From positions 726,416 through 790,415 of the forward strand of contig JBBCGY010000001.1 of assembly GCA_037200005.1 (NCBI GenBank): a DNA stretch of 64,000 nt. Reading direction: 5' to 3'. The position numbers and the translations under genes were made by a program. The notes below the pieces were generated by a model. The model saw nothing but the letters and a program-made list of their open reading frames with translations. It searched no databases and was not told the DNA's origin. The DNA comes from Alphaproteobacteria bacterium (GTDB taxonomy: Bacteria > Pseudomonadota > Alphaproteobacteria > UBA9219 > RFNS01). Position 1 is the first letter of the stretch. Each line of letters opens with the position of its first letter. Positions 1-64,000 of the stretch are shown one piece after another.

Positions 1-1229
1 TCGCGGAGCAAACGGCGGGCGAGATTTTCCAGACGTTCGGTGCCGATGCTGTTGACGATGGTCGAGCGCCCGGTGTCGCCCTGTTCGGTGCGTTCGCATA
101 CGACGAACAAGCCCGCCGCCGTGCCGGTGGGGACGGGCTGTCCGGCCTCGCCCACTTTCTGGGTTCTGGCGATTTCGGCCAGCCAGGGCGGCATGTCGGC
201 GACCGGCTTATCCTCCAGTTCCTGGTAGCGCCAGCCGTTCGAGCCGTCGAAACGCTTCGCCAGCTCGCCGCAGCCGTGAATCGTATCGCGCATTTTTTCC
301 GCTTCGGCCAAGGCGGCGGCGCGATCCCGCGTCGCCGTGACCGGCAGCGTGAGTTGCGCGATCTTGACCTTGGCGGCGGGATCGCCGCCGCCCTCGATCC
401 GCCGCTCGTCGCGGACGGCGATGATATGGTAGCCTTTCGCGCTTTTAATCGGCCCCAGGAGATCGCCTTTCTTGCCTTCGCCGAGCGCGCGATCGATTTC
501 GGGCGCCAGCATGCCTTGCCTTACCCAGCCGATTTCGCCGCCCTGCATCGCTCCCGGGCCTTGCGAAAACTGCCGCGCGATGGCGCCGAAAGCGCCGCTC
601 TGCCTGATTTGCGCGAAAAGCTTGTCCGCGAAATCGCGCACCGCGCTCTCCTGCTCCGGATCGTCGACGGGGAGAAAAATCTCGTTGACGAAATATTCCT
701 GCTTTCCGGCGTTGGCGCGGATGCGCCCCAGCGCTTCCTCGACCTCGTCGTCGCCGACCTCGACGCGCGGACGCAGCTGCCGCTGCACCAACTTGATCCA
801 GCCGATATTGGCGCGCGCCTGATTTTCTATCGTCTCGGGCGGCACACCCCGCGCGGCGAGGAATGCCCGCATGTCGCCGCCGGGGACGTTGTTGCTCGCG
901 GCGATATTGCTGAGCGCCTGATCGATATCCTGCTGGCTGACGGAAATCTGCTGCCGCCGCGTTTCCTGGAGCTGAATTTGCTCGTCGATCAGGTTGCGCA
1001 TGACCTGAGGCATGATGCGATTGCGGTTTTCCGGACTATCGGCCATGCCTGAAGATATAAGCGCCAGCAGATAACGCGCGCGGATGTCGCTGGTCGTGAT
1101 GGCGGAGTCATTGACGACGACGGCGATTTTTTCTTCATCGGCGGCGGCGGCCGCGGCAGGCGCCGCCGGTTCCGCGGCAAGCGCGGGAAAAGCGAGCAGA
1201 AGAAGAAGCGCAGGCAGGGCAAATTTCAT
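1..1229 (-). CDS. surA: SurA-like periplasmic peptidyl-prolyl isomerase, C-terminus cut by window
   Basis: Chaperone/parvulin isomerase that escorts outer-membrane proteins through the periplasm. Translating the minus strand from the ATG at 1229 gives about 409 residues open to the window edge. It has a signal peptide (MKFALPALLLLLAFPALAA), then a SurA N-terminal helical domain starting near EEKIAVVVNDSAITTSDI, and a parvulin-type domain beginning near QEYFVNEIFLPV and including GGEIGWVRQGML and KSAKGYHIIAV. The second parvulin repeat appears degenerate and is incomplete at position 1. It lies 52 bases downstream of lptG on the same strand and is probably co-transcribed with it. lptD, which commonly sits between lptG and surA in alphaproteobacteria, is absent here. 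Confidence 0.86.
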   Translation of the reverse strand, partial: MKFALPALLLLLAFPALAAEPAAPAAAAAADEEKIAVVVNDSAITTSDIRARYLLALISSGMADSPENRNRIMPQVMRNLIDEQIQLQETRRQQISVSQQDIDQALSNIAASNNVPGGDMRAFLAARGVPPETIENQARANIGWIKLVQRQLRPRVEVGDDEVEEALGRIRANAGKQEYFVNEIFLPVDDPEQESAVRDFADKLFAQIRQSGAFGAIARQFSQGPGAMQGGEIGWVRQGMLAPEIDRALGEGKKGDLLGPIKSAKGYHIIAVRDERRIEGGGDPAAKVKIAQLTLPVTATRDRAAALAEAEKMRDTIHGCGELAKRFDGSNGWRYQELEDKPVADMPPWLAEIARTQKVGEAGQPVPTGTAAGLFVVCERTEQGDTGRSTIVNSIGTERLENLARRLLR

Positions 1230-1281
1230 GGCAATTCCAGGTCGCGGGTTGGCGGCATGATAAGCGGCGGCTGCGCCGGTA

Positions 1282-2373
1282 TCAACCATCTTCAAGATAA
1301 AGCAGGGCCGCCGCCCCGGAAGCCAGGCAAATGAGCGGCGTGGCCCAGGCGGCCAGGGCGACCGGCAGGGTCTGCGTGGTGCCGAGCGCCACGAGAACGC
1401 TGTTAAGGGCGAAGGCGAAGCTGCCGACCGTCACGCCCGCAAAAGCGAGCGCGAGCGTTCCGCCGCGCCGGACGAGCCGCAGGGAAAACGCCGCCGCGAA
1501 GAAAGCCATCGCCATGAGCATCCAGGGCTGGGCGAGAAGTCCCTGAAACTCCATCTGGTGGCGCAGGGCGGGCAGGCCGATGGCTTGCAGCGCGTTGATG
1601 AATTGCGGCAACTGCCAGAAGGAGATGGTGTTGGGCGCGGCCATGCTTTCCTGAATCTTCTGCAGCGTCAGATCGGTCGGAATCCGGAATTCCGGCAAAA
1701 GCTGCGCCTGCTCGTGGTTCTGGTTGAACCAGGCATTCTCGATAATCCACGAATTGTCCTTCAGCACCGCGTTGGCGGCGTCGATCCGGCCGATATAGCT
1801 GTTGTCCTTGTCATAGACGATGACCATCAGCGGGCGCAGCGTCAGCGGTTCCAGCGTCACGTAGTCCGCATGGAGCAGATATTCATAAGTCGTGGATTTC
1901 TGCCGCAGCCACAGCCCGGCGCCCGTCAGCTCCAATGTGGGCAGGCGGTACAGATAACTCGATTCCATTTCCCAGTAGCGGGCGATCATCCGCGCGCCGA
2001 TGGGATTGACGATGGTGACGTTCACTGCGCTGAGCGCGAGCGTCGTCAGCATGACCGGCATGAGGAATTGCCAGACAGAAACGCCGCTCGCGCGCACGAC
2101 GACCAGTTCCTGGCTGCGCGTCAGCCGCCAGAAAGTGAACATGCCCGAGAACAGCACGACGAAAGGCAAAACCTTCTCGATGGTTTCCGGCAATTTGAAA
2201 AAAGCCATCTGCAGGACGATGGGCACCGTCGCCGAAGGCACGTCGGCGGCGCGGCGCAGAAGCTCGGCGACCTCGAACAGGAGGATAACCCCGGCGAGGC
2301 CGAACAGAAACGCCCCGAACCAGGTCAGGAACTGCAGCGCGATATAGCGGAAAATGGTCCAGCCGACGATCAT
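1282..2373 (-). CDS. lptG: LPS export ABC transporter permease LptG
   Basis: Inner-membrane permease of the LptB2FG complex that extracts lipopolysaccharide from the inner membrane. The 363-residue product has the YjgP/YjgQ layout: two N-terminal membrane helices (about residues 10-35 and 60-90, including TIEKVLPFVVLFSGMFTF), the charged cytoplasmic RSQELVVVRASGVS segment, a third helix, a periplasmic beta-rich middle domain, and three C-terminal helices. Length is normal for LptG. The upstream KAS III gene ends 12 bases before its start and surA follows on the same strand. Its usual partner lptF is not adjacent. Confidence 0.92.
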   Translation of the reverse strand: MIVGWTIFRYIALQFLTWFGAFLFGLAGVILLFEVAELLRRAADVPSATVPIVLQMAFFKLPETIEKVLPFVVLFSGMFTFWRLTRSQELVVVRASGVSVWQFLMPVMLTTLALSAVNVTIVNPIGARMIARYWEMESSYLYRLPTLELTGAGLWLRQKSTTYEYLLHADYVTLEPLTLRPLMVIVYDKDNSYIGRIDAANAVLKDNSWIIENAWFNQNHEQAQLLPEFRIPTDLTLQKIQESMAAPNTISFWQLPQFINALQAIGLPALRHQMEFQGLLAQPWMLMAMAFFAAAFSLRLVRRGGTLALAFAGVTVGSFAFALNSVLVALGTTQTLPVALAAWATPLICLASGAAALLYLEDG

Positions 2374-2385
2374 GGGAGCCGCGTG

Positions 2386-3522
2386 TCAGCTCTCATGGAT
2401 TTCATCGTCATAATTACCCTTAAGAACCGGCATTTTCAGCGGCGCCGACTCGCACGGATAATCGTCGGGGATTTCATAGACTTCGGCGACCGCGAGCGGC
2501 CCCATATCGAGAACCGCCGCCGCCCAGGACCAGCCGACGCCGAATCCGGCCAGACATATCTTCTTCTTTTCGCCGCCAAGGATGCCGCCCAGCTTGTTGC
2601 ATAAGGTGAGCGGGATGGAGGCGGAGCTGGTATTGCCCCATTTTTCGAGATCGATCGGCGAGCGGCCCTCGGGCAGCTTCATCTTGCGCGCCAGATGCTC
2701 GAGGATGAATTTGTTGGCCTGATGGAAGACGTAATAATCGACATCCTCCTTGCCGATTCCGGCCAGCGCCAGCGTTTCGTCGATCAGCTTCGGCACCACG
2801 CGCAGCGTGAAGGCGAACACTTCGCCGCCATTGAGGTGAACCTTGCTGTTTTGCTTCATGACTTCGTAATCTTCGTCCAGCATCGGCTTGTTCAGGATCG
2901 GGATCGTGCGGCGCACCGCCCCGACCTTGACGTTCAGATGCACCGCGCCGCGCCCGTCGGTTCCGGTGACCATATAGATCGGATTGTCTTCGGTCGTGCG
3001 CTCGATGGCCGTCGCCGAGCCGGCGTCGCCGAACAGCGAAACCGTGCCGCGATCGCCGGGGCGCAGCCCGCCGGTCGAGCGGTCGCCGACCAGCAGCAGC
3101 GCGCGCCCGTTTTTAGATCCCGCCAGGAGCTGGCTCGCCATCCACATGCCATACACATAGCCCGAGCAGCCGAGATTGACGTCATAGGCGGCGCAGCCGG
3201 TCGACAGGCCGAGGCGGTGCTGCAGCAGGCAGGCGGTGGCGGGCAGCGGCACGTCCGGCCCCTGCGTGACGAACACCAGGAGATCGATGCTCGATCGCTC
3301 CCATCCCAACTGGTCCATCAGCCGCTCGGCGGCGGCGGCGCACATATCGGACGGCAGCATGTTGGCCGGCGCGGCGCGAATTTCGGCGATGCCGGTGGTG
3401 GCGTAGATGCGCTCGATTTCCTCGCGCGCGAACATGCCCGCCGTCTCGAAGAAATTGACCTTGCGGCTGGGCACCGCCGTGCATACGCCGGCGATGCGGG
3501 TGTTTTTGATGACGGACTGCAT
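2386..3522 (-). CDS. 3-oxoacyl-ACP synthase III family protein (FabH-like)
   Basis: Condensing enzyme of the KAS III family, which normally joins an acyl-CoA starter to malonyl-ACP. The 378-residue protein has the full catalytic triad: Cys119 in NLGCSGYVYG, His267 in YYVFHQANKF and Asn297 in KWGNTSSASIP. It is somewhat longer than housekeeping FabH (about 320) and has an extra C-terminal tail, which fits the divergent KAS III enzymes found in accessory clusters. It occupies the position directly upstream of lptG, only 12 bases away. It is divergently oriented to the acyltransferase/ACP/SDR/Rieske genes at 3642-6536, so the shared 119-base interval may control both. Substrate unknown; a surface-polysaccharide or lipid acyl group is my inference. 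Confidence 0.88.
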   Translation of the reverse strand: MQSVIKNTRIAGVCTAVPSRKVNFFETAGMFAREEIERIYATTGIAEIRAAPANMLPSDMCAAAAERLMDQLGWERSSIDLLVFVTQGPDVPLPATACLLQHRLGLSTGCAAYDVNLGCSGYVYGMWMASQLLAGSKNGRALLLVGDRSTGGLRPGDRGTVSLFGDAGSATAIERTTEDNPIYMVTGTDGRGAVHLNVKVGAVRRTIPILNKPMLDEDYEVMKQNSKVHLNGGEVFAFTLRVVPKLIDETLALAGIGKEDVDYYVFHQANKFILEHLARKMKLPEGRSPIDLEKWGNTSSASIPLTLCNKLGGILGGEKKKICLAGFGVGWSWAAAVLDMGPLAVAEVYEIPDDYPCESAPLKMPVLKGNYDDEIHES

Positions 3523-3641
3523 AACAAACCCCAGAGTCTTTCTTCTTTGATAAGAACCATGCTAATGAATCAAGCGAATTCGCGCTGAGACAGTATCATC
3601 CGCGCCTTCGCCATGTCCATCCCTTCGCCAGGCCTGCCGCT

Positions 3642-4334
3642 ATGTCCGAAACCACCCGTGATCTGATCGTCTATGGCGCCGGAGGCTTCGGCCGCGAAAT
3701 TGCCGCCATGGCGGAAGACGGCTGCCATGCGGGCCACGGCACGCCGAAATGGCGCGTGATCGGTTTCGCCGACGACACGCCTGCGTTGCGCGGCGAAACC
3801 GTCCACGGCTTGCCCTGCCTCGGCTCGCTGGCGGAAGCGTCGGCGGTGCGCGGCAACGCCGAGACCTGGTGCTGCGTCGCCTTTGGCGACAACGCCGCGC
3901 GCCGCGAGGCCGCCGCGCGCATCGAGGCCGCGGGCTGGAAGGCGGCGACCGTCATCCATCCTTCGGCTTTCGTTTCCTGGCAGATCAAGCTGGGGGAGGG
4001 CTGCATCGTCAATCCCATGACGACGATATCGCCGAATGTGTCGATCGGCCGCCACGCGCTGATCGGCACGCGCGCTTCCATCGGCCATGACGCCGCGCTC
4101 GGCGATTTTTCATGGGTCGCGGCGGGAGCCTCGGTTCTCGGTCACGCCCGGATCGGCAATGGCGCGATGATCGGGACCAACGCCGTGGTGCTGCCGCATA
4201 TTACGGTCGGAGACTGGGCCACCGTCGGCGCATGCGTTCCCGCCATGGTTCCGGTCAAGCCCGGCCATACGATTTGTTTGCCTTTGGCGCGCACCATCTT
4301 TAAGCTGGATCGTCTTCCCGACGACGAGTCATAA
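3642..4334 (+). CDS. NeuD/PglD-like left-handed beta-helix acyltransferase
   Basis: The 230-residue protein starts with a Rossmann-like PglD N-terminal domain (LIVYGAGGFGREIAAM, residues about 8-23) and continues from about residue 110 with hexapeptide repeats (VNPMTTISPNVSIG, ALGDFSWVAAGASVLG, IGNGAMIGTNAVVLP), typical of trimeric sugar O/N-acyltransferases such as PglD and NeuD. These usually transfer acetyl from acetyl-CoA to an amino sugar. The ACP gene follows after 29 bases, so the donor here could be an acyl-ACP (inference). First gene of a four-gene plus-strand run divergent from the KAS III gene. Confidence 0.82.
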   Translation: MSETTRDLIVYGAGGFGREIAAMAEDGCHAGHGTPKWRVIGFADDTPALRGETVHGLPCLGSLAEASAVRGNAETWCCVAFGDNAARREAAARIEAAGWKAATVIHPSAFVSWQIKLGEGCIVNPMTTISPNVSIGRHALIGTRASIGHDAALGDFSWVAAGASVLGHARIGNGAMIGTNAVVLPHITVGDWATVGACVPAMVPVKPGHTICLPLARTIFKLDRLPDDES

Positions 4335-4363
4335 CCCCACGCGATCTTTACAGAGGCATACTG

Positions 4364-4597
4364 ATGGACAAGGCCGAATTTTTCCTGGCGCTCGACGAAT
4401 TGCTCGAATTGAAGCCCGGCACCATAACGGGACCGGAAAAGCTGTCGTCTTTCGACAATTGGGATTCCCTCGCCGTCATCAGCCTGATCGCGCTGGCGGA
4501 CGAAAAATTCAACATCGTGCTCGGCAGCGACGCCATCGCCGAAGCGCAGACCTTCGATGAACTGCTGACCATCGTGTCGCAAAACAACGCCGACTGA
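4364..4597 (+). CDS. Accessory acyl carrier protein
   Basis: A 77-residue stand-alone carrier protein with the phosphopantetheine attachment serine at residue 35 in the DSLAVI motif, inside a normal four-helix ACP pattern (FFLALDELLEL, LAVISLIALADEKFNI, TFDELLTIV). It differs from housekeeping AcpP, which has an acidic DSLDTVELVM helix II, so it is a dedicated carrier. It lies between the hexapeptide acyltransferase and the SDR with short spacers (29 and 9 bases), suggesting it carries the intermediate of this cluster. Confidence 0.88.
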   Translation: MDKAEFFLALDELLELKPGTITGPEKLSSFDNWDSLAVISLIALADEKFNIVLGSDAIAEAQTFDELLTIVSQNNAD

Positions 4598-4606
4598 CCG
4601 ATCTCC

Positions 4607-5380
4607 ATGGCTGACGCCGTTTCCCTTCCCGCCGCAGAATTCTCGGGCCGCCGTATTTTGATCACCGGCGCCGCCGGTTCGATAGGAAGCGCTACCGCCC
4701 GCTTGCTGGCCGAAGCGGGCGCGGAGCTTATCCTGTCGGGACGCGACGCGGCCAGACTGGAAAAGGTCGCCGCCGATTTGCCGGGAGGTTCCGCGACCAT
4801 CGCCGTCTTCGATCTCGCCGCCGCCGACGCCATTCCGGGCTGGATACGGGAGCTTGCGGAAAAAGGCGGCCCCCTCGCGGGCATCGCCCATACTGCGGGC
4901 ATCCAGATCAACCGCGCCCTGAAGATGATGACCGCCGAATTTTCCGATGCGATGCTGCACGCCAACGTCACCAGCGCCATCATGCTGGCCAAGGGGCTGC
5001 GTCAGCGCGACTGCCATGCGGAGGGCGCGTCGCTGGTGCTGCTAAGCTCGGCTGCCGCCCGCATCGGCGGCGCGGGCAATGTCGCCTATGCGTCCAGCAA
5101 GGGCGCGATCATCGCGGCGGCAAGTTCGATCGCGCATGAATTGCTGCGCGACAAAATCCGCGTCAATTGCGTGGTGCCCGGCTTGGTGGAAAGCGACATG
5201 GCCGCGCGGTCGCGCGCGGTGACGCCGCCTGAAAGCTGGAATGCCGTGCTGGCCGCCTATCCGCTGGGCATCGGCCATCCTGACGACGTGGCGCACGGGA
5301 TCGTCTATCTGCTCTCGCGGCGCAGCCGCTGGATCACCGGCACGGATTTGCGGATCGATGGCGGCCTGAGTATTGTCTAG
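4607..5380 (+). CDS. SDR-family oxidoreductase, FabG-like
   Basis: NAD(P)-dependent short-chain dehydrogenase/reductase of 257 residues. The nucleotide-binding TGAAGSIG motif is at residues 20-27, followed by the HTAG structural motif, the catalytic serine region LLSSAAARIGG and the YxxxK pair (YASSK). The C-terminal TGTDLRIDGGLSIV is typical of FabG-type reductases. The sequence between an ACP and a Rieske oxygenase gene suggests that it reduces a 3-oxoacyl-ACP made by the nearby KAS III enzyme, but sugar substrates are also possible for this family. Confidence 0.87.
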   Translation: MADAVSLPAAEFSGRRILITGAAGSIGSATARLLAEAGAELILSGRDAARLEKVAADLPGGSATIAVFDLAAADAIPGWIRELAEKGGPLAGIAHTAGIQINRALKMMTAEFSDAMLHANVTSAIMLAKGLRQRDCHAEGASLVLLSSAAARIGGAGNVAYASSKGAIIAAASSIAHELLRDKIRVNCVVPGLVESDMAARSRAVTPPESWNAVLAAYPLGIGHPDDVAHGIVYLLSRRSRWITGTDLRIDGGLSIV

Positions 5381-5402
5381 CCGGTAAAGGGAGTGACGCG
5401 GG

Positions 5403-6536
5403 ATGTCCATTATCGTAAGCCCCGGCAAGCCCGCCAAGATCGCGCGCGATCCGGCGGTCTGGACTGCCGAATTCACCGATCCGGCCGTCTTGAAGGCCGA
5501 GCGCGAGCGTTTCGGACGTCGCGCCTGGACCATGCTGGGCCTTACGCGCGATCTCGCCGCGCATGGCGACTGGATCAGGGCCGATTTGTGGGGCCGCTCG
5601 GTATTCGTGCAGCGCTTTCATGACAAGCTCGCCGGTTTCGAGAATGTCTGCGCGCACCGTTTTTTTCCGTTGCGCACGGAGGACAAGGGCAACGGACCGC
5701 TGCGCTGCGGCCTGCATGGCTGGATGTATGACGCCAAGGGCAAGGTCATCGGCGCGCCGCTGTGCGAGGAACTGTTCGGCAAGAAACAGGGCGCGCTCGA
5801 CCGTCATCTGAAGTCTATCGAGGTCGATATCTGCGGCGGGCTTGTGTTCGGGCGCTTGCCGCCGGAGCCGGGGGACGAAACGCCGCGCCCGTCGCTCGCC
5901 GACTATCTCGGCCCGTTCCATGCGCCGGTCGAGAAGATCACCGGCTCGTTCGATCCGATGGGCGACATCGAGCGGACGGTCGCCGCCAACTGGAAAATCT
6001 GCTACCATCTGACGCTCGAAGATTATCATATCGGCATCGCTCATCCTGGAACCTTCAGCGCCAACGGCTATCTTCCGCCCGGCGTGTTCCGTTATTTCCG
6101 GGGCGATCCTCACAGCGCGATGATCGTGGATAAGACCAGGATATATGACGAGATTTTCGCCGACTTCCGCGAGAGCTGCGCGCGCGATCGCATGGCGAAG
6201 CCGAGTTATATCATCATGCAAATATTCCCCAATCTCCTGCTCTTCATGACATGGAACGGCATCGCGGGGGTCGGCTTATATACTCCCACCGCGCCTGATA
6301 CGACCTTCTACCGGATAAACTACGCGCAAATTCTGGAGCCGGACGTGGAGCTGTTTACCGCCGAGGTCAAGGAGGGCATCATGAAATACAGCACCACCCT
6401 CGCCGAAGAGGACCAGCTGTCCGCCGAGCGTCTGCAGCAGACGGCGCACCAGACATGGATGGAGCCTATGCTTGGCGGCCAAGAGGAGCGCATCGCCTGG
6501 TTCGACGAAACCTACGCGAAATTCATGGCCGGGTAG
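5403..6536 (+). CDS. Rieske [2Fe-2S] ring-hydroxylating-type oxygenase, alpha subunit
   Basis: Non-heme iron oxygenase of 377 residues. The Rieske cluster ligands are Cys83/His85 (CAHRFFPL) and Cys102/His105 (CGLHGW). The mononuclear-iron motif follows at about 197-214 (NWKICYHLTLEDYHIGIAH) with His209 and His214. The residue that normally is the bridging aspartate three before the first histidine is Glu206, as in the carnitine oxygenase CntA group. A GGGAG ribosome-binding site lies upstream of the ATG at 5403, 22 bases after the SDR stop. No dedicated ferredoxin or reductase is next to it, so it must borrow electrons from elsewhere. Substrate unknown; hydroxylation or desaturation of the ACP-bound acyl chain is an inference. 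Confidence 0.85.
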   Translation: MSIIVSPGKPAKIARDPAVWTAEFTDPAVLKAERERFGRRAWTMLGLTRDLAAHGDWIRADLWGRSVFVQRFHDKLAGFENVCAHRFFPLRTEDKGNGPLRCGLHGWMYDAKGKVIGAPLCEELFGKKQGALDRHLKSIEVDICGGLVFGRLPPEPGDETPRPSLADYLGPFHAPVEKITGSFDPMGDIERTVAANWKICYHLTLEDYHIGIAHPGTFSANGYLPPGVFRYFRGDPHSAMIVDKTRIYDEIFADFRESCARDRMAKPSYIIMQIFPNLLLFMTWNGIAGVGLYTPTAPDTTFYRINYAQILEPDVELFTAEVKEGIMKYSTTLAEEDQLSAERLQQTAHQTWMEPMLGGQEERIAWFDETYAKFMAG

Positions 6537-6600
6537 GGCGTTTTCCGGTGTCCTCCGCCATGTCGATGACAAGGAAATGGAGTCCCCGGTAAATTTCCAT

Positions 6601-7782
6601 TTACTTGCCGAGAGTGAGCAGCGCCTCTTCGAGCGGGCGCATGAAATTCGCCTCGTTGTACCCAAGCTCCGTCGTCCGGAGTTCGCCCGCATCCAGATAA
6701 TCGGCCTCGTCATGAGCTTTGTCCCAGGCCAGCGCGACGGCTTGTTTGATATCGTCGTCGTTCCATTCAAAGCCGACATAATTCGGCAGGTCGCCGAACA
6801 ACTGGTCGGTTTTTTCCGAACGGTCGGTCAGCGTCACCGACCCGCTGGCGATGCCCATCGTCACGCGCTCGTGAACGCCGTCGCGCCACAGCGGGCTGGA
6901 ATTCGCGACCAGGCGGTAATCCGTCATTCTGCGCCATAGATCAACGGCCGGAAATGCGGGAAATATTTCGGCGGTGGAAGATTGCCCGGCCAGATAATCC
7001 CATCCCCGGCCATAGATATGGACGGGATAGGCCATCAAGGCGCGCGCCAGGCGGTCGCTGCGCCAAGCGCGGATATAGCGGTCGATTTCCTGGATCACGC
7101 CCATGAAGCCGTCGAGATCGCTGAGCGGGCGGCCTATTTTCCCGAACGAAGCCGCCGTTGCCGCCGCGAGGTCGAGATGGCGGTCGGATCGCGCCTGTTC
7201 GGCCAGGCTCGCCAGCATGTCGCGCAGCAGGGGCGGGTATTTATTCCAGTTCGCGGCGATGGCTTCGGGCCGGTACGCGGTTTTGGCGAAGAAGAATTTC
7301 CGCTGCCGCGCGGCCCAGGGCGTCGCGCGCGCGTACGGATTATGGCCCGGCGAGGTGGGAGGCAGCGACAGCGCCGCGTTGCCCGGCGGCAGGTATTTCT
7401 GCCGCGCTTCGAGATGGTCGCGTATGTGATAGCAGTTCAGGATATAGGGGCTGGACACGATATGCTGGCGATAATGATAGGACGGATGATCGAACCAGAA
7501 AGCGACGAAAGGCAGCCGCAACGCCGTCCACAGATTAACGTCGTTTCCGGCCAGCAGTTGGCTGCCGACTCCGGCAAAGCCATAGGCGAAAGCGATGTCG
7601 CCGCCCTTCAGCGCCTTGCCCAGCAGCGCCAGGCCGCCGGACGCCAGCAGGTCGATGACTTGATGCTGGTATCCCATGCGGGTGAAGAACCGGCCCATCC
7701 CCTCGGACGAGTCGATAAGCATGCCGTTCTCGTTCTGGCCGACGAGCGCGAGAATACGGGTGCGTGATCCGAAGGCAGGCAT
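6601..7782 (-). CDS. CgeB-like glycosyltransferase family protein
   Basis: The 393-residue protein resembles glycosyltransferase family 1/4-like proteins related to spore-maturation protein CgeB. The clearest signals are VHIYGRGWDYL (about residue 270) and the downstream motif VANSSPLWRDGVHERVTMGIASGSVTLTD, which corresponds to the sugar-nucleotide-binding C-terminal domain (GV-ER-x-A-x-G-x-x-LTD pattern). The N-terminal half (ILALVGQNENGMLIDSSEGM) is poorly conserved to my eye. It is convergent with the Rieske gene and lies 25 bases downstream of the HNH gene on the same strand. Acceptor and donor are unknown. Confidence 0.6.
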   Translation of the reverse strand: MPAFGSRTRILALVGQNENGMLIDSSEGMGRFFTRMGYQHQVIDLLASGGLALLGKALKGGDIAFAYGFAGVGSQLLAGNDVNLWTALRLPFVAFWFDHPSYHYRQHIVSSPYILNCYHIRDHLEARQKYLPPGNAALSLPPTSPGHNPYARATPWAARQRKFFFAKTAYRPEAIAANWNKYPPLLRDMLASLAEQARSDRHLDLAAATAASFGKIGRPLSDLDGFMGVIQEIDRYIRAWRSDRLARALMAYPVHIYGRGWDYLAGQSSTAEIFPAFPAVDLWRRMTDYRLVANSSPLWRDGVHERVTMGIASGSVTLTDRSEKTDQLFGDLPNYVGFEWNDDDIKQAVALAWDKAHDEADYLDAGELRTTELGYNEANFMRPLEEALLTLGK

Positions 7783-7807
7783 CGAATATTTTGAAATCCA
7801 GGAAAAC

Positions 7808-8374
7808 TTAAGCGGGGTCTAGCTCTGTATCCCAATATAGATAATCCCGCCAGCTTTGATGCAGGAAATTGGGGGGGAAGGCCCGCCCGTTTTCCTGAAG
7901 CTGGAAGCCCGCCGGGCGGAAGGGCTTCTGCTGCGGGTACATGCCGCACTCACGCGGCAGCCGGCTGCCTTTGCGCAAATTGCATGCGCCGCAGGCAGTG
8001 ACGACATTATCCCATACCGTGCGCCCGCCGCGCGAACGCGGCGTCACGTGATCGAAGGTCAGTTCGTGGGTGCTGTGCTGCCGCGCGCAATATTGGCAGG
8101 CGAAGCGGTCGCGCAGAAAGACGTTGAAGCGGGTGAAGGCGGGGTAGCGCGAGGCCGGAATATATTCCTTGAGCGCGATGACGCTCGGCAGTTTCATCTT
8201 CAGGCTGGGCGAGTGAACCTCGCGGTCATATTCGGACAGGATATTGACGCGTTCGAGAAACACCGCCTTGATCGCGTCCTGCCATGACCATAACGATAAA
8301 GGAAAGTAACTCAGCGGACGGAAATCCGCGTTCAGGACCAAGGCCGGACAAGTTTCCAGGCTCGCAGTCATCAT
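7808..8374 (-). CDS. HNH endonuclease family protein
   Basis: A 188-residue HNH nuclease-family protein common in alphaproteobacteria. It has zinc-binding CQYC and CGACN pairs flanking the HNH core HELTFDHVTPRSRGG, with the conserved asparagine in WDNVVTACGACN. The N-terminal region (PLSYFPLSLWSWQDAIKAVFLERV) is typical of this chromosomal family. It may act in DNA repair or restriction-like processing; the physiological substrate is not established. Two consecutive ATGs at 8374 and 8371 make the exact start ambiguous by one codon. It shares an AT-rich intergenic region with hprK, transcribed the other way. Confidence 0.85.
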   Translation of the reverse strand: MMTASLETCPALVLNADFRPLSYFPLSLWSWQDAIKAVFLERVNILSEYDREVHSPSLKMKLPSVIALKEYIPASRYPAFTRFNVFLRDRFACQYCARQHSTHELTFDHVTPRSRGGRTVWDNVVTACGACNLRKGSRLPRECGMYPQQKPFRPAGFQLQENGRAFPPNFLHQSWRDYLYWDTELDPA

Positions 8375-8538
8375 GATATTATTCCATCTCGCGTCACGAT
8401 TACGCTCCGCTTCGATTCGCTTCCATTTTATCTAGTTAATCATTAACTTTCCGGCAAGTATAGCCCCTACATTAAGGCTTTTTGGCGGAATTTGTGACAT
8501 TTGTGCAAAGCGGAAAAGAAAGACATGCAGAGAAATCA

Positions 8539-8979
8539 ATGCCACTGATCCATGCTTCTTGCGTCAGCCTGCCGGACTGCGGCCATGCGGGCGTACTGAT
8601 TGCCGGAGCGGCGGGCAGCGGGAAATCCTCGCTGGCGCTGCGGCTCATGGATCGCGGGGGCTTGCTCGTCAGCGACGATCAAACCTTGATCGAGGCGGCA
8701 CCGGAAGGGCCGATGGCGTCCGCGCCTGAAGCTTTGCGCGGCCTTATCGAAATTCGCGGCTACGGCATTATAAAACTTCCGCCGGAAAAAACGGCGGCGG
8801 GCGCTCTTGTCCGTTTGTATGTCACGCTGCTTTCGCCGGGGCAAATGCCAGAACCCGCCGCCACGCCAACTATGCAATCGCTTCCCGGTGGCGAAGCGCC
8901 TTGCATGCCGCTGACTCCGCATGATCCGGCGGCGGTCGCAAAAATTTTTGCGGCATTGCACTGGTCTTTGCTAGAATGA
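8539..8979 (+). CDS. hprK: HPr kinase/phosphorylase, short alphaproteobacterial form
   Basis: Regulatory kinase/phosphatase that phosphorylates HPr on serine in the nitrogen/carbon PTS. The 146-residue protein contains only the catalytic half. The Walker A loop GAAGSGKSS is at about residues 23-31, then LLVSDDQTLIEA with the acidic catalytic pair, and IEIRGYGIIKL, matching the HprK C-terminal signature. I prefer the ATG at 8539 to the in-frame TTG at 8482, because the protein from 8539 (MPLIHASCV) has the usual family start. rapZ follows after 4 bases, which is the standard alphaproteobacterial arrangement. Genes for EIIA and HPr, which often come next, are not present. Confidence 0.85.
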   Translation: MPLIHASCVSLPDCGHAGVLIAGAAGSGKSSLALRLMDRGGLLVSDDQTLIEAAPEGPMASAPEALRGLIEIRGYGIIKLPPEKTAAGALVRLYVTLLSPGQMPEPAATPTMQSLPGGEAPCMPLTPHDPAAVAKIFAALHWSLLE

Positions 8980-8983
8980 CCGC

Positions 8984-9877
8984 ATGACCAAACCAGCATC
9001 AAACAAAAACAACAAACGGCGCCGCGTCATCTTCGTCACCGGCATGTCGGGCGCTGGCATGTCCACGGCGCTGAAGACGTTCGAGGATATGGGCTATGAG
9101 GCTGTCGATAACCTTCGCCAGTCGATGATCGGCGCGCTGGTCGAGCATGGCGCGGCGCAGGACAAGCCGCTCGCCGTCGGCATCGACAGCCGCAATGCCG
9201 ATTTCAATATCCAGGATATGCTTGCCCAACATGAGCGTTTAAGCGCAGACCCATCGCTGGCGGTGACGCTGCTTTTTTTTGAATGCGGAGACGAGGCGCT
9301 GCTGCGCCGTTTCAGCGAAACCCGCCGCCGTCATCCGCTCGCCGTCGACCGGCCGGTCGTGGACGGCATCAAGCGCGAGCGCGATCTTTTGCGTCCGCTG
9401 ATGGATCATGCGGATCATGTGATCGACACCTCGCTCCTGACGCTGCATGATTTGCGCCGCCTGCTCTTCGGGCATTATCGCGCGGAGCAAGGCGGCGGCT
9501 TGAATCTTTTCGTGACTTCCTTTGCTTACCGGTACGGAATTCCGCGCGAGGCCGATCTGGTCGTCGATGTGCGGTTTCTGGCCAATCCGCATTGGGATCC
9601 GAATTTGCGCCCGCTGACCGGCCAGGACGAGCCCGTCGCCGCGATGATCGCGGGCGATGAAGGCTATCGTCCTTTTGCCGACGGCTTGCTGGCATGGCTG
9701 ATTCCGCTTTTGCCGCGCTATGCCCAGGAAGGCAAAAGCTATCTGACCATCGCAATCGGCTGCACCGGCGGCAGGCACCGCTCGGTTTTCGTCGCGGAGC
9801 AGCTCGGCAACATTCTCGCGGCGCAAGGCCATATCGTCGGCATCAGTCACCGCGATCTGGACCGGACGGGGAAGTAG
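8984..9877 (+). CDS. rapZ: RapZ-family RNase adapter / nucleotide-binding protein
   Basis: RapZ (YvcJ) family protein of 297 residues; in enterobacteria it delivers GlmZ sRNA to RNase E and controls GlmS. The N-terminal P-loop domain starts at VIFVTGMSGAG (residues 15-25), followed by the family DNL motif at VDNLR. The conserved C-terminal domain contains IAIGCTGGRHRSVFVAEQL. The Walker A lysine, expected at residue 26 in GxSGxGKS, is methionine here (codon ATG at 9059-9061). The rest of the protein is intact and collinear with the family. It is translationally close to hprK (4-base gap). Confidence 0.9.
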   Translation: MTKPASNKNNKRRRVIFVTGMSGAGMSTALKTFEDMGYEAVDNLRQSMIGALVEHGAAQDKPLAVGIDSRNADFNIQDMLAQHERLSADPSLAVTLLFFECGDEALLRRFSETRRRHPLAVDRPVVDGIKRERDLLRPLMDHADHVIDTSLLTLHDLRRLLFGHYRAEQGGGLNLFVTSFAYRYGIPREADLVVDVRFLANPHWDPNLRPLTGQDEPVAAMIAGDEGYRPFADGLLAWLIPLLPRYAQEGKSYLTIAIGCTGGRHRSVFVAEQLGNILAAQGHIVGISHRDLDRTGK

Positions 9878-9884
9878 AATAAAA

Positions 9885-10400
9885 CTACGCGCTCGGCAAA
9901 CTTGTCTGTGCTTCGTCGCGCTTGCCGCGGCCGCGTCCGAAATTCTGATAGGCGGCGCGGGCGTGATCGGGACAATAAGGCAAGCCTTCCACCGTATGGC
10001 AGCCGCAGAATTTGAAATCCTGCGAACGCGGATCGCCGTAAGGCCAGCGGCATTGGCGCTCGGTCGTCTTGATCGGCGCGACGGCGGATTTCATCGCCTC
10101 GGCGCTGCGCTTGACGATAGCCACCGGCGCGGGCGGAGGCGGAGGGGGCATGGACGGCCCGGGCCGCATCATGATTTTCTTCGGCGCTCTGGCCCGAACC
10201 ATGCCGGTGGCCTTGGGCGCGGTTTCATCTTCGCGGCGAATCGGGGAGGGGCGTCCGGACAATTTTAACCGGTGTGCTTTCCCGATCACGGCGTTTCTGG
10301 TTAATCCGCCGAGCCTTTTGGCGATATCGCTGGCGCTGAAGCCGTTGCCCCACATATCGCGCAGCATTTGGATCTTTTGCTCAGTCCAGGTCATCGACAT
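9885..10400 (-). CDS. gcrA: GcrA cell-cycle regulator
   Basis: Alphaproteobacterial transcription factor that binds sigma70-RNA polymerase and GANTC-methylated promoters to drive S-phase genes. The N-terminal helix-turn-helix (TWTEQKIQMLRDMWGNGFSASDIAKRLG, with NAVIGKAHRLKLSGRPSP) and the C-terminal sigma-interacting cysteine/histidine region (CRWPYGDP, FCGCH, YCPDH) are both present, joined by a Pro/Ala-rich linker. A GGGGAG site precedes ATG 10400; an in-frame ATG at 10394 gives MTWTEQK, which aligns better with other GcrA N-termini, so either start is possible. It is convergent with rapZ (7-base gap). Confidence 0.93.
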   Translation of the reverse strand: MSMTWTEQKIQMLRDMWGNGFSASDIAKRLGGLTRNAVIGKAHRLKLSGRPSPIRREDETAPKATGMVRARAPKKIMMRPGPSMPPPPPPAPVAIVKRSAEAMKSAVAPIKTTERQCRWPYGDPRSQDFKFCGCHTVEGLPYCPDHARAAYQNFGRGRGKRDEAQTSLPSA

Positions 10401-10875
10401 TGGCTCCCCATGGCGTAATGTGAATACAGAGTCCGGCGGCAGCTTTCACATATCTGAATATACGCCTGAAAAGGCTATATTATCCAATGGATAGTGCTAG
10501 AAAGCCGTCAAATCCCTATATGTTGTGGTCACTGCCTATATACCTAAAAAGAGTAATCCGCGCTAGCGGGTCATTTTACTTATCCACCGAAATGATTTCT
10601 TGACATGAAAAGATTGGTTTATTGGAGCTTGGAAAAACCATGAAATGGGCCTGATTTTTACCGGTAAATTGTTACCTATTTTTGATGCTATGAAAGTGCA
10701 ATCCATATGGGTTTTTTACTTCCGCAAGTAATTGATTTGTGCAATCTTGCGACCTGATTTATGGAAGTGCATAACATTCCGAGGCGCTACTATCGGCTGT
10801 AGCAGCCCGGACAAAAAGCTTCCTCCCGAAAAATTGGGATTCTTTGCAATCAAGGCCGATACGGACCACAGCGCT
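10401..10875. other. AT-rich intergenic region upstream of the HD-domain gene
   Basis: Roughly 475 bases without a convincing gene. The left end must hold the gcrA promoter (minus strand) and the right end the promoter of the HD gene. A TTGACA hexamer occurs near 10600 but I see no matching -10 box at 16-18 bases. An in-frame TTG at 10732 could extend the HD gene by 48 codons, but the added stretch has no recognisable motif. No hairpin terminator or repeat stands out. Confidence 0.4.
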
Positions 10876-12048
10876 ATGACTACCGATTTTGGCTCGCCAG
10901 AAGTCTTTAACTATCCGCATCCCCGCGCGCCGCGTCCGGGGCAGGAAGTGGCGGATTTCGTGCGCGGCAATCTGGTCGATCATCCTTCCTTGATCGTTAT
11001 TGCCGATAAAGTCGCGGATTTTTATCAGACTCGCTTCCGGGAAAATTTCCCCACTGAATCGGTATTCTGGCATCCGGCGCGCACCGCGCTGGGCGTAAAG
11101 AAGGATGTCGGGGCATCATGGCCCTCTTCCAAAGTCGCTATTGCCATCGCGGCGGCGCTTGCGCACGACATCATCGAAGACAGCAAGGGCAAGATTACCG
11201 CGGATATGATCGGCGCTTGTTGGAATGATCCGGCGGAAGGAAAAATTCTGGCCGACGCGCTCAGGATCAAGACCGACGATCCCAGGCTCAAGGGCGATCA
11301 TCGGCGCGCGGCGCAGCTCTGCCATATCGAAGAAGCCGCCAGCGGCGTTCATGGAGCGGAGGAAGCCAGTATTTACCTGGCGCTTCTTCCCCGCGATAAA
11401 TTTGACAATCTCGCCAGCGATTGGCGCGCCTTGCAGGAAGGCTGCCTGCCTTATAAGGGCATGATACGCAACGATACCGAAGCGCTGAATTTCATCTATA
11501 AAAAAATGGCCGATCGCGAGATCGTGGAAAGAGTGGATGGGGTTTCCCCGCTTGCGCCGGCTCTCATGACGGAATTTCACGACACTTACCGCTCGCTGAT
11601 AGGTTCGCTGGTCGCCTCCGATCCCACGACGCTGGCGTTTGCTTCCAGGGAATTGCTGGAGCGTGAGAATCAGCAATCTCCTGGCGTTCGTCTTTTTCGC
11701 AGGCTTGCGCAGCAGATGAGGCGGGATCTGAAAGATATTCGCGAGGATAGCGGTTTCCTGTGCTTTCCTTCGCGCGAAGCCGCGCTGGGTTATGTTCTCG
11801 ATACGGTCATTGTCGAGCATGTCGCCTCCAGCCTGCCCGGCGTCGATCTGGCGGCGCAAGTGCGGTTTCAAAGCACCTATCGCGCCTTGGCGGATGAACT
11901 GGTTGTCGCGGGCACGCCCAAGGATATCGCGGGCACGCCTACGGATAATCCGTCGCTGATCGTGGGGCCGGATGATCCGCGCACCCGCAGCGGACTCTTC
12001 ACGCGGTCGATGATCTCCGCCGTCGTGCCGACCGCGTCGAACGGATAG
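10876..12048 (+). CDS. HD-domain protein resembling (p)ppGpp hydrolase (RelA/SpoT HD)
   Basis: About 390 residues from the ATG at 10876 (a TTG at 10732 would add 48). The segment AIAAALAHDIIEDSKGKITADMI at residues 90-112 matches the HDxxED signature of the RelA/SpoT hydrolase domain, including the helix that follows. I see no synthetase or TGS domain, so this could be a small alarmone hydrolase or another HD phosphohydrolase. The remaining two thirds are helical with no motif I recognise. No good ribosome-binding site marks the start. It lies 38 bases upstream of parE on the same strand, with no obvious functional link. Confidence 0.6.
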   Translation: MTTDFGSPEVFNYPHPRAPRPGQEVADFVRGNLVDHPSLIVIADKVADFYQTRFRENFPTESVFWHPARTALGVKKDVGASWPSSKVAIAIAAALAHDIIEDSKGKITADMIGACWNDPAEGKILADALRIKTDDPRLKGDHRRAAQLCHIEEAASGVHGAEEASIYLALLPRDKFDNLASDWRALQEGCLPYKGMIRNDTEALNFIYKKMADREIVERVDGVSPLAPALMTEFHDTYRSLIGSLVASDPTTLAFASRELLERENQQSPGVRLFRRLAQQMRRDLKDIREDSGFLCFPSREAALGYVLDTVIVEHVASSLPGVDLAAQVRFQSTYRALADELVVAGTPKDIAGTPTDNPSLIVGPDDPRTRSGLFTRSMISAVVPTASNG

Positions 12049-12086
12049 CTATTTCCCTGGCCGGGGAATCGGTTATATATGCCTCC

Positions 12087-14072
12087 ATGGCCGATTTATT
12101 CAAAACCGCGAAGAAGACCGATTCCTACGCCGCCGCCGATATCGAGGTGCTGGAGGGGCTTGAACCCGTGCGCCGCCGCCCCGGCATGTATATCGGCGGC
12201 ACCGACGAGCGCGCGCTGCATCACCTCGCCGCCGAAGTTCTCGATAACGCGATGGACGAGGCGGTCGCGGGGCATGCCTCGCGCATAGAATTGGAACTCA
12301 TGGCGGGCAACCGCGTCGCCGTGCGCGACAATGGGCGCGGCATTCCGGTGGATAATCACCCGAAATTTCCCGGCAAGTCCGCGCTCGAAGTCATCATGAC
12401 CATGCTGCATTCGGGCGGGAAGTTTTCCGGCAAGGCCTATCAGACTTCCGGCGGATTGCACGGCGTCGGCGTATCGGTGGTCAACGCGCTCAGCGAAGAG
12501 CTGACCGTCGAGGTCGCGCGCGACAAAGAGCTTTACGAGCAAAGCTACAGCAAGGGCGCGCCGGTATCGAAGCTGAAAAAGCGCGGCGCGACGACGAAGC
12601 GCGGCACGACCGTCACCTTCAAGCCGGACGTCGAGATTTTCGGCGCGCGCGCCGCCTTCAAGCCCGCCTTGCTCTATCGCATGGCGCGCTCGAAAGCCTA
12701 TCTGTTCCGCGGCGTGGAAATCCTGTGGCGCTGCGATCCGGATTTGATCGAAGACGGCAGCGATATTCCGCCCGCCGCCACGCTGCATTTCCCCGGCGGC
12801 CTTAGCGACTATCTGCGCGAAAGACTGGAAGGCCGCGTCACCCTGACCACGGAAGTCTTCGCCGATTTCATCGATCTCCCCGGCGGCGCGGGCAAGCTGG
12901 AATGGGCGGTGGCCTGGCCGGAAGAAGGCGGCGAGGGATTCTGCCATTCCTACTGCAACACGATTCCGACGCCTCAGGGCGGCACGCATGAAAGCGGCAT
13001 GCGCAGCGCGCTGCTGCGCGGGCTTCGCGCCTATGGCGAGCTTTCCGGCAATCGCCGGGTGTCGGCGCTGACCGGCGATGAAGCCTTCGCCGACGCCGCC
13101 GTGATGCTGTCGCTGTTCATGAGCGAGCCGCAATTCCAGGGCCAGACCAAGGAAAAGCTTGTCAGCCAGGAAGCCACGCGCCTGGTCGAGCAAAGCGTCA
13201 AGGATCATGCCGATCACTGGCTGTCCGCCAATCCGCAAGGCGGCAACCGTCTTTTGGAGGCGCTGATTCAGCGCGCCGAAGAACGCGCCCGCGCCGCGCA
13301 GCAGAAGGATATGGCGCGCAAGACCGCGACCCGCAAGCTGCGCCTTCCCGGCAAGCTCGCCGATTGTTCGAGGAACAGCGCCGAAGGCACCGAGATTTTC
13401 CTGGTCGAAGGGGATTCGGCGGGCGGCTCGGCCAAGCAGGCGCGCGACCGCGAGACGCAGGCCATTCTGCCTTTGCGCGGCAAGATTCTCAACGTCGCCT
13501 CCGCGACCGTGGAGAAGCTGCGCGGCAATCTTGAACTCGCCGATTTGATCCTCGCGCTCGGCTGCGGCGCGGGAACGGGCTTCAGCGTCGATAAGCTGCG
13601 CTATGAGCGCGTCATTATCATGACCGACGCCGATGTCGACGGCGCGCATATCGCTTCGCTGCTGCTGACGTTTTTCTACCGCGAGATGCCGGGCATGATC
13701 GCCGCGGGACGGTTGTTCCTCGCGCAGCCGCCGCTATACCGGTTGAGCCAGGGCGGCAAAAATGCCTATGCCCGCGACGAAGCGCATCGCGACCTGCTGC
13801 TGGAAACGGAATTTTCCGGGCGCGGCAAGGTGGATATCAGCCGCTTCAAGGGCCTTGGCGAAATGATGCCCGCGCAATTGCGCGAAACCACCATGGATGT
13901 CGGCAAGCGCGCCTTGCTGCGCGTCGTTGTGCCGAAAGCGGGCGATCCGGAAACCGCCGATGAGATCAAAGCCACCGACGATCTGGTCGAAAGCCTGATG
14001 GGCCGCAAGCCCGAACTGCGCTTTCAATTCATCCAGGAAAACGCCCGCTTCGTGACCGATGTGGATGTGTAG
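12087..14072 (+). CDS. parE: DNA topoisomerase IV subunit B
   Basis: ATPase subunit of the type IIA topoisomerase that decatenates daughter chromosomes with ParC. The 661-residue protein has the GHKL ATP-binding domain (EVLDNAMDEA, DNGRGIPV, GGLHGVGVSVVNAL), the transducer domain, and the Toprim metal-binding motifs (EGDSAGGSAKQ and TDADVDGAHI). The C-terminal RFKGLGEMMPAQL and TDDLVESLMGRKPE are typical. Length favours ParE over GyrB (about 800). It ends 3 bases before the convergent DUF1543 gene. Confidence 0.96.
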   Translation: MADLFKTAKKTDSYAAADIEVLEGLEPVRRRPGMYIGGTDERALHHLAAEVLDNAMDEAVAGHASRIELELMAGNRVAVRDNGRGIPVDNHPKFPGKSALEVIMTMLHSGGKFSGKAYQTSGGLHGVGVSVVNALSEELTVEVARDKELYEQSYSKGAPVSKLKKRGATTKRGTTVTFKPDVEIFGARAAFKPALLYRMARSKAYLFRGVEILWRCDPDLIEDGSDIPPAATLHFPGGLSDYLRERLEGRVTLTTEVFADFIDLPGGAGKLEWAVAWPEEGGEGFCHSYCNTIPTPQGGTHESGMRSALLRGLRAYGELSGNRRVSALTGDEAFADAAVMLSLFMSEPQFQGQTKEKLVSQEATRLVEQSVKDHADHWLSANPQGGNRLLEALIQRAEERARAAQQKDMARKTATRKLRLPGKLADCSRNSAEGTEIFLVEGDSAGGSAKQARDRETQAILPLRGKILNVASATVEKLRGNLELADLILALGCGAGTGFSVDKLRYERVIIMTDADVDGAHIASLLLTFFYREMPGMIAAGRLFLAQPPLYRLSQGGKNAYARDEAHRDLLLETEFSGRGKVDISRFKGLGEMMPAQLRETTMDVGKRALLRVVVPKAGDPETADEIKATDDLVESLMGRKPELRFQFIQENARFVTDVDV

Positions 14073-14075
14073 GGA

Positions 14076-14576
14076 TTATTCTTCCGTAATCACTTTATAG
14101 GCGCAAGTGAACTCGAACGGTTCGGGGCTGTCGGTTTTTTGCAGATGGATGTAATATTTCCCTATTCTGTTTAATTCCAATATCTGCTCGACCTCGAACC
14201 ATTTATCCCGGTGCGGCGTTGTCCAATCCTGGACCTGCGCTTTGGCTTTCTTTTTTGTTTCCTCTTCGTCTTTGGCGACGATCAGAACATTCTTGTGCAA
14301 TTCGGTGAATTGCTCCGGATCGTAGCCGCCGAGATTGACGAAATAGAGCTTTTCCGGATGTTCTGCCGGATGCTCTTGCAGAGAAACGGCGTAGCCGTCG
14401 GCGTTTTTGACAATACCCCACGCGTCGAGATGGAGCATTTTATAATCTCCCCACCACTGTTTCAGAAGATCGTCATAACAATCCTCGATCGTCTCCCCGG
14501 CCACGAAACGCATGTCGTGAAGCTCGATATTGGCGTCCTTTTTATAGCCGCCGATATAGGCCATGAATAAATTCAT
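14076..14576 (-). CDS. DUF1543 domain protein
   Basis: A 166-residue protein matching DUF1543: MNLFMAYIGGYKKDANIELHD at the start and repeated blocks such as KLYFVNLGGYDPEQFTELHKN. The function of the family is unknown; it is soluble, without signal peptide. The start is fixed by an AAGGAG site five bases upstream of ATG 14576; the longer reading from 14618 lacks this. It sits tail-to-tail with parE. Codon use and composition do not look foreign. Confidence 0.82.
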   Translation of the reverse strand: MNLFMAYIGGYKKDANIELHDMRFVAGETIEDCYDDLLKQWWGDYKMLHLDAWGIVKNADGYAVSLQEHPAEHPEKLYFVNLGGYDPEQFTELHKNVLIVAKDEEETKKKAKAQVQDWTTPHRDKWFEVEQILELNRIGKYYIHLQKTDSPEPFEFTCAYKVITEE

Positions 14577-14687
14577 CCGAACTCCTTCTGCCGCAACGCT
14601 TTTTAGCTCTTCGCGCAAATGTAGGAAATTTCCCTTGATTTTAATCCTGGCTTGAGGTATTGACTATCCCAGGGAAAATTCTGCCCG

Positions 14688-14721
14688 AAATCCGCCGCGA
14701 TGCAAATCCGGCGGATTTTTT
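14688..14721 (+). terminator. Hairpin with T-run, plus-strand orientation
   Basis: Perfect 9-bp stem AAATCCGCC / GGCGGATTT (14688-14696 with 14710-14718) and a 13-base loop, followed on the plus strand by TTTTTT. As a plus-strand terminator it has no upstream gene closer than parE, over 600 bases away. On the minus strand, where it would follow tyrA, the T-run is poor (TTTC). It may end a small transcript on the plus strand or act weakly for tyrA. Confidence 0.55.
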
Positions 14722-14737
14722 GTTGTCCGCGCGTCCG

Positions 14738-15619
14738 TCAGGCCTGCTTAACCCCGATAACCTCGCGGCGGATGGCGCGGGTGCGGGCGAAGAGGTCATG
14801 GAGTGTCGCGCCGTCGCCCTTTCGGATCGCGCGCTGCAGCGCGGTCAAATCTTCCGAGAAACGCTGCATGATTTCCAGAACCGCCTCGCGGTTGTTCAGG
14901 AAAATATCGCGCCACATCACAGGATCGCTGGCGGCGAGGCGGGTGAAATCGCGGAATCCCGCGGCGGAATAGCGGATCACTTCCTGCTGCAGGTCGCCCG
15001 CGAGATCGGCCGCCGTGCCGACGATCGAATAGGCGATCAGATGCGGCAGATGCGAGGTGATCGCCAGCACTTTATCGTGATGCGCGGCATCCATCGCCTC
15101 GACTTTCGAGCCGCAGGCGGCCCACAAGGCTTCGAGTTTTCCGGTCATCGCCGGATCGGTGCCGGGCAGGGGGGTGTAAAGATAGAAACGCCCGTCGAAC
15201 AATTCGGCGAAACCGGCGTCGGGGCCGGAATGCTCGGTTCCGGCGATGGGATGGCCGGGAATGAAATGAATGCCGGGCGGGATATGCGGCGCGATGGCGG
15301 CGATGGCGGCCTGTTTCACCGAACCGACATCGGTCACCAGCGCGCCGGAGCGCAGGGCGGGAGCGATCGCGCGCGCCACGCTCTCAAACGTGCCGACGGG
15401 GGTGCAGATGACGACGAGATCGGCCTCGCGGACGGCTTCGGCAGCATCGCCCACGAAGGCGTCGCCCAGATTCAATTCGCGCGCCCGCGCCAGATTTTCC
15501 GGATCGCTGTCGGCGATGGCGATATGCCCCGCGAGGCCATGCTTGCGCAGCGCCCGCGCCAGGGACGAGCCGATCAAGCCGATACCGATGATCGCCGCGC
15601 GGTCGAAAATAACGGGCAT
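14738..15619 (-). CDS. tyrA: Prephenate/arogenate dehydrogenase
   Basis: NAD(P)-dependent dehydrogenase of tyrosine biosynthesis, 293 residues. The Rossmann motif AAIIGIGLIGSSLARAL is near the N-terminus; ICTPVG, the catalytic histidine region FIPGHPIAGTEHSG and the AITSHLPHLIAY helix are all typical. The start is the ATG at 15619, which shares one base with the hisC stop (TGATG); the longer reading to 15877 only shadows hisC. It is the last gene of the dnaJ-fabI-aroC-chorismate mutase-hisC-tyrA run. Confidence 0.93.
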   Translation of the reverse strand: MPVIFDRAAIIGIGLIGSSLARALRKHGLAGHIAIADSDPENLARARELNLGDAFVGDAAEAVREADLVVICTPVGTFESVARAIAPALRSGALVTDVGSVKQAAIAAIAPHIPPGIHFIPGHPIAGTEHSGPDAGFAELFDGRFYLYTPLPGTDPAMTGKLEALWAACGSKVEAMDAAHHDKVLAITSHLPHLIAYSIVGTAADLAGDLQQEVIRYSAAGFRDFTRLAASDPVMWRDIFLNNREAVLEIMQRFSEDLTALQRAIRKGDGATLHDLFARTRAIRREVIGVKQA

Positions 15620-16707
15620 CAGGATTCCTTGGCGCAGAAATTCTTCAAGGCTGCGACCAGCGCCAGCATTTCGTCTTCCTTGCCGACGGTAATGCGGACA
15701 TGATCGGGCAGGCCATAGCCCGGCATCGGGCGAATCTGGATCGCGCCGTCGCGCATATAGGAGATAAGCGCTTGCGCCCTGGCCGTCGAGCCGACGCCGG
15801 TCAGCACGAAGTTCGCGACACTGGGATGAACATGGAAGCCGAGGGCGTTCAGCTCGGCGCTCAGCCATCCGCGCCAATGCTTGTTATGCTCACGGCTGCG
15901 GCGCAGGAAGTCCCTGTCTTCCAGGCTGGCGATGGCCGCCGCCGCCGCAGGCCCGGCGATGTTGAACGGATTGCGCAGCCGGTTGATCGTGTCCGCCAGC
16001 GCCATCGAGCCATAGGCCCAGCCGACCCTCATGCCGCCGAGGGCATGGATTTTGGAGAAAGTATGCGTGACCACGACATTGGGCGTGGTCGCGGCGAGGC
16101 CCAGGCCGTCGGTATAGTCGCTTTCGGTCATGTATTCGGCATAGGCAGCGTCGAGCACCAAAAGAACTTCGCGCGGCAATCCGGCGTGCAGGCGCATCAG
16201 GTCGGACTCGCTGATATAGCTGCCGGTCGGGTTGTTGGGGTTGGCGATATAAACGATACGCGTGCGGGGCGTGACCGCGGCGAGCATGGCGTCGACATCG
16301 AGCGTGAGGTTCTTTTCAGGCACGGCCACGCCGGTCGCGCCGACCGCCTTGGCCACGATGGAATACATCGCGAAGCCGTACTGGCTGTAGATGATTTCGT
16401 CGCCCTCTCCGGCATAGGCGCGCGCCAGCAGGATGATGAGGTCGTCCGATCCCGCGCCGCAGATGATCCGGTCCGCCTCTATGCTATAGGCCGCCGCGAT
16501 AGCCGTGCGCAGTTCGGCATAGGTCAGGTCGGGATAGCGGTGCAGATAGGTCGACGCCGAATGATAGGCGGTGATCGCCTTCACGTTCGGGCCGAACGCG
16601 CCTTCGTTGAAGGACAGGCGAATGAGATTACTGTTGGGCGAAAAAGGATCGCCGGCGCGGTAATGCGCCAGGGATTCAATGTGTGGTTTCGGTTTGGGCT
16701 GGATCAT
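15619..16707 (-). CDS. hisC: Histidinol-phosphate/aromatic aminotransferase
   Basis: Fold-type I PLP aminotransferase of 362 residues that in alphaproteobacteria of this gene order can serve both histidinol phosphate and aromatic keto acids. Visible motifs: NEGAFGPN, GAGSDDLIILLARAY, IANPNNPTGSYI, LDAAYAEY and the PLP-lysine region THTFSKIHALGGMRVG. The conserved arginine lies in DHVRITVG near the C-terminus. I start it at ATG 16707 (MIQPKPKPHIESL), because the longer reading overlaps the upstream chorismate mutase gene. tyrA starts on its stop codon, pointing to translational coupling. Confidence 0.92.
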   Translation of the reverse strand: MIQPKPKPHIESLAHYRAGDPFSPNSNLIRLSFNEGAFGPNVKAITAYHSASTYLHRYPDLTYAELRTAIAAAYSIEADRIICGAGSDDLIILLARAYAGEGDEIIYSQYGFAMYSIVAKAVGATGVAVPEKNLTLDVDAMLAAVTPRTRIVYIANPNNPTGSYISESDLMRLHAGLPREVLLVLDAAYAEYMTESDYTDGLGLAATTPNVVVTHTFSKIHALGGMRVGWAYGSMALADTINRLRNPFNIAGPAAAAAIASLEDRDFLRRSREHNKHWRGWLSAELNALGFHVHPSVANFVLTGVGSTARAQALISYMRDGAIQIRPMPGYGLPDHVRITVGKEDEMLALVAALKNFCAKES

Positions 16708-16729
16708 GGCGCTATGAAACGGTCTGGGG

Positions 16730-17545
16730 TTAGGGCAATGCCACCGGTACGGCATAGCCTCCAACATAGCGCACCTGGCCCACAAGCCGCAATGCATTGA
16801 AAAGCGAGGAATCCTTGTCAATCAGGTGACCCGCCGTCACCAGCCAGTACTTCCGTTCCTTGGCTGAAAACAAATGAACCGGCGGCGTTCCGGCTTTCTT
16901 GCAAGCCGCGCGAATGGCGGCGGCGCTGATGGCGGTTTTCGAGGTTAGCAGGATCAGCCCATGATCCTGCCCGGTCGGTTCCGGATCGAGACGGGCGACG
17001 GCCAGCGCGCCCTTGCGGCTGCCGCGCCAATTGCTGCGTTTGGCGTCGCGCTGGTCGAAAGGCAGACGGGCGAAAATCCGCAATTCGGGATGGCGGGCCA
17101 GTTTCGTCCACCATGGATCGCGTCCGCTATTTTCCGGCAGCGGCAGCACGGCGATTTTTGCTTTGCCTTTGGTCAAGGCCTCAAAAGATTTTGCCGTGGA
17201 GGCGCAGGGTATCATCGGCGTGAAGCTGCCGTAATAATCGCGCGCCATGTCCCAGAATTCATCCGTGGTCGCGACGTTCAGCCCGCCTTCCGTCAGCGTG
17301 AAGGCGCCGATCATCTCGCGCCATATTCTGGCGATGAGGCCGGGCGGGAGCTTGCCCTGGTCGCGTTCGAGCAAGGCGCGCATCATCGCCGCCTCGCGTC
17401 CGGGACGGATATAAAGATGCTGCTTGCCTTTGACGGCGGGCACCTTGGATATGATTTCGGCGCGAGCGACCAGGGCATCGTGCAGAATGTCGTCGATGGC
17501 GTCGATCTGCGCGCGGAGCTTCAGGAGGGCTGCGGGCGTCTTCAT
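16730..17545 (-). CDS. Chorismate mutase with a long degenerate C-terminal domain
   Basis: The first 90 residues form an AroQ-type chorismate mutase: KLRAQIDAIDDILHDALVARAEI, then the RPGREAAMMRALLERDQG segment and IARIWREMIGAF, as in the helices of PheA N-terminal domains. The remaining 180 residues resemble the prephenate dehydratase/ACT part of PheA in position and size, but I cannot find the TxRF dehydratase motif, so that activity is doubtful. Alphaproteobacteria often carry this gene just upstream of hisC and tyrA, as here (22-base gap). It converts chorismate to prephenate for the aromatic branch that follows. Confidence 0.82.
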   Translation of the reverse strand: MKTPAALLKLRAQIDAIDDILHDALVARAEIISKVPAVKGKQHLYIRPGREAAMMRALLERDQGKLPPGLIARIWREMIGAFTLTEGGLNVATTDEFWDMARDYYGSFTPMIPCASTAKSFEALTKGKAKIAVLPLPENSGRDPWWTKLARHPELRIFARLPFDQRDAKRSNWRGSRKGALAVARLDPEPTGQDHGLILLTSKTAISAAAIRAACKKAGTPPVHLFSAKERKYWLVTAGHLIDKDSSLFNALRLVGQVRYVGGYAVPVALP

Positions 17546-17549
17546 GAGA

Positions 17550-18623
17550 TCAGCCTGCCATCGCCTTGTGCCGCAGCCAATGATCGGCCAGCACGCAGCC
17601 CATCATCGCCTCGCCGACCGGAACGGCGCGGATGCCGACGCAGGGATCGTGCCGCCCCTTGGTCTGAATCTCCGTGTCCTGGCCGTGGATATCGATGGTG
17701 CGGCGTGGCGTCAGAATCGAGCTCGTGGGCTTCACGGCAAAGCGCACGACGATGTCCTGGCCGGTGGAAATGCCGCCGAGAATGCCGCCCGCATGATTGC
17801 TGAGAAAAACCGGCTTGCCGTTTTCGCCCGCGCGCATTTCGTCGTTGGAGTTTTCGCCGGTCATCGCGGCGCTGGCGAAACCGTCGCCGATTTCCACCGC
17901 CTTGACCGCGTTGATCGTCATCATCGCTCGCGCGAGATCGCCGTCGAGCTTGTCATAGATCGGATCGCCTAGGCCGGCGGGAACATGGCTTGCGACGATT
18001 TCGATAATCGCGCCGGTGGATGATCCTTCCTTGCGGATGCGCTCGAGATTTTCCGCCCATCGTTCCGCCGCTTTGGCGTCGGGACAGAAAAAAGGATTGC
18101 GGTCGATTTCATTCCAATCCCAGTTGGCGCGGTCGATCTTGTCCGCGCCGACCTGAATCAAGGCGCCGCGAATGACGATGCCCGCGCCGAGGATTTTCCG
18201 CGCGATCGCGCCCGCCGCGACGCGGCAGGCGGTTTCGCGCGCCGAGCTGCGTCCGCCGCCGCGATAGTCGCGGATGCCGTATTTGGCCTGATAGGTGTAG
18301 TCGGCGTGGCCGGGGCGGAACTTATCTTTGATGTCGCCGTAATCCTTCGAGCGCGCGTCCTCGTTCTCGATCAGCAGGCTAATGGGTGTACCCGTCGTCG
18401 TATCCTCGAATACGCCGGACAGGATTTTCACCTGGTCAGGTTCCTGGCGCTGCGTGGTGAATTTCGACTGGCCCGGCTTGCGGCGGTCGAGATACTGCTG
18501 GATGTCTTCGGGTTTGAGCGGCAGCAGCGGCGGCGCGCCGTCCACCACCACGCCGATGGCGGGGCCGTGGCTTTCGCCCCAGGTGGTGAATCGGAAGATC
18601 GTGCCGAAGCTGTTACCGGCCAT
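17550..18623 (-). CDS. aroC: Chorismate synthase
   Basis: Last shikimate-pathway enzyme (EPSP to chorismate, reduced FMN-dependent), 357 residues. Recognisable signatures are [20 protein letters not shown] at the N-terminus, [34 protein letters not shown] in the middle, and the C-terminal [17 protein letters not shown]. Length is normal. It starts 3 bases after fabI and ends 4 bases before the chorismate mutase gene, so substrate and next enzyme are encoded in order. Confidence 0.96.
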
Positions 18624-18626
18624 CGT

Positions 18627-19499
18627 TTATGCCGTGTGGTTCTGGCTTTCCGCCATGTTGCCGACCAGCTCGCGCAGCGCGGCGATTTCGTCCACCGCCA
18701 CCATGCCGACGGCGTGATAGCCCGCGTCGACATGCATCACTTCGCCGGTCATGCCGCTGCCGAGATCGCTGAGCAGATAGAGCGCGGCATTGCCGACTTC
18801 CTGCTGCGTGACGTTCTTCTTCAGCGGCGCGTTGATCTCGTTCCATTTCAGGATATAGCGGAAATCGCCGATGCCGCTCGCGGCCAGCGTCTTGATCGGC
18901 CCCGCCGAGATGGCGTTGACGCGGATATTGTCCTTGCCGAGATCGACCGCGAGATAGCGGACGGATGCTTCCAGCGCGGCTTTGGCGACGCCCATCACGT
19001 TATAATGCGGCATGACGCGCTCGGCGCCGAGATAGGACAGCGTCAGGAGGCTGCCGCCGTTTTTCATCATCGGCAGCGCGCGCTGCGCCAGCGCGGTGAA
19101 AGAATAGCAGGAAATGTCCATGGTCTGCAGGAAATTGCCGCGCGTGGTATCGAGATAGCGCCCGTCAAGCTCCTTGCGGTCGGAAAAGGCCACCGCATGG
19201 ACGATGAAATCGAGATTGTCCCAATGCTTGCCGAGTTCGGTGAACACGGCGTCGATGCTGGCCGCGTCGGTCACGTCGCAGGGCAGCAGGATATTGGAGC
19301 CGATCGACTGCGTCAGAGGCCCGACGCGCTTAAGCAGCGGCTCGCCCTGATAGGTGAAGGCCAGTTCCGCGCCGTGCGCGGCGGCGACGGAGGCGATTCC
19401 CCAGGCGATGGAGCGGTCGTTCGCGACGCCCATGACGAGGCCGCGCTTGCCTTTCATCAGATTGGAAACCAACGGGGAAACAGCAGGTATGTCGGACAT
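18627..19499 (-). CDS. fabI: Enoyl-ACP reductase (NADH), FabI type
   Basis: Final reductase of each fatty-acid elongation cycle. The 290-residue protein has GLVMGVANDRSIAWGIA for cofactor binding and the FabI catalytic layout YX6YX6K, with the second tyrosine and lysine in HYNVMGVAKAAL. ISAGPIKTLAASGIGDF is the substrate-loop signature. This is the classical triclosan-target isozyme rather than FabV or FabK. It is followed by aroC after 3 bases, an order known in other alphaproteobacteria. About 100 bases separate it from the upstream lipoprotein gene, so it may have its own promoter. Confidence 0.95.
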   Translation of the reverse strand: MSDIPAVSPLVSNLMKGKRGLVMGVANDRSIAWGIASVAAAHGAELAFTYQGEPLLKRVGPLTQSIGSNILLPCDVTDAASIDAVFTELGKHWDNLDFIVHAVAFSDRKELDGRYLDTTRGNFLQTMDISCYSFTALAQRALPMMKNGGSLLTLSYLGAERVMPHYNVMGVAKAALEASVRYLAVDLGKDNIRVNAISAGPIKTLAASGIGDFRYILKWNEINAPLKKNVTQQEVGNAALYLLSDLGSGMTGEVMHVDAGYHAVGMVAVDEIAALRELVGNMAESQNHTA

Positions 19500-19602
19500 G
19501 AGAAACCCTTAATATCAAAGCTGGATTCCTTGCAATATGAGTTGGCATGCAAGGGTGGCGGCTACTCTACACGATTGATTTGGCGGGTCAAATGGTCGGG
19601 CT

Positions 19603-20220
19603 TCAGGGGTTGAATGTGAATTTCCGGCATTCTCCGAAGGAATCGGAGCTCAGCATGGCTGTCTTAATACTGGGAGACGCCGAAATATATTTGACGAACC
19701 TATCTTCCCGATTAATGCCGAATGCATTGGTCGAAGTATAATATTTTTCGCCCTGGCTATCAGCAAGAACCAGGAAGCAAATCGGCCCCTGGCCGGAATC
19801 TATCGTCTTAATCCCATGTTTAGTGACGGCCATAACCTCAAGCACTTTGAAAGTTGTTCCCCGCGGAACATCGATAACTTTCATGTCTTGGCGTGTGAAA
19901 TATTGCTTTCCGATTGAAGGGTTGCCGATATCTTCGGGACCGACAAGCTCATGGGAAATCTGGCCAAGAATAGACAGGCTCCCATATTCGCCCTTGCCCG
20001 GCGCGCCAATGGCCTGATAGGCCTTCCGCGTGGTCATAAGCATTCCTGAGGCCAACGCCTCCGGCACCGGCAAGATTTCTTCGGTATAAGTGCCATGCAC
20101 AAGGCCATCAGTGCCCAGCATTGATAACCCGACTATTGCCATCACCCCGTCGATAGGGTTGCAGGCGCATAAGGACAGGGCGGCGAGCAATACGGCAAGA
20201 TTTCTGACAGCCTTGGGCAT
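19603..20220 (-). CDS. Putative lipoprotein of unknown function
   Basis: A 205-residue protein with a lipoprotein signal peptide: basic start, hydrophobic LAVLLAALS and lipobox LCAC placing the modified cysteine near residue 18-20. No domain is recognised in the rest, which contains IDVPRGTTFKVLEVMAVTKHGI and seems beta-rich. It sits 3 bases downstream of the dnaJ gene in the same orientation and separates it from fabI, with which dnaJ is often close in alphaproteobacteria, so it may be a later insertion in the operon (inference). Confidence 0.7.
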   Translation of the reverse strand: MPKAVRNLAVLLAALSLCACNPIDGVMAIVGLSMLGTDGLVHGTYTEEILPVPEALASGMLMTTRKAYQAIGAPGKGEYGSLSILGQISHELVGPEDIGNPSIGKQYFTRQDMKVIDVPRGTTFKVLEVMAVTKHGIKTIDSGQGPICFLVLADSQGEKYYTSTNAFGINREDRFVKYISASPSIKTAMLSSDSFGECRKFTFNP

Positions 20221-20223
20221 CCG

Positions 20224-21180
20224 TCAGCTTTCCCACCCCAATTTGGCGCGGGGGTCATAGGCGTGCTTCTTGCTCCATTTTTCCACAATGTCGGCCAGCG
20301 CATGATCAGGCGGGTCGGGCAGCACGACTTTGAGCCTGACATACAAATCGCCCGATTCCTTGCCGCCATAGGCAGGAACGCCCTTGCCTTTAAGGCGCAG
20401 CAAGGTGCCGGTATTCGCGCCTTTATGGACTTTGACCGCCACCGTGCCGTCGAGCGTCGGCACCTTGATGCTGGCGCCAAGCAGGGCTTCGGAAAGGCTG
20501 ACGGGCGCTTCGAGGTTGATGTCGCGATCCTTGCGGGTGAACCATGGATGCGGCGTGACGCTGATGTCGATGATGGCGTCGCCCGCGCCGCCGGGGCCGG
20601 GCTGGCCTAATCCTTTCAGGCGCAGCTTGGTTCCGTTTTCGGTTCCGGGCGGGACATTGACGTCGATGGTCTTTCCCGACGCCATGGTGACGCGCTGCTT
20701 GCCGCCGAGACAGCTTTCGATGAAGCCCACCGTCAGGGTATAGGTGGCGTCGCCGCCGCGCGGTTTGGTCTGCGCGCCGCCGCCCATGCCCGCGCCGCGC
20801 CGCTTGCTGCCGCCGAACAGATCGGCGAATAAATCTTCGCTGAAGCTGCCGAACGGATCGGTATTGCCAGAAGACGCTGAACTGTAATTATAGCTCCGTC
20901 CGCCGCCCCCATGCTGGCCGAACGGATCGCCACCGCCGCGCGCGAAGCCGCCGCGTTCGTTGCCCATGTCGTCGAGCTCGCCCCGGTCGAATTTGGCGCG
21001 TTTGACCGGGTCGGATACGAGATCGTAGGCGGCGGTGATTTCCTTGAATTTATGCTCGATATCCTTGCGTCCCGGATTGACATCGGGATGCAGCTTCTTC
21101 GCCAGCTTGCGATAGGCGCTTTTGAGCTCATCCGCGGTTGCGGATTTGGTAACGCCGAGGATTTGATAAGGGTTGGCCAT
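20224..21180 (-). CDS. DnaJ/CbpA-type co-chaperone (class II, no zinc finger)
   Basis: J-domain at residues 3-70 (YQILGVTKSATADELKSAYR, HPD in KKLHPDVNPG), a Gly/Ser-rich linker (residues about 75-130) and the two DnaJ C-terminal substrate-binding domains (VNVPPGTENGTKLRLKGLG, VKVHKGANTGTLLRLKGKG). The cysteine-rich zinc domain of true DnaJ is missing, so this is a CbpA-like Hsp40 of 318 residues that stimulates DnaK. It opens the operon-like run leading to tyrA. A near-perfect palindrome lies upstream at 21217-21241. Confidence 0.9.
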   Translation of the reverse strand: MANPYQILGVTKSATADELKSAYRKLAKKLHPDVNPGRKDIEHKFKEITAAYDLVSDPVKRAKFDRGELDDMGNERGGFARGGGDPFGQHGGGGRSYNYSSASSGNTDPFGSFSEDLFADLFGGSKRRGAGMGGGAQTKPRGGDATYTLTVGFIESCLGGKQRVTMASGKTIDVNVPPGTENGTKLRLKGLGQPGPGGAGDAIIDISVTPHPWFTRKDRDINLEAPVSLSEALLGASIKVPTLDGTVAVKVHKGANTGTLLRLKGKGVPAYGGKESGDLYVRLKVVLPDPPDHALADIVEKWSKKHAYDPRAKLGWES

Positions 21181-21216
21181 TCAGATGTCGAGAACCGGTG
21201 TCAGATATCGGGAGAT

Positions 21217-21241
21217 TCTATCCGATAGAGCGCGCTCTATC
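21217..21241 (-). promoter_or_regulatory. Operator-like palindrome upstream of the dnaJ-type gene
   Basis: GATAGAGCGCGCTCTATC (21224-21241) is a perfect 18-bp inverted repeat, and another TCTATC copy abuts it at 21217-21222, giving three half-sites. It lies 37-61 bases upstream of the CbpA-like gene start, a position suited to a repressor site or a 5' hairpin. No regulator is identified. Confidence 0.4.
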
Positions 21242-21284
21242 AATGCAGAACCTCCGGCATCCGGCGCCGGCCTCGGCTGTCTGG

Positions 21285-21773
21285 TTACTTGACGACTTGC
21301 CAGGAGCCGTCGGGCTGTTGGCAAGCCTGGCCGTAGGCGGCCTGCTTCTTGCCGCCGACCGTGACCGTGGTCTGATATTCGCGGCAATAAGCGCCGGTCG
21401 AAGCGTCGTGCCCGTCACGAGTCGGAACGATGGTGCCGGAATTGCCGTTCTGAGGATTGCTCCAGACGATTTGCTGTCCGACGGGGGCCGAATAGGCTTG
21501 GCTTTGGGCTCTGCCCATATAGGTCTGGTCGGCGCGGTCGAGCGAAACGCCGATCGAATTGCCGGCCCAGCCGCCCAGAAGGACGCCCGCTACCGTGGCG
21601 ATGGTCTTGCCGGAGCCGCCGCCGAACTGGTTGCCGAGCAAGCCGCCGAGCGCCGCGCCGCCGACCGTGCCGACGCCTTCTTTGGTGCCGACGCTGCTGA
21701 GGCTGTCGGTCTGGCAGGCCGATAGGGCCAGCATGAGGCCGAAAAGCGGGGCCAGGAGAATTTTGCGTGTCAT
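21285..21773 (-). CDS. Glycine-zipper 2TM lipoprotein, 17-kDa surface-antigen type
   Basis: Outer-membrane lipoprotein of 162 residues. Signal peptide and lipobox ALSAC (modified Cys about residue 20), then a glycine-zipper segment GTVGGAALGGLLGNQFGGGSGKTIATVAGVLLGGWAGNSIG that inserts in the membrane, and a C-terminal domain YCREYQTTVTVGGKKQAAYG with paired cysteines (CREY and QACQQPDGSW). The same architecture is found in the rickettsial 17-kDa antigen. The start at ATG 21773 is set by a GAGGA site. A paralogue lies at 26400-26984. Confidence 0.87.
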   Translation of the reverse strand: MTRKILLAPLFGLMLALSACQTDSLSSVGTKEGVGTVGGAALGGLLGNQFGGGSGKTIATVAGVLLGGWAGNSIGVSLDRADQTYMGRAQSQAYSAPVGQQIVWSNPQNGNSGTIVPTRDGHDASTGAYCREYQTTVTVGGKKQAAYGQACQQPDGSWQVVK

Positions 21774-21888
21774 GACTTTTCCTCGCATGATGATGATTGG
21801 ACAGAAACAGGCCTGCCGTGCAGAATCGATACTGGACCTTAGCGTAATTCCTAAATTTGGCGCAACTATGGCGAAGGCCGGGTAGCAA

Positions 21889-22506
21889 ATGACAGAGGAT
21901 GCAAGACATAAGGCGGACGATTTCGGGCCGCCGGGCGATCCTTTCGGGCTTTTCAGGCAATGGTATGAAGATGCCGTTAAAGCCGAGCCGAACGATCCGA
22001 ACGCGGCGGCTCTTGCTACCGTCGGCGCGGACGGCATGCCCGCCGTGCGCATGGTGCTGGTCAAGGATTTCAGCGAACGCGGCTTTACCTTCTTCACCAA
22101 TTACGCGAGCCGCAAGGCCGATCATCTCGGCGAGCATCCTCAGGCGGCTTTATGCATGCACTGGAAATCGCTGTCGCGGCAAATTCGCATCGAAGGCGAT
22201 GTCGTTGCCGCCACGGAAGCGGAAAGCGACGCCTATTTCGCGAGCCGGACTCGCGACAGCCGATTGAGCGCCTGGGCATCGCTGCAATCGCGGCCGCTGG
22301 CGCACCGGGACGAGCTTGAGGCGCGCGTCGCCTCGTTCGCCGCCAGATTTCCCGGCGAGGTGCCGCGCCCTCCTCATTGGGGCGGTTTCCTGCTGCGCCC
22401 CCGCATGATCGAGTTTTGGAGTCTCCGTCCGCATCGCCTTCACGACCGTCTTGCCTATACGCGCCAGGCGGACGGAAGCTGGACGGCGATGCGGCTTTAC
22501 CCATAA
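21889..22506 (+). CDS. pdxH: Pyridoxamine 5'-phosphate oxidase
   Basis: FMN enzyme that makes pyridoxal 5'-phosphate from PNP/PMP, 205 residues. Motifs: DPNAAALATVGADGMPAVRMVLVK, GFTFFTNYASRKADHL (FMN binding), and the C-terminal PHWGGFLLRP followed by EFWSLRPHRLHDR and WTAMRLYP, the PdxH signature. Divergent from the glycine-zipper gene; the CDF transporter follows 11 bases downstream on the same strand. pdxH next to dnaJ, fabI and aroC is an arrangement seen elsewhere in alphaproteobacteria. Confidence 0.95.
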   Translation: MTEDARHKADDFGPPGDPFGLFRQWYEDAVKAEPNDPNAAALATVGADGMPAVRMVLVKDFSERGFTFFTNYASRKADHLGEHPQAALCMHWKSLSRQIRIEGDVVAATEAESDAYFASRTRDSRLSAWASLQSRPLAHRDELEARVASFAARFPGEVPRPPHWGGFLLRPRMIEFWSLRPHRLHDRLAYTRQADGSWTAMRLYP

Positions 22507-22517
22507 TCGGAAAACGG

Positions 22518-23435
22518 ATGACGGAAGAACAGGACAACGGACGGCTTCGGCGCTGGGCAACCCATGCCAGCATAAGCGTGGCGGTCATTTTGATCGCCGC
22601 CAAGCTTACGGCCTATATTCTCACCAACTCGGTGGCGGTGCTGTCGTCGCTCATCGACTCCACGGTCGATCTGCTGGCGTCGCTGGTGACATTCTGGGGC
22701 GTCGCCAGCGCCTTGCGCCCGCCCGACCGCAAGCATCGCTACGGTTACGGCAAGGCGGAGCCTTTAGCGGCATTGGCGCAGGCGGCCTTCATTACCGGCT
22801 CGTCGGTGCTGCTGGGATATGAATCCCTGCATCGCCTTCTGGAACCCAGCGTTCCCACGGATCTCCCGGTTGGATACGGCGTCATGGCGCTGGCGATCCT
22901 GCTGACGCTGCTGCTGGTTTTGTTCCAGAATTTCGTGGTGCGCCGCACGGGCTCGATGGCGATCAGCGCCGACCGGATGCATTATCGCGGCGATCTGCTC
23001 ACCAATGTCGCGGTTATCGTGGCGCTCATTCTCGGCGACGTGACGGGCAGCGGGCTGTTCGATCCGGCTTTCGCGTTGCTGATCGCCGCGATCCTGATCG
23101 GCGGCGCGGCGAGAATCGCCCGCGCCGCTTTATCGGTTCTGCTCGACCGCGAACTTCCCGAAAGCGAGCGGACGCAGCTAAGCGCGCTGGTGCGCGGCCA
23201 TCCGCAGGTGCGCGGAATGCATGATCTGCGCACCCGCAGCGACGGCGACAGGAAATTCATCGAGTTCCATCTGGAGCTGGATGGCAGTTTGACTTTGACC
23301 GCCGCGCATGACATCGCCGACGCCATCGAGCGGCAGCTACGCTCCTCTTTTCCGGGGGCGGAAATCTTGATCCATCAGGAACCGGCGGGCCTCGACGATG
23401 AGCGGCTAGATAAGCGGGTGGAAAACTCGAAGTAG
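22518..23435 (+). CDS. Cation diffusion facilitator (FieF/CzcD-like) metal efflux transporter
   Basis: Proton-coupled divalent-metal exporter of 305 residues with six predicted helices. The site-A motifs are SSLIDSTVDLLASL (transmembrane helix 2) and HYRGDLLTNVAVI (helix 5, HxxxD), followed by a cytoplasmic ferredoxin-like C-terminal domain (VRGMHDLRTRSDGDRKFIEFHLELD, and IHQEP near the end) as in FieF. The first acidic position in helix 2 is Asp in LIDSTVD. It starts at the ATG 22518, overlapping nothing; the longer frame from 22377 only shadows pdxH. Exact metal not predictable. Confidence 0.88.
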   Translation: MTEEQDNGRLRRWATHASISVAVILIAAKLTAYILTNSVAVLSSLIDSTVDLLASLVTFWGVASALRPPDRKHRYGYGKAEPLAALAQAAFITGSSVLLGYESLHRLLEPSVPTDLPVGYGVMALAILLTLLLVLFQNFVVRRTGSMAISADRMHYRGDLLTNVAVIVALILGDVTGSGLFDPAFALLIAAILIGGAARIARAALSVLLDRELPESERTQLSALVRGHPQVRGMHDLRTRSDGDRKFIEFHLELDGSLTLTAAHDIADAIERQLRSSFPGAEILIHQEPAGLDDERLDKRVENSK

Positions 23436-23487
23436 CCATGGCCGCGCATATTGGCTATGTGACTTCAGGGACAATGAGTGAATCGGA

Positions 23488-25845
23488 ATGCTTCTCGGCT
23501 GGCTGAACTTTATCGGATTATGCGCGCTCGCGGCGGCCTGGACGGCGCGGCGCGAGAAAGCGCAGCAGATACCGCGCTGCGAACAGCCGCTTGTCTGGTT
23601 CGTATTCATATGGTTCGCCCTGATCCTGACCGGCCACGTCCTCACCATTTTCGGCGAGCTTAACAATCCGGTTCTCTATTGCGGCGTCTCGCTGCTTATG
23701 CTTTCCGGCGCGATGTGGAGCTTTGCGCGGCTTGCTCCGGTGAACAGCGTGCCGCGCCCGGTCTGGGACGCGCCCGCTCTTCCTTTTTATAGCTTCGGCA
23801 ATCCGAAAACCGAAAAATATCTCGGGCGCGCCCTGCTTGCGCTGCTTGCCGTCGCGGCCGCATGCAGCTTGATTTTGGTGCTGCATAATTACGCTGGCAA
23901 CGCGGATTCCGTATCCTACCGGCTGCCGCGCGCCTTCTGGTATGTCAGCCATGGCGGCTTCCTGCATCCTTTCGATGCCTTCGACCGGCGCACGATATTC
24001 TATCCGCTGAACGGCACGGCGCTTTATGTGCCGCTGGTGGTGTATGGCCTGCCGGGCACGTTCCATAACGCGCCGACCTATATCGCCTGGCTTGCCATCG
24101 CGCTGGTCTGTTACCGGTTCGCGCGGACGCTCGGCGCGGGACGGACGATCGCGCTGCTGGCGACCGCGCTCGCCGCGCTGACGCCCAATGTCCTGGTGCA
24201 GGCCGCCGCGACGAATGACGAGATTCTGGCGGGCGGCGCTTTGCTGCTGGCGGTTTATTTCCTGTTCCGCTGGCTGCAGGCGGATCAGAATATCTATCTG
24301 CTGCTCGGCGTATGCGCGGCCGGCATCGGCATAGGCACCAAGCTGCATGTGGTGTTTTACCTACCGGTGCTCGCGGTGGCGCTGGCCATGATGATCTATG
24401 GCGCATGGCGGCATCCCCAAACCGCGAAACGCATAGGGCGGTGTGCCGGCTGGAGGGGAGCGGCGGCGTCCCTTGCTTTGCTTGCCGTCACGATCCTGCC
24501 GTTTCTCGTCTATAATAAGATTTCGTCGGGAAAGTTTTATTTCGCCGATGAATTCGCCGACGCATTTTTCAATACTCGCGGCAAGCTGCATGTCGCGCTG
24601 CAGAATACGCTGATTTATTTCGCGCAGATGTTCGTGGCCCCGGTCGCCGATCTCTATGGCGCGCCGGACGGCGACGACCGCTTCGCGTTTCATAACGCGC
24701 TCAATGATTTTTTCCGGCCTCTGATCCAGCCGTTTCTCAGCGCCGACCGCGCCGATTACCATCTGCAATATAAATTCACCGGGGTCACTTTGCCGGTATC
24801 GCCGGCCTATCTGGAATACAGCCTGTGGGCGGGGTTCATATATCTGATCGCGCCATTCGCCTGGATTCAAATCGCCTGGACGAAAGCGCTGCCCTGGCGC
24901 GGCTGGTGGATGCTGCTGGCGCTGTCGCCTTTCATCTGGATGCTGACATGGTGCGCCAGCACGCTCTATATGGAGGGCACGCCGACCTATCTGGCGTATT
25001 ACCTGATCGTCGCCGCGCCGGCGCTGGCCTTCGCTTTTCTGAAAATCGACCGGGCATGGCTCAATCGCCTGCGGTGGGCTGTGGCCGGTTTCGTGCTTGT
25101 CACCCACATCGTCATCGACGCGAATACCTATCTGTATAATGAATTCCGCAATGTTCCCCGGTTGATGACCTCGGCCCGGCTGCCTTACGATTGGGAGTTG
25201 ATGGAGCAGAGCGTCATCGGCGAACTCGAAGCCGCCAAGAAAATCCGCATCGTCTTCACGCGCTGGGGTCTGTCCTATTTCGGCTTCATGCACCACAATC
25301 CGCATGCCTTCTATTACGGCCCGCACGAGGCGGTGCCCGATCCGGAGCAGACGCTCGTCGTCTATGCCGCGCCGGGAGCCCAGCACTGGGGCTTCGCGCC
25401 GGTCTATGTGCCGCACAAGCCGACGTCCGGTTTGAGCTTCATAGGCAAAATGCGCGGATGGAGCAATGAAGGCGTCTTCGCGCTTGGCAACGGCGTCGAG
25501 CGGCGATGGCCCGACCGTAACCGCTATCTGCTGTTCTTCGTCAAGGCATCCGTAGGCGAGGGCAAGCTCTTCGTCGATTTCTCCGAAACCTTGCCCGGCC
25601 TTAACGCCGATGACCGCCTCGAATTCCGCTATGAAATCATCGATCGCGGCCAGACGCTCGCCAGCCGCGATTGGGACAGAAGCCCCGTTTGGCGCATCTC
25701 CGTGCCCGATTCATATCACGGCATGGATTACATGGTGAGAATTGCCGTGCGCGTGCCCGGCCATGCGGAGCCTGACGTGACGTACGACCTCGACCTCGGC
25801 GGCGTTCGCGAATGGACGGCGGACATGATCGGCGCGCGGCCTTAG
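23488..25845 (+). CDS. Large membrane protein, GT-C/GT39-like glycosyltransferase
   Basis: 785 residues with about 11-12 hydrophobic segments in the first 560 residues and a soluble C-terminal domain. After the third helix comes NYAGNADSVSYRLPRAFWYVS, matching the first-loop acidic motif of GT-C enzymes that use lipid-linked sugars, and later AATNDEILAGGALLLAVYFLFRW. The C-terminal part (residues 580-785) looks beta-rich, with no known motif. It probably transfers a sugar to a lipid, protein or surface glycan on the periplasmic side; donor and acceptor are unknown. Ends at the stem-loop 25844-25872 facing the HIT gene. Confidence 0.65.
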   Translation: MLLGWLNFIGLCALAAAWTARREKAQQIPRCEQPLVWFVFIWFALILTGHVLTIFGELNNPVLYCGVSLLMLSGAMWSFARLAPVNSVPRPVWDAPALPFYSFGNPKTEKYLGRALLALLAVAAACSLILVLHNYAGNADSVSYRLPRAFWYVSHGGFLHPFDAFDRRTIFYPLNGTALYVPLVVYGLPGTFHNAPTYIAWLAIALVCYRFARTLGAGRTIALLATALAALTPNVLVQAAATNDEILAGGALLLAVYFLFRWLQADQNIYLLLGVCAAGIGIGTKLHVVFYLPVLAVALAMMIYGAWRHPQTAKRIGRCAGWRGAAASLALLAVTILPFLVYNKISSGKFYFADEFADAFFNTRGKLHVALQNTLIYFAQMFVAPVADLYGAPDGDDRFAFHNALNDFFRPLIQPFLSADRADYHLQYKFTGVTLPVSPAYLEYSLWAGFIYLIAPFAWIQIAWTKALPWRGWWMLLALSPFIWMLTWCASTLYMEGTPTYLAYYLIVAAPALAFAFLKIDRAWLNRLRWAVAGFVLVTHIVIDANTYLYNEFRNVPRLMTSARLPYDWELMEQSVIGELEAAKKIRIVFTRWGLSYFGFMHHNPHAFYYGPHEAVPDPEQTLVVYAAPGAQHWGFAPVYVPHKPTSGLSFIGKMRGWSNEGVFALGNGVERRWPDRNRYLLFFVKASVGEGKLFVDFSETLPGLNADDRLEFRYEIIDRGQTLASRDWDRSPVWRISVPDSYHGMDYMVRIAVRVPGHAEPDVTYDLDLGGVREWTADMIGARP

Positions 25846-25872
25846 AGTCTGACAAGATTCTGAACAGACTCT
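25844..25872. terminator. Stem-loop between convergent genes
   Basis: Perfect 8-bp stem AGAGTCTG / CAGACTCT (25844-25851, 25865-25872) with a 13-base loop between the stop codons of the GT-C gene and the HIT gene. There is no long T-run on either side, so it may be a weak or Rho-assisted bidirectional terminator. Confidence 0.45.
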
Positions 25873-25875
25873 TAG

Positions 25876-26241
25876 CTAATCGCTTCGCGACAGCATCGGG
25901 CCGAGCGCCCGTCCCGCGAGGATATGAATATGGAAGTGCGGCACTTCCTGGTGCGCGTTCGCGCCGTTGTTGGCGATCAGCCGCCAGCCTTCCGCCGCCG
26001 CGCCGGATTCCTTGGCCACAAAGCCGACCGCGCGCCAGAATCCCTCGATCTCGGCTGTGGTAGCATTCGCGCTGAAATCGTCCAGCGTCACATAAGGCCC
26101 TTTGGGAATGACCAGCACATGGATAGGCGCTTTGGGATGAATGTCATGAAACGCCAGCGCATGGTCGTTTTCATGGATTTTTTTGCACGGAATTTCCCCG
26201 CGCAGGATTTTGGCGAAGATGTTGTTCGGATCGTAGGTCAT
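25876..26241 (-). CDS. HIT family nucleotide hydrolase (HinT-like)
   Basis: Histidine-triad protein of 121 residues starting at ATG 26241 (MTYDPNNIFAKILRGEIPC). The active-site HxHxHxx motif is HFHIHIL near residue 100, preceded by the conserved IANNGANAHQEVPH segment. HinT-type proteins hydrolyse purine nucleoside phosphoramidates and acyl-adenylates. In many alphaproteobacteria the HIT gene is next to hisE/hisF; here it is not. Length and motif are typical. Confidence 0.92.
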   Translation of the reverse strand: MTYDPNNIFAKILRGEIPCKKIHENDHALAFHDIHPKAPIHVLVIPKGPYVTLDDFSANATTAEIEGFWRAVGFVAKESGAAAEGWRLIANNGANAHQEVPHFHIHILAGRALGPMLSRSD

Positions 26242-26306
26242 GGGGCTTCCGGAAATGATTGCGGAAGCACGACTATAATCCATCCGTCAAAAAACAAAAC
26301 CCTGGC

Positions 26307-26349
26307 AAAAACAAAACCCCGGAGCCGCGTACATCCGGCGGCTCCGGGG
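26307..26349 (-). terminator. Rho-independent terminator of the glycine-zipper gene
   Basis: Perfect 12-bp stem CCCCGGAGCCGC / GCGGCTCCGGGG (26317-26328, 26338-26349), followed on the minus strand by TTTTGTTTTT. It is 51 bases past the stop of the gene at 26400-26984 and upstream of the HIT gene. Confidence 0.88.
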
Positions 26350-26399
26350 GCGATTTCCCTTAAGGCCATGATTGATGGCTGGGAAATTTCTATGGGAGT

Positions 26400-26984
26400 T
26401 TATTGGGTGATTTTCCAGCTTCCGTCGGGCTGCAGGCATGCCGTGCCGTAAGTTTCCCGCACCTGGCCGCCGACGACCGCGCGCTGGGTATATTCGCGGC
26501 AGTAATCGGCCGACTGCTGATTGACCTCGAGGTAGGAAGGCTGCGGCGCATAAACTTGCTGCGGCGCGTAAACCTGCTGCACCTCCAGCGCGCGATAGCC
26601 GCGATGCCTGTGGCCACGCCCGCCATAATAGGTGGATGTATACACCACATTCACCGGAGCCGCGGGCTGCGCGACATAGTTGGGAGTGTAGCCGCTGTTA
26701 TAATAGACTGTCTGCTGCGGCTGATAATAAGTCCGCTGAACGCCGCCGCTTCCATTGCCGTCCCATGTTCTGTCGACATGATGGCCGATGACGCCGCCGG
26801 CGATCACACCCACGGCGGTCGCGACGCTTTTGCCGGTGCCGTGGCCGATCTGGTTGCCGACAAGGCCGCCCAGCCCGGCGCCGACAAGGGTGCCGACATC
26901 GAGAATTCCGTCCGCCCTGGCTGGAGCGGGCGCGGCCATCACTGCCGCAGCGACCAGTCCCAAAACAGCAAAACGGCGTATCAT
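26400..26984 (-). CDS. Glycine-zipper 2TM envelope protein with Tyr/Gln-rich middle
   Basis: About 194 residues. A cleavable signal peptide (VLGLVAAAVMAAPAPARA), a glycine zipper GTLVGAGLGGLVGNQIGHGTGKSVATAVGVIAGGVIG, a Tyr/Gln-rich low-complexity region containing a QQVYAP repeat, and a C-terminal domain YCREYTQRAVVGGQVRETYG with CLQPDGSW. The C-terminal domain is clearly paralogous to that of the protein at 21285-21773, but there is no lipobox. An AAGGAG site abuts the ATG at 26990 and is six bases before the ATG at 26984, so I choose 26984. Probably outer-membrane associated, with unknown role. Confidence 0.82.
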   Translation of the reverse strand: MIRRFAVLGLVAAAVMAAPAPARADGILDVGTLVGAGLGGLVGNQIGHGTGKSVATAVGVIAGGVIGHHVDRTWDGNGSGGVQRTYYQPQQTVYYNSGYTPNYVAQPAAPVNVVYTSTYYGGRGHRHRGYRALEVQQVYAPQQVYAPQPSYLEVNQQSADYCREYTQRAVVGGQVRETYGTACLQPDGSWKITQ

Positions 26985-27160
26985 TGTCATCTCCTTAGGT
27001 TAAGCGGTGAAAATCACCCGCGAAAATCAGGGTAGGGCCGGGGTGTGGCAAGATCATGGCGGCGGCGCGGCAATAATTCGGCAAAACGCCCGGATTTGCC
27101 GATTTCCTCTATTTGGCCTAAGCTAGAGGGTAACTTATTGATTTTGCTGAAGAGAAACAT

Positions 27161-28084
27161 ATGAATATCGAGAATATGACCTTGCTGGCGGAGGCGGGCA
27201 TCGCCATCGGTGTGCTGATCGGCGCGGGAACAACCATGCCGATGCTGCTCGAATTTCTATTCGAGCGCTCGAAGCGCAAGGAGCGGATCGCCCTCAGTCT
27301 GGAAGAATTGGAAGTCAAGGATATCCGCGCGCCACTGGCCGGCTGCGACGATTTGCTGCAAGATATCGCCGATCTGATCGACCGCGCCAGGCATCCCGGC
27401 CCCTATAGCAAGCTGAGGGTCGGCAATGAAATCCTGATTATCGGCCCGCCGCTGTCGGGCAAGAAAACGCTCGCCAAGCGGATCGCCATCGATGCGGCGA
27501 TGAACCGCTTGTTGATCGTTCATAATCCCCGCAACGGCGACGCGCTGGCTGCCGCCAAGCGGATCATCCAGAAAAAAGGCCATGACAAGATCATGCTGCT
27601 GCTGCCGCGCCTCGATCTGATCGACCCGAAGGAAGACGAGGAGTTGCTCACCGAGCTCGACGCGCTGATCGAAACCGCGACCGGACGCGCCAATGTCCTG
27701 GTCGTCGGCACCGCCATCCATTACGAACACGGCAACGAGATCGACAATCTGTTCGGCACCGTGCTGCCGATGCCGGGAACGCCGGTCGCGACGCCGAAGT
27801 CGCTGCAGCGAAGCGAGGAGGTCAAGCATATGCTCGACGCCGTCGCGCGGCATTATCTCGGCCAGGCGCTCAAGGAAGGCGATCAATTGCAGGATATGAC
27901 CGAAACGGATTTCATCGCGCGCGTTCTCGACGCCGTAACCAACCCGGCGGAAATCGAAGACATCACGGCCTTATGCCAGACGGCGGCGCTGTATCGCCAG
28001 CGCACCAGGCAGACGCCGACGCGCGTCATCACGCCCGGCATTCTCGAAAAAGTCATCAAGCGCGTGGTGATTACGGAGATATAG
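27161..28084 (+). CDS. Membrane-anchored AAA-like ATPase of unknown role
   Basis: 307 residues: one N-terminal membrane helix (LLAEAGIAIGVLIGAGTTM), a linker and an AAA-like domain. The P-loop GPPLSGKKT (residues 95-103) has lysine where the Ser/Thr after GK is expected. The Walker B equivalent KIMLLLPRLDLID (about 144-155) lacks the DE pair. The overall helical C-terminal lid resembles AAA proteins related to FtsH/ClpX. Either nucleotide hydrolysis is weak or another residue substitutes. It is convergent with the gene at 28090 (5-base gap) and 170 bases from the glycine-zipper gene. Confidence 0.6.
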   Translation: MNIENMTLLAEAGIAIGVLIGAGTTMPMLLEFLFERSKRKERIALSLEELEVKDIRAPLAGCDDLLQDIADLIDRARHPGPYSKLRVGNEILIIGPPLSGKKTLAKRIAIDAAMNRLLIVHNPRNGDALAAAKRIIQKKGHDKIMLLLPRLDLIDPKEDEELLTELDALIETATGRANVLVVGTAIHYEHGNEIDNLFGTVLPMPGTPVATPKSLQRSEEVKHMLDAVARHYLGQALKEGDQLQDMTETDFIARVLDAVTNPAEIEDITALCQTAALYRQRTRQTPTRVITPGILEKVIKRVVITEI

Positions 28085-28089
28085 AGCGA

Positions 28090-28557
28090 TCAGGCATCGC
28101 GAAGGGCGATAGCGCTGGGATTGTAGGCCAGGGACAGGCCGTGGCCATATTCGATGCCGGGGATGGTCTGCGCAATGGCTTCGATGGTGGACGGAGCCTG
28201 GAAATGGTCGGGCTTGGTGGCGGGATCGGGTATATAAAGCAGCGCTCGATATGCTTGGCCCTGATAATGAATATGCGCGGCGCTCATGAAAAAATTCTCG
28301 GCGGGAAAAATATCCGTCCAGGCTACGTTCTTGAAGAAATATTCAGGCTTCAGAATATCATAGGTCATCGGCGCGATGGAAAGATTGAGCGTGCCGCTGA
28401 CATAATCGCCGCCGAAATATTCGTCGAAATCCAGCCCGAGCGCCTTGAAGAAAGGCTGCTGCATTTTGATAGTGCCCTGCGGAAAGCGCCGGTCATTCGA
28501 CGACCGCCCCGACGCGACGCCATGGCCTTGCAGCAGAATGGCAGGAATGGCTTTCAT
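28090..28557 (-). CDS. Conserved-looking hypothetical protein downstream of asnB
   Basis: 155 residues, not recognised. Notable stretches: LLQGHGVASGRSSNDRRFP at the start, GTIKMQQPFFKALGLDFDEY and YVSGTLNLSIAPMTYDI. The GHGVASG...GTLNL pattern faintly recalls the CTP-dependent riboflavin kinase barrel, but I would not call it. No signal peptide or membrane segment. It follows asnB by 34 bases on the same strand and is probably co-transcribed, so a link to amidation or asparagine metabolism is possible. Confidence 0.6.
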   Translation of the reverse strand: MKAIPAILLQGHGVASGRSSNDRRFPQGTIKMQQPFFKALGLDFDEYFGGDYVSGTLNLSIAPMTYDILKPEYFFKNVAWTDIFPAENFFMSAAHIHYQGQAYRALLYIPDPATKPDHFQAPSTIEAIAQTIPGIEYGHGLSLAYNPSAIALRDA

Positions 28558-28591
28558 GATTCAATATAACCGCTGGCGGGCGCAAGCCGTT

Positions 28592-30442
28592 TCATGGGAT
28601 CAGGCTCGGTAAAGACCACCTTGAGGGGAGGCCCGGAACCGCCGCCAGCACGGGCTCGAGAAGAGGCGCTTGCCGGCGCAAAATACTCTCGGCGGTATAG
28701 AGACGCGAGAAAATATTGCGCGTCGCATGATCCGGCGACTCCCACAAATCATGCAGATAGGCTTTATCGATCAGGCCGGTTCCCGTGAGCACGGCGCCGG
28801 GCTCGAACAGAATTCGCGCGCGCTCTTCAAAGGCGGCGGAGCGCCACATCTCTGCGGGGATTGGGAAGCCCTGCTTCTTGCGGGCGCCAATAACGGCGGG
28901 CACGAGGTTTCTCAAGGCGTGCTTGTATATGCCTTTTTCCTCCCCATGGCGCTGTTTGAGCGCGGGGTCGAAATCGAAAGCGCGGGCGACAAGTCCGGTA
29001 TCGGCAAGCGGCGCGCGGGCTTCGACGCTATGGCGCATGCTGATGAGATCCATTTGCCGGAACTCATAAACATTCAGCCTGCCATGGAAATGAACCAGCT
29101 GCACCGCTTGCAGCGGATCGTCGATCTGCCCTTCATATAACGAGAGCGTATCCCGGTATTTTCCGGTCGCGATTTTCCTGGAATCGTGGTTTGGCATCAG
29201 GCGGCTGAGATCGGTATCGCCCGTCCAGCGGAAGCTGTCGAAATATTGCTCGGGTAAGCCGCTCAATGGGATCCCGGCAAGCTTCTTGCCGTAGGAATAG
29301 CCGTCGAACAGCTCGTCCGGCCCGCTGCCGCTGAAAACCACCTTCGCCTGCCGCCCGGCATGCTCGAACAGCTTGATGAGGCAAGGCGCTTCCTGCGATC
29401 CCATGGGCTCTCCGGCTATGGACGCCCATTTGTCGAGATAATTGCAATAATCGGCGGCGGTTAGCGTGATTTCCTCATGGCGCGTATGATATTGGCTGGC
29501 CAGCATGCGCGAATATTCAAATTCGTCGAACACGCTGCCGGCCTCTTTAAGAATGGAACCTGCGGGCTGGAAGCCGATCGAGAAGGTTTGGAGGGCGAGG
29601 CCATGGCGACGCGCTTCCGCCAGGACCGCCGTTGAATCGATGCCGCCGCTTAAAAGCAGCGCATAGGGCACCTCGAGATCGAAAGTGCGGCGGCAGCCTT
29701 GCGTGACGGCATGTGCGATGTCGTCGCCTATCCGGTCGGCATCGTGCCGGGCCTGATCGCCGACAGGCACTTTATAGAAGCGTTCCGTCTTCTGCCCTTC
29801 CGGCGAAATCGTCAGGCAGGTGCCGGATTCGAGTTTGCGGATCTGCCGGATATGGGTCTGGCTGCCGAGAATGAAGCGGTGGGCCACGAATTCGGAAAGC
29901 CCGTCAAGATCCCAATCCTTGTGGCGGAAGGGGCTGGCGATCAGCGGATCGATTTCGGAAGCAAAGACAATGGCGTCCTTGTCTTCATATATATAAGCGG
30001 TCTTCTGGCCGGTAGGGTCGCAGGCAATCAGGCTGGTATCCGCCCGCGCGTCATGAATGCAGAACGCGTACATGCCTTCAAGCCGGTCGAGACATCCTTT
30101 CCCCCATTTCCGATAGGCGGCCAGCAGAACTTCGGTATCGGATTGCGTGCGGAATGGATAATCCTGGAGTTCGCGGCGCAATTCCCGGTGGTTGTAAATC
30201 TCGCCGTTGAAAACGATCGTGAGATTGCCGTCGGCGGACGTCATCGGCATGTCGGCCTGCGGATTGAAAGCGTCGGTAATACGCAGTCGGTTGCTGCCCA
30301 GCATCACGCGCTCGGAGCAGCGCTTGACGCCGCGCGCGTCGGGGCCGCGATGATGCATGCCGTCAAGAAGCCGGGCGATTTCCGGACCGGCTTCGGCATT
30401 CAGCGATGCGTCTTTGGCAATCAGGCCGGCAATCGAACACAT
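28592..30442 (-). CDS. asnB: Asparagine synthase (glutamine-hydrolysing)
   Basis: ATP-dependent amidotransferase of 616 residues. The N-terminal class II glutaminase domain starts MCSIAGLI with Cys2 as nucleophile and includes LGSNRLRITD and FNGEIYNHRELR. The synthetase domain has the PP-loop LLSGGIDSTAVLAEARR and FSGSGPDELFDGYSYG. AsnB enzymes either make asparagine or amidate other substrates, for example in polysaccharide and exosortase loci. The companion gene at 28090 may be relevant. Confidence 0.9.
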   Translation of the reverse strand: MCSIAGLIAKDASLNAEAGPEIARLLDGMHHRGPDARGVKRCSERVMLGSNRLRITDAFNPQADMPMTSADGNLTIVFNGEIYNHRELRRELQDYPFRTQSDTEVLLAAYRKWGKGCLDRLEGMYAFCIHDARADTSLIACDPTGQKTAYIYEDKDAIVFASEIDPLIASPFRHKDWDLDGLSEFVAHRFILGSQTHIRQIRKLESGTCLTISPEGQKTERFYKVPVGDQARHDADRIGDDIAHAVTQGCRRTFDLEVPYALLLSGGIDSTAVLAEARRHGLALQTFSIGFQPAGSILKEAGSVFDEFEYSRMLASQYHTRHEEITLTAADYCNYLDKWASIAGEPMGSQEAPCLIKLFEHAGRQAKVVFSGSGPDELFDGYSYGKKLAGIPLSGLPEQYFDSFRWTGDTDLSRLMPNHDSRKIATGKYRDTLSLYEGQIDDPLQAVQLVHFHGRLNVYEFRQMDLISMRHSVEARAPLADTGLVARAFDFDPALKQRHGEEKGIYKHALRNLVPAVIGARKKQGFPIPAEMWRSAAFEERARILFEPGAVLTGTGLIDKAYLHDLWESPDHATRNIFSRLYTAESILRRQAPLLEPVLAAVPGLPSRWSLPSLIP

Positions 30443-30528
30443 GGCGGATCAAATATCTTTAATGAGTGGGGTTCCCGCAAGGTATAGCCCCCGGTTCGCG
30501 AAAGTAAAAATGAAAAGCCCCGTTAACC

Positions 30529-31287
30529 TTAATGCGCAATGGCCGTTGTTTGATCCGGCGCAGGGACTGCCATACCGCCTTCGGCCACGACAAGCCGGTT
30601 GGTGGCGGTTTCGATAGCGTCTTGCAGTTGCCGCATCATTTCCGCGCGGGGCAGGCCGGGCGGGATGACGGGCAGGAATTCAATCGTGACCGTTCCGGTG
30701 CGCTTGAGCTTTCCGCCCCGGCTCCAGTAAATTCCGGAATTGAGCGCCACCGGCAGCACCGGCGCGCCAAGCGCCTGGTAGAGCGCCGCCACGCCCGTCT
30801 TATAGGGTTTCCATTCTCCCGGTTCCAGCCGGGTGCCTTGCGGAAAAATCATCAGGTCGCGCCCGTCCTTGATGACGCCGCGCGCGGCGTGGATCATTTT
30901 CCGCATGGCTTTCGCGCCCGCGCCGCGATCGACCGGCACATTGCCGTATTTCCATGCATACCAGCCCCATAGCGGCAGCCACATCAATTCGCGTTTCAGC
31001 ACGATGGCGGGCGATTTGCCGAGTCGCGGCAGGATCATCGTCTCCCACGGCGCGAGATGCTTGGCCGCGATGATGCATGGAGCCGCGGGCAGGTTCTCTT
31101 GTCCCAGAACGCGGAAACTCACGCCCGCGACGGCGCGCATCAAAAACGATATGCCGCCGAGATATATGCCCACCAGCGCGAACAGGCATCGGCGCGGCAG
31201 CAGGAGAACCCACAGGAAGACGATCGCCAGAATGAAATTCCACAGGAAAAATAATATTTGAAAACACAGATTGCGGCAGAAAATCAT
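30529..31287 (-). CDS. plsC: 1-acyl-sn-glycerol-3-phosphate acyltransferase
   Basis: Membrane acyltransferase making phosphatidic acid, 252 residues. N-terminal hydrophobic helix (residues 8-50), catalytic HX4E block KHLAPWETMILPRL (histidine about residue 96, Glu in place of the common Asp as in many alphaproteobacterial homologues), and FPQGTRLEPGEWKPYKTGVA, the glycerol-3-phosphate-binding loop. It ends the ftsE-ftsX-ydcF-plsC run; its start overlaps the ydcF stop by four bases. Confidence 0.9.
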   Translation of the reverse strand: MIFCRNLCFQILFFLWNFILAIVFLWVLLLPRRCLFALVGIYLGGISFLMRAVAGVSFRVLGQENLPAAPCIIAAKHLAPWETMILPRLGKSPAIVLKRELMWLPLWGWYAWKYGNVPVDRGAGAKAMRKMIHAARGVIKDGRDLMIFPQGTRLEPGEWKPYKTGVAALYQALGAPVLPVALNSGIYWSRGGKLKRTGTVTIEFLPVIPPGLPRAEMMRQLQDAIETATNRLVVAEGGMAVPAPDQTTAIAH

Positions 31288-31871
31288 TTGAGTACGCCAT
31301 AGACGATGGTGCGGGCCATGGTTACGATCAGCTTGTTATACTCGGTCATCAGCAGACGCGCCGTGCCGCCGCGCGCCCACCAGCCGTCGAGCTGCACGCG
31401 GACGGGGGCGACGGGATGGGGAATGATCCTGACTCCGGAATCCAGCATCCGGAATTCGAGCAGGCTGCGCAGCATGTGATAGTGGGCGGTGACGAGCCGC
31501 ATCGAGCGGTAGTTCTCCCGCCGCAGCCATTGCAGCGTTTCCTCGGCATTGCCAATGGTGTCGTCCGCCCGGTAGCCCAGGATCACGCAGCAGGATTTTT
31601 GTTCGGGGGCGAGCGCGCTGTCATTGAGAATCTTGTCCGGCTCCACGCCGGGCGCGACGCCGGAGATAAATAATTTTTTGCCAAGGCCGCGCCGCAGCAG
31701 ATCGACGCCCGTGGCGACGCGCTCGCTGCCGCCGGTCAGCACGACGATGGCGTCCACCGCTTCGCCGCCGTCCGTTTCGTGCATGGCGTCCACATAGCCG
31801 ACGAAGACGACAAGGCCGGTGAGCCATATGACGCCCAGAACGGCGATCAAAATCAGCGCGCGCTTGATCAT
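31284..31871 (-). CDS. YdcF/DUF218 family membrane protein
   Basis: 195 residues: one N-terminal membrane anchor (ALILIAVLGVIWLTGLVVFVGYV), then a DUF218 fold with AIVVLTGGSERVATGVDLLR, LFISGVAPGV, and NAEETLQWLRRENYRSMRLVTAHYHMLR. E. coli SanA and YdcF belong here and affect envelope permeability, though the reaction is unresolved. It overlaps ftsX and plsC by ATGA junctions at 31868 and 31284, which argues for coupled translation. Confidence 0.85.
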   Translation of the reverse strand: MIKRALILIAVLGVIWLTGLVVFVGYVDAMHETDGGEAVDAIVVLTGGSERVATGVDLLRRGLGKKLFISGVAPGVEPDKILNDSALAPEQKSCCVILGYRADDTIGNAEETLQWLRRENYRSMRLVTAHYHMLRSLLEFRMLDSGVRIIPHPVAPVRVQLDGWWARGGTARLLMTEYNKLIVTMARTIVYGVLK

Positions 31872-32746
31872 GGCATCGCCAGCAAAATCCGGCGCGTCGC
31901 GCTATGCGCGCCAAGCCATGCGAACATCACCGCCATCAGCGGCAGCAGCGCGGCGAGAATGGCGTTTCCGGCCCAGAATGTCGTCATGGTTCCGGACGAA
32001 TTCGCGAATTGCAATTCCCGCATCGAGGCGGCGAGGGCGGCGGCGGCCAAAACGCAAGCGGCAAGCCCGAGCAAGCTGGCCGGCCAGACCAGCCGCCAGG
32101 CATACAGCCGCATCTGGCGGCAGATATGCGCGTCCGGCGCGCCGATGACATGCAGCAGTTCGACAATCGGCTTATGCACGGCAAGGCCCGCGCGGCATGC
32201 GAACATCACGGTTCCGCCCAGCGCCGCGAGCAGGGCGAGGACGATGGCGAACAGCAGCGCGGCGGCGCGCTCCACCATCGCGGCCAGGCGCTCGACCCAA
32301 AGCCGGTGATCATTGACGCCGGCCTCGGGATATTTCTTCGCGAGCAGCGCGGCAAGATCGGCGGACGCCGCGCTATCCTGCACCCGCACGTCGATCAATT
32401 GCGGCAGCGGCAAGGCTTCGAGGGACGCATCCTTGCCGAGCCAGGGCCGCAGCAATTGCGTCATCTGCGCTTGCGTCAGGGGCGCGGCCGACATGACGCC
32501 GGGCGCCGAGGCGATATCTTTCAGCAAGGCGGCCGCGCGCGCCGGATCGGGCTTGCCGTTATCGGCGGGCGGAAGCTCGACCGTAAGCTGGCCGCTGAGT
32601 CCGCGGTCGAATTCGGCGGCGGCCATTGTCAGTGTCCAGGCGGCCATAAGGCCGGTTCCGGCGACGAATACGATCACGGCGATCATAAGCCGCAGCGGCC
32701 AGGTGAAAGGATCGCGGATCAGGGCGCGGTCAAGCTGCACGCTCAT
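31868..32746 (-). CDS. ftsX: Cell-division permease FtsX
   Basis: Permease partner of FtsE that regulates septal peptidoglycan hydrolases. 292 residues with a first helix (WPLRLMIAVIVFVAGTGLMAAWTL), a periplasmic loop (about residues 45-150) and three C-terminal helices, the standard FtsX layout (VERAAALLFAIVLALLAALGGTVMF, then VELLHVIGAPDAHICRQM for FtsE contact). It overlaps ftsE by four bases (ATGA). The divergent sequence is normal for this family. Confidence 0.86.
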   Translation of the reverse strand: MSVQLDRALIRDPFTWPLRLMIAVIVFVAGTGLMAAWTLTMAAAEFDRGLSGQLTVELPPADNGKPDPARAAALLKDIASAPGVMSAAPLTQAQMTQLLRPWLGKDASLEALPLPQLIDVRVQDSAASADLAALLAKKYPEAGVNDHRLWVERLAAMVERAAALLFAIVLALLAALGGTVMFACRAGLAVHKPIVELLHVIGAPDAHICRQMRLYAWRLVWPASLLGLAACVLAAAALAASMRELQFANSSGTMTTFWAGNAILAALLPLMAVMFAWLGAHSATRRILLAMP

Positions 32747-33429
32747 TCGGCGGCCTCGCGTAAGGTCGGATGCAGCTTGCCGCCGCGAATGTGAAGACTG
32801 GGAAAGCCGTAATGCTTCACCAAAGTCCTGTCATGCGTGGCGAGGATGACGGTCGTGCCCATTTTGTTCAGTTCGACGAATAAAGCCATGACCCGTTCGG
32901 CGCTGGCTTCGTCGATATTGCCGGTCGGCTCGTCGGCGAACAGGAGTCCCGGGCGGTTGATGACCGCCCGCGCGATGGCGACGCGCTGCTGCTGGCCGCC
33001 TGAAAGCGCGGCGGGATAGGCGTCCGCCTGTTCGCCGATGCCTGACCAGGCAAGAAGCTCGCGCGCGTGGTTTGCCGCGTCCTTGGGCTTCGCTCCGGCA
33101 AGGAGCAGGGGCAGCGCCACATTCTCCGCCGCCGTGAGATGCGGGATCAGGCGGAAATCCTGGAACACGACGCCGATGCGCCGCCGCTGCCGCGCCCATT
33201 CGCCGCGCGGCAATTCGCTCATATCCTGCCCGTATAACGCCAGGCCTCCGGAGGTCGGGCGTTCGGCGAGATAGCATAGGCGCAATAGGGACGATTTCCC
33301 CGCGCCCGAAGGGCCGGTCAGAAAATGAAAACTGCCTGCCGGAAAGGCGCAGCTGATCCCATGCAGCACTTCGGTGCCGGACGGATAACGCAGGCCGATA
33401 TCGGTAAGTTCGAGGACGTTCTTGGACAT
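32743..33429 (-). CDS. ftsE: Cell-division ATP-binding protein FtsE
   Basis: ABC ATPase of 228 residues working with FtsX at the septum. Walker [11 protein letters not shown]-loop [22 protein letters not shown], signature [14 protein letters not shown], Walker [13 protein letters not shown] and the H-loop ATHD are intact. The start ATG 33429 ([10 protein letters not shown]) is preferred over 33471. First gene of the ATGA-linked ftsE-ftsX-ydcF-plsC unit, divergent from the zinc-ribbon gene at 33625. Confidence 0.95.
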
Positions 33430-33485
33430 CCTGATACCATAGCGATGATTTATGATAGGCAAAAGCATCATTACTCGGGTACGGC

Positions 33486-33514
33486 TTGCGTTAAACCTCC
33501 GCCGTTCCTATATA
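33486..33514 (+). promoter_or_regulatory. Sigma70-like promoter
   Basis: TTGCGT (33486-33491) and TATATA (33509-33514) are separated by 17 bases. Transcription would begin near 33520, exactly at the first base of the long inverted repeat 33520-33612. Reads toward the zinc-ribbon gene. Confidence 0.5.
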
Positions 33515-33519
33515 TGGTC

Positions 33520-33612
33520 ATCGCAACTCAAGGGTGGGCAGGCTGCAGGGCGGCGCGACCGGCACAGAGCTTGAGATTTCGGAGCGCGGCCTGCCAACCC
33601 TTGAACTGCGAT
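33520..33612 (+). ncRNA. Candidate structured RNA or hairpin 5' leader
   Basis: The first and last 24 bases (33520-33543 and 33589-33612) are complementary at 21 of 24 positions, closing a 45-base GC-rich interior. The apparent transcription start coincides with the left arm and the right arm ends 12 bases before the ATG of the zinc-ribbon gene. It could be a processed small RNA of about 93 nt or a leader controlling that gene. It does not contain the SRP RNA domain IV motif, and I do not recognise it as 6S RNA. Confidence 0.4.
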
Positions 33613-33624
33613 AGATAAATCCTT

Positions 33625-34359
33625 ATGATTCAAACCTGTCCTTCATGCGGCACGCGTTTTTCCGTTCCCGACAGCGCTTTTGCGGGCGGGCCGCGTCAGG
33701 TGCGATGCGCCAAATGCGGCCATGTCTGGCTGGCCGGCGCCGAGGGCGAAGCGGGCATCGGGGATTCTTTCGAGAATTCCTTCGAGGTTTCCGCGCCTGC
33801 CGCTTTCGAGCCGCCGCCGATTCCCATGCCGCCGCCGGAGGAGGATATGCCTCTGCGTTTCGGGTCCGCGTTGCCGTCTCTGCCGCCTTTGCCCCGGTTG
33901 ACGCGGGGGCAATCTTTGATCACTTGCGGGGCGCTCACGGTCGCCATTCTCCTGATCTTGATCGTGGCGCGCCACCCGCTGGTGGCCAGAGTGCCCGCGC
34001 TTGCGCATGCCTATGCCGCCATAGGGCTGATCAACGATCTGGCCGGGCTCGAGCTTGACTTGCAATTGACCCGGGCGGAAAAATGCCTTGTTTCCGGACG
34101 CGACATGCTATGCATCGAGGGCGTTATAGTGAATAAGAGTTCTCGTCCGCTGCCCTCCTTGCCGATCTTCGTGACGGCGCTCGATACCGCCGGCAAGCCG
34201 TTTACCGATCCCGGCGGCAAGCCAATCCTGGCCTGGACGATCGCGCCGGAGTCAGGCAAGCTGTTGCCGGGCGAAACAAAAGGATTCAGCCTGACGGTTC
34301 CTTATCCCGACCAGATGATCGCCGATTTCGACTATGGATTTACCGATGACTCCCAATAA
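33625..34359 (+). CDS. Zinc-ribbon (MJ0042-type) membrane protein
   Basis: 244 residues. The N-terminal zinc ribbon has Cys5, Cys8, Cys28 and Cys31 (CPSCGTRF and CAKCGHVW), followed by a Pro-rich linker, one membrane helix (SLITCGALTVAILLILIVA, about residues 95-115) and a C-terminal periplasmic domain with RAEKCLVSGRDMLCIEGVIVNKS, similar to DUF3426. Such proteins are found beside ftsE and a CpdR-like receiver in alphaproteobacteria, as here. Function unknown. Confidence 0.85.
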   Translation: MIQTCPSCGTRFSVPDSAFAGGPRQVRCAKCGHVWLAGAEGEAGIGDSFENSFEVSAPAAFEPPPIPMPPPEEDMPLRFGSALPSLPPLPRLTRGQSLITCGALTVAILLILIVARHPLVARVPALAHAYAAIGLINDLAGLELDLQLTRAEKCLVSGRDMLCIEGVIVNKSSRPLPSLPIFVTALDTAGKPFTDPGGKPILAWTIAPESGKLLPGETKGFSLTVPYPDQMIADFDYGFTDDSQ

Positions 34360-34741
34360 ACCTGCCGGCCCTTCCGTCCTGGTGGCCGAAGATAATCCTT
34401 CGGTGCGCGAGTTCGTCGTGCGCTCTCTTGCCGGCGCGGGCTATCAAGTGACGCAGGTGGCGGACGGCCAGCAGGCGCTGGACGTTCTCGCGCGGGAAAA
34501 ATTCGCCATTCTGGTTACGGATATCGTCATGCCGAACGTGGACGGCATCGCGCTGGCCCTCAAGGCCGTCCGGCTGTTTCCCGACCTGCGCATCGTCATG
34601 ATTTCCGGCTACGCCCAGGAGCGCATGCGGGCGCATAACCTCGACGCGCTGGTCCATCGCGTGATCGCCAAGCCGTTTTCGATGGAAGAGATTTGCGCGG
34701 CGGTCAAGGACGCCCTCGCCATGCCTGCCGGGGCGGTCTAG
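34334..34741 (+). CDS. CpdR-like single-domain response regulator
   Basis: 135 residues consisting only of a receiver domain. Phospho-acceptor Asp in ILVTDIVMPNVDG, acidic pair in VLVAEDNPSVREF, switch Ser in VMISGYAQERM and Lys in VIAKPFSMEEI. It lacks an output domain. Caulobacter CpdR, of the same type, delivers substrates to ClpXP in the cell cycle. It overlaps the end of the zinc-ribbon gene by 26 bases if ATG 34334 is used; ATG 34346 is an in-frame alternative. Confidence 0.85.
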   Translation: MDLPMTPNKPAGPSVLVAEDNPSVREFVVRSLAGAGYQVTQVADGQQALDVLAREKFAILVTDIVMPNVDGIALALKAVRLFPDLRIVMISGYAQERMRAHNLDALVHRVIAKPFSMEEICAAVKDALAMPAGAV

Positions 34742-34857
34742 GGCTGAAAGTATTTTTCATATTGATTATAGGGGCGGGGATAAAGTAAAAGCCCTAAGTG
34801 CGGTTTTGCCGCGACGCAGCATTTTTTATCGAAAACCAAATTTGAGGATCAAAATCA

Positions 34858-35733
34858 ATGATTAAACCTGTTCGCAAAGCCGTATTTCCCGTTGCCGGTC
34901 TCGGCACCCGCTTTCTTCCCGCCACCAAGGTCGTACCGAAGGAAATGCTGACGCTGGTCGACCGCCCGCTGATCCAGCATGCGGTCGATGAAGCCCGCGC
35001 CGCCGGAATCGAGCAGTTCATTTTCGTAACCAGCAAGGGGAAAGGCGCGCTCGAGGATCATTTCGACAGCCATAATGATTTGAAGCGCACGCTTGAAGCG
35101 CGGGGCAACAAGAAGGCCGAACTGGCTCTCCTCGAAACCGCGGAGATCGAGACGGGGCAGTTGCTGGTGACGCGTCAGCGCGAGCCGCTGGGCCTCGGCC
35201 ATGCGGTCTGGTGCGCGCGCCATTTAATCGGCGATGAGCCGTTCGCCATCCTGCTTCCTGACGATGTCGTGCTGGCGGATCGTCCGTGTCTGGCGCAGAT
35301 GATCGAGAGCTACAACACGCTCGGCGGCAATGTCGTCGGCGTGGTCGACGTGCCGCGCGAGCATACCAGCCGCTACGGCATTCTCGATGTCGAGAAGGAC
35401 GACGGCAAGATCGCTTCGATCAAGGGACTGGTCGAGAAGCCTGCTCCGGAAGCCGCGCCCTCGACCTTATCCGTTATCGGCCGCTATATCCTTCAGCCGG
35501 AAGTGTTCACCTATCTCGACGAGCGCAAAACCGGCGCGGGCGGAGAAATCCAGCTCACCGACAGCATGGCCAGGCTGATCGGCAAGCAGCCGTTCCACGG
35601 CCTGCGGTTCGAAGGCACGCGCTATGACTGCGGCGACAAAATCGGCTTTATCGAGGCCAATGTCGCTTTTGCCCTTGCCCACCCCGCCATGGGCGGCAAG
35701 GTGCGCGAGGCGCTCAGTAAAATCCTGGCGTAA
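34858..35733 (+). CDS. galU: UTP-glucose-1-phosphate uridylyltransferase
   Basis: Makes UDP-glucose for LPS, exopolysaccharide and glycolipids. 291 residues with the nucleotide-binding signature AGLGTRFLPATKVVPKEML near the N-terminus, EQFIFVTSKGKGALEDHFD, QREPLGLGHAVWCAR, LPDDVVL and LVEKPAPEAAPS, and C-terminal YDCGDKIGFIEANV. Length is normal. The 116-base gap upstream has an AT-rich promoter-like segment. Independent of the downstream parvulin gene. Confidence 0.95.
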   Translation: MIKPVRKAVFPVAGLGTRFLPATKVVPKEMLTLVDRPLIQHAVDEARAAGIEQFIFVTSKGKGALEDHFDSHNDLKRTLEARGNKKAELALLETAEIETGQLLVTRQREPLGLGHAVWCARHLIGDEPFAILLPDDVVLADRPCLAQMIESYNTLGGNVVGVVDVPREHTSRYGILDVEKDDGKIASIKGLVEKPAPEAAPSTLSVIGRYILQPEVFTYLDERKTGAGGEIQLTDSMARLIGKQPFHGLRFEGTRYDCGDKIGFIEANVAFALAHPAMGGKVREALSKILA

Positions 35734-35829
35734 AGCCGCTTGCTCAAGTCCGTGATTCGGTGCTTAATCCTGCCACAATTCCCGCTTAAACGGGTCTTTC
35801 CGGCTGTTTTAAACTCGAAAGGACGAACA

Positions 35830-36699
35830 ATGACCAAGAAACTTCACATGGCGACGCTGGCCTTGGCGCTCGCCGCGCTGGCGCTGCCCGTTCATGCTCA
35901 GGACGCTGCCGCAGGCGCGGATCCGGTCGTGGGCAAAATCGCCGGCAAGCCGATTTTGCGCTCGGAAGTGATAACGGAAATTCAGCGCCTCGGCCCTCAA
36001 GCCGCGCAAGTGCCGCCGCAGATGGTTTTCCCGCAGGTGCTCGATCGCATCATCGTCACGAAAGTCGTGTCGGCGGCGGGTTACGCCAAGGGCGTGCAGG
36101 ACAGCGCCGAGGTCAAAGACCAAATGAAGCGCGCCGAACGCGAAATCGTGGCGCAGGCCTATATCCGTCAGGCCGTCGAGCCGATGATCACCGAAGAGAA
36201 GATCAAGGCGCGCTATGACGAGCTCGTCAAAGCCTTCAAGCCCGTCGATGAAATGCGGGCGCGCCATATCCTGGTGAAGACCGAAAGCGAAGCCAACGCG
36301 GTCCTTAAGGAAATCAAGGGCGGCGGCGACTTCGCCAAGATCGCCATGGACAAGTCCGTCGATGACGGCTCGAAGAAGCAAGGCGGCGATCTCGGTTACT
36401 TCACGAAGGCCGACATGGTGAAGCCTTTCGCCGAAGCGGCGTTCGCCATGAAGCCGGGCCAGGTCAGCGACAAGCCGGTCAAGACCGATTTCGGCTGGCA
36501 TGTCATCAAGGTGGAAGACAAGCGCCAATCCTCGCCGCCGCCGATCGACACCGTCCGCAACCAGATCAAGAATCAATTGGGCCAGGAACTCACCGCCAAA
36601 GTGGTGCAGGACATGGTCAAGGACGCGAAGGTCGAACGCTTCAATTTCGACGGCACGCCGATGCCGCCGCCGTCCGACGCGGTTGCCAAGAAGCAGTAA
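35830..36699 (+). CDS. Periplasmic parvulin-type peptidyl-prolyl isomerase (PpiC/PrsA-like)
   Basis: 289 residues. Signal peptide MTKKLHMATLALALAALALPVHAQ, a SurA/PrsA-like helical N-terminal part, and one parvulin domain at about residues 135-230 (MRARHILVKTESEANAV, DFAKIAMDKSVDDGSKKQGGDLGYF, DFGWHVIKVED). A Pro-rich tail follows. AAAGGA six bases ahead fixes ATG 35830. In related genomes this gene lies between secA and argJ-mutT; here mutT follows directly. Confidence 0.88.
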   Translation: MTKKLHMATLALALAALALPVHAQDAAAGADPVVGKIAGKPILRSEVITEIQRLGPQAAQVPPQMVFPQVLDRIIVTKVVSAAGYAKGVQDSAEVKDQMKRAEREIVAQAYIRQAVEPMITEEKIKARYDELVKAFKPVDEMRARHILVKTESEANAVLKEIKGGGDFAKIAMDKSVDDGSKKQGGDLGYFTKADMVKPFAEAAFAMKPGQVSDKPVKTDFGWHVIKVEDKRQSSPPPIDTVRNQIKNQLGQELTAKVVQDMVKDAKVERFNFDGTPMPPPSDAVAKKQ

Positions 36700-36725
36700 A
36701 TTCTTGAAGTCTAAAATATGCATGG

Positions 36726-36752
36726 GGGCGGCTGGCGACAGCCGCCCTTTTT
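36726..36752 (+). terminator. Rho-independent terminator of the parvulin gene
   Basis: Stem GGGCGGCT / AGCCGCCC (36726-36733, 36740-36747), six-base loop, then TTTTT. It begins 27 bases after the parvulin stop. It also argues against starting mutT upstream of it. Confidence 0.88.
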
Positions 36753-36765
36753 CTTGGGAGCGATC

Positions 36766-37206
36766 ATGACCTGCATCGATGTCACCATGCCGCTCGTCAC
36801 CGCCGCGCGGCCTGTCTTGCTGGTCGCCGCCGCCGTGCTGATCGATGCGGACGGCAAGCTGCTGCTGACTTGCCGTCCGCCGGGAAAGAAATTCGCGGGC
36901 CTGTGGGAATTTCCCGGCGGCAAGGTCGATGCGGGCGAAGCGCCCGAGCAAGCGCTGGTGCGCGAGCTGCGCGAGGAACTTGGCATCGCGACATCGCCGG
37001 GATGCTTCACGCCGCTGACTTTCGCGAGCCACGGCTATGACGATTTTCATCTGCTGATGCCGCTTTATGGCTGCCGCGTATGGCAGGGAACGCCGGAGCC
37101 TCGCGAAGGGCAGGGGCTGGCCTGGGTGACGAAGCAGGAACTAAGGGATTACGATCTGCTTCCGGCGGATAAGCCGCTTGTGCCGCTGCTGCATGATTTA
37201 CTGTGA
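36766..37206 (+). CDS. mutT: MutT-like NUDIX hydrolase (8-oxo-dGTP diphosphatase)
   Basis: 146 residues. The full Nudix box GKVDAGEAPEQALVRELREELGI is present (Gx5Ex7REUxEExGU), preceded by LLTCRPPGKKFAGLWEFPGG, typical of MutT that removes 8-oxo-dGTP. A GGGAG site precedes ATG 36766 and the terminator hairpin lies just upstream, so this start is favoured. Gene has its own transcription, with no argJ between it and the parvulin gene. Confidence 0.9.
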   Translation: MTCIDVTMPLVTAARPVLLVAAAVLIDADGKLLLTCRPPGKKFAGLWEFPGGKVDAGEAPEQALVRELREELGIATSPGCFTPLTFASHGYDDFHLLMPLYGCRVWQGTPEPREGQGLAWVTKQELRDYDLLPADKPLVPLLHDLL

Positions 37207-37222
37207 CGGCGACAATTTCATG

Positions 37223-37253
37223 TTGACAAGCGCCCCGCGCATTCTGTTATGCT
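37223..37253 (+). promoter_or_regulatory. Promoter of the Cys-codon leader
   Basis: Consensus -35 TTGACA (37223-37228) and -10 TATGCT (37248-37253), spacer 19 (18 if TTATGC is the -10). The predicted start falls at about 37260, the A of the leader-peptide ATG, so the leader would be translated from a leaderless transcript. Confidence 0.55.
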
Positions 37254-37259
37254 TGCGGC

Positions 37260-37301
37260 ATGAAATTCGTCCAACTCGCCTGTCTCTGTTGTTGCCGCTG
37301 A
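37260..37301 (+). CDS. Candidate cysteine-rich leader peptide (13 aa)
   Basis: The short frame ATG-...-TGA encodes MKFVQLACLCCCR with four Cys codons, three consecutive (TGT TGT TGC) just before the stop. It starts at the predicted transcription start and the Cys codons lie inside a large hairpin (37273-37340) followed by a T-run. This is the classic layout of a ribosome-controlled attenuator sensing charged tRNA-Cys. Too short to be proven from sequence alone; a chance frame remains possible. Confidence 0.4.
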   Translation: MKFVQLACLCCCR

Positions 37302-37345
37302 TTATTTAGTCTTCAGCCCCGGCAACCCTATCTGCGAGTTTTTTT
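37273..37345 (+). promoter_or_regulatory. Attenuator-like nested hairpin with T-run
   Basis: Outer stem AACTCGC / GCGAGTT (37273-37279 with 37334-37340), perfect 7 bp, immediately followed by T residues to 37345. Inner stem GTTGCCG / CGGCAAC (37291-37297 with 37320-37326), perfect 7 bp, extended by CTGA/TCAG (37298-37301, 37313-37316). Both left arms lie within the leader-peptide frame, so ribosome position would decide whether they pair. The next gene's ATG is 3 bases after the T-run. Alternatively it is the terminator of an 85-nt small RNA. Confidence 0.45.
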
Positions 37346-37348
37346 ATC

Positions 37349-37894
37349 ATGACAAACCGTGTTGTTTCCTTCGCCCCTCAGGCGAATGCCATTACCCGTC
37401 CGCTGTTTTCCGATAGACAGGCCGATCTCAAGAAAATGCTCAAGCTCGCCGCCGATCAAGGCGAATTGATCTATGACCGGCTGAAAGCGCTCGACGGCGC
37501 TGCGCGGCGCTTCCAGGCCGATCCCGGCCTCGCGGACGCGGATTTTGCGCGCGATGTTGCCCGCCTCGCCGTCGCCGATCCGGATATCGGCATCCGTCTC
37601 GGCGCGACGCATATCGTCGGCGAGATGGTCGAGGTTCTGCAGGGAGTCGTGATTGGGCCTCAAAGAAGCGATCATATGCTGGTGCGCCATGGCGCGATGC
37701 ATATGTTAGGCGTCCTGGCGGAAAACAGTCCGGAAAACGCCGAGCGCATTCGCGGCATCGCCGTCGAGGTCGCTGCGCGGGATGAACGGGTCAGCCTGGT
37801 AAGGCGCGAAGCCAACAGGATTTTGGGCATTTCCGATCGGCCCCCGCTTCGCCGCTCGCGCAACGCTATCCTTCCGCGCCCCCACGCGGTCTGA
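37349..37894 (+). CDS. Hypothetical helical protein behind the Cys leader
   Basis: 181 residues, unrecognised. Ala-rich, predicted almost entirely helical (KMLKLAADQGELIYDRLKAL; MLGVLAENSPENAERIRGIAVEVAA), giving a HEAT/ARM-like impression, with a basic C-terminal tail. No signal peptide, no cysteine. Its ATG follows the T-run of the upstream hairpin by 3 bases and there is no clear ribosome-binding site outside that hairpin, so expression probably depends on it. Similar in style to the proteins at 41269 and 42090. Confidence 0.55.
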   Translation: MTNRVVSFAPQANAITRPLFSDRQADLKKMLKLAADQGELIYDRLKALDGAARRFQADPGLADADFARDVARLAVADPDIGIRLGATHIVGEMVEVLQGVVIGPQRSDHMLVRHGAMHMLGVLAENSPENAERIRGIAVEVAARDERVSLVRREANRILGISDRPPLRRSRNAILPRPHAV

Positions 37895-37928
37895 TCGTTC
37901 GAGCCCGGCGAGAACGTGAATCAGTCCG

Positions 37929-38357
37929 CTAATTATAAAGCATGAATTTGCCCGCGATCTTGTCGAGCGCGTCGCGGTCGCCATGCGCCGCCGCGCCGAG
38001 ATAGCTCATCGTCTCTTCCTGTTGCGCGGCGATGGCGGCGGCAAGCTCGTCGTCATGGCCGGTGTCCTGCATTGCCTGCGGATAATCCACCAGCAGCAGG
38101 CCGGAAACCGCGCGCGCTTCGGCGATGAATTGCCGGAGCCGTCCGGGCTTCACCTTGGTGACAATCACCGGATATTTGGATATGCCGTGATGGCCGATGC
38201 CGCTTGCGTCCGGCAATAAATCGCGTCCCATGTCTTCGCGCGGCGCACGATGTCCAATGGAAAAAGCCAAATGTCCCATGACGTTAGCGGCTATTCCTGG
38301 AGCAAGATTGGAGGCCAGAACAATGACGGTTTTCCTGGCGCGGTAGTCATAGGTCAT
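37929..38357 (-). CDS. DUF2000 family protein
   Basis: 142 residues from ATG 38357, which overlaps the ruvX stop (ATGA). It matches DUF2000: TVIVLASNLAPGIAANVMGHLAF at the N-terminus, RDLLPDASGIGHHGISKYPVIV in the middle and VDYPQAM later. Structures of this family resemble peptidyl-tRNA hydrolase 2-like folds but the function is unknown. Much longer readings upstream are a shadow of ruvX. Confidence 0.82.
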   Translation of the reverse strand: MTYDYRARKTVIVLASNLAPGIAANVMGHLAFSIGHRAPREDMGRDLLPDASGIGHHGISKYPVIVTKVKPGRLRQFIAEARAVSGLLLVDYPQAMQDTGHDDELAAAIAAQQEETMSYLGAAAHGDRDALDKIAGKFMLYN

Positions 38358-38842
38358 GGTTTTGCCTTCAGGGCATCCAGAGCGCCTTGCAAAATATAAG
38401 CCGCCGCCATCTTGTCGATCACCTCGCCGCGGCGCTTGCGGGTGACGTCCTCGCCGATCAGGAATCGCTCCATCGCCGCGGTGGACAGCCGTTCGTCCCA
38501 GAAGGCCAGCGGCAGGGCGGTCAAATCGGCATGGGCCAGCAGGTTTTGCGCCACGGCGCGCACCGATTGCGCGCGCGGGCCTTCGGTTCCGTCCATATTG
38601 CGCGGCAGGCCGACGATCAGCCCGCCGATCTCCCGCTCGCGGCTGACGGCGGTCAATGCCGCCAGATCCTGCGGCCATTTGCGACGCTCGATAATCTGCA
38701 GCGGCGAGGCGATAGCCCAGCCGGGATCGCTGACCGCGAGGCCGATGGTTTTCTCGCCGATATCGAGGCCGAGCAAAGATCGGCCCTTGGCGGGGCTGGC
38801 GGATAGGGCGGTTAATTCACAAATCGGCATTTCAGTTGTCAT
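38354..38842 (-). CDS. ruvX: Holliday-junction resolvase-like / pre-16S rRNA nuclease RuvX (YqgF)
   Basis: RNase H-fold nuclease that finishes the 5' end of 16S rRNA, 162 residues. LLGLDIGEKTIGLAVSDPGWAIASPL holds the first catalytic Asp, GGLIVGLPRNMDGTEGPRAQSV the second motif, and FWDERLSTAAMERFL plus IDKMAAAYILQGALD the last acidic residues. Divergent from gatC, as in other alphaproteobacteria, and coupled to DUF2000 by an ATGA overlap. Confidence 0.93.
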   Translation of the reverse strand: MTTEMPICELTALSASPAKGRSLLGLDIGEKTIGLAVSDPGWAIASPLQIIERRKWPQDLAALTAVSREREIGGLIVGLPRNMDGTEGPRAQSVRAVAQNLLAHADLTALPLAFWDERLSTAAMERFLIGEDVTRKRRGEVIDKMAAAYILQGALDALKAKP

Positions 38843-38896
38843 CCGGTTGAACGGACGGCATAATCAGGCCGCCGCGCCTCCACCGCAAGAGCAATC

Positions 38897-39184
38897 ATGA
38901 CCCTCGATATCAAAGACGTCGCCCGCATCGCCCATCTCGCCCGGCTCAAAGTGCCGGAGGAGGAACAGGCCGCGCTGGTCGGACAGCTGAACGGCATTCT
39001 CCACTTCATCGCCCAGCTTAACGAGGTGGATGTGACGGGCATCGAGCCGATGACGGGTTGCCACGACATGCCATTGCGCTGGCGGGCGGACGAGGTGCAT
39101 GACGGCGGCAGGGCCGAAGATGTTCTGGCCAACGCGCCGCAGCGCGCCGCCGACTTTTTTGCCGTTCCGAAAGTGGTTGAATGA
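38897..39184 (+). CDS. gatC: Glu/Asp-tRNA amidotransferase subunit C
   Basis: 95-residue belt subunit of GatCAB, the transamidase that turns misacylated Glu-tRNA-Gln or Asp-tRNA-Asn into Gln/Asn-t[22 protein letters not shown] at the N-terminus, [32 protein letters not shown] and [17 protein letters not shown] are diagnostic. gatA follows after 64 bases containing a REP-like hairpin. Confidence 0.95.
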
Positions 39185-39210
39185 AAACAATACGCTTGTT
39201 TTTATTCAAC

Positions 39211-39235
39211 CATCCCGGCGAAAGCCGGGATCCAG
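39211..39235 (+). repeat. REP-like palindromic element between gatC and gatA
   Basis: TCCCGGC-GAAA-GCCGGGA (39213-39230) is a perfect 7-bp hairpin with a GAAA loop, within CATCCCGGCGAAAGCCGGGA followed by TCCAG. Closely related to the widespread proteobacterial repeat CATTCCCGCGAAAGCGGGAA. Only this one copy was noticed in the window. It could affect mRNA stability within the gatCA transcript. Confidence 0.6.
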
Positions 39236-39248
39236 TTATAAGGATACC

Positions 39249-40730
39249 ATGACCAAGCTTACCGATCTGACGATGCAGGCCGCGCTCGACGGGCTGACGA
39301 AAAAGCAGTTTTCCGCCGTGGATTTGGCCGAGGCCTATATCAAGGCCGTCGAAGCCGCGCGCCCGCTGAACGCCTTCGTCACCGAAACGCCGGACATCGC
39401 GCGAGAGCAGGCCAGGGCGTCCGACGCCCGCCGCGCGCGCGGCGAAGCCGGTCTGATGGACGGCATGCCCATCGGCGTGAAGGATTTGTTCTGCACCAAG
39501 GGCGTGCTGACGACGGCGTCGTCGAAAATCCTGCATAATTTCGTGCCGCCTTATGAATCGACGGTAACGGAAAAACTTTTCGCGCAGGGCGCGGTGATGC
39601 TCGGCAAATTGAGCCATGACCAGTTCGGCATGGGCACGGCGAACATTCACAGCCATTTCGGCCCCGTGCTTAATCCCTGGACCGGCGAGGATCCCGCCAA
39701 TACCGCGCGCAAGCTTGTGCCCGGCGGCTCATCGGGCGGCTCATCGGCTTCGGTGGCGGCGCGGTCGGTGATGGCGGCAACGGGCACGGATACCGGAGGC
39801 TCCTGCCGCCAGCCTGCCGCTTTATGCGGCGTCGTCGGCTTCAAGCCCACTTATGGCCGCTGCTCGCGCTGGGGGATCATCGCGTTCGCCTCGTCGCTGG
39901 ATCAGGCGGGCGGATTCACGCGCAGCGTCTATGACGCGGCGCTGTTCCTCGAAGCGATGGCGGGATTCGATCCCAAGGATTCGACGTCGGTCGATCAGCC
40001 GGTTCCGGATTTCAAGGCGGCGTGCGGCCAATCGGTCAAGGGATTGCGGGTCGGCATTCCCAAAGAATATCGCATGGACGGCATTCCGGCGACGGTCAAT
40101 GACGCCTGGGATCGTGGCGCGAAGATGTTGAAAGACGCGGGTGCCGAACTCGTCGAGATTTCCCTGCCGCACACGAAGTACGGATTGCCCGCCTATTACA
40201 TCATCGCTCCCGCCGAGGCGTCGTCGAACCTCGCGCGCTATGACGGCGTGCGTTTCGGCCTGCGCGAAGAGGGCAATTCGCTGATCGAAATGTACGAGAA
40301 CACGCGCGGCTCCGGTTTCGGCAAGGAAGTGCGCCGCCGCATCATGATCGGCACCTATGTGCTGTCGGCGGGTTATTACGATGCGTATTACATCAGGGCG
40401 CAGCAAGTGCGCGCCAAGCTGTTCGCCGATTTCAAGGCGGCTTACGAGAAGTGCGACGTGATCCTGACCCCGACTTCGCCCGGCCCGGCTTTTGCCATCG
40501 GCGAGAAGCAGGACGATCCGGTGCAAATGTATCTGGAAGATATTTTCACCGTCACCGCGAATCTGGTCGGCATTCCGGGCATCTCGGTGCCGATAGGGCT
40601 TTCGCCGGAAGGACTGCCGCTTGGGTTGCAGATTTTCGCGCGTCCGTTCGACGAAGCCGGCATGTTTCGCGCCGCCGCCGCCCTTGAAAAGGCAGCGGAT
40701 TTTAACCATAAACCGCCTTTTGTGGTTTAA
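39249..40730 (+). CDS. gatA: Glu/Asp-tRNA amidotransferase subunit A
   Basis: Amidase-signature subunit, 493 residues, which releases ammonia from glutamine for GatB. Catalytic Ser-cisSer-Lys: Lys in [10 protein letters not shown], the glycine/serine-rich [16 protein letters not shown] and nucleophile Ser in [25 protein letters not shown] sets the start at 39249, not the longer frame from 39099. Its partner gatB is separated by about 3 kb of unknown genes. Confidence 0.96.
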
Positions 40731-40921
40731 GGCCGCAATGCATAATTTCGTATGCAAATGACCACAATGAGTACTTAATTGCTGTTTATAGTTAATAATA
40801 TGATGCAATTGGGATATGGAACGCTTCTAACCACGCGTTTTTTATAAATTATCCGTTTTTACTTGCACGCCATTAGGGTTATAATCGATCCAGAACCAAC
40901 ATAACGCAGAGGGAATTACAA

Positions 40922-41176
40922 ATGTCACAATCAAACATGCCTTCCAAGGAACAACGTATGAGAGCGCTCGGCGCTTTGGTGCTTGATGCGAAAAAAGCAG
41001 ACGGCGGTGTGAGCTTGATGGCTGGACTCCAAAAATTAGGACAAGCCAGCGTCATGGATGCTCCGGTGGCGCCGATTGCAGAAGCAGAGACGGTAGTTCC
41101 TACGGTCACGGCTACCAAGGAAACAAAAATTGGTCTCACGCGCTTCATGATGCGCAATCAAACTATGCAACCCTAA
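40922..41176 (+). CDS. Small hypothetical protein (84 aa)
   Basis: Unrecognised. N-terminal helix SNMPSKEQRMRALGALVLDAKKADGG, a Pro/Val/Thr-rich middle (APVAPIAEAETVVPTVTATKE) and a short basic C-terminus. GAGGGA precedes the ATG. A TATAAT box lies about 40 bases upstream at 40880. First of four lineage-specific genes placed between gatA and gatB. Could be a secretion substrate or regulator; no evidence for either. Confidence 0.45.
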   Translation: MSQSNMPSKEQRMRALGALVLDAKKADGGVSLMAGLQKLGQASVMDAPVAPIAEAETVVPTVTATKETKIGLTRFMMRNQTMQP

Positions 41177-41268
41177 TAAATCGGGCGCTATTCAAATCAG
41201 ATGCGGCATTCATGTTGATAAAGACATGAACGCTGCTTCTGTACGAGTTTTTAAAGCAAGAGTGTTTC

Positions 41269-42000
41269 ATGGCTGTAGCATCCGTCATGCCTGAAGATAC
41301 GGCTAACCGCCTTTCGGCGGAAGGCGGGCCTGCGCGCAGCCACACGCCCGTAAGCGGTCTTCGGGTCACGGATTTATCCGCGTCCGATGCAGCCGCCCCG
41401 TCGGAAAAAAATCCGCGGGTCTTATCCCAGAATGCGAAAGTGGTCGCCGAGGCGATCAGGCGGAATGTTCCTTCCAAACCTTCTCTCATCAAGCGGCTAA
41501 TGCAGACCGCCGGACATCTCGCCCTCTATCATTCGGAATATCGCCCGGAGGCGGTGGCTATTGCAAAGTTCGTCGCAAGGAATGCCGAGCCGGATTCAGA
41601 GCCACAGAGGGACGCAGCCGTGCTGATGATCCTGCATGCGTCCGACTTGGTAACGCCGGAACAGCAATTTGCAACGCTGAAGACTGCCACAAACCATTCC
41701 CGCGGCAGCTTGCGGAAAAGGGCCGTGGAAGATTCCCTTGGTCCCGCCGAGAGGCTTGCCGATCCCAAGGCGCAGCTCGATGCCGGATTGTGGGCGATAG
41801 CCAATCTCGATCCCAATACGGCTTCCATGCATAGGGCGGCCGAGTTGGTGCTCGCCAATGTCCATGTTCTGCAAGACGCAAACCGCCAGACGGAAACCAT
41901 CGACTATGTGCGAACCTATGCGGCTCCCGCGTCGAACGCGTCGGTTCCCGTGCGCCGCGATTTGCCCGGATTTCCGGCGTCCGATCTCAGAATTGCTTAA
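41269..42000 (+). CDS. Hypothetical helical protein (243 aa)
   Basis: No recognised domain. A disordered N-terminal 60 residues (Ser/Ala/Pro-rich) is followed by helical segments such as SLIKRLMQTAGHLALYHSEY, PEAVAIAKFVARNAEPD, DAAVLMILHASDL and AGLWAIANLDPNTASMHRAAELV, in the style of HEAT-like solenoids and similar in general look to the neighbour at 42090. No signal peptide or membrane helix. Its composition matches the host, so it is a lineage-specific gene rather than recent import. Confidence 0.55.
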   Translation: MAVASVMPEDTANRLSAEGGPARSHTPVSGLRVTDLSASDAAAPSEKNPRVLSQNAKVVAEAIRRNVPSKPSLIKRLMQTAGHLALYHSEYRPEAVAIAKFVARNAEPDSEPQRDAAVLMILHASDLVTPEQQFATLKTATNHSRGSLRKRAVEDSLGPAERLADPKAQLDAGLWAIANLDPNTASMHRAAELVLANVHVLQDANRQTETIDYVRTYAAPASNASVPVRRDLPGFPASDLRIA

Positions 42001-42089
42001 GGTTACTTAACCATAACGAAAACCGCATTTTCACAATTTTTATTTTTTTGTTGCACGATAATGGCGACGGCAACGAAGTCTGGAGATAG

Positions 42090-43310
42090 ATGATGAGCGA
42101 TGGGGCGATGAGCAGCGAGAGTCAGTCCCTGAGCGCTCAGGCGGATTATCTGCAGAAACACATTCTGAGGGCCGTCAAGTCTCAAGACATTAGTCCGCAA
42201 TCTCCTTTGGTCGACAATAAGAGCGAACTTATCGATCAGCTTCTTCCCGTCCTTGAGCGGCTGTCGGACAATCCCCGCTATATTCCCCAGGCCGCCCGGC
42301 TTGCGGGCTTCGCGGGCAATCATGCCGATCTGGGATCGCCGCAGGAGGAGCAGGCCGCCGCTTCATGGTCGGCTATCTTGCGCAAAGAGCCCGATGCCGC
42401 AGAGCGCATGAGGCTTGCGGTTTCGACGGCAATGTACGGCAAGCCCGATGGGGAAATGGCCAGGGTGACGGCGCTGGCATGGGTTGACGATGTCAACAGC
42501 CATGCGCCGGCGCAGCGCCTCGAACTGGCCAAGGATGTCGCCGGTCGCGTCCCGCCGCATCTGGCGCTGATGGCGTGCGGCGTCATGCTGCATAACATCG
42601 ATGCCGTGGACCCGGCGCGCAGGATCGCGGAGGCTGCCTTCCTGGCGAATCAAGCCGGTGTCGTTCCCGAAAACGCGCCCGATGCCTTAAGGCCGCTGTT
42701 TGAAGCGGCCGAGCAGCAAGGAGCGGCGCGGTGGCGTCAGGAACTCATGTCCCTGCCGCCCGAGCAACAGATCGATTTAGCCAAGAAGGCCGCCGGGGGT
42801 CGCAGTCCGGCACTGCAAGTGACGGCGCTTTTCGCAATTCTCGATAATACGGGTTTTCTGCCGGAACCTGCGCGGAGAATTGAAGATATGGTCTTGGTGG
42901 CGACCCAAACCAGCTATGCCGATGAAGAAAGTATGCCCAAGTCCATACTCCCGCTGCTGCAGATCGCAGGAGAGCGAGTTGGGGAAATATGGGGCCGGGA
43001 GGTAAGGGACTTGCCGCCGGAGCAGCAGATCGATCATGCCAAGCATATCATGAATAATATGCCCCGCGGCTCGGCGATCCGCGATCAGGCCACGACGGTC
43101 TTTTTCAGTGCGATCGATGAGCTTCCTTCGGTCGCGAAAAAAATCGAAGCGGCGAAATTTCTGCAATCCACTCTTAAGCCCAACTCCGCGGACGAAAAAT
43201 GGGCAGCGAAAATTCTGGCTGATAATGTGGCGCGGCTGACGACGCCTCTCAGGCCCGAAACGCCCCAGCGCCGCCCGGCATTCGATTCCTCGCCGGGCGG
43301 CGCTTCCTGA
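42090..43310 (+). CDS. Hypothetical protein with degenerate helical repeats (406 aa)
   Basis: No recognised family. At least two, possibly three, internal repeats of about 100 residues: WRQELMSLPPEQQIDLAKKAA and WGREVRDLPPEQQIDHAKHIM open equivalent units, with SWSAILRKEPDAAERMRLAV a weaker one. Each is followed by helices ending near ARRIxxA. Probably an alpha-solenoid scaffold. The two ATGs at 42090 and 42093 follow a GGAG site. A TTAACCAT motif lies at 42006-42013. Ends 12 bases before the convergent lipoprotein gene. Confidence 0.6.
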   Translation: MMSDGAMSSESQSLSAQADYLQKHILRAVKSQDISPQSPLVDNKSELIDQLLPVLERLSDNPRYIPQAARLAGFAGNHADLGSPQEEQAAASWSAILRKEPDAAERMRLAVSTAMYGKPDGEMARVTALAWVDDVNSHAPAQRLELAKDVAGRVPPHLALMACGVMLHNIDAVDPARRIAEAAFLANQAGVVPENAPDALRPLFEAAEQQGAARWRQELMSLPPEQQIDLAKKAAGGRSPALQVTALFAILDNTGFLPEPARRIEDMVLVATQTSYADEESMPKSILPLLQIAGERVGEIWGREVRDLPPEQQIDHAKHIMNNMPRGSAIRDQATTVFFSAIDELPSVAKKIEAAKFLQSTLKPNSADEKWAAKILADNVARLTTPLRPETPQRRPAFDSSPGGAS

Positions 43311-43322
43311 TATCGATATTTG

Positions 43323-43631
43323 TTATTGGGCCGGCTTCTCGATCACTTCTTGTGATTCGGTCGAGTTCTTATTGAACAAGCCCTTCGGATCGGTCGTCTT
43401 CTTCGACTTTACCACTGCTTTCTTGTTGCCGTAGGAATCATAGCCCACGGTCGCGGAGTCGGTTTTTTCCGTCGTCGTTCCGGCGGAATTGGTCGAGCTT
43501 GACGACTTCTCATATTGGCCGGGCGGCAAATCCACGGCGCTGGTCTTTTTGTCGGCGCAGCCGGCGATACCGACGGATGTCGCGAGGATAGCCAGCATGA
43601 CTCCCGTATATTTAATTCCAGCGTATTTCAT
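43323..43631 (-). CDS. Small lipoprotein (102 aa)
   Basis: Signal peptide GVMLAILATSVG and lipobox IAGC, modified Cys near residue 25. The mature part is hydrophilic, Ser/Thr/Lys-rich (KSSSSTNSAGTTTEKTDSATVGYDSYG, rest KKAVVKSKKTTDPKGLF), with no domain. GGAG precedes the ATG. Convergent with the 406-aa gene. Likely envelope-located; function unknown. Confidence 0.65.
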   Translation of the reverse strand: MKYAGIKYTGVMLAILATSVGIAGCADKKTSAVDLPPGQYEKSSSSTNSAGTTTEKTDSATVGYDSYGNKKAVVKSKKTTDPKGLFNKNSTESQEVIEKPAQ

Positions 43632-43791
43632 AATAAGAACTCCATGATTGTTAATGGGGCGGGAACATGTTCTTGCTCGTTTTCATATAAATTTTTGAGC
43701 CTGGGAACGCGTGAAAATGCAAGGATTTGGCAAAATCATTCCGATGCAATAGAATTAGCGCCTGTCCGAACGCTTTATCTTATGGTTGCCC

Positions 43792-45258
43792 ATGAACAAG
43801 CCGCATAACGTCATCGAAACCGCCACCGGAAAATGGGAAATGGTCATCGGGCTCGAAGTCCACGCCCAGGTGACGTCGCAGGCTAAATTATTTTCCTCCG
43901 CTTCCGCCACGTTCGGCGGCGCGCCGAATAATCAGGTCTCGTTCGTCGACGCCGCCTTCCCCGGCATGCTGCCGGTACTCAACGGCTTTTGCGTCGAGCA
44001 GGCGGTGCGGACGGGCCTGGGATTAAAGGCCGAGATCAATCTGGCGTCCGTCTTCGACCGGAAGAATTATTTCTATGCCGATCTGCCCGCAGGATACCAG
44101 ATCAGCCAGTATAAGCAGCCGATCGTCGGCAAGGGCGAAATCACGCTCGACATGCCGGACGGCGAAACGCGCTGCATCGGCATCACCCGTCTGCATCTCG
44201 AGCAGGATGCCGGTAAAAGTTTGCACGACCAAAGCCCGCGCGCGACTTACGTCGATCTCAACCGCGCCGGCGTCGCGCTGATGGAAATCGTGTCCGAGCC
44301 CGACATGCGCGGGCCGGACGAGGCCGCGGCCTATCTGAAGAAACTGCGCGCGATCCTGCGCTATCTCGGCACCTGCGACGGCAATATGGAAGAAGGGTCG
44401 ATGCGCGCCGACGTGAATGTGTCCGTGCGCCGCGTCGGCGACGGCAAGCTCGGCACGCGCTGCGAGATCAAGAACGTCAATTCCATCCGCTTCGTCATGC
44501 AGGCCATCGAATATGAGGCGCGGCGGCAGATCGAGATCATCGAAGGCGGCGGCGCGATCAAGCAGGAAACCCGGCTGTGGGATACCGGCAAGGGCGAGAC
44601 GCGCTCGATGCGCTCGAAGGAGGAGGCGCACGATTACCGCTATTTCCCCGATCCCGATTTGCTGCCGATCAAGCTCGATCCGGCATGGGTCGAGAATATC
44701 AAGACCGGCCTGCCGGAATTGCCGGACGAAAAGAAGGCGCGTTTCGTCGGCGATTACGGCCTGACTTCCTATGACGCAGGGGTTCTGGTGGCCGAGCGCG
44801 AGACGGCGGATTTCTTCGAGGCGGTGGCGAAAGGCCGCGACGGCAGGCTGGCGGGCAATTGGGTGACCGGCGATTTCTTCGGTGCGCTCAACAAGGCGGG
44901 CAAGACCATCGCCGAATCGCCGGTAGACGCGGCGGCGCTGGGCGGCTTGGTCGATCTCATCCAGGATCAGACGATCTCGGGCCGCATCGCCAAGGACGTG
45001 TTCGAGGAGATGTTCGCGACCGGCAAGGCGGCGGCGGCCATTGTCGAGGAAAAGGGCCTGAAGCAGGTCACCGATACGGGCGCCATTGCTGCCGCGATCG
45101 ATCAGGTTCTCGCCGCGCATGCCGATAAAGTGGCGGAATATAAATCCGGCAAGGATAAGCTGTTCGGCTTTTTCGTCGGCCAGGTGATGAAAACCACCGG
45201 AGGCAAGGCCAACCCCGCGATGCTGAACGATCTGCTGAAAGAAAAACTAAGCGGATAA
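43792..45258 (+). CDS. gatB: Glu/Asp-tRNA amidotransferase subunit B
   Basis: Kinase/transamidase subunit of GatCAB, 488 residues. [20 protein letters not shown] and [17 protein letters not shown] are the GatB cradle signatures; [19 protein letters not shown] and [14 protein letters not shown] follow, and the C-terminal YqeY-like domain ends [21 protein letters not shown] 43792 is preferred over TTG 43786. Not in operon contact with gatCA, unlike most relatives. Confidence 0.96.
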
Positions 45259-45286
45259 AAAAGCGGCGGTTCCTGGGAACCGCCGC
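45257..45286 (-). terminator. Terminator of the small minus-strand gene, next to gatB stop
   Basis: Near-perfect stem GCGGCGGTTCC / GGAACCGCCGC (45263-45273, 45276-45286). On the minus strand it is followed by TTTTTT, so it mainly terminates the gene at 45327-45566. It touches the gatB stop codon and could also end gatB mRNA on the plus strand less efficiently. Confidence 0.82.
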
Positions 45287-45326
45287 AGTATACGCACAAA
45301 CCTGTGCGCGGGGGAAATTCGCAAGG

Positions 45327-45566
45327 CTACATCGCGCCGGCGCTTTGCATCACGCTTTTGCGGCGGCGGCCGCGGCGCGGCATATCGGCCAGCATGCCGC
45401 CCATCAGCATCCTGCGCTCCATCGAGGCGGCGCCGTTCAATTCGGTCAGGCAGCGTTGCAGCACCATGACTTCGCGCATATCGTCATGATCGCTGATCTG
45501 CATGCAGCTGAGCTTGTTTTCGACAAGGTCGACCAGCACGCCGAGAATTTCTTTCGATATCGTCAT
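45327..45566 (-). CDS. Small hypothetical protein (79 aa)
   Basis: Unrecognised, mainly helical, begins MTISKEILGVLVDLVENKLSC and ends with a basic tail MPRRGRRRKSVMQSAGAM. AAGGAA six bases before ATG 45566 and a strong terminator behind it support a real gene. Its upstream region contains a TTAA-N7-TTAA motif (45729-45743), matching the CtrA consensus. The basic tail might bind nucleic acid; that is conjecture. Confidence 0.6.
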   Translation of the reverse strand: MTISKEILGVLVDLVENKLSCMQISDHDDMREVMVLQRCLTELNGAASMERRMLMGGMLADMPRRGRRRKSVMQSAGAM

Positions 45567-45886
45567 CTTTCGTTCCTTTGCCGGTCTTATGCGTTCCGCG
45601 AACCCGCCGACGCGCGGCGCGATTTCTGCGATTGGTGCTCAAGGTTTTTTGTTTTACGATCGTTCGACTATGCGATAAAAAACTTAAAAATACGTTTCGT
45701 ATTTGCATGAAATGCCAGATTCTTTGGTTAAATACGGCTTAACCATACAAGCGCCGCCGCCGGTCCGAACACAGACATTACAAAAGGTGCGGCATAGTGG
45801 CCCCCATTCCTACATTACGACATATTACGACAAGTGAAATTGGCGCTTTTTCTGCTCTCTATCTTCTGTTATCTGTCTTCTGGTGC
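45567..45886. other. Intergenic region before tRNA-Ser
   Basis: 320 bases between the small minus-strand gene and the tRNA. It holds the CtrA-like motif, two ATTACGACA direct repeats 10 bases apart (45814-45822 and 45824-45832), and the tRNA promoter near 45840-45880. No further gene is seen. Confidence 0.5.
45729..45743. promoter_or_regulatory. CtrA-type motif TTAA-N7-TTAA
   Basis: TTAA-ATACGGC-TTAA, followed by CCAT, is an exact match to the alphaproteobacterial CtrA consensus. It lies 163 bases upstream of the small gene at 45327-45566 and 144 bases upstream of tRNA-Ser. CtrA itself is not in this window. Confidence 0.4.
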
Positions 45887-45979
45887 GGAGACGTGGCCGA
45901 GAGGCTGAAGGCGGCGGTTTGCTAAACCGTTATAGGGTCAAAAGCCCTATCGAGGGTTCGAATCCCTCCGTCTCCGCCA
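45887..45979 (+). tRNA. tRNA-Ser (anticodon GCT)
   Basis: Acceptor stem GGAGACG / CGTCTCC, discriminator G and an encoded CCA at 45977-45979. The D-arm follows, then the anticodon stem GCGGT / ACCGT with loop TTGCTAA (anticodon GCT, reads AGC/AGU). A long class II variable arm, including TAGGG / CCCTA, and a T-arm GAGGG-TTCGAAT-CCCTC complete it. The 3' end is the apparent insertion site of the integrase-bearing element that follows. Confidence 0.97.
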
Positions 45980-46011
45980 AGATTTTATCCCAGGATATTC
46001 CAGGCCGTCCC

Positions 46012-46050
46012 AAAATCCCGCAGAAACCAAGTGTTTCTGCGGGATTTTTT
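46012..46050 (+). terminator. Rho-independent terminator behind tRNA-Ser
   Basis: Perfect 16-bp stem AAAATCCCGCAGAAAC / GTTTCTGCGGGATTTT (46012-46027, 46033-46048) with loop CAAGT and a T-run. It lies 32 bases past the tRNA, inside the integrated DNA if the core is in the tRNA. Confidence 0.9.
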
Positions 46051-46143
46051 GTGCTATGAAATTCCGGTCAGTTCCACCGAGTTCCAGCCACCTGGGGGGA
46101 TCGGTGGGGGGATGACGCAACTTTAACCGGATTTGATCCCCCC

Positions 46144-47364
46144 ATGCGTTTGAGCGATAAAGCCTGTAAGGCGGCTTTGCCTAGGGAGAAGCATTACAAG
46201 TTAGCCGATGGCGGCGGCCTGTATCTTCAGGTTATGCCGAGCGGAAGCCGTTATTGGCGGATGAAGTTCCGCTTCGGCGGCAAGGAAAAGCAACTGGCTC
46301 TGGGCGTTTATCCGGAAGTGCCTCTAGGGGAAGCCCGCGAGAAACGGGAAATCGCCCGCAAGATGCTAGCTAATGGCATTGATCCCTCTTACGCCAAGCA
46401 AGAAAACAAGCAAAAACAGATTATGAGCGCCGCCAACACTTTCGAGGTCGTTGCCCGCGAATGGCATGAGAATAATATTGACCGTTGGACGAAACATTAC
46501 GGCGAGGACATTCTCCATCGTTTGGAAATGGATATTTTCCCCGAAATCGGAAGAAGGCCGATTGCTGAAATCCCGCCGCTCTTGATGCTCAATACGCTTC
46601 GTAAAATTGAAAAACGCGGAGCGCATGAAATGACAAGGCGCGTCATGCAATATTGCGGTCAGATTTTTCGCTATGCGATTGTGACCGCACGGGCTGACCG
46701 CAACCCTACCGCCGATCTCAAGGGCGCATTGAAGCCGGTCAAGCATGGGCACTACGCCGCCCTGGAGCCGGAAGAGTTGCCGGAGTTCGTGCAAAACCTT
46801 GATCGCAATGATGCCCGGCTGTTTCTCCAGACGCGGCTTGCGATCCGCATGTTGATGATGACTTTCGTTCGGACGGGCGAGTTGATAAAGGCGACATGGG
46901 ACGAATTCGATCTTGAGGAAGGCACATGGTCTATTCCCGCCGAGCGAATGAAAAGACGCCAGCCCCATATCGTGCCTTTGTCGCGGCAGTCCATAGCCAT
47001 TCTGCAGCAGCTTAAAGAAGTGAACGGCAATAGGCAGTGGGTTTTCGCCAGTTCCGCCTATCCCCGCCAGCATATGAGCAATAACACGATTTTGAAGGCG
47101 CTGGAGCGCATGGGTTACAAGGGGCGCATGACGGGTCATGGCTTCCGCGCTCTTGCCATGACGACGATCAAGGAAAAGCTGAAATATCCGCACGAAATCG
47201 TTGATCGCCAACTTGCCCATGCGCCAAGCGATAAAGTGAGGGCCGCTTATGATCGCGCCAAATTTCTCGATGAGCGCCGCAAGATGATGCAAGAATGGGC
47301 GGATTATTTGGATACGGTAACGGCGGGCGGTAAGGTTATCGTTGCCCGCTTTGGCACAAGATAA
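46144..47364 (+). CDS. Tyrosine integrase, P4-type
   Basis: 406 residues. N-terminal DUF4102 arm-binding domain (LADGGGLYLQVMPSGSRYWRMKF), core-binding domain from about residue 98, and a complete catalytic domain: Arg243 (FVRTGELIKATWDEF), His332 and Arg335 (GHGFRALAMT), His359 (QLAHAP) and nucleophile Tyr369 (RAAYDRAKF). It should catalyse insertion and excision at the neighbouring tRNA-Ser. The gene downstream starts 21 bases after its stop with a strong ribosome-binding site. No excisionase adjacent; the AlpA protein may play that role. Confidence 0.95.
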   Translation: MRLSDKACKAALPREKHYKLADGGGLYLQVMPSGSRYWRMKFRFGGKEKQLALGVYPEVPLGEAREKREIARKMLANGIDPSYAKQENKQKQIMSAANTFEVVAREWHENNIDRWTKHYGEDILHRLEMDIFPEIGRRPIAEIPPLLMLNTLRKIEKRGAHEMTRRVMQYCGQIFRYAIVTARADRNPTADLKGALKPVKHGHYAALEPEELPEFVQNLDRNDARLFLQTRLAIRMLMMTFVRTGELIKATWDEFDLEEGTWSIPAERMKRRQPHIVPLSRQSIAILQQLKEVNGNRQWVFASSAYPRQHMSNNTILKALERMGYKGRMTGHGFRALAMTTIKEKLKYPHEIVDRQLAHAPSDKVRAAYDRAKFLDERRKMMQEWADYLDTVTAGGKVIVARFGTR

Positions 47365-47385
47365 GATATATTGGAGGAGTCAAAA

Positions 47386-48147
47386 ATGGGAAAGCTCGAT
47401 CAACTAAAGGACTGGTACTCTCTTGAAGCCGCCTTATATCGCTTGCGTGAGAAATCCAATCAGAATGTTTCGTTTGTTGATCTTGTGGATGTCATAACCG
47501 CAGGGCATCTTCGGTTGTCTTGTTATATGCTTAGTCAGAAAGGTCAGAAAACCGCGACCGGCCAGAATATATTTACGCCTGAGAGAGTGTGGGGCGACGC
47601 TCCTAGATTCCAGTCTAAACCAGAAAATGCCGAGATATTGGAGGGGCCTTATCGCATCGATCTCAAGGACAATCCAATTATTAAACTTGATCTTATGTCT
47701 CTTGTGATAGGTGAAAAAAATGGATTTTGTGAATTGCATACCTTGGTCGTCCGAGATGAAGATGAGAACGCATGGGATGTTCTTCAATTCGATGAAGTCG
47801 GACTTGATGGCAAGGGAGGCTATCTTCCGACATTGATTATGCCGGCATTTTCTCAGCTTGGCATAAGAAGAGTAGATTTTGAGGCTTTCGAAATATTGCT
47901 CGATAAGAAGGGGCATAATAAAGTGACTATGGGTTTAAGGGAGAAGACGACCTGTTTTAATATTATTCACGCTCAGCAGAAATTGCTCTTAGAAAAAACG
48001 TCCGGCAATCCCGCTCTGTATGATAGCGCCGCAGCCATCATCGCCGAAATTCTAGCATTAGACGGCATTCCTAGAAACGGCGGTATTTCGGAGAGAACAC
48101 TGCAAGAGAAGTTTGCGAAAGCCAAACGCACCTGGGAATCTGCATGA
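47386..48147 (+). CDS. Unknown protein, partner of a HEPN protein
   Basis: 253 residues, no recognised domain. GGAGGAG seven bases before ATG 47386 sets the start. N-terminal helices (DWYSLEAALYRLREKSNQN, VSFVDLVDVITAGHLRLSCYML), a beta-rich centre and a C-terminal segment GGISERTLQEKFAKAKRTW that looks like a helix-turn-helix or small winged domain. Much more AT-rich than the flanking host genes. It shares an ATGA overlap with the HEPN gene, so the two are made together. Possibly a sensor, antitoxin or RNA-binding partner (inference). Confidence 0.6.
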   Translation: MGKLDQLKDWYSLEAALYRLREKSNQNVSFVDLVDVITAGHLRLSCYMLSQKGQKTATGQNIFTPERVWGDAPRFQSKPENAEILEGPYRIDLKDNPIIKLDLMSLVIGEKNGFCELHTLVVRDEDENAWDVLQFDEVGLDGKGGYLPTLIMPAFSQLGIRRVDFEAFEILLDKKGHNKVTMGLREKTTCFNIIHAQQKLLLEKTSGNPALYDSAAAIIAEILALDGIPRNGGISERTLQEKFAKAKRTWESA

Positions 48148-48995
48148 CTTTCTTTTGTGGAATTTATGGGTATGAGATTACGGAAGTGATGTCGTTTAAT
48201 GGCATCACTTTTACCCCAAAATATTATGGGGGCCCCGAAGCAAGACAATATCCCAGAGACACAAGAACTTATCATCTAACAGCCATTGCTGAAATGGAAG
48301 TGTATGATCATAGCCTACTGTTTGATCTGGAAGGTATTCTTGCTTTTATCGAACGTTTAGACGTGCTCATTTCTCTTCCTGTTGAATCACATAATCTTGA
48401 TGTCCAAGGGGCGTTCTTAGAATTTCCTGCTGAAATTAGATTGCATGAGAGAAACAACGGGGGTGGGTGCGTAATTCCGGGCGGCATTATCTCGAAAAAC
48501 GCCCGCTGCAGATTTATTACAGCAGCGATGTCTAGGTTAAGTGATGCAGAGTTCTGTAAGAAAACGGAATTTAGAGGCGCATTCTTCAAGTGTGTCGAAA
48601 CGTTTAGATCGCCAAAATCATTTCTGGACGTTTCGTATTATTTTTTATTTTCTGCTTTAGAATCATTCGCGAGAGGCACGTATAGCGATTACACATCGGA
48701 TGCAGCCGTACCCATCAATCGTCTTCTGCAGGAATACGGTTTTAACATTAAGATCGCTAACGCCTTAAATTTAAAACGTGCCATTTCAACTTATGCCCAT
48801 ATAAGAAATGCTCTATTCCATACTGGGAAACTAGAGGCTGAAATAAATCTAAATGGCAGGGCAACGCTCCTTAAGCTCACTGACTATTATGGAAGCTTCT
48901 CTAATCTTTTACCGTTGGTCATGATGAAAGCTGTCGGATTTGATGATAGTCATATTAATTGGGATGGATGGGCAGAGGGCGGGACTTTCCTATGA
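48144..48995 (+). CDS. HEPN-motif protein, candidate ribonuclease toxin/defence effector
   Basis: 283 residues. The C-terminal helical domain (about 160-240) has the HEPN RNase motif RNALFH (Arg221-x4-His226, Asn after Arg) preceded by SYYFLFSALESFARG, as in ApeA/Swt1-like HEPN proteins. The N-terminal 150 residues appear beta-rich and may be a sensor or ApeA-N-like domain; I cannot name it. AT-rich and adjacent to the integrase, so horizontally acquired. Likely an RNA-cutting, dormancy- or abortive-infection-type effector with the preceding gene as partner; the biological role is inference. Confidence 0.6.
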   Translation: MTFFCGIYGYEITEVMSFNGITFTPKYYGGPEARQYPRDTRTYHLTAIAEMEVYDHSLLFDLEGILAFIERLDVLISLPVESHNLDVQGAFLEFPAEIRLHERNNGGGCVIPGGIISKNARCRFITAAMSRLSDAEFCKKTEFRGAFFKCVETFRSPKSFLDVSYYFLFSALESFARGTYSDYTSDAAVPINRLLQEYGFNIKIANALNLKRAISTYAHIRNALFHTGKLEAEINLNGRATLLKLTDYYGSFSNLLPLVMMKAVGFDDSHINWDGWAEGGTFL

Positions 48996-49100
48996 TCGCT
49001 GCTTACCGCAAATAGATTTAATATGCCGCAACTACGGTGCGGAAGCGATGCTTCTCATTATATAAGCGCACATGTCCACCGCAACCCGAAAGGTTTAAGC

Positions 49101-49445
49101 ATGTCGCAATCTATTCTACGATTAAAATCCGTTCTATCCCGGACTGGCTTAAGTCGAACAGTGCTCTATGTGCTGATAAAAGGGGGCAATTTCCCTCCTC
49201 CAATCAAGCTAGGAAAGCGCTCATGCGGCTGGCTCGAAAGCGAAATCGACGCATGGATTGTTGAACGTGTGCAAGCCAGCCGGAATAAATCGCATTCCCC
49301 TCATGCGAGGCCAGATGAATCGCGTTCATCGATAGCCGCCTCCATGCCCGCCGCGCGCCAGCGCGGGGGCGGAGAGGCGGCGCTGAGGGGCGTCCTTGTA
49401 ACACGCCCCTTTACAAATACAGAAAGGGCCTCCAGATGCAAATGA
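49101..49445 (+). CDS. AlpA-family phage regulator
   Basis: 114 residues from ATG 49101. The core SILRLKSVLSRTGLSRTVLYVLIKGG and FPPPIKLGKRSCGWLESEIDAWIVERVQ is the AlpA winged helix-turn-helix, used by P4-like satellites as activator of integrase and as excisionase. About 50 further residues (Ala/Arg-rich) are atypical for the family, and an 8-bp hairpin (49386-49410) lies in that part, so the reading frame may run past an original stop. It overlaps the next gene by 10 bases. Confidence 0.8.
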   Translation: MSQSILRLKSVLSRTGLSRTVLYVLIKGGNFPPPIKLGKRSCGWLESEIDAWIVERVQASRNKSHSPHARPDESRSSIAASMPAARQRGGGEAALRGVLVTRPFTNTERASRCK

Positions 49446-49837
49446 TCTACCAAAATTTCGATGGCTTGGACGTTGCCTTCCAGGGTTCCTTGCCGCCTTC
49501 GATTCTTGAAGCATTGGAACAGGGCAAACAACAGGCTTTGGCGCAGGGCGAGGATGCTCTCGTTCTGCTCGGCCTTAAACAATGTCCGGTTCTGGTAGCC
49601 GAAACCGGAGCACGAGGTGGCTATGCTTATCGTTTCGATACTGGCCCGGCTGGTGAAGTTTGGTTTGTCTCCAAATCTATAGACCCAAAACGGTGGAATA
49701 TCCGTGTATCGGTTAAAAGCCTCAATTTCGGTCTTAATGGTTATGCGGCTGTGAAGCAAAACTCGATCGCGTTTCTGACGGAGTTGGGTGCCTATGGAGT
49801 GGTTAGGGGTTTAACGTCTGACAATCATATTATATGA
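49436..49837 (+). CDS. Hypothetical element protein, possibly truncated replication protein
   Basis: 133 residues. The C-terminal part (VWFVSKSIDPKRWNIRVSVKSLNFGLNGYAAVK, then FLTELGAYGV) resembles the N-terminal part of replication-initiator-like proteins often encoded next to AlpA in alphaproteobacterial satellites, and the frame stops where those would continue. I treat this as a remnant with low certainty. It is the last gene with element character before the DUF1835 group. Confidence 0.45.
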   Translation: MQMIYQNFDGLDVAFQGSLPPSILEALEQGKQQALAQGEDALVLLGLKQCPVLVAETGARGGYAYRFDTGPAGEVWFVSKSIDPKRWNIRVSVKSLNFGLNGYAAVKQNSIAFLTELGAYGVVRGLTSDNHII

Positions 49838-49874
49838 TATGCTGGTCATGCTGGAATAAGAGGATGTTCGCTCA

Positions 49875-50906
49875 ATGTCTCAATCGGTCTTGTATATCGC
49901 AAGTGGCCGGGCGGCTGCCGTAACGATGAGTCAGGCTCTATCCTTGTCGGAAAGCCAGCTGCTGATTTTTGATGATTGCCTGGACGGCGGCCCTATCAGA
50001 GATTTTAGCTCTTTGGATGAATGGGTCGAATCCAGAAAAGGATACCTGACTGACATTGGTCACTCTTCATGTTTGCTACAATCGCTCACGGCCTATTTTG
50101 CACATGAAAATCCGATCGAGCGCCTTCGGCAGGCCGATACTATATATTTCTGGGCTGGCATAGGCCTGCCTGAACAGTTATTGCTGGCTTGGCTTGTGAA
50201 ACTATTCCTCTCCTCGAATATCGATCCCGCTCGCCTTAAACTCATCGAGGCCTATCAAGTTAAAAATGCTAAAGGAAAAGATTGCCAGATTCTTGGGGTG
50301 GGCGAGCTTAATCCCGATCAGTTGCTGGCTGTGTATCAGCAGTCTCAAAAACGCGGCGTATCCATTAATGACATCGAGGCGTTGGAAAACGCATGGGCAG
50401 CCTTAACGGCATCTGCCCCCGGGAAGCTGGTCGACTATTGTGACAACGCGAAGCCCGCCTTTCCATTTCTCCACAAGGGGTTGCATGATTTTTTGCGACG
50501 CTATCCCAATCGGCATACCGGCCTTGGCTATTTCGACATGTTGCTGCTCAAGCATGCTTCACGAGGCCCTAAGGCAGCGCGCGTGCTTGGTTATTGTATG
50601 GGGGAGGCTTATGAACAATTGGATTTTACCGGCGACGCGCATTTGTTCTGGCGCATGAAGAGGTTGGGCGCCAGCCTGCTTCCATATCCTGCGCTCAGGC
50701 TATCAGGCGGGCCGGAGATGAGGGACGCCGAAGTCACTTTAACCGAAATGGGGGAAAGTTTCTTAGCCGGAAAGGAAAATTTTATCCTGCGTAATGGCGT
50801 GGACGACTGGATCGGCGGTGTTCACCTGACCCTTCAGAATATGTGGTGGCATCATGACGGCAGGCTGAATCAATCTGCAATCCCAGGAGGATCGTCGCAT
50901 GGCTAA
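49875..50906 (+). CDS. DUF1835 domain protein
   Basis: 343 residues. The N-terminal SVLYIASGRAAAVTMSQAL and LLIFDDCLDGGPI are the DUF1835 signature; RLRQADTIYFWAGIGLPEQLLLAWLV follows and a distinct C-terminal domain (YPNRHTGLGYFDMLLL, LFWRMKRLGASLLPYPALRLSG) resembles DUF3658-type tails. Function unknown; the N-terminal fold is reported to look nucleotide-related. First of four closely spaced plus-strand genes. An AGGAGG sits at the end of the frame (50886-50891), serving the next gene or a tiny leader. Confidence 0.75.
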   Translation: MSQSVLYIASGRAAAVTMSQALSLSESQLLIFDDCLDGGPIRDFSSLDEWVESRKGYLTDIGHSSCLLQSLTAYFAHENPIERLRQADTIYFWAGIGLPEQLLLAWLVKLFLSSNIDPARLKLIEAYQVKNAKGKDCQILGVGELNPDQLLAVYQQSQKRGVSINDIEALENAWAALTASAPGKLVDYCDNAKPAFPFLHKGLHDFLRRYPNRHTGLGYFDMLLLKHASRGPKAARVLGYCMGEAYEQLDFTGDAHLFWRMKRLGASLLPYPALRLSGGPEMRDAEVTLTEMGESFLAGKENFILRNGVDDWIGGVHLTLQNMWWHHDGRLNQSAIPGGSSHG

Positions 50907-50927
50907 ACATATAATTTGCTGTTTCTT

Positions 50928-51665
50928 ATGACCTTCACCCTCCCTCTATTGCTTCTTTATGCAAGCGCGTTGGCGTTCCTTGTCTTAGAGCGGCTGCGAC
51001 CTGGCCGGGCTTTGCCTAATGCCGCCGGCTGGTATGCTCGCGCCATATTTCTCAACAGCGCGCAGTTTGCGATCGTCATCATCGCCGGTCTCACCTGGAG
51101 CAAATGGATGCAGGGATATTCCCTGTTTAATATTAGCCATATGATGCCGGATGTCGCGCAAGGGTTCCTCTGCTGGTTCGCCGGAACATTTGTCTTCTAT
51201 TGGTGGCACCGCGCGCGCCACGCCTCCAATTTTCTCTGGCGTGCGCTGCACCAAATCCACCATAGCGCGGCGAGAATCGAAGCGCTTACGGCATTCTACA
51301 AGCATCCCTTGGAGATCGCGGTCAATTCGGTGCTTTCCTCTTTTTTGATCTTCGTTGTGCTCGGCGCCTCAATCGAAGCTGCTGCCTGGTATAATTTCTT
51401 CGCGGCGTTCGGCGAGTTTTTCTATCACGCCAATATCAGAACGCCGCGCTGGACCGGATATTTTCTTCAGCGTCCGGAGCATCACTCCATTCATCATTGC
51501 CGGGATGTCCATGATTTCAATTATGGCGACATCACATGGTGGGATCGCATCTTCGGCACATTCCGCGAGTGCCAGGATTTCGTTCCTCATTGCGGCTATC
51601 ACGGCGACCGAGAGCAGAAGCTAGTTTCTATGCTGCGCTTTGCGGATGTCCACAAAGATCATTAA
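50928..51665 (+). CDS. Fatty acid hydroxylase / sterol desaturase family protein
   Basis: 245 residues with four or more membrane helices and the di-iron histidine clusters of the family: HRARH, HQIHHS, then RPEHHSIHHCRDVHDFN and DRIFGTF. Enzymes of this superfamily hydroxylate or desaturate membrane lipids, including sphingolipids, hopanoids and carotenoids. I start it at ATG 50928; a 10-codon frame from 50899 (MAKHIICCFL) behind AGGAGG ends overlapping this ATG (ATGA) and could couple its translation. Sits between DUF1835 and the saccharopine dehydrogenase-like gene. Confidence 0.85.
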   Translation: MTFTLPLLLLYASALAFLVLERLRPGRALPNAAGWYARAIFLNSAQFAIVIIAGLTWSKWMQGYSLFNISHMMPDVAQGFLCWFAGTFVFYWWHRARHASNFLWRALHQIHHSAARIEALTAFYKHPLEIAVNSVLSSFLIFVVLGASIEAAAWYNFFAAFGEFFYHANIRTPRWTGYFLQRPEHHSIHHCRDVHDFNYGDITWWDRIFGTFRECQDFVPHCGYHGDREQKLVSMLRFADVHKDH

Positions 51666-52836
51666 CGGGGGGCGCTTTGGAGCCGAAGAACTTGATAGCC
51701 CGCGGCACCTGATGCTCCGCCTCTTTGTCCTCGGCGCCTCAGGGCAGTTTGGAATACGTCTTTGCAGCCGGCTGGCCGATTTGCCGATGCAGCTTGTCCT
51801 GATTGGACGCAATGAGAGGAAACTTGATGCGAGCCGGAGAGATTTGCTGCGCAGTCATCCAGACGCGCAAATCGACATTAAGTCATGTGATATTCATAGC
51901 CAGGCTTTTCGCGAGCTTCTGAAAACCGAGAAACCCGATTTTCTTATCCATCTGGCGGGGCCGTTCCAGGATCAGGATTACGGCATTGCTCGGGCCTGCC
52001 TCGATACGGGTGTATCCTATATCGATATGGCGGATGGGCGCGATTTCGTGCGCGATTTCGCGTCATTGGATCATGCGGCCAAAGAAAAAGGCATTACGCT
52101 GATCACCGGCGCGAGCACAGTACCCGGATTGTCCTCGGCAGTGATCGATCATTATCTAAAAGACTTTTTGCAGATGGAGTCTGTCGATTACGGCATTTCT
52201 GCCGGGCTAAAGACCGGCCTCGGCCTGGCCACGCTCAAAGCCGTGCTGAGCTATTGCGGCAGGCCTTATCAGGTTTTGCGCGGCGGCGTCACGACCGCGA
52301 TCTACGGCCTTGGCCGCGCGCGCCATCATGACTATCCCGCGCCGGTTGGCAGACGGCACATGGTCGATTGCGACATTCCAGACCATGATTTGTTTCCGGC
52401 CCACTATCCATCGTTGCGGTATATGGATTTCGGCAGCTGTATCGACATGCCTTTGCTCGACCAGGTTTTGTCTCTGATGAGCTTCTGCGTTCGGAAAGGC
52501 TGGATCAAGGATTGGGATTTTCTCTCTGGCCTTATCAAACCCTTCATGGACGTCACGAAAATCTTCGGCAGCCGCCATAGCGGGTTCTTCATGGAGCTTG
52601 GCGGGCAAGACGAGGATGGAAAGTCCAAGAAACTTCTGTTCGAAATCATCGCCCGCGACGGCAGTGGGCTGGAAATTCCGGTAATCCCCGTAACGCTTAT
52701 GGTCAAACGCCTTTTGCGCGGCGATAAGCTGCGGGCTGGCGCCTATCCCGCGCTCGGGCTATTCTCGCTGGACGAATTCAAGGAAGAGCTGAAGCCTTAT
52801 CCCATTTCCTGGATCGAACGGGACACAACGCCATGA
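51640..52836 (+). CDS. Saccharopine dehydrogenase-like NAD(P)-binding protein
   Basis: 398 residues by the longest reading; the ATG at 51712 would begin directly at the Rossmann motif LRLFVLGASGQFGIRL, and 51649 is another option. The first two overlap the preceding gene by up to 26 bases. GxSGxxG motif, HLAGPFQDQDYGIARACLDTGVSYIDMADGR and ITGASTVPGLSSAVIDHY are typical of the saccharopine dehydrogenase-like superfamily (not lysine catabolism in most bacteria). Overlaps the DUF4166 gene by four bases. Confidence 0.82.
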   Translation: MRMSTKIINGGRFGAEELDSPRHLMLRLFVLGASGQFGIRLCSRLADLPMQLVLIGRNERKLDASRRDLLRSHPDAQIDIKSCDIHSQAFRELLKTEKPDFLIHLAGPFQDQDYGIARACLDTGVSYIDMADGRDFVRDFASLDHAAKEKGITLITGASTVPGLSSAVIDHYLKDFLQMESVDYGISAGLKTGLGLATLKAVLSYCGRPYQVLRGGVTTAIYGLGRARHHDYPAPVGRRHMVDCDIPDHDLFPAHYPSLRYMDFGSCIDMPLLDQVLSLMSFCVRKGWIKDWDFLSGLIKPFMDVTKIFGSRHSGFFMELGGQDEDGKSKKLLFEIIARDGSGLEIPVIPVTLMVKRLLRGDKLRAGAYPALGLFSLDEFKEELKPYPISWIERDTTP

Positions 52837-53378
52837 GCGAGATTCTTCTCCGTCAGATTGTCGGCAGCGACTTCGACCTCATGCCCGAAGCCGTGCGGAA
52901 AATGCATAGCATCGAGAAAGACCAGGATGTTTACGGCACGTCGCGCGTCATGGGCGGCACGAATCCGATTGCCTGGCTGGTCAGGATTGTTGCGGCGCTG
53001 CCTGCGCCGGCGCATCGCGCGCCGATCCATATCCGCTTTGCCAAAAGCCCGGATAGCGAGGAATGGAACCGCCTGTTCGGCAAAAGCCGTTTTCATACGA
53101 TCATGAAGAAGGAAGGCCCGCACCTGGCCGAGCATCTGGTCGCCTTCCCCGTGACATTCATCTATACGGTCAAAGCCGACAGAAAAGGCTTTTCCCTGCA
53201 TCTGGTGAAGACGCGGTTTCTGGGTATACCGCTGCCGCGCCTGTTGTGGCCGGAGCTTCATGCCCGCGCAGGCGAATGGCGCGGACGCTACCGCTTCAGC
53301 ACCGTCGTCGGCTTCTGGTTCTGCGGTCGAGTCATCAACTATTTCGGGTATTTGGATGGGCCAAGTGAATTGGGCTGA
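52833..53378 (+). CDS. DUF4166 domain protein
   Basis: 181 residues matching DUF4166: IVGSDFDLMPEAVRKMHS, VYGTSRVMGGTNPIAWLVR, LPAPAHRAPIHIRF, and WNRLFGKSRFHT. This domain is often next to or fused with saccharopine dehydrogenase-like domains, as here (ATGA overlap). It has no catalytic motif I can name. Closes the group that begins at 49875, and is convergent with pbpC. Confidence 0.82.
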   Translation: MSEILLRQIVGSDFDLMPEAVRKMHSIEKDQDVYGTSRVMGGTNPIAWLVRIVAALPAPAHRAPIHIRFAKSPDSEEWNRLFGKSRFHTIMKKEGPHLAEHLVAFPVTFIYTVKADRKGFSLHLVKTRFLGIPLPRLLWPELHARAGEWRGRYRFSTVVGFWFCGRVINYFGYLDGPSELG

Positions 53379-53404
53379 TAAAAGGAAGAAGCACGTTTTT
53401 TCTT

Positions 53405-55723
53405 TTATGGCGCGGCCAGAACCTGCATTTGCGATGAATCAGCGCGGCCGGCGTTATCGACGACGCTGACGTTATGGAGGCCGGGCTTGGGATTCCATTG
53501 CAAGCTCTCTCCGGGCCGAGCTTTGCCGAAGTACTTGTTGTCGACGAACCAATAGAGATATTCGGTCGCCCCATCCGCCACCGCGTCGAAGGTCACACCC
53601 TCCTCACCGCCGCTTTGCAGGTTTGCATGATAGACCATGCCGGATTGGGGAGAAATAATCACCGGCTTTCCGCCACCGCCCTGTTCCCTGACGGCGCAAT
53701 TTTGGTCCGGCGGCGGCATGGCATCCAGGTTGAGGCCTGCCTGCCGCATCACTTGCTGCAAGTCGCTCGGCCAGACTTCATAAGTTTTATAGACGGTACG
53801 TCCGGATATAAAGGCGCATGCGCGCTTGCCCGTGGCAAGGTCGACAAGAATGCGGCGGAAAACATTCGGACCCTTGATGGGCGAGACACCGGGGATGAAC
53901 CAGCTGCGCGCAACGGCAGGGCAATCTTCCAGCGTGAGGTCCCCGGTTGAAGCACAGACATCGACGCGCCGCAAATGTAGCTTATCAGCTTTAACGGCGA
54001 TAAGGTCGCGCTGTGGCTTCATGGCCTTGACCGCATCCGCCATCGCAAAGAACAATGGCGCAGCGGCGCGAATACCGGTCAAGGCTGGGCTGTTCCTGCC
54101 GTCCATATTGCCTACCCAAACGATCAGGACGTAATGGCCGAAAACTCCCGCCGACCACGCGTCATGATAGCCGTTGGACGTGCCCGTCTTCCAGTATATG
54201 CCGGTTTCATTCTCGGAATGAAAAGGGCGTGGCGTGGCGCTTAGAATATCAAGCGTCATGAAGCTGGCTTCCGGGCTGAGCAGTCTTTTCAGGTCTTGGG
54301 GCTCATTAATGGTCGTCTGGAACATGATCGGCCGCTGGTTTCCATCATTCGCCAACGCGGCGTATAACCCGGCAAGCGCGCGCATCGTCACCGGCGCGGT
54401 GCCCAAGACGAGGGAAAGCCCGTAATCCTGCTTCGCTTTCAGCTTGCTGACTCCGGCTTTGGCATAGAAGTCATAAAGGTCGGGATGCCGAAGCCGCGCG
54501 GCAAGCTTGATGGCCGGAATATTGCGGCTGAGGCGCAAGGCGTCGCGCACCGTAATCGGGCCGCGGAAATCATGATCGAAGTTATCGGGCGTATAGCTGC
54601 CGAAACTTGCCGGCGCGTCCCCGAGAACCGAATAAGGATGGATCAAGCCTTGATCGAAGGCTAGGGCATAGATAAACGGTTTCAGGGCCGATCCCGGCGA
54701 GCGTCCGACTCGGGTGGCGTCGATCTGGCCCTTGATGGCGCGATTGCGAAAATCCGCCGAGCCGATGCTTGCCACCGCTTGCATGCTCCGCGTATCGACG
54801 AGCAACGCGGCGCCATTTTCGATTCCCGTCTCGCGCCGGTCGCGCACATAGCCCGCGAGGATGGTTTCGAGAAGCTTCTGGACTTCGAGGTCAATCGTCG
54901 CCGTTATGACAGGCGAATCCGGATATTGCGCCAGAAGCTTGTTCGTCAAATGCGGCGCTTCGAAGGGAATATCCGCAATGCCATAGGTGGGCATGGGGAG
55001 CGCAAAAAAAGGTTTCTGCGCAGCGGCTTCAGAATGTTCGGAAAGCCACTCGCCGAACAGCTGGTTGCGTGCGGCGATAAGTGCGGGCTTAGTAGCATTG
55101 GCGGCTTCCGGACGCCGCCGCGTGGGGCTTTGCGGAATGGCCGCGAGGGTCAAAGCCTGGGGCAAAGTCAAATCCCGCGGCGCAGCGTGAAAATATATAG
55201 CGCCGGCTGCTCCGGCGCCTTCGATATTGTATCCGTAAGGAGCCAGGTTGAGATAAGCCTCAAGAATTTCATCCTTGCTGTAATGCCATTCAAAGCGGAG
55301 CGCCTGCGCCATCTGCATCAGTTTTCCGGTGAAATTGCGCGTATAAAGTCCGTATTTGAGACGGGCAAGCTGCATCGTGATGGTCGATGCGCCCAGCTTG
55401 CGCCCGCCGGCCAAATAGGTCTGCAGAAAAGCGCGGAACACCGCGAGAGGATTCACGCCCGGGTGAGCATAAAAATGCCGGTCTTCATGCAGCAGAGTCG
55501 CCTCGCGCAAAGCCGGAGCGATATCATGCAGCGGCGTGAATAAGCGGTATTTCTGGTCCGGCGCGATGGTAAGCCGCAGCAGCGCGCCCTGCCGGTCGAA
55601 AACTGCGCGCGAGAACGCGACATCGTCGAGAAGGCGGGGCTTCTTCGCCAGAAATGCGGCGCAGGCCAAGAAAACGAGCGTCGCGCAAGCCAGCGCCATG
55701 CCGCATTGCCGTGAGCGGATCAT
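53405..55723 (-). CDS. pbpC: Penicillin-binding protein 1C
   Basis: Bifunctional peptidoglycan synthase of 772 residues: N-terminal anchor (LACATLVFLACAAFL), GT51 glycosyltransferase with Glu80 in LLHEDRHFYAHPGVNP and STITMQLARLKYG, transpeptidase with SPGSALKPF (SxxK), SRN and KTGTSNG, and a C-terminal BiPBP_C domain (residues about 690-772). It overlaps the upstream alpha-2-macroglobulin gene by four bases, the known pbpC-A2M pairing, implying a periplasmic repair/defence role. Confidence 0.94.
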   Translation of the reverse strand: MIRSRQCGMALACATLVFLACAAFLAKKPRLLDDVAFSRAVFDRQGALLRLTIAPDQKYRLFTPLHDIAPALREATLLHEDRHFYAHPGVNPLAVFRAFLQTYLAGGRKLGASTITMQLARLKYGLYTRNFTGKLMQMAQALRFEWHYSKDEILEAYLNLAPYGYNIEGAGAAGAIYFHAAPRDLTLPQALTLAAIPQSPTRRRPEAANATKPALIAARNQLFGEWLSEHSEAAAQKPFFALPMPTYGIADIPFEAPHLTNKLLAQYPDSPVITATIDLEVQKLLETILAGYVRDRRETGIENGAALLVDTRSMQAVASIGSADFRNRAIKGQIDATRVGRSPGSALKPFIYALAFDQGLIHPYSVLGDAPASFGSYTPDNFDHDFRGPITVRDALRLSRNIPAIKLAARLRHPDLYDFYAKAGVSKLKAKQDYGLSLVLGTAPVTMRALAGLYAALANDGNQRPIMFQTTINEPQDLKRLLSPEASFMTLDILSATPRPFHSENETGIYWKTGTSNGYHDAWSAGVFGHYVLIVWVGNMDGRNSPALTGIRAAAPLFFAMADAVKAMKPQRDLIAVKADKLHLRRVDVCASTGDLTLEDCPAVARSWFIPGVSPIKGPNVFRRILVDLATGKRACAFISGRTVYKTYEVWPSDLQQVMRQAGLNLDAMPPPDQNCAVREQGGGGKPVIISPQSGMVYHANLQSGGEEGVTFDAVADGATEYLYWFVDNKYFGKARPGESLQWNPKPGLHNVSVVDNAGRADSSQMQVLAAP

Positions 55724-58700
55724 TTGACGCTGATTGCCGCGGTGACGCCGCGGGCCTTAACGCTGCGCTCGCGCATGGACTCCGCATAGGCAGGGGGAAC
55801 AGCGAAACTACCCGCATTGACGGCCTTGATCTTATAGCTGAAGACTACCGGCTCGGGCGGCACATTTCCATAGGCGTTGACCCTGTCCTCGCGGCGATCG
55901 ATGGCTATGGGCGACCATGGATCAGCGGCGGGCGCATCGCCTTTTTTATTGTCGCCGCTAGAGCCGGAATCTTGGTCGCTGTCGGCGTTGTCGTTGGCGG
56001 CGTCCGTGGCGGATGCCGCTTTATCCGGCGCAAGCTCGAAACCTGCGGGCAGCAGGTCAACGAGAGCTATATTATCGAGGATTTTCTCGCCATGCGCGCG
56101 CATCGTGATAACCACTTCGGCCGTCGAGCCGACGGGCAGCTCCTTCGCCGGCCTGCCATCGGCACCAAGGATTTTCTTTTCAATCTCCAGCCCGTCTTCG
56201 ATAGGCCGAGCCGCCGTGTCGCGGTCATAGCCGTCCGTCGCGATCTGGTAAAACAGCCCGTATGGACCGCCACCGCCGAATTTGACATTCCCGCTTGCCG
56301 CGGCAAGCGCCGCACGGCGCACCAGATCGCCCGTCAAAGACAGCGGCGCATACTTCCCGCTGCCGTCATCTTCCGCGATCACAAGCTGGGCGTTGATCGC
56401 TTTTTCGGAAGCTTGTGCGTAATCGGCAAAAGCCATGATCGCATAAGATGAGGAAAGGACGTTATAGCTTCCCTCGCCGATGAAGTTGGCGATACGGAAC
56501 AGGATATTACGATCAAGCTTGACCAGCCGTTCGGGAAAATCCGTCGCGCTGATGCTGAGATATTGCGCGTAGCGGTTAAGGCTGTTGTAGAATCCGTCAT
56601 CGTCCGCGATATAGCCCGGGCTGCTCTTCCAGTATACCGGCTCGCCGAGATCGAATTGATCCATCAGCGCCTGGGCCTCATCCTTGAGCTGCATCTTTTT
56701 ATAAGCCGCAGCGACATAGACGGCGGCCAGATCATGCTTCCAGGACGATTTTTGATCATCATTGAGATAGTCGAGCAGCTTGGGCAGCGCTCCGGCCGTC
56801 ACGTCGCCGTTGCGGGTCAGAAGATAAACGCCATACGCCTGCGTTCTGGCTTCGCTCATGGATGATGGCGCGCGCTCCACCATTCTCCGCAAATATTGCC
56901 TCGCCTGTTCGAATAAATCATCCGGAACCGGCAAATGCTTTTCCCGCGCCAGCAGCATGTAATGAAAAGCATAGGCGCTAATGAAAGGATCGCTGGCGGA
57001 TTCAAAATAATAGCCCCAGAAACCGAAACCCCCGTCCTGGTTCTGCGTTTCGCGCAAGCGATCCATGGCATTGGCGACACTGATCTCGGCGATTTTCGCG
57101 TCGCCGCCCAGCTCCGGCATACCGTAAAGCAAGACAGCCGGCATGGCGCGCCCGATCAGGGCAAGGGTGCAGCCGCAAGGATCCTTCTCGAGATAATCCG
57201 CCATACCGGGCACGAGGCTGAGCGGCGAAGTGGAGAGAGTGGCATCGGCTTTGGCGAATTCCTTATAGAGATTGCGATCCTGGCGCACGACTTTTTCTCC
57301 GCCGGGAATATAACCCGTGTGCAGCGCCGTCATGCTGGGCAGGGGCGGGCGTACGCTAAGAGTCGTCTCGCTATGCGCCGATTTATCCCCAAGCGAGGCG
57401 ATGAAAGTCAGGCTGGCGCCGCCGAGGATCGTTTTGGCGCGCACGCGGATATGGGCCGCCGCCTCGCTTCCTTCCGGCACGACGACTATGCTCTCTTTGC
57501 CGTCAAGAATTTCCAGATGCTCGGATGCGGATGCCGAAAGGTTCATCTTGGCCTCCTTGCCGGAGCCGGGGATATTGTTGGCAATGCTCAGTCCAACCGT
57601 GAACTCATCGCCCGGCGCGGCAAAGAGCGGCGCATTGGGCGATATAATGATATCGCCGCGCACGAAAGACTTGGTTTCCGCCGCCGCCATATCGCGGTCG
57701 GATACCGCGACCGCCATGACGCGCAGGCTGCCGTTGAAATATTCCGGCACCTGATAATCGAGGCTCTTTTCCTCAGGCCCGGCATCGATGATACCCGACC
57801 AGTAAACGGCGGGCGGCAATGTTTTGCGCTTGAAGGGATTGAGATTCTTGCCGTCATTCAGCGCGCCGTCCCCGCCGGAAGCCGCCATATCCCTCAGAAG
57901 GGAGTATTCGGGCATCAGCAGATCGAGAATCTGCGCGGTGCCAACTTGGAGCGCCCGCTGATTGACGAAATAGCCGAGCGGATCCGGCGTCTTGTAGCGG
58001 CCATATTGCAAAATGCCCTCATCCACCGCGAAAATTGCGATCTTGCCGGGATTTTTTATCTTGTAATGGATGCTCAGCGTCTCGCCGGGCTTGATTTTCT
58101 CCGGAACGATGAGTTGAATGCCGCTGTCGATGGCCGATGTCGAAGCATAAAACGGCGTGACGGCATAGGCGAAAGGCTGCGTATAGACTTCGCGCGAATC
58201 TATAGACCGGACGTAGGCGATGTTCACGAAGCCCTTGCCGCTGAAATTTCCGGGAAGCTCGATGCTCTGCATCGAGCTTGGCGTCGCGGCGCGGAACCAT
58301 TTATAGGCGATGACCCTGTCCGTCTCGATGGTGATCAGTCCCGCGCCTGCGTAGGGAGCGACGACGTTCATGGCAATCTTGTCGCCGCTCGCGTAAGCTG
58401 CCTTGTCGAGCCGCACGGTAAGCACGGCATCCTTGCGCGCATGGCCGAGCATATTGCCTTCGCCGACAACGGTATAGGGGACGCGGCTGAGAATCATGCC
58501 CGACGAGTCGGCCAGCACGATCTGATAACTGCCGGGCGCGGCGGTATCGAGTTTGTACGACAGGCCATTTTCCGGGATATCGATAGAGGTCTTGCCGATC
58601 TCGGTTTCCTTTGGCACCGAGCGATAGGTATAGCCGCCGCGCTCGTCTTTCACGAGAGAGGAGACGTAGGTGATCTTGATCAGGCGGCTTTCGAGTTTCT

Positions 58701-61572
58701 GCACCGCGACATGGCGCAGCTCCGGATCGAGCGCGATAAAATGGACGCTTCGGCTCTCCGCCTTGTTGACATATTCAAGATTGCCCGAAGGCTTCATGCC
58801 GACGACATAGGGCGATGGAGAAATCAGCACAGTCTTCGCGGCGCGGACACCCCGGCCAGAATCTTGCGCGAATCCTTCGCTGAAGAAGGTCAGGCGGTAT
58901 GTGGTATTGCCGAATTGGGCAAGATTGAGATCGAAGGTTGCGCTGCCCTCTGCGTCGGTCTTGGCGTCTCCCAGCGGGTGATCGAAGCTCTTGTCGCTCT
59001 TGCGCGCATCGAAAAAGCTATAGTCCGCGTAATCCTTGAAAGCAAAGCTTCCGGGCGCGACGTTTATATTGGCTTTGACGCGGTGCCCGACCGCAGGCGC
59101 GCCATAGAGATGGCGCAGGCTTACGACAGCTTTCAGGCCCTCGGGCGTCATCCATCCTTTGGGCATCGGCCTGTTGAAATCCGCCGAGATCTTCATTGTG
59201 TCGGGCAGGAATTCCTCGACGCGGACGGACGTGCTGCCCAGCTGGCGGCTGGCATCGCCTTTGTTGATTGACAGGCGAATATTGTAAACCCCGGTCGGGG
59301 AGATGTCTTGCGTCGAGAAGCCGTACTCGACGAAGCCGGTGCGGTCCATTTTGAGCACGGATTTGCGGACGATGCGGCCACGCGGATTGCTCACCTCCAT
59401 TTGCAGCGGCAGGCCGCTCAAATCCTGCGCCCAATCCCCCTGCTTGACGATCACGCCGATATGGATGTCTTCGCCGGGGCGGTAGATGCCGCGATCGGAA
59501 AAGAGATAGGCTTTCAGCCCTTCTTCGGAAACATTGATTCCATCGGTATCATATTTTGAATAGTCAACTTCGCGGTCGCTGCGGTCATAAGGCATGAAGG
59601 AAAGATCGCCCTCATGCCGGACGATATAGGCGACGGGACGCTTTTCCCGGTCATAGCCCGAAAGATCGGGGAGGACGGCGTGACCGTCGGCAGCGGTCTT
59701 TGCCTTTGCAATCGGCAGACCGTTCAATCCCAGAACCTCGATCTCGGCATTCGAGACAGGAGCGCCCTCCGTGACGGACTGCACGAATATGTCGCGCGTG
59801 CCGTCGCGCGCGGTTTTGACGATAATGCCAAGATCGGAAAGAAGGACGAAGCGCTGATCCTGGCCGACCGTCCTCTCTTTCCCATCCTTATCCTTGTCGA
59901 GCGCGACGGCGGTGAACAGGAACAGGCCCTTGCCCTTAGGCGACTCTCCCGATTTCGGCTCTCCCGCGGCGGCAAGATAGGGCTTGAAATCGAAGACCGA
60001 GAATTGCGGCTTGCGCGGGTCCGCGGCAGGCAGGTCGGCTTCCTGCTTGAAAACTTCACTCACATTGTCTTCCGAGAAATTTCCGTACTCGAAGCTCGGA
60101 TTTTCGAAGCGGCCATGCGTCTGGCTTACGAAATGCGCGATATCCCTGGTCATGATTCGGCGCACTTCGAAGCGCATCTTCGACGCGCCGAGCGAGTAGA
60201 CCGATACTTTCTTTTCGCCATGGAGCGCCAAAAGCGCCCCGTCGCTCAGCAGCTTGACCTCCTTGCCATAAGCGGGAATCTCGACGGTGTCCTTGACGTC
60301 ATCCGCCAGAACGTAGCCGCCCTTGGCAGGCAGGTTTTTCGCTATGCTGACATAGAGCCAGCGGCCGGCATGCCCCTCGAACTTGATGCCATGCACCGTG
60401 TCATAATCTTCCGCCGTCGGCTGGACGGTGAATTTCAGTTCTTCCGAGGCCTTGAGCAGAGCGTCATCGACTTCAGCCGAGCTTGTCCACGCATAATCCT
60501 GTTTTGGAGGAAAGCCCGGCGTGGACGCGGCCTTGTCCTTGGGCAATTCGAAAATTTTCAGATGCTTGCGCAGATCTTCGCTTGTCATCGGCACGTTCGA
60601 CGTGATGATGAGCATCTGTTCCGGCTCATAGCGGTCGTTTTTGACGATGCGCGTCTCAACCTGCGTGATGCGCGCATAGCTATAGCGGCTGGGGATTCCA
60701 GCCTCTTCCTTCAATCGCCCGGCTCCTTTCGCGGCCAGGGCCGCGCCGCCGGATACTGCTGTCAGTCCCGGCGCGATGACCGCCCGCATATATCGCTGTT
60801 TGTCGGGAATGACGGTGATGGGCGCCGTAACGGTGGCTTCGGTTCCCTCGTCATTCATTACCATGTCGTAGGAAACATGCTCGGCGACGGTTCTAGCTTT
60901 GCCTTCCGGCTTTTTGGCGTCATCCTCGTATTCGATGATCGAAAGATCGAAATGCTTCTTGAGCATGTCGGCGGCAACCGGCGTATTGAATGTGATGGTC
61001 GCGGAAACACCGCGCTTTTCCACGTCATTAGGATCCTGGAAGAACGCCATCGACGCAATTTCCGGCGTCAGAGGCTGGGTAGCGAAATTATAGGTCCCGC
61101 CGGTCAGAACGACCTGCGACGGAAAAACATCGCGCGCGAATTCGACATGATATTTTTCTCCCGCAGGCCAGGGCTTTTTCGGCTCGAATGTCAGGCTGTA
61201 ATCGTCAGTCCAGCGCCATTCGCCTTCGATGGCTGGCGTGACGGTAATTCCGGTTAGCTGCCTGCGGCCCGCGAGGCGCAATTTGCGATCCGGGCGATAG
61301 CACTCGAGTCGGCTCTGCTGCACAGATTTGCCATTAACCGTCAGCGTCTGCTGGATTTTCTTAGACGAACAAAATCTAACTTGCAGCGGCGAGGCTCCCG
61401 CCAAACCTGGCTCCGCGCTTAAATAGGGGTTAAGCGTCAGAGAAATTGTATCCGGCAGTGCGCCCGTGACAGGTCCCTCGACTTTATTGGCCGTAACGGG
61501 CTGTGTGGCGGGAGAAGCAGCAAGAACAGGCAAGGAGAAAAGAAAAACGACCGCTGCCGCAATTAAACGCAT
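55720..61572 (-). CDS. Bacterial alpha-2-macroglobulin without thioester motif
   Basis: Very large periplasmic protein (1950 residues) with signal peptide MRLIAAAVVFLFSLPVLA and no lipobox. MG domains, including GIYRPGEDIHIGVIVKQGDW, bait-region and A2M domains (PNAPLFAAPGDEFTVGLSI), and the C-terminal terpenoid-cyclase-like domain (SVANAMDRLRETQNQDGGFGFW) are in normal order. Where E. coli YfhM has YGCLEQ, this one reads CGCTLA (Cys1468), so Glu-Gln of CxEQ is missing and no thioester can form. Such variants (for example MagD) are known. Likely protease trap or scaffold partner of PBP1C. Confidence 0.92.
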   Translation of the reverse strand: MRLIAAAVVFLFSLPVLAASPATQPVTANKVEGPVTGALPDTISLTLNPYLSAEPGLAGASPLQVRFCSSKKIQQTLTVNGKSVQQSRLECYRPDRKLRLAGRRQLTGITVTPAIEGEWRWTDDYSLTFEPKKPWPAGEKYHVEFARDVFPSQVVLTGGTYNFATQPLTPEIASMAFFQDPNDVEKRGVSATITFNTPVAADMLKKHFDLSIIEYEDDAKKPEGKARTVAEHVSYDMVMNDEGTEATVTAPITVIPDKQRYMRAVIAPGLTAVSGGAALAAKGAGRLKEEAGIPSRYSYARITQVETRIVKNDRYEPEQMLIITSNVPMTSEDLRKHLKIFELPKDKAASTPGFPPKQDYAWTSSAEVDDALLKASEELKFTVQPTAEDYDTVHGIKFEGHAGRWLYVSIAKNLPAKGGYVLADDVKDTVEIPAYGKEVKLLSDGALLALHGEKKVSVYSLGASKMRFEVRRIMTRDIAHFVSQTHGRFENPSFEYGNFSEDNVSEVFKQEADLPAADPRKPQFSVFDFKPYLAAAGEPKSGESPKGKGLFLFTAVALDKDKDGKERTVGQDQRFVLLSDLGIIVKTARDGTRDIFVQSVTEGAPVSNAEIEVLGLNGLPIAKAKTAADGHAVLPDLSGYDREKRPVAYIVRHEGDLSFMPYDRSDREVDYSKYDTDGINVSEEGLKAYLFSDRGIYRPGEDIHIGVIVKQGDWAQDLSGLPLQMEVSNPRGRIVRKSVLKMDRTGFVEYGFSTQDISPTGVYNIRLSINKGDASRQLGSTSVRVEEFLPDTMKISADFNRPMPKGWMTPEGLKAVVSLRHLYGAPAVGHRVKANINVAPGSFAFKDYADYSFFDARKSDKSFDHPLGDAKTDAEGSATFDLNLAQFGNTTYRLTFFSEGFAQDSGRGVRAAKTVLISPSPYVVGMKPSGNLEYVNKAESRSVHFIALDPELRHVAVQKLESRLIKITYVSSLVKDERGGYTYRSVPKETEIGKTSIDIPENGLSYKLDTAAPGSYQIVLADSSGMILSRVPYTVVGEGNMLGHARKDAVLTVRLDKAAYASGDKIAMNVVAPYAGAGLITIETDRVIAYKWFRAATPSSMQSIELPGNFSGKGFVNIAYVRSIDSREVYTQPFAYAVTPFYASTSAIDSGIQLIVPEKIKPGETLSIHYKIKNPGKIAIFAVDEGILQYGRYKTPDPLGYFVNQRALQVGTAQILDLLMPEYSLLRDMAASGGDGALNDGKNLNPFKRKTLPPAVYWSGIIDAGPEEKSLDYQVPEYFNGSLRVMAVAVSDRDMAAAETKSFVRGDIIISPNAPLFAAPGDEFTVGLSIANNIPGSGKEAKMNLSASASEHLEILDGKESIVVVPEGSEAAAHIRVRAKTILGGASLTFIASLGDKSAHSETTLSVRPPLPSMTALHTGYIPGGEKVVRQDRNLYKEFAKADATLSTSPLSLVPGMADYLEKDPCGCTLALIGRAMPAVLLYGMPELGGDAKIAEISVANAMDRLRETQNQDGGFGFWGYYFESASDPFISAYAFHYMLLAREKHLPVPDDLFEQARQYLRRMVERAPSSMSEARTQAYGVYLLTRNGDVTAGALPKLLDYLNDDQKSSWKHDLAAVYVAAAYKKMQLKDEAQALMDQFDLGEPVYWKSSPGYIADDDGFYNSLNRYAQYLSISATDFPERLVKLDRNILFRIANFIGEGSYNVLSSSYAIMAFADYAQASEKAINAQLVIAEDDGSGKYAPLSLTGDLVRRAALAAASGNVKFGGGGPYGLFYQIATDGYDRDTAARPIEDGLEIEKKILGADGRPAKELPVGSTAEVVITMRAHGEKILDNIALVDLLPAGFELAPDKAASATDAANDNADSDQDSGSSGDNKKGDAPAADPWSPIAIDRREDRVNAYGNVPPEPVVFSYKIKAVNAGSFAVPPAYAESMRERSVKARGVTAAISVK

Positions 61573-61691
61573 ATTCTTCTCCCCATGCTCACGATGAAGA
61601 GAGGCTATGGCAAAGCCCTGATAATTGCAACCAAGAGCAGAATATAAGACTCGGACAGCCCTTCCTGAAGCCCGGTTTTTTTATTCTTCAA

Positions 61692-62873
61692 TCATATCCG
61701 ATCAAAAGGCCGCGTGCCCTGATTCAGGATATCCAAATAAGCCTGATAGGAAAAGACCTTGTGCCGCTCCTTGCCGGTCATCTCGCGCACGATGCCCAGC
61801 TCTTCCAGCACCCCCAGCGCCCTGAGCGCGGTAGGCAGAGATACATTGCAAGCGGTCCTGATTTTGGCCGTCGTGGCAACCGGATGCCGCTGCAGATAGG
61901 CATGCACGGCCAGCACTGATGCTGCGGATTTGTCTGCTTCGATAATCCGCTCTTTGTCCTTGCCGAATAGCGCGATGATGGCCTGCGCTGTTTCAGCTGC
62001 CTGAGTTGCGGTTTCGGCAACGCCGGTCAGGAAAAATTTGATCCAGGACTCCCAATCGCCGGTTTCGCGCACGGCCTGCAAATGGTCGTAATAGGCTTGG
62101 CGGTTGGCCTTTAGATAAAGGCTGAGATAGAGCAGGGGCGTTTTCAGCACGCCCTCAACGCAGAGAATGAATGTGATCAGCAGCCGCCCCAGACGGCCAT
62201 TGCCGTCGAGAAAGGGATGGATGGTCTCGAACTGCACATGCGCCAGTGCTGCTTTGATGAGAGCCGGGAGCGGGGTCTTCTCGTCATGCAAGAATTTCTC
62301 GAACTGTCCGAGCGTATCCATCAGCTTTTCTGGCGGCGGCGGCACAAAGCGGGCATTGCCGGGACGCGAGCCGCCAATCCAGTTCTGCGATTTTCGGAAT
62401 TCGCCCGGCATTTTATGGCCGCCCCGGGCGTTGCTCATCAGCTTCTCATGGATCTCCCGCATCAGGCGCAGAGACAGCGGAAACTCCTTCAGCCGCTCCA
62501 GCCCGTAATTCATCGCCGCGACGTAACAGGAGACTTCCGTCACATCATCCATCGGCACGCCGGGCACCTCATCCGTCTCGAACAGCAGCAGATCGGACAG
62601 AGAAGACTGCGTGCCCTCGATCTGCGAAGACAGCACGGCCTCCTTGCGGATATACATATAAAGGAACAAAGCCGGGTCCGGCAGCACCATGCTCATGCCG
62701 TCGAGCCGGCCTAGCGCCGTATTCGCTTTGTCGAGCAGCGGATAAAGCTCCTCCATCCGCAGCGGCGGATCGGGCGGCAATTTAGGCGGCAGGTACGCCT
62801 TGTAAGGCTCGTTGCCAGCGGCGGAGCATTTAACATAGCGCCCAATGCGCTTATTGATTGGCTTGGCTGACAT
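61692..62873 (-). CDS. Fic-domain AMPylase with inhibitory helix
   Basis: 393 residues. The Fic motif HPFLDGNGRLGR is complete (His219-Arg230). The N-terminal helix carries the inhibitory motif SSQIEG (Ser82-x3-Glu86-Gly87) of class II Fic proteins, and a C-terminal winged helix (KIRTACNVSLPTALRALGVLEELGIV) may bind DNA. Glu86 is expected to block ATP gamma-phosphate until relieved. Stand-alone, without a separate FicA antitoxin. Lies 119 bases upstream of the A2M gene, same strand. Fic genes are often mobile. ATG 62873 is preferred over 62888. Confidence 0.88.
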   Translation of the reverse strand: MSAKPINKRIGRYVKCSAAGNEPYKAYLPPKLPPDPPLRMEELYPLLDKANTALGRLDGMSMVLPDPALFLYMYIRKEAVLSSQIEGTQSSLSDLLLFETDEVPGVPMDDVTEVSCYVAAMNYGLERLKEFPLSLRLMREIHEKLMSNARGGHKMPGEFRKSQNWIGGSRPGNARFVPPPPEKLMDTLGQFEKFLHDEKTPLPALIKAALAHVQFETIHPFLDGNGRLGRLLITFILCVEGVLKTPLLYLSLYLKANRQAYYDHLQAVRETGDWESWIKFFLTGVAETATQAAETAQAIIALFGKDKERIIEADKSAASVLAVHAYLQRHPVATTAKIRTACNVSLPTALRALGVLEELGIVREMTGKERHKVFSYQAYLDILNQGTRPFDRI

Positions 62874-63558
62874 GATCACAAGTAACAAAAATTGCGATTT
62901 TCATTAGTTAAGCCAGATTAGCTCTCATGAGCATGAGTTGCAAGGACTCAAATAACGAAAAAGACTATATTTGTTATTTATTTTGACATGCTCTAAGGAC
63001 TCTTTTTAAGCCACACAGGCGGGAAACTGAATATTTATGGTGCATTTCAATATGATAATGACATAATAGATAAGAAGAAAAAACAGTATAGAGGGTTTTT
63101 TCGCCTCATCTCCGCCAGTCATTCTAAACGATGCACAGCCACTTCCGTTTTGCGCCGGAATACCCGTAAAGATCAAAAGGCAAAGCAACGAAAATGCCAG
63201 AACATTCCTGCACACTGCTTGGCTTCTGATCGGTTGGATAGCCTTCATCCTTGTCCTTCCGGTAATATCGATTTCGTTAGACCAGCATTGCTTTCTAGCG
63301 GCTGTCCCCGCAAGCAAAAAACCTTGCTGGGCGTTCGTTGTCGCATTAAGGCCGGAGGCTCGGTTGCGCGATACTTCCTGGTTTTCCCCCATCTCCCATC
63401 ATTTTCCCCATGTGGAAAGCGTTGCGGCGAAAAACCCCCCATGTTGGGGGCTAACGTATCGCAAACTTGTCCACCTTTATGCCTTAATTTAGGTTCATCC
63501 TTCCTATCGGCGCCCTTTGCGGATGCTGGCTAATCCATCTGGGGAACGACCGACCTTC
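62874..63558. other. AT-rich intergenic region with a possible attachment-site relic
   Basis: About 685 bases between the Fic gene and the MacA-like gene. It contains a 9-base match to the tRNA-Ser 3' end (TCTCCGCCA, 63109-63117) preceded at 63091 by GAGGGTT as in the tRNA T-arm, with an otherwise different middle. A weak minus-strand small frame is listed separately. The promoters for the flanking divergent genes should lie here. Confidence 0.4.
63006..63248 (-). CDS. Doubtful small membrane peptide (80 aa)
   Basis: From ATG 63248, with GGAAGGAC ahead, an 80-residue product with two hydrophobic stretches (VLAFSLLCLLIFTGIPA and ILFFLLIYYVIIILK). No homology is recognised. The ribosome-binding site and helices are suggestive, but AT-rich sequence yields such frames by chance. 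Confidence 0.25.
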   Translation of the reverse strand: MKAIQPIRSQAVCRNVLAFSLLCLLIFTGIPAQNGSGCASFRMTGGDEAKKPSILFFLLIYYVIIILKCTINIQFPACVA

Positions 63559-64000
63559 ATGAAACGCCGATTCTTATCACGTCCCGTTCTGGTTTTCGCG
63601 GCGCTGGCCTTGCTTGGCGCCGGCGGCTTGCTTTATTGGCAGAAACCGGCTGCTGGGGCGGCGGGCGCGGAGATGCGGGCCATACCGGTGCGGCTGGGCG
63701 ATATCGAGGAAACGGTCACGGCGCAGGGCAAGCTGGAGCCAAGAGATTACGTTGATGTCGGCGTGCAAGTCTCTGGACAGCTTAAGAAAATTCATGTCGA
63801 GATCGGCGATCCAGTCAAGAAGGGCGATCTGATCGCCGAGATTGATCCGAGGGTTTATGAGTCGAAAGTCGCCGCCGACGAGGCGCAGCTGAAATCGCTG
63901 CAAGCGCAATTGGCCGAGCAGCAGGCGCAGGAAGCTTTCGCGCAGAAGACCCTCGACCGCAACCGCAGCCTTATCAAAAACAAGGCCATCAGCCAGGAAG
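63559..64000 (+). CDS. macA: MacA-like periplasmic adaptor (HlyD family), N-terminal part
   Basis: Reads from ATG 63559 to the window end (147 codons). N-terminal membrane anchor (RPVLVFAALALLGAGGLLYW), then RLGDIEETVTAQGKLEPRDYVDVGVQVSGQLKKI, the barrel-sandwich start, DPVKKGDLIAEIDPRVYESKV (lipoyl half-motif) and coiled-coil hairpin DEAQLKSLQAQLAEQQAQE. Typical of MacA, adaptor between the MacB ABC exporter and a TolC-type channel. The MacB gene would be expected beyond the window. Confidence 0.85.
   Translation, partial: MKRRFLSRPVLVFAALALLGAGGLLYWQKPAAGAAGAEMRAIPVRLGDIEETVTAQGKLEPRDYVDVGVQVSGQLKKIHVEIGDPVKKGDLIAEIDPRVYESKVAADEAQLKSLQAQLAEQQAQEAFAQKTLDRNRSLIKNKAISQE

Follow-up and report, generated by a model that had tools for sequence, protein, structure and literature searches.

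A candidate cysteinyl-tRNA-responsive attenuator with a predicted leaderless leader frame upstream of an orphan gene in an alphaproteobacterium

Attenuators built on a leader peptide rich in cysteine codons are already known in bacteria. In Rhodobacterales, the motif uORFC-8-2 precedes cysS and consists of a uORF with Cys codons and a U-run terminator, for which attenuation by Cys-tRNA has been proposed (PMC8632094). In mycobacteria, leaders with runs of Cys codons were predicted in 2005 upstream of cys operons, where no conserved terminator was found (PMC1262725). Canestrari et al. (2020), as cited in PMC9031893 and PMC9094748, reportedly identified mycobacterial leaderless polycysteine sORFs as cysteine-responsive attenuators, and translational attenuation of cysteine genes has been proposed for these sORFs (cited in PMC9031893 and PMC13236596). 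The element described here shares its design with these systems, and what is new is its orphan target.

The element lies in the window, i.e. the whole 64-kb stretch of DNA that was analysed, of a source genome of 2.36 Mb. The gene order at the locus is ppiC, mutT (NUDIX), the leader, a 181-aa gene, a DUF2000 gene and ruvX (both on the other strand) and finally two genes which we take to be gatC and gatA by sequence recognition. The promoter (37223-37253, plus strand) can be read directly and is composed of the -35 hexamer TTGACA at 37223-37228 (6/6 matches), a 19-nt spacer and the -10 hexamer TATGCT at 37248-37253 (4/6 matches). With 10/12 matches, it had been called a good promoter in the preliminary description; given the 19-nt spacer, this is a little generous. 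The leader ATG at 37260 follows the -10 hexamer after 6 nt, and no Shine-Dalgarno sequence precedes it; from this spacing, the ATG is predicted to form the 5' end of the transcript. Promoters at leaderless spacing also occur before long frames of the source genome, for instance before a 312-aa frame that we assume to be LipA-like (L165, G000:C2:99451-99490, plus strand) and before a 91-aa frame that we assume to be CsoR-like (L168, G000:C2:392197-392234, minus strand), both by sequence recognition.

The predicted leaderless frame (37260-37301, plus strand) reads MKFVQLACLCCCR* and has the codons ATG AAA TTC GTC CAA CTC GCC TGT CTC TGT TGT TGC CGC TGA, with the stop codon at 37299-37301. It is therefore indeed the 13-codon frame ending in C-L-C-C-C-R that had been noticed before. 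Its four Cys codons are located at 37281-37283 and 37287-37295, that is at codon 8 and, as a run close to the stop codon, at codons 10-12 of 13. Since CLCCC constitutes a thiol cluster, one could assume that the nascent peptide itself senses a metal or the redox state, as copper-responsive uORFs are said to do in other bacteria. However, a peptide of 13 residues remains in the ribosome tunnel and there are no metal genes nearby, so that we regard such a function as scarcely credible.

The frame is interlaced with a long hairpin. The outer stem P1 (37273-37340, plus strand) pairs AACTCGC at 37273-37279 with GCGAGTT at 37334-37340 by seven Watson-Crick pairs, and the region of the inner stem P2, inside which a 5-bp stem P3 is formed, extends from 37288 to 37326 on the same strand. 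In its perfect register, P2 pairs GTTGCCG at 37291-37297 with CGGCAAC at 37320-37326 (seven pairs). In the minimum-energy fold it is slipped by three bases and pairs 37288-37294 with 37320-37326, including two G-U pairs, which makes room for P3. Both of the perfect 7-bp stems that had been reported on the leader codons thus exist as pairings, but the second one is an alternative register to the minimum-energy fold. A run of seven T (37339-37345, plus strand) follows the outer stem and is separated from the ATG at 37349 only by ATC; the earlier reading of a T-run three bases before the gene is correct in this respect. The fold of 37260-37348 has an energy of -23.0 kcal/mol (z -3.95) and none of 200 shuffles was as good. 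Sequence and fold hence predict an intrinsic terminator between leader and gene, although P1 encloses a 54-nt loop, including an internal loop of 7-8 nt, and is no textbook terminator. A pattern scan of the window listed neither the promoter nor the terminator of the element, because it was confined to spacers of 16-18 nt and loops of 3-8 nt.

Promoter and terminator delimit a predicted RNA of 82-86 nt with a stable, rod-like fold, as would be expected of an independent trans-acting small RNA of about 85 nt. This explanation leaves the Cys codons unaccounted for, the RNA has no Rfam match and a covariance model of the leader found no convincing relative in 189 other genomes; we consider it very improbable. 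The one hit of that search, in G052 (E 0.008), sits over a 212-aa frame and was rejected.

With uORFC-8-2, the element has in common its alphaproteobacterial host, a short uORF with adjacent Cys codons in the first stem and a U-run terminator (PMC8632094). It differs in its target and in the placing of the codons: uORFC-8-2 invariably precedes cysS and mostly has its Cys codons at positions 14 and 15, whereas here an orphan gene follows and Cys is encoded by codons 8 and 10-12 of 13. In addition, the start is predicted to be leaderless, unlike that of uORFC-8-2. The mycobacterial polycysteine sORFs are cited as leaderless short ORFs with contiguous Cys codons that control the next gene, features that are predicted for the present locus, where the Cys run also lies close to the stop codon. 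However, the mycobacterial sORFs are cited as acting translationally on cysteine genes and no conserved terminator was found there (PMC1262725), while here a predicted intrinsic terminator stands before a gene without any link to sulfur. The element works like uORFC-8-2 and the mycobacterial sORFs, but fits either definition only in part.

We propose that the element is a ribosome-mediated, cysteinyl-tRNA-responsive transcription attenuator in which the stalled ribosome directly occludes the terminator, and assign a probability of roughly 0.6 to this reading. The transcript would begin with the A of the leader ATG or a neighbouring base, and its 5' AUG would serve a 70S ribosome as the site of initiation. 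If Cys-tRNA is ample, the ribosome should complete the leader and leave at the UGA, whereupon the long hairpin would close and RNA polymerase would stop at the U-run, three bases short of the orphan gene. If Cys-tRNA is short, the ribosome would stall at Cys codon 8, 10, 11 or 12, its footprint would lie over the P1 left arm (and that of P2) and, as no terminator could form, polymerase would read through into the gene.

The geometry of this switch was computed by masking the RNA with a 30-nt ribosome footprint. Whichever of the four Cys codons occupies the A site, the footprint hides the P1 left arm and the probability of P1 is zero. For a ribosome at Arg13 or at the stop codon, P1 is partially formed (0.13-0.23); once the stop codon has entered the A site, the P1 arm is just free and P1 stays at 0.17-0.23 until the ribosome leaves. 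On RNA free of ribosomes, the hairpin forms completely. The P1 left arm immediately precedes the Cys codons, as an occlusion switch requires. A stable antiterminator was sought in the masked folds, but none was found; with the leader masked, the start region (37262-37270) pairs only weakly (-3.9 kcal/mol) with the right arm of P1. The lack of a stable antiterminator makes direct occlusion by the stalled ribosome likelier than the trp design.

As in attenuators of the trp and his type, a codon-specific stall would decide on a terminator before the gene, and sequence and fold do place a terminator between leader and gene. Those attenuators possess an antiterminator that excludes the terminator, whereas here a stable one is missing and the ribosome would occlude the terminator arm itself. 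The trp-leader analogy of the preliminary description is therefore right in its logic but wrong in this detail. Its interpretation as an attenuator fits anatomy, chance estimates and masking, as well as the Cys leaders of similar layout before cysS in another family of the class, and is partly supported.

The same ribosome geometry would also serve translational attenuation, if the right arm (GCGAG, 37334-37338) hid a weak ribosome-binding site, since a GAG lies within the stem 10-12 nt before the ATG. A precedent is given by the mycobacterial leaderless Cys sORFs (cited in PMC9031893 and PMC13236596). However, the match to a Shine-Dalgarno sequence is weak and the run of seven T right after the stem marks an intrinsic terminator, which makes control at the level of translation rather improbable. 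Neither the reading of the sequence nor the pattern scan revealed a promoter-like site between the terminator and the ATG at 37349. Since, moreover, the U-run ends three bases ahead of the gene, a full transcript of the annotated gene has to cross the terminator.

For the estimation of chance, we used the 726 short ATG frames (8-30 codons) of the 64-kb window. Seven of them contain at least four Cys codons, so that Cys-rich short frames as such are not rare. A promoter of at least 9/12 matches at leaderless spacing precedes two of the 726 frames, and a stem of 7 bp or more that reaches into the frame and stands before a T-run was found for 37 (5%). The combination of such a promoter (9/12 or better) with such a terminator stem, or with at least three Cys codons, is restricted to this leader. 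In 60 dinucleotide shuffles, four or more Cys codons coincided with a promoter of 9/12 or better in 0.017 frames per window even when no hairpin was required, and 0.32 short ATG frames per window attained the promoter score of the leader (10/12). Adding the hairpin would lower the expectation to roughly 0.001 frames per window, a product of independent rates with thresholds chosen after the feature had been seen, and hence a guide and not a test. For the source genome as a whole, counts were derived from pattern searches and from the 64-kb window. TGT accounts for three of the four Cys codons of the leader and for 24% (38/161) of the Cys codons in the long frames of the window; as evidence, this share is weak at best. 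Overall, an origin by chance is unlikely, because four Cys codons coincide with promoter, stem and T-run.

The main rival to the attenuator combines two assumptions, namely that the mutT transcription unit simply ends at the hairpin as its intrinsic terminator, the Cys frame being accidental, and that the downstream frame either is no gene or has another promoter and a start further inside. The U-run lies 130 nt beyond the end of mutT (37206), and no other terminator-like site was listed after this gene, the only one in the scan (36724-36749) preceding mutT; the seven Cys-rich short frames in the window also show how common these are by chance. However, an ordinary mutT terminator explains neither the near-consensus promoter at exactly leaderless spacing nor why the stem arm is placed just ahead of the Cys codons. 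Regarding the second assumption, the downstream frame lacks relatives and its antisense strand has nearly the same codon usage (0.334 compared with 0.365 bits per codon), but the antisense frame is broken by a stop, while the frame itself (37349-37894, plus strand) resembles the neighbouring genes in codon usage (0.36-0.51). We therefore judge this rival unlikely, albeit by no means negligible.

The 181-aa frame, presumably a gene that starts at 37349, encodes a product that contains neither Cys nor Trp; the lack of Cys speaks for the attenuator reading. No relative of the gene or of the leader was detected in 58 near genomes and 384 genomes of the class, nor one of the gene in viral contigs, phages and plasmids. 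Searches against Pfam, NCBIfam, PHROGs and PADLOC gave no significant family, in agreement with the earlier statement that no role of the gene in sulfur metabolism is known, and no relative was found among solved structures. Peptide patterns of the product matched once in 84,980 species genomes, in a Ruminococcus MAG; this match is spurious, since it is local and falls on the beginning of a 270-aa frame that is unrelated and stands beside an AAA-type restriction-like gene. A single-sequence structure model is all-helical, which is weak evidence at a mean pLDDT of 62.8, and a fold search with this model returned weak matches to HEAT/ARM-like helical repeats, none with an E-value below 0.09. cysE would have been an ideal target of the attenuator, but the NCBIfam match has an E-value of only 0.028 and was rejected, because CysE is a beta-helix whereas the model consists of helices throughout. 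A Pfam match to S37 peptidases (E 0.026) is as weak as that to cysE and was rejected as well.

In two genomes of the same family (G001 and G002), mutT is directly followed by ruvX and gatC, and the leader, the stems, the 181-aa gene and the DUF2000 gene are absent. This arrangement suggests that leader and gene were either gained jointly as an extra segment of the lineage or lost jointly elsewhere. The DUF2000 gene (37929-38354), which overlaps the 3' end of ruvX, belongs to this extra segment, as do the leader and the orphan gene. Apart from the leader, the pattern CxCCCR* does not occur in the source genome; its matches in G007 and G016, two other genomes of the order, and in viruses are no leader frames. 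The collections searched offer no comparative support for conservation of the Cys codons and stems at this locus. The source genome also contains three exact copies of TGCTGCTGCCGGTGA (G000:C1:1277753-1282101), spaced by 2.1-2.2 kb, which suggests a tandem gene or domain repeat.

The main weakness of our interpretation is that it concerns a single locus without relatives, and the non-textbook terminator stem, the lack of an antiterminator, the 19-nt spacer, a gene without a link to sulfur and the absence of a comparable Cys leader at the scorable cysS loci of the order also count against an attenuator. Nevertheless, we regard the element as real and coherent and a Cys-tRNA attenuator as its most likely function. 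The more specific picture, in which plain occlusion from a leaderless frame controls a lineage-specific, Cys-free, helical-repeat-like protein, is tentative and somewhat short of an even chance. If it holds true, signalling of cysteine starvation by leader peptides extends to orphan genes, and ribosome occlusion from a leaderless frame can control a terminator without an antiterminator. The element would then be a minimal attenuator of about 85 nt, leaderless and antiterminator-free, and cysteine limitation would be the sole functional clue to the 181-aa orphan gene.

A class-wide pattern search yielded a leader MILYKFNICCCCCCR* before cysS in G219, and its other matches were chance occurrences inside genes. 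In family f71, whose genomes have about 0.6-1.1 Mb, a Cys leader precedes cysS in 15 of 19 loci (L113/L145, L128, L131, L132, L134, L135, L137, L138, L140, L144, L148, L150-L153), for example MTIRFINFYCCR*, MNTTFFNLCCCC* and MILYKFNICCCCCCR*. These leaders lie about 105-135 nt upstream of cysS, and 11 of the 15 combine a promoter scoring 8/12 or better with an ATG 6-9 nt past the -10 hexamer and lack a Shine-Dalgarno sequence; in the A+T-rich DNA of f71, however, about 5-7% of random positions reach 8/12, so that the weaker promoters are individually unconvincing. A conserved GCAAAC/GTTTGC hairpin is located 3' of the leader stop codon. The f71 leaders resemble the present element in their form M...CC(C)(R)*, the mostly leaderless spacing and the hairpin that follows, but their target is cysS and their hairpin lies past the stop codon, while here the hairpin spans the frame. 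They represent an independent, conserved case of the leaderless Cys-leader layout in the same assigned class and are distinct from the published motif of Rhodobacterales. Together with our element, if it is indeed an attenuator, they suggest that leaderless Cys leaders occur more widely than the one published alphaproteobacterial motif.

Within the order of the source genome, a comparable Cys leader was found at none of 27 scorable cysS loci. The cysS of the source genome itself (G000:C2:532579-533479) lies away from the element and has no CC leader. This cysS (L077, L079) is divided between two frames that overlap, one of which contains a TGA; this might be an assembly error or a real lesion. 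A further leader, MTPMRKSILCCCR*, was observed at G234:C1:962020-962061 on the minus strand (L110, 1940-1981 on the reverse complement). It has a GGAG upstream, precedes two small ORFs and a MetN-looking ABC ATPase, and is a candidate Cys attenuator.
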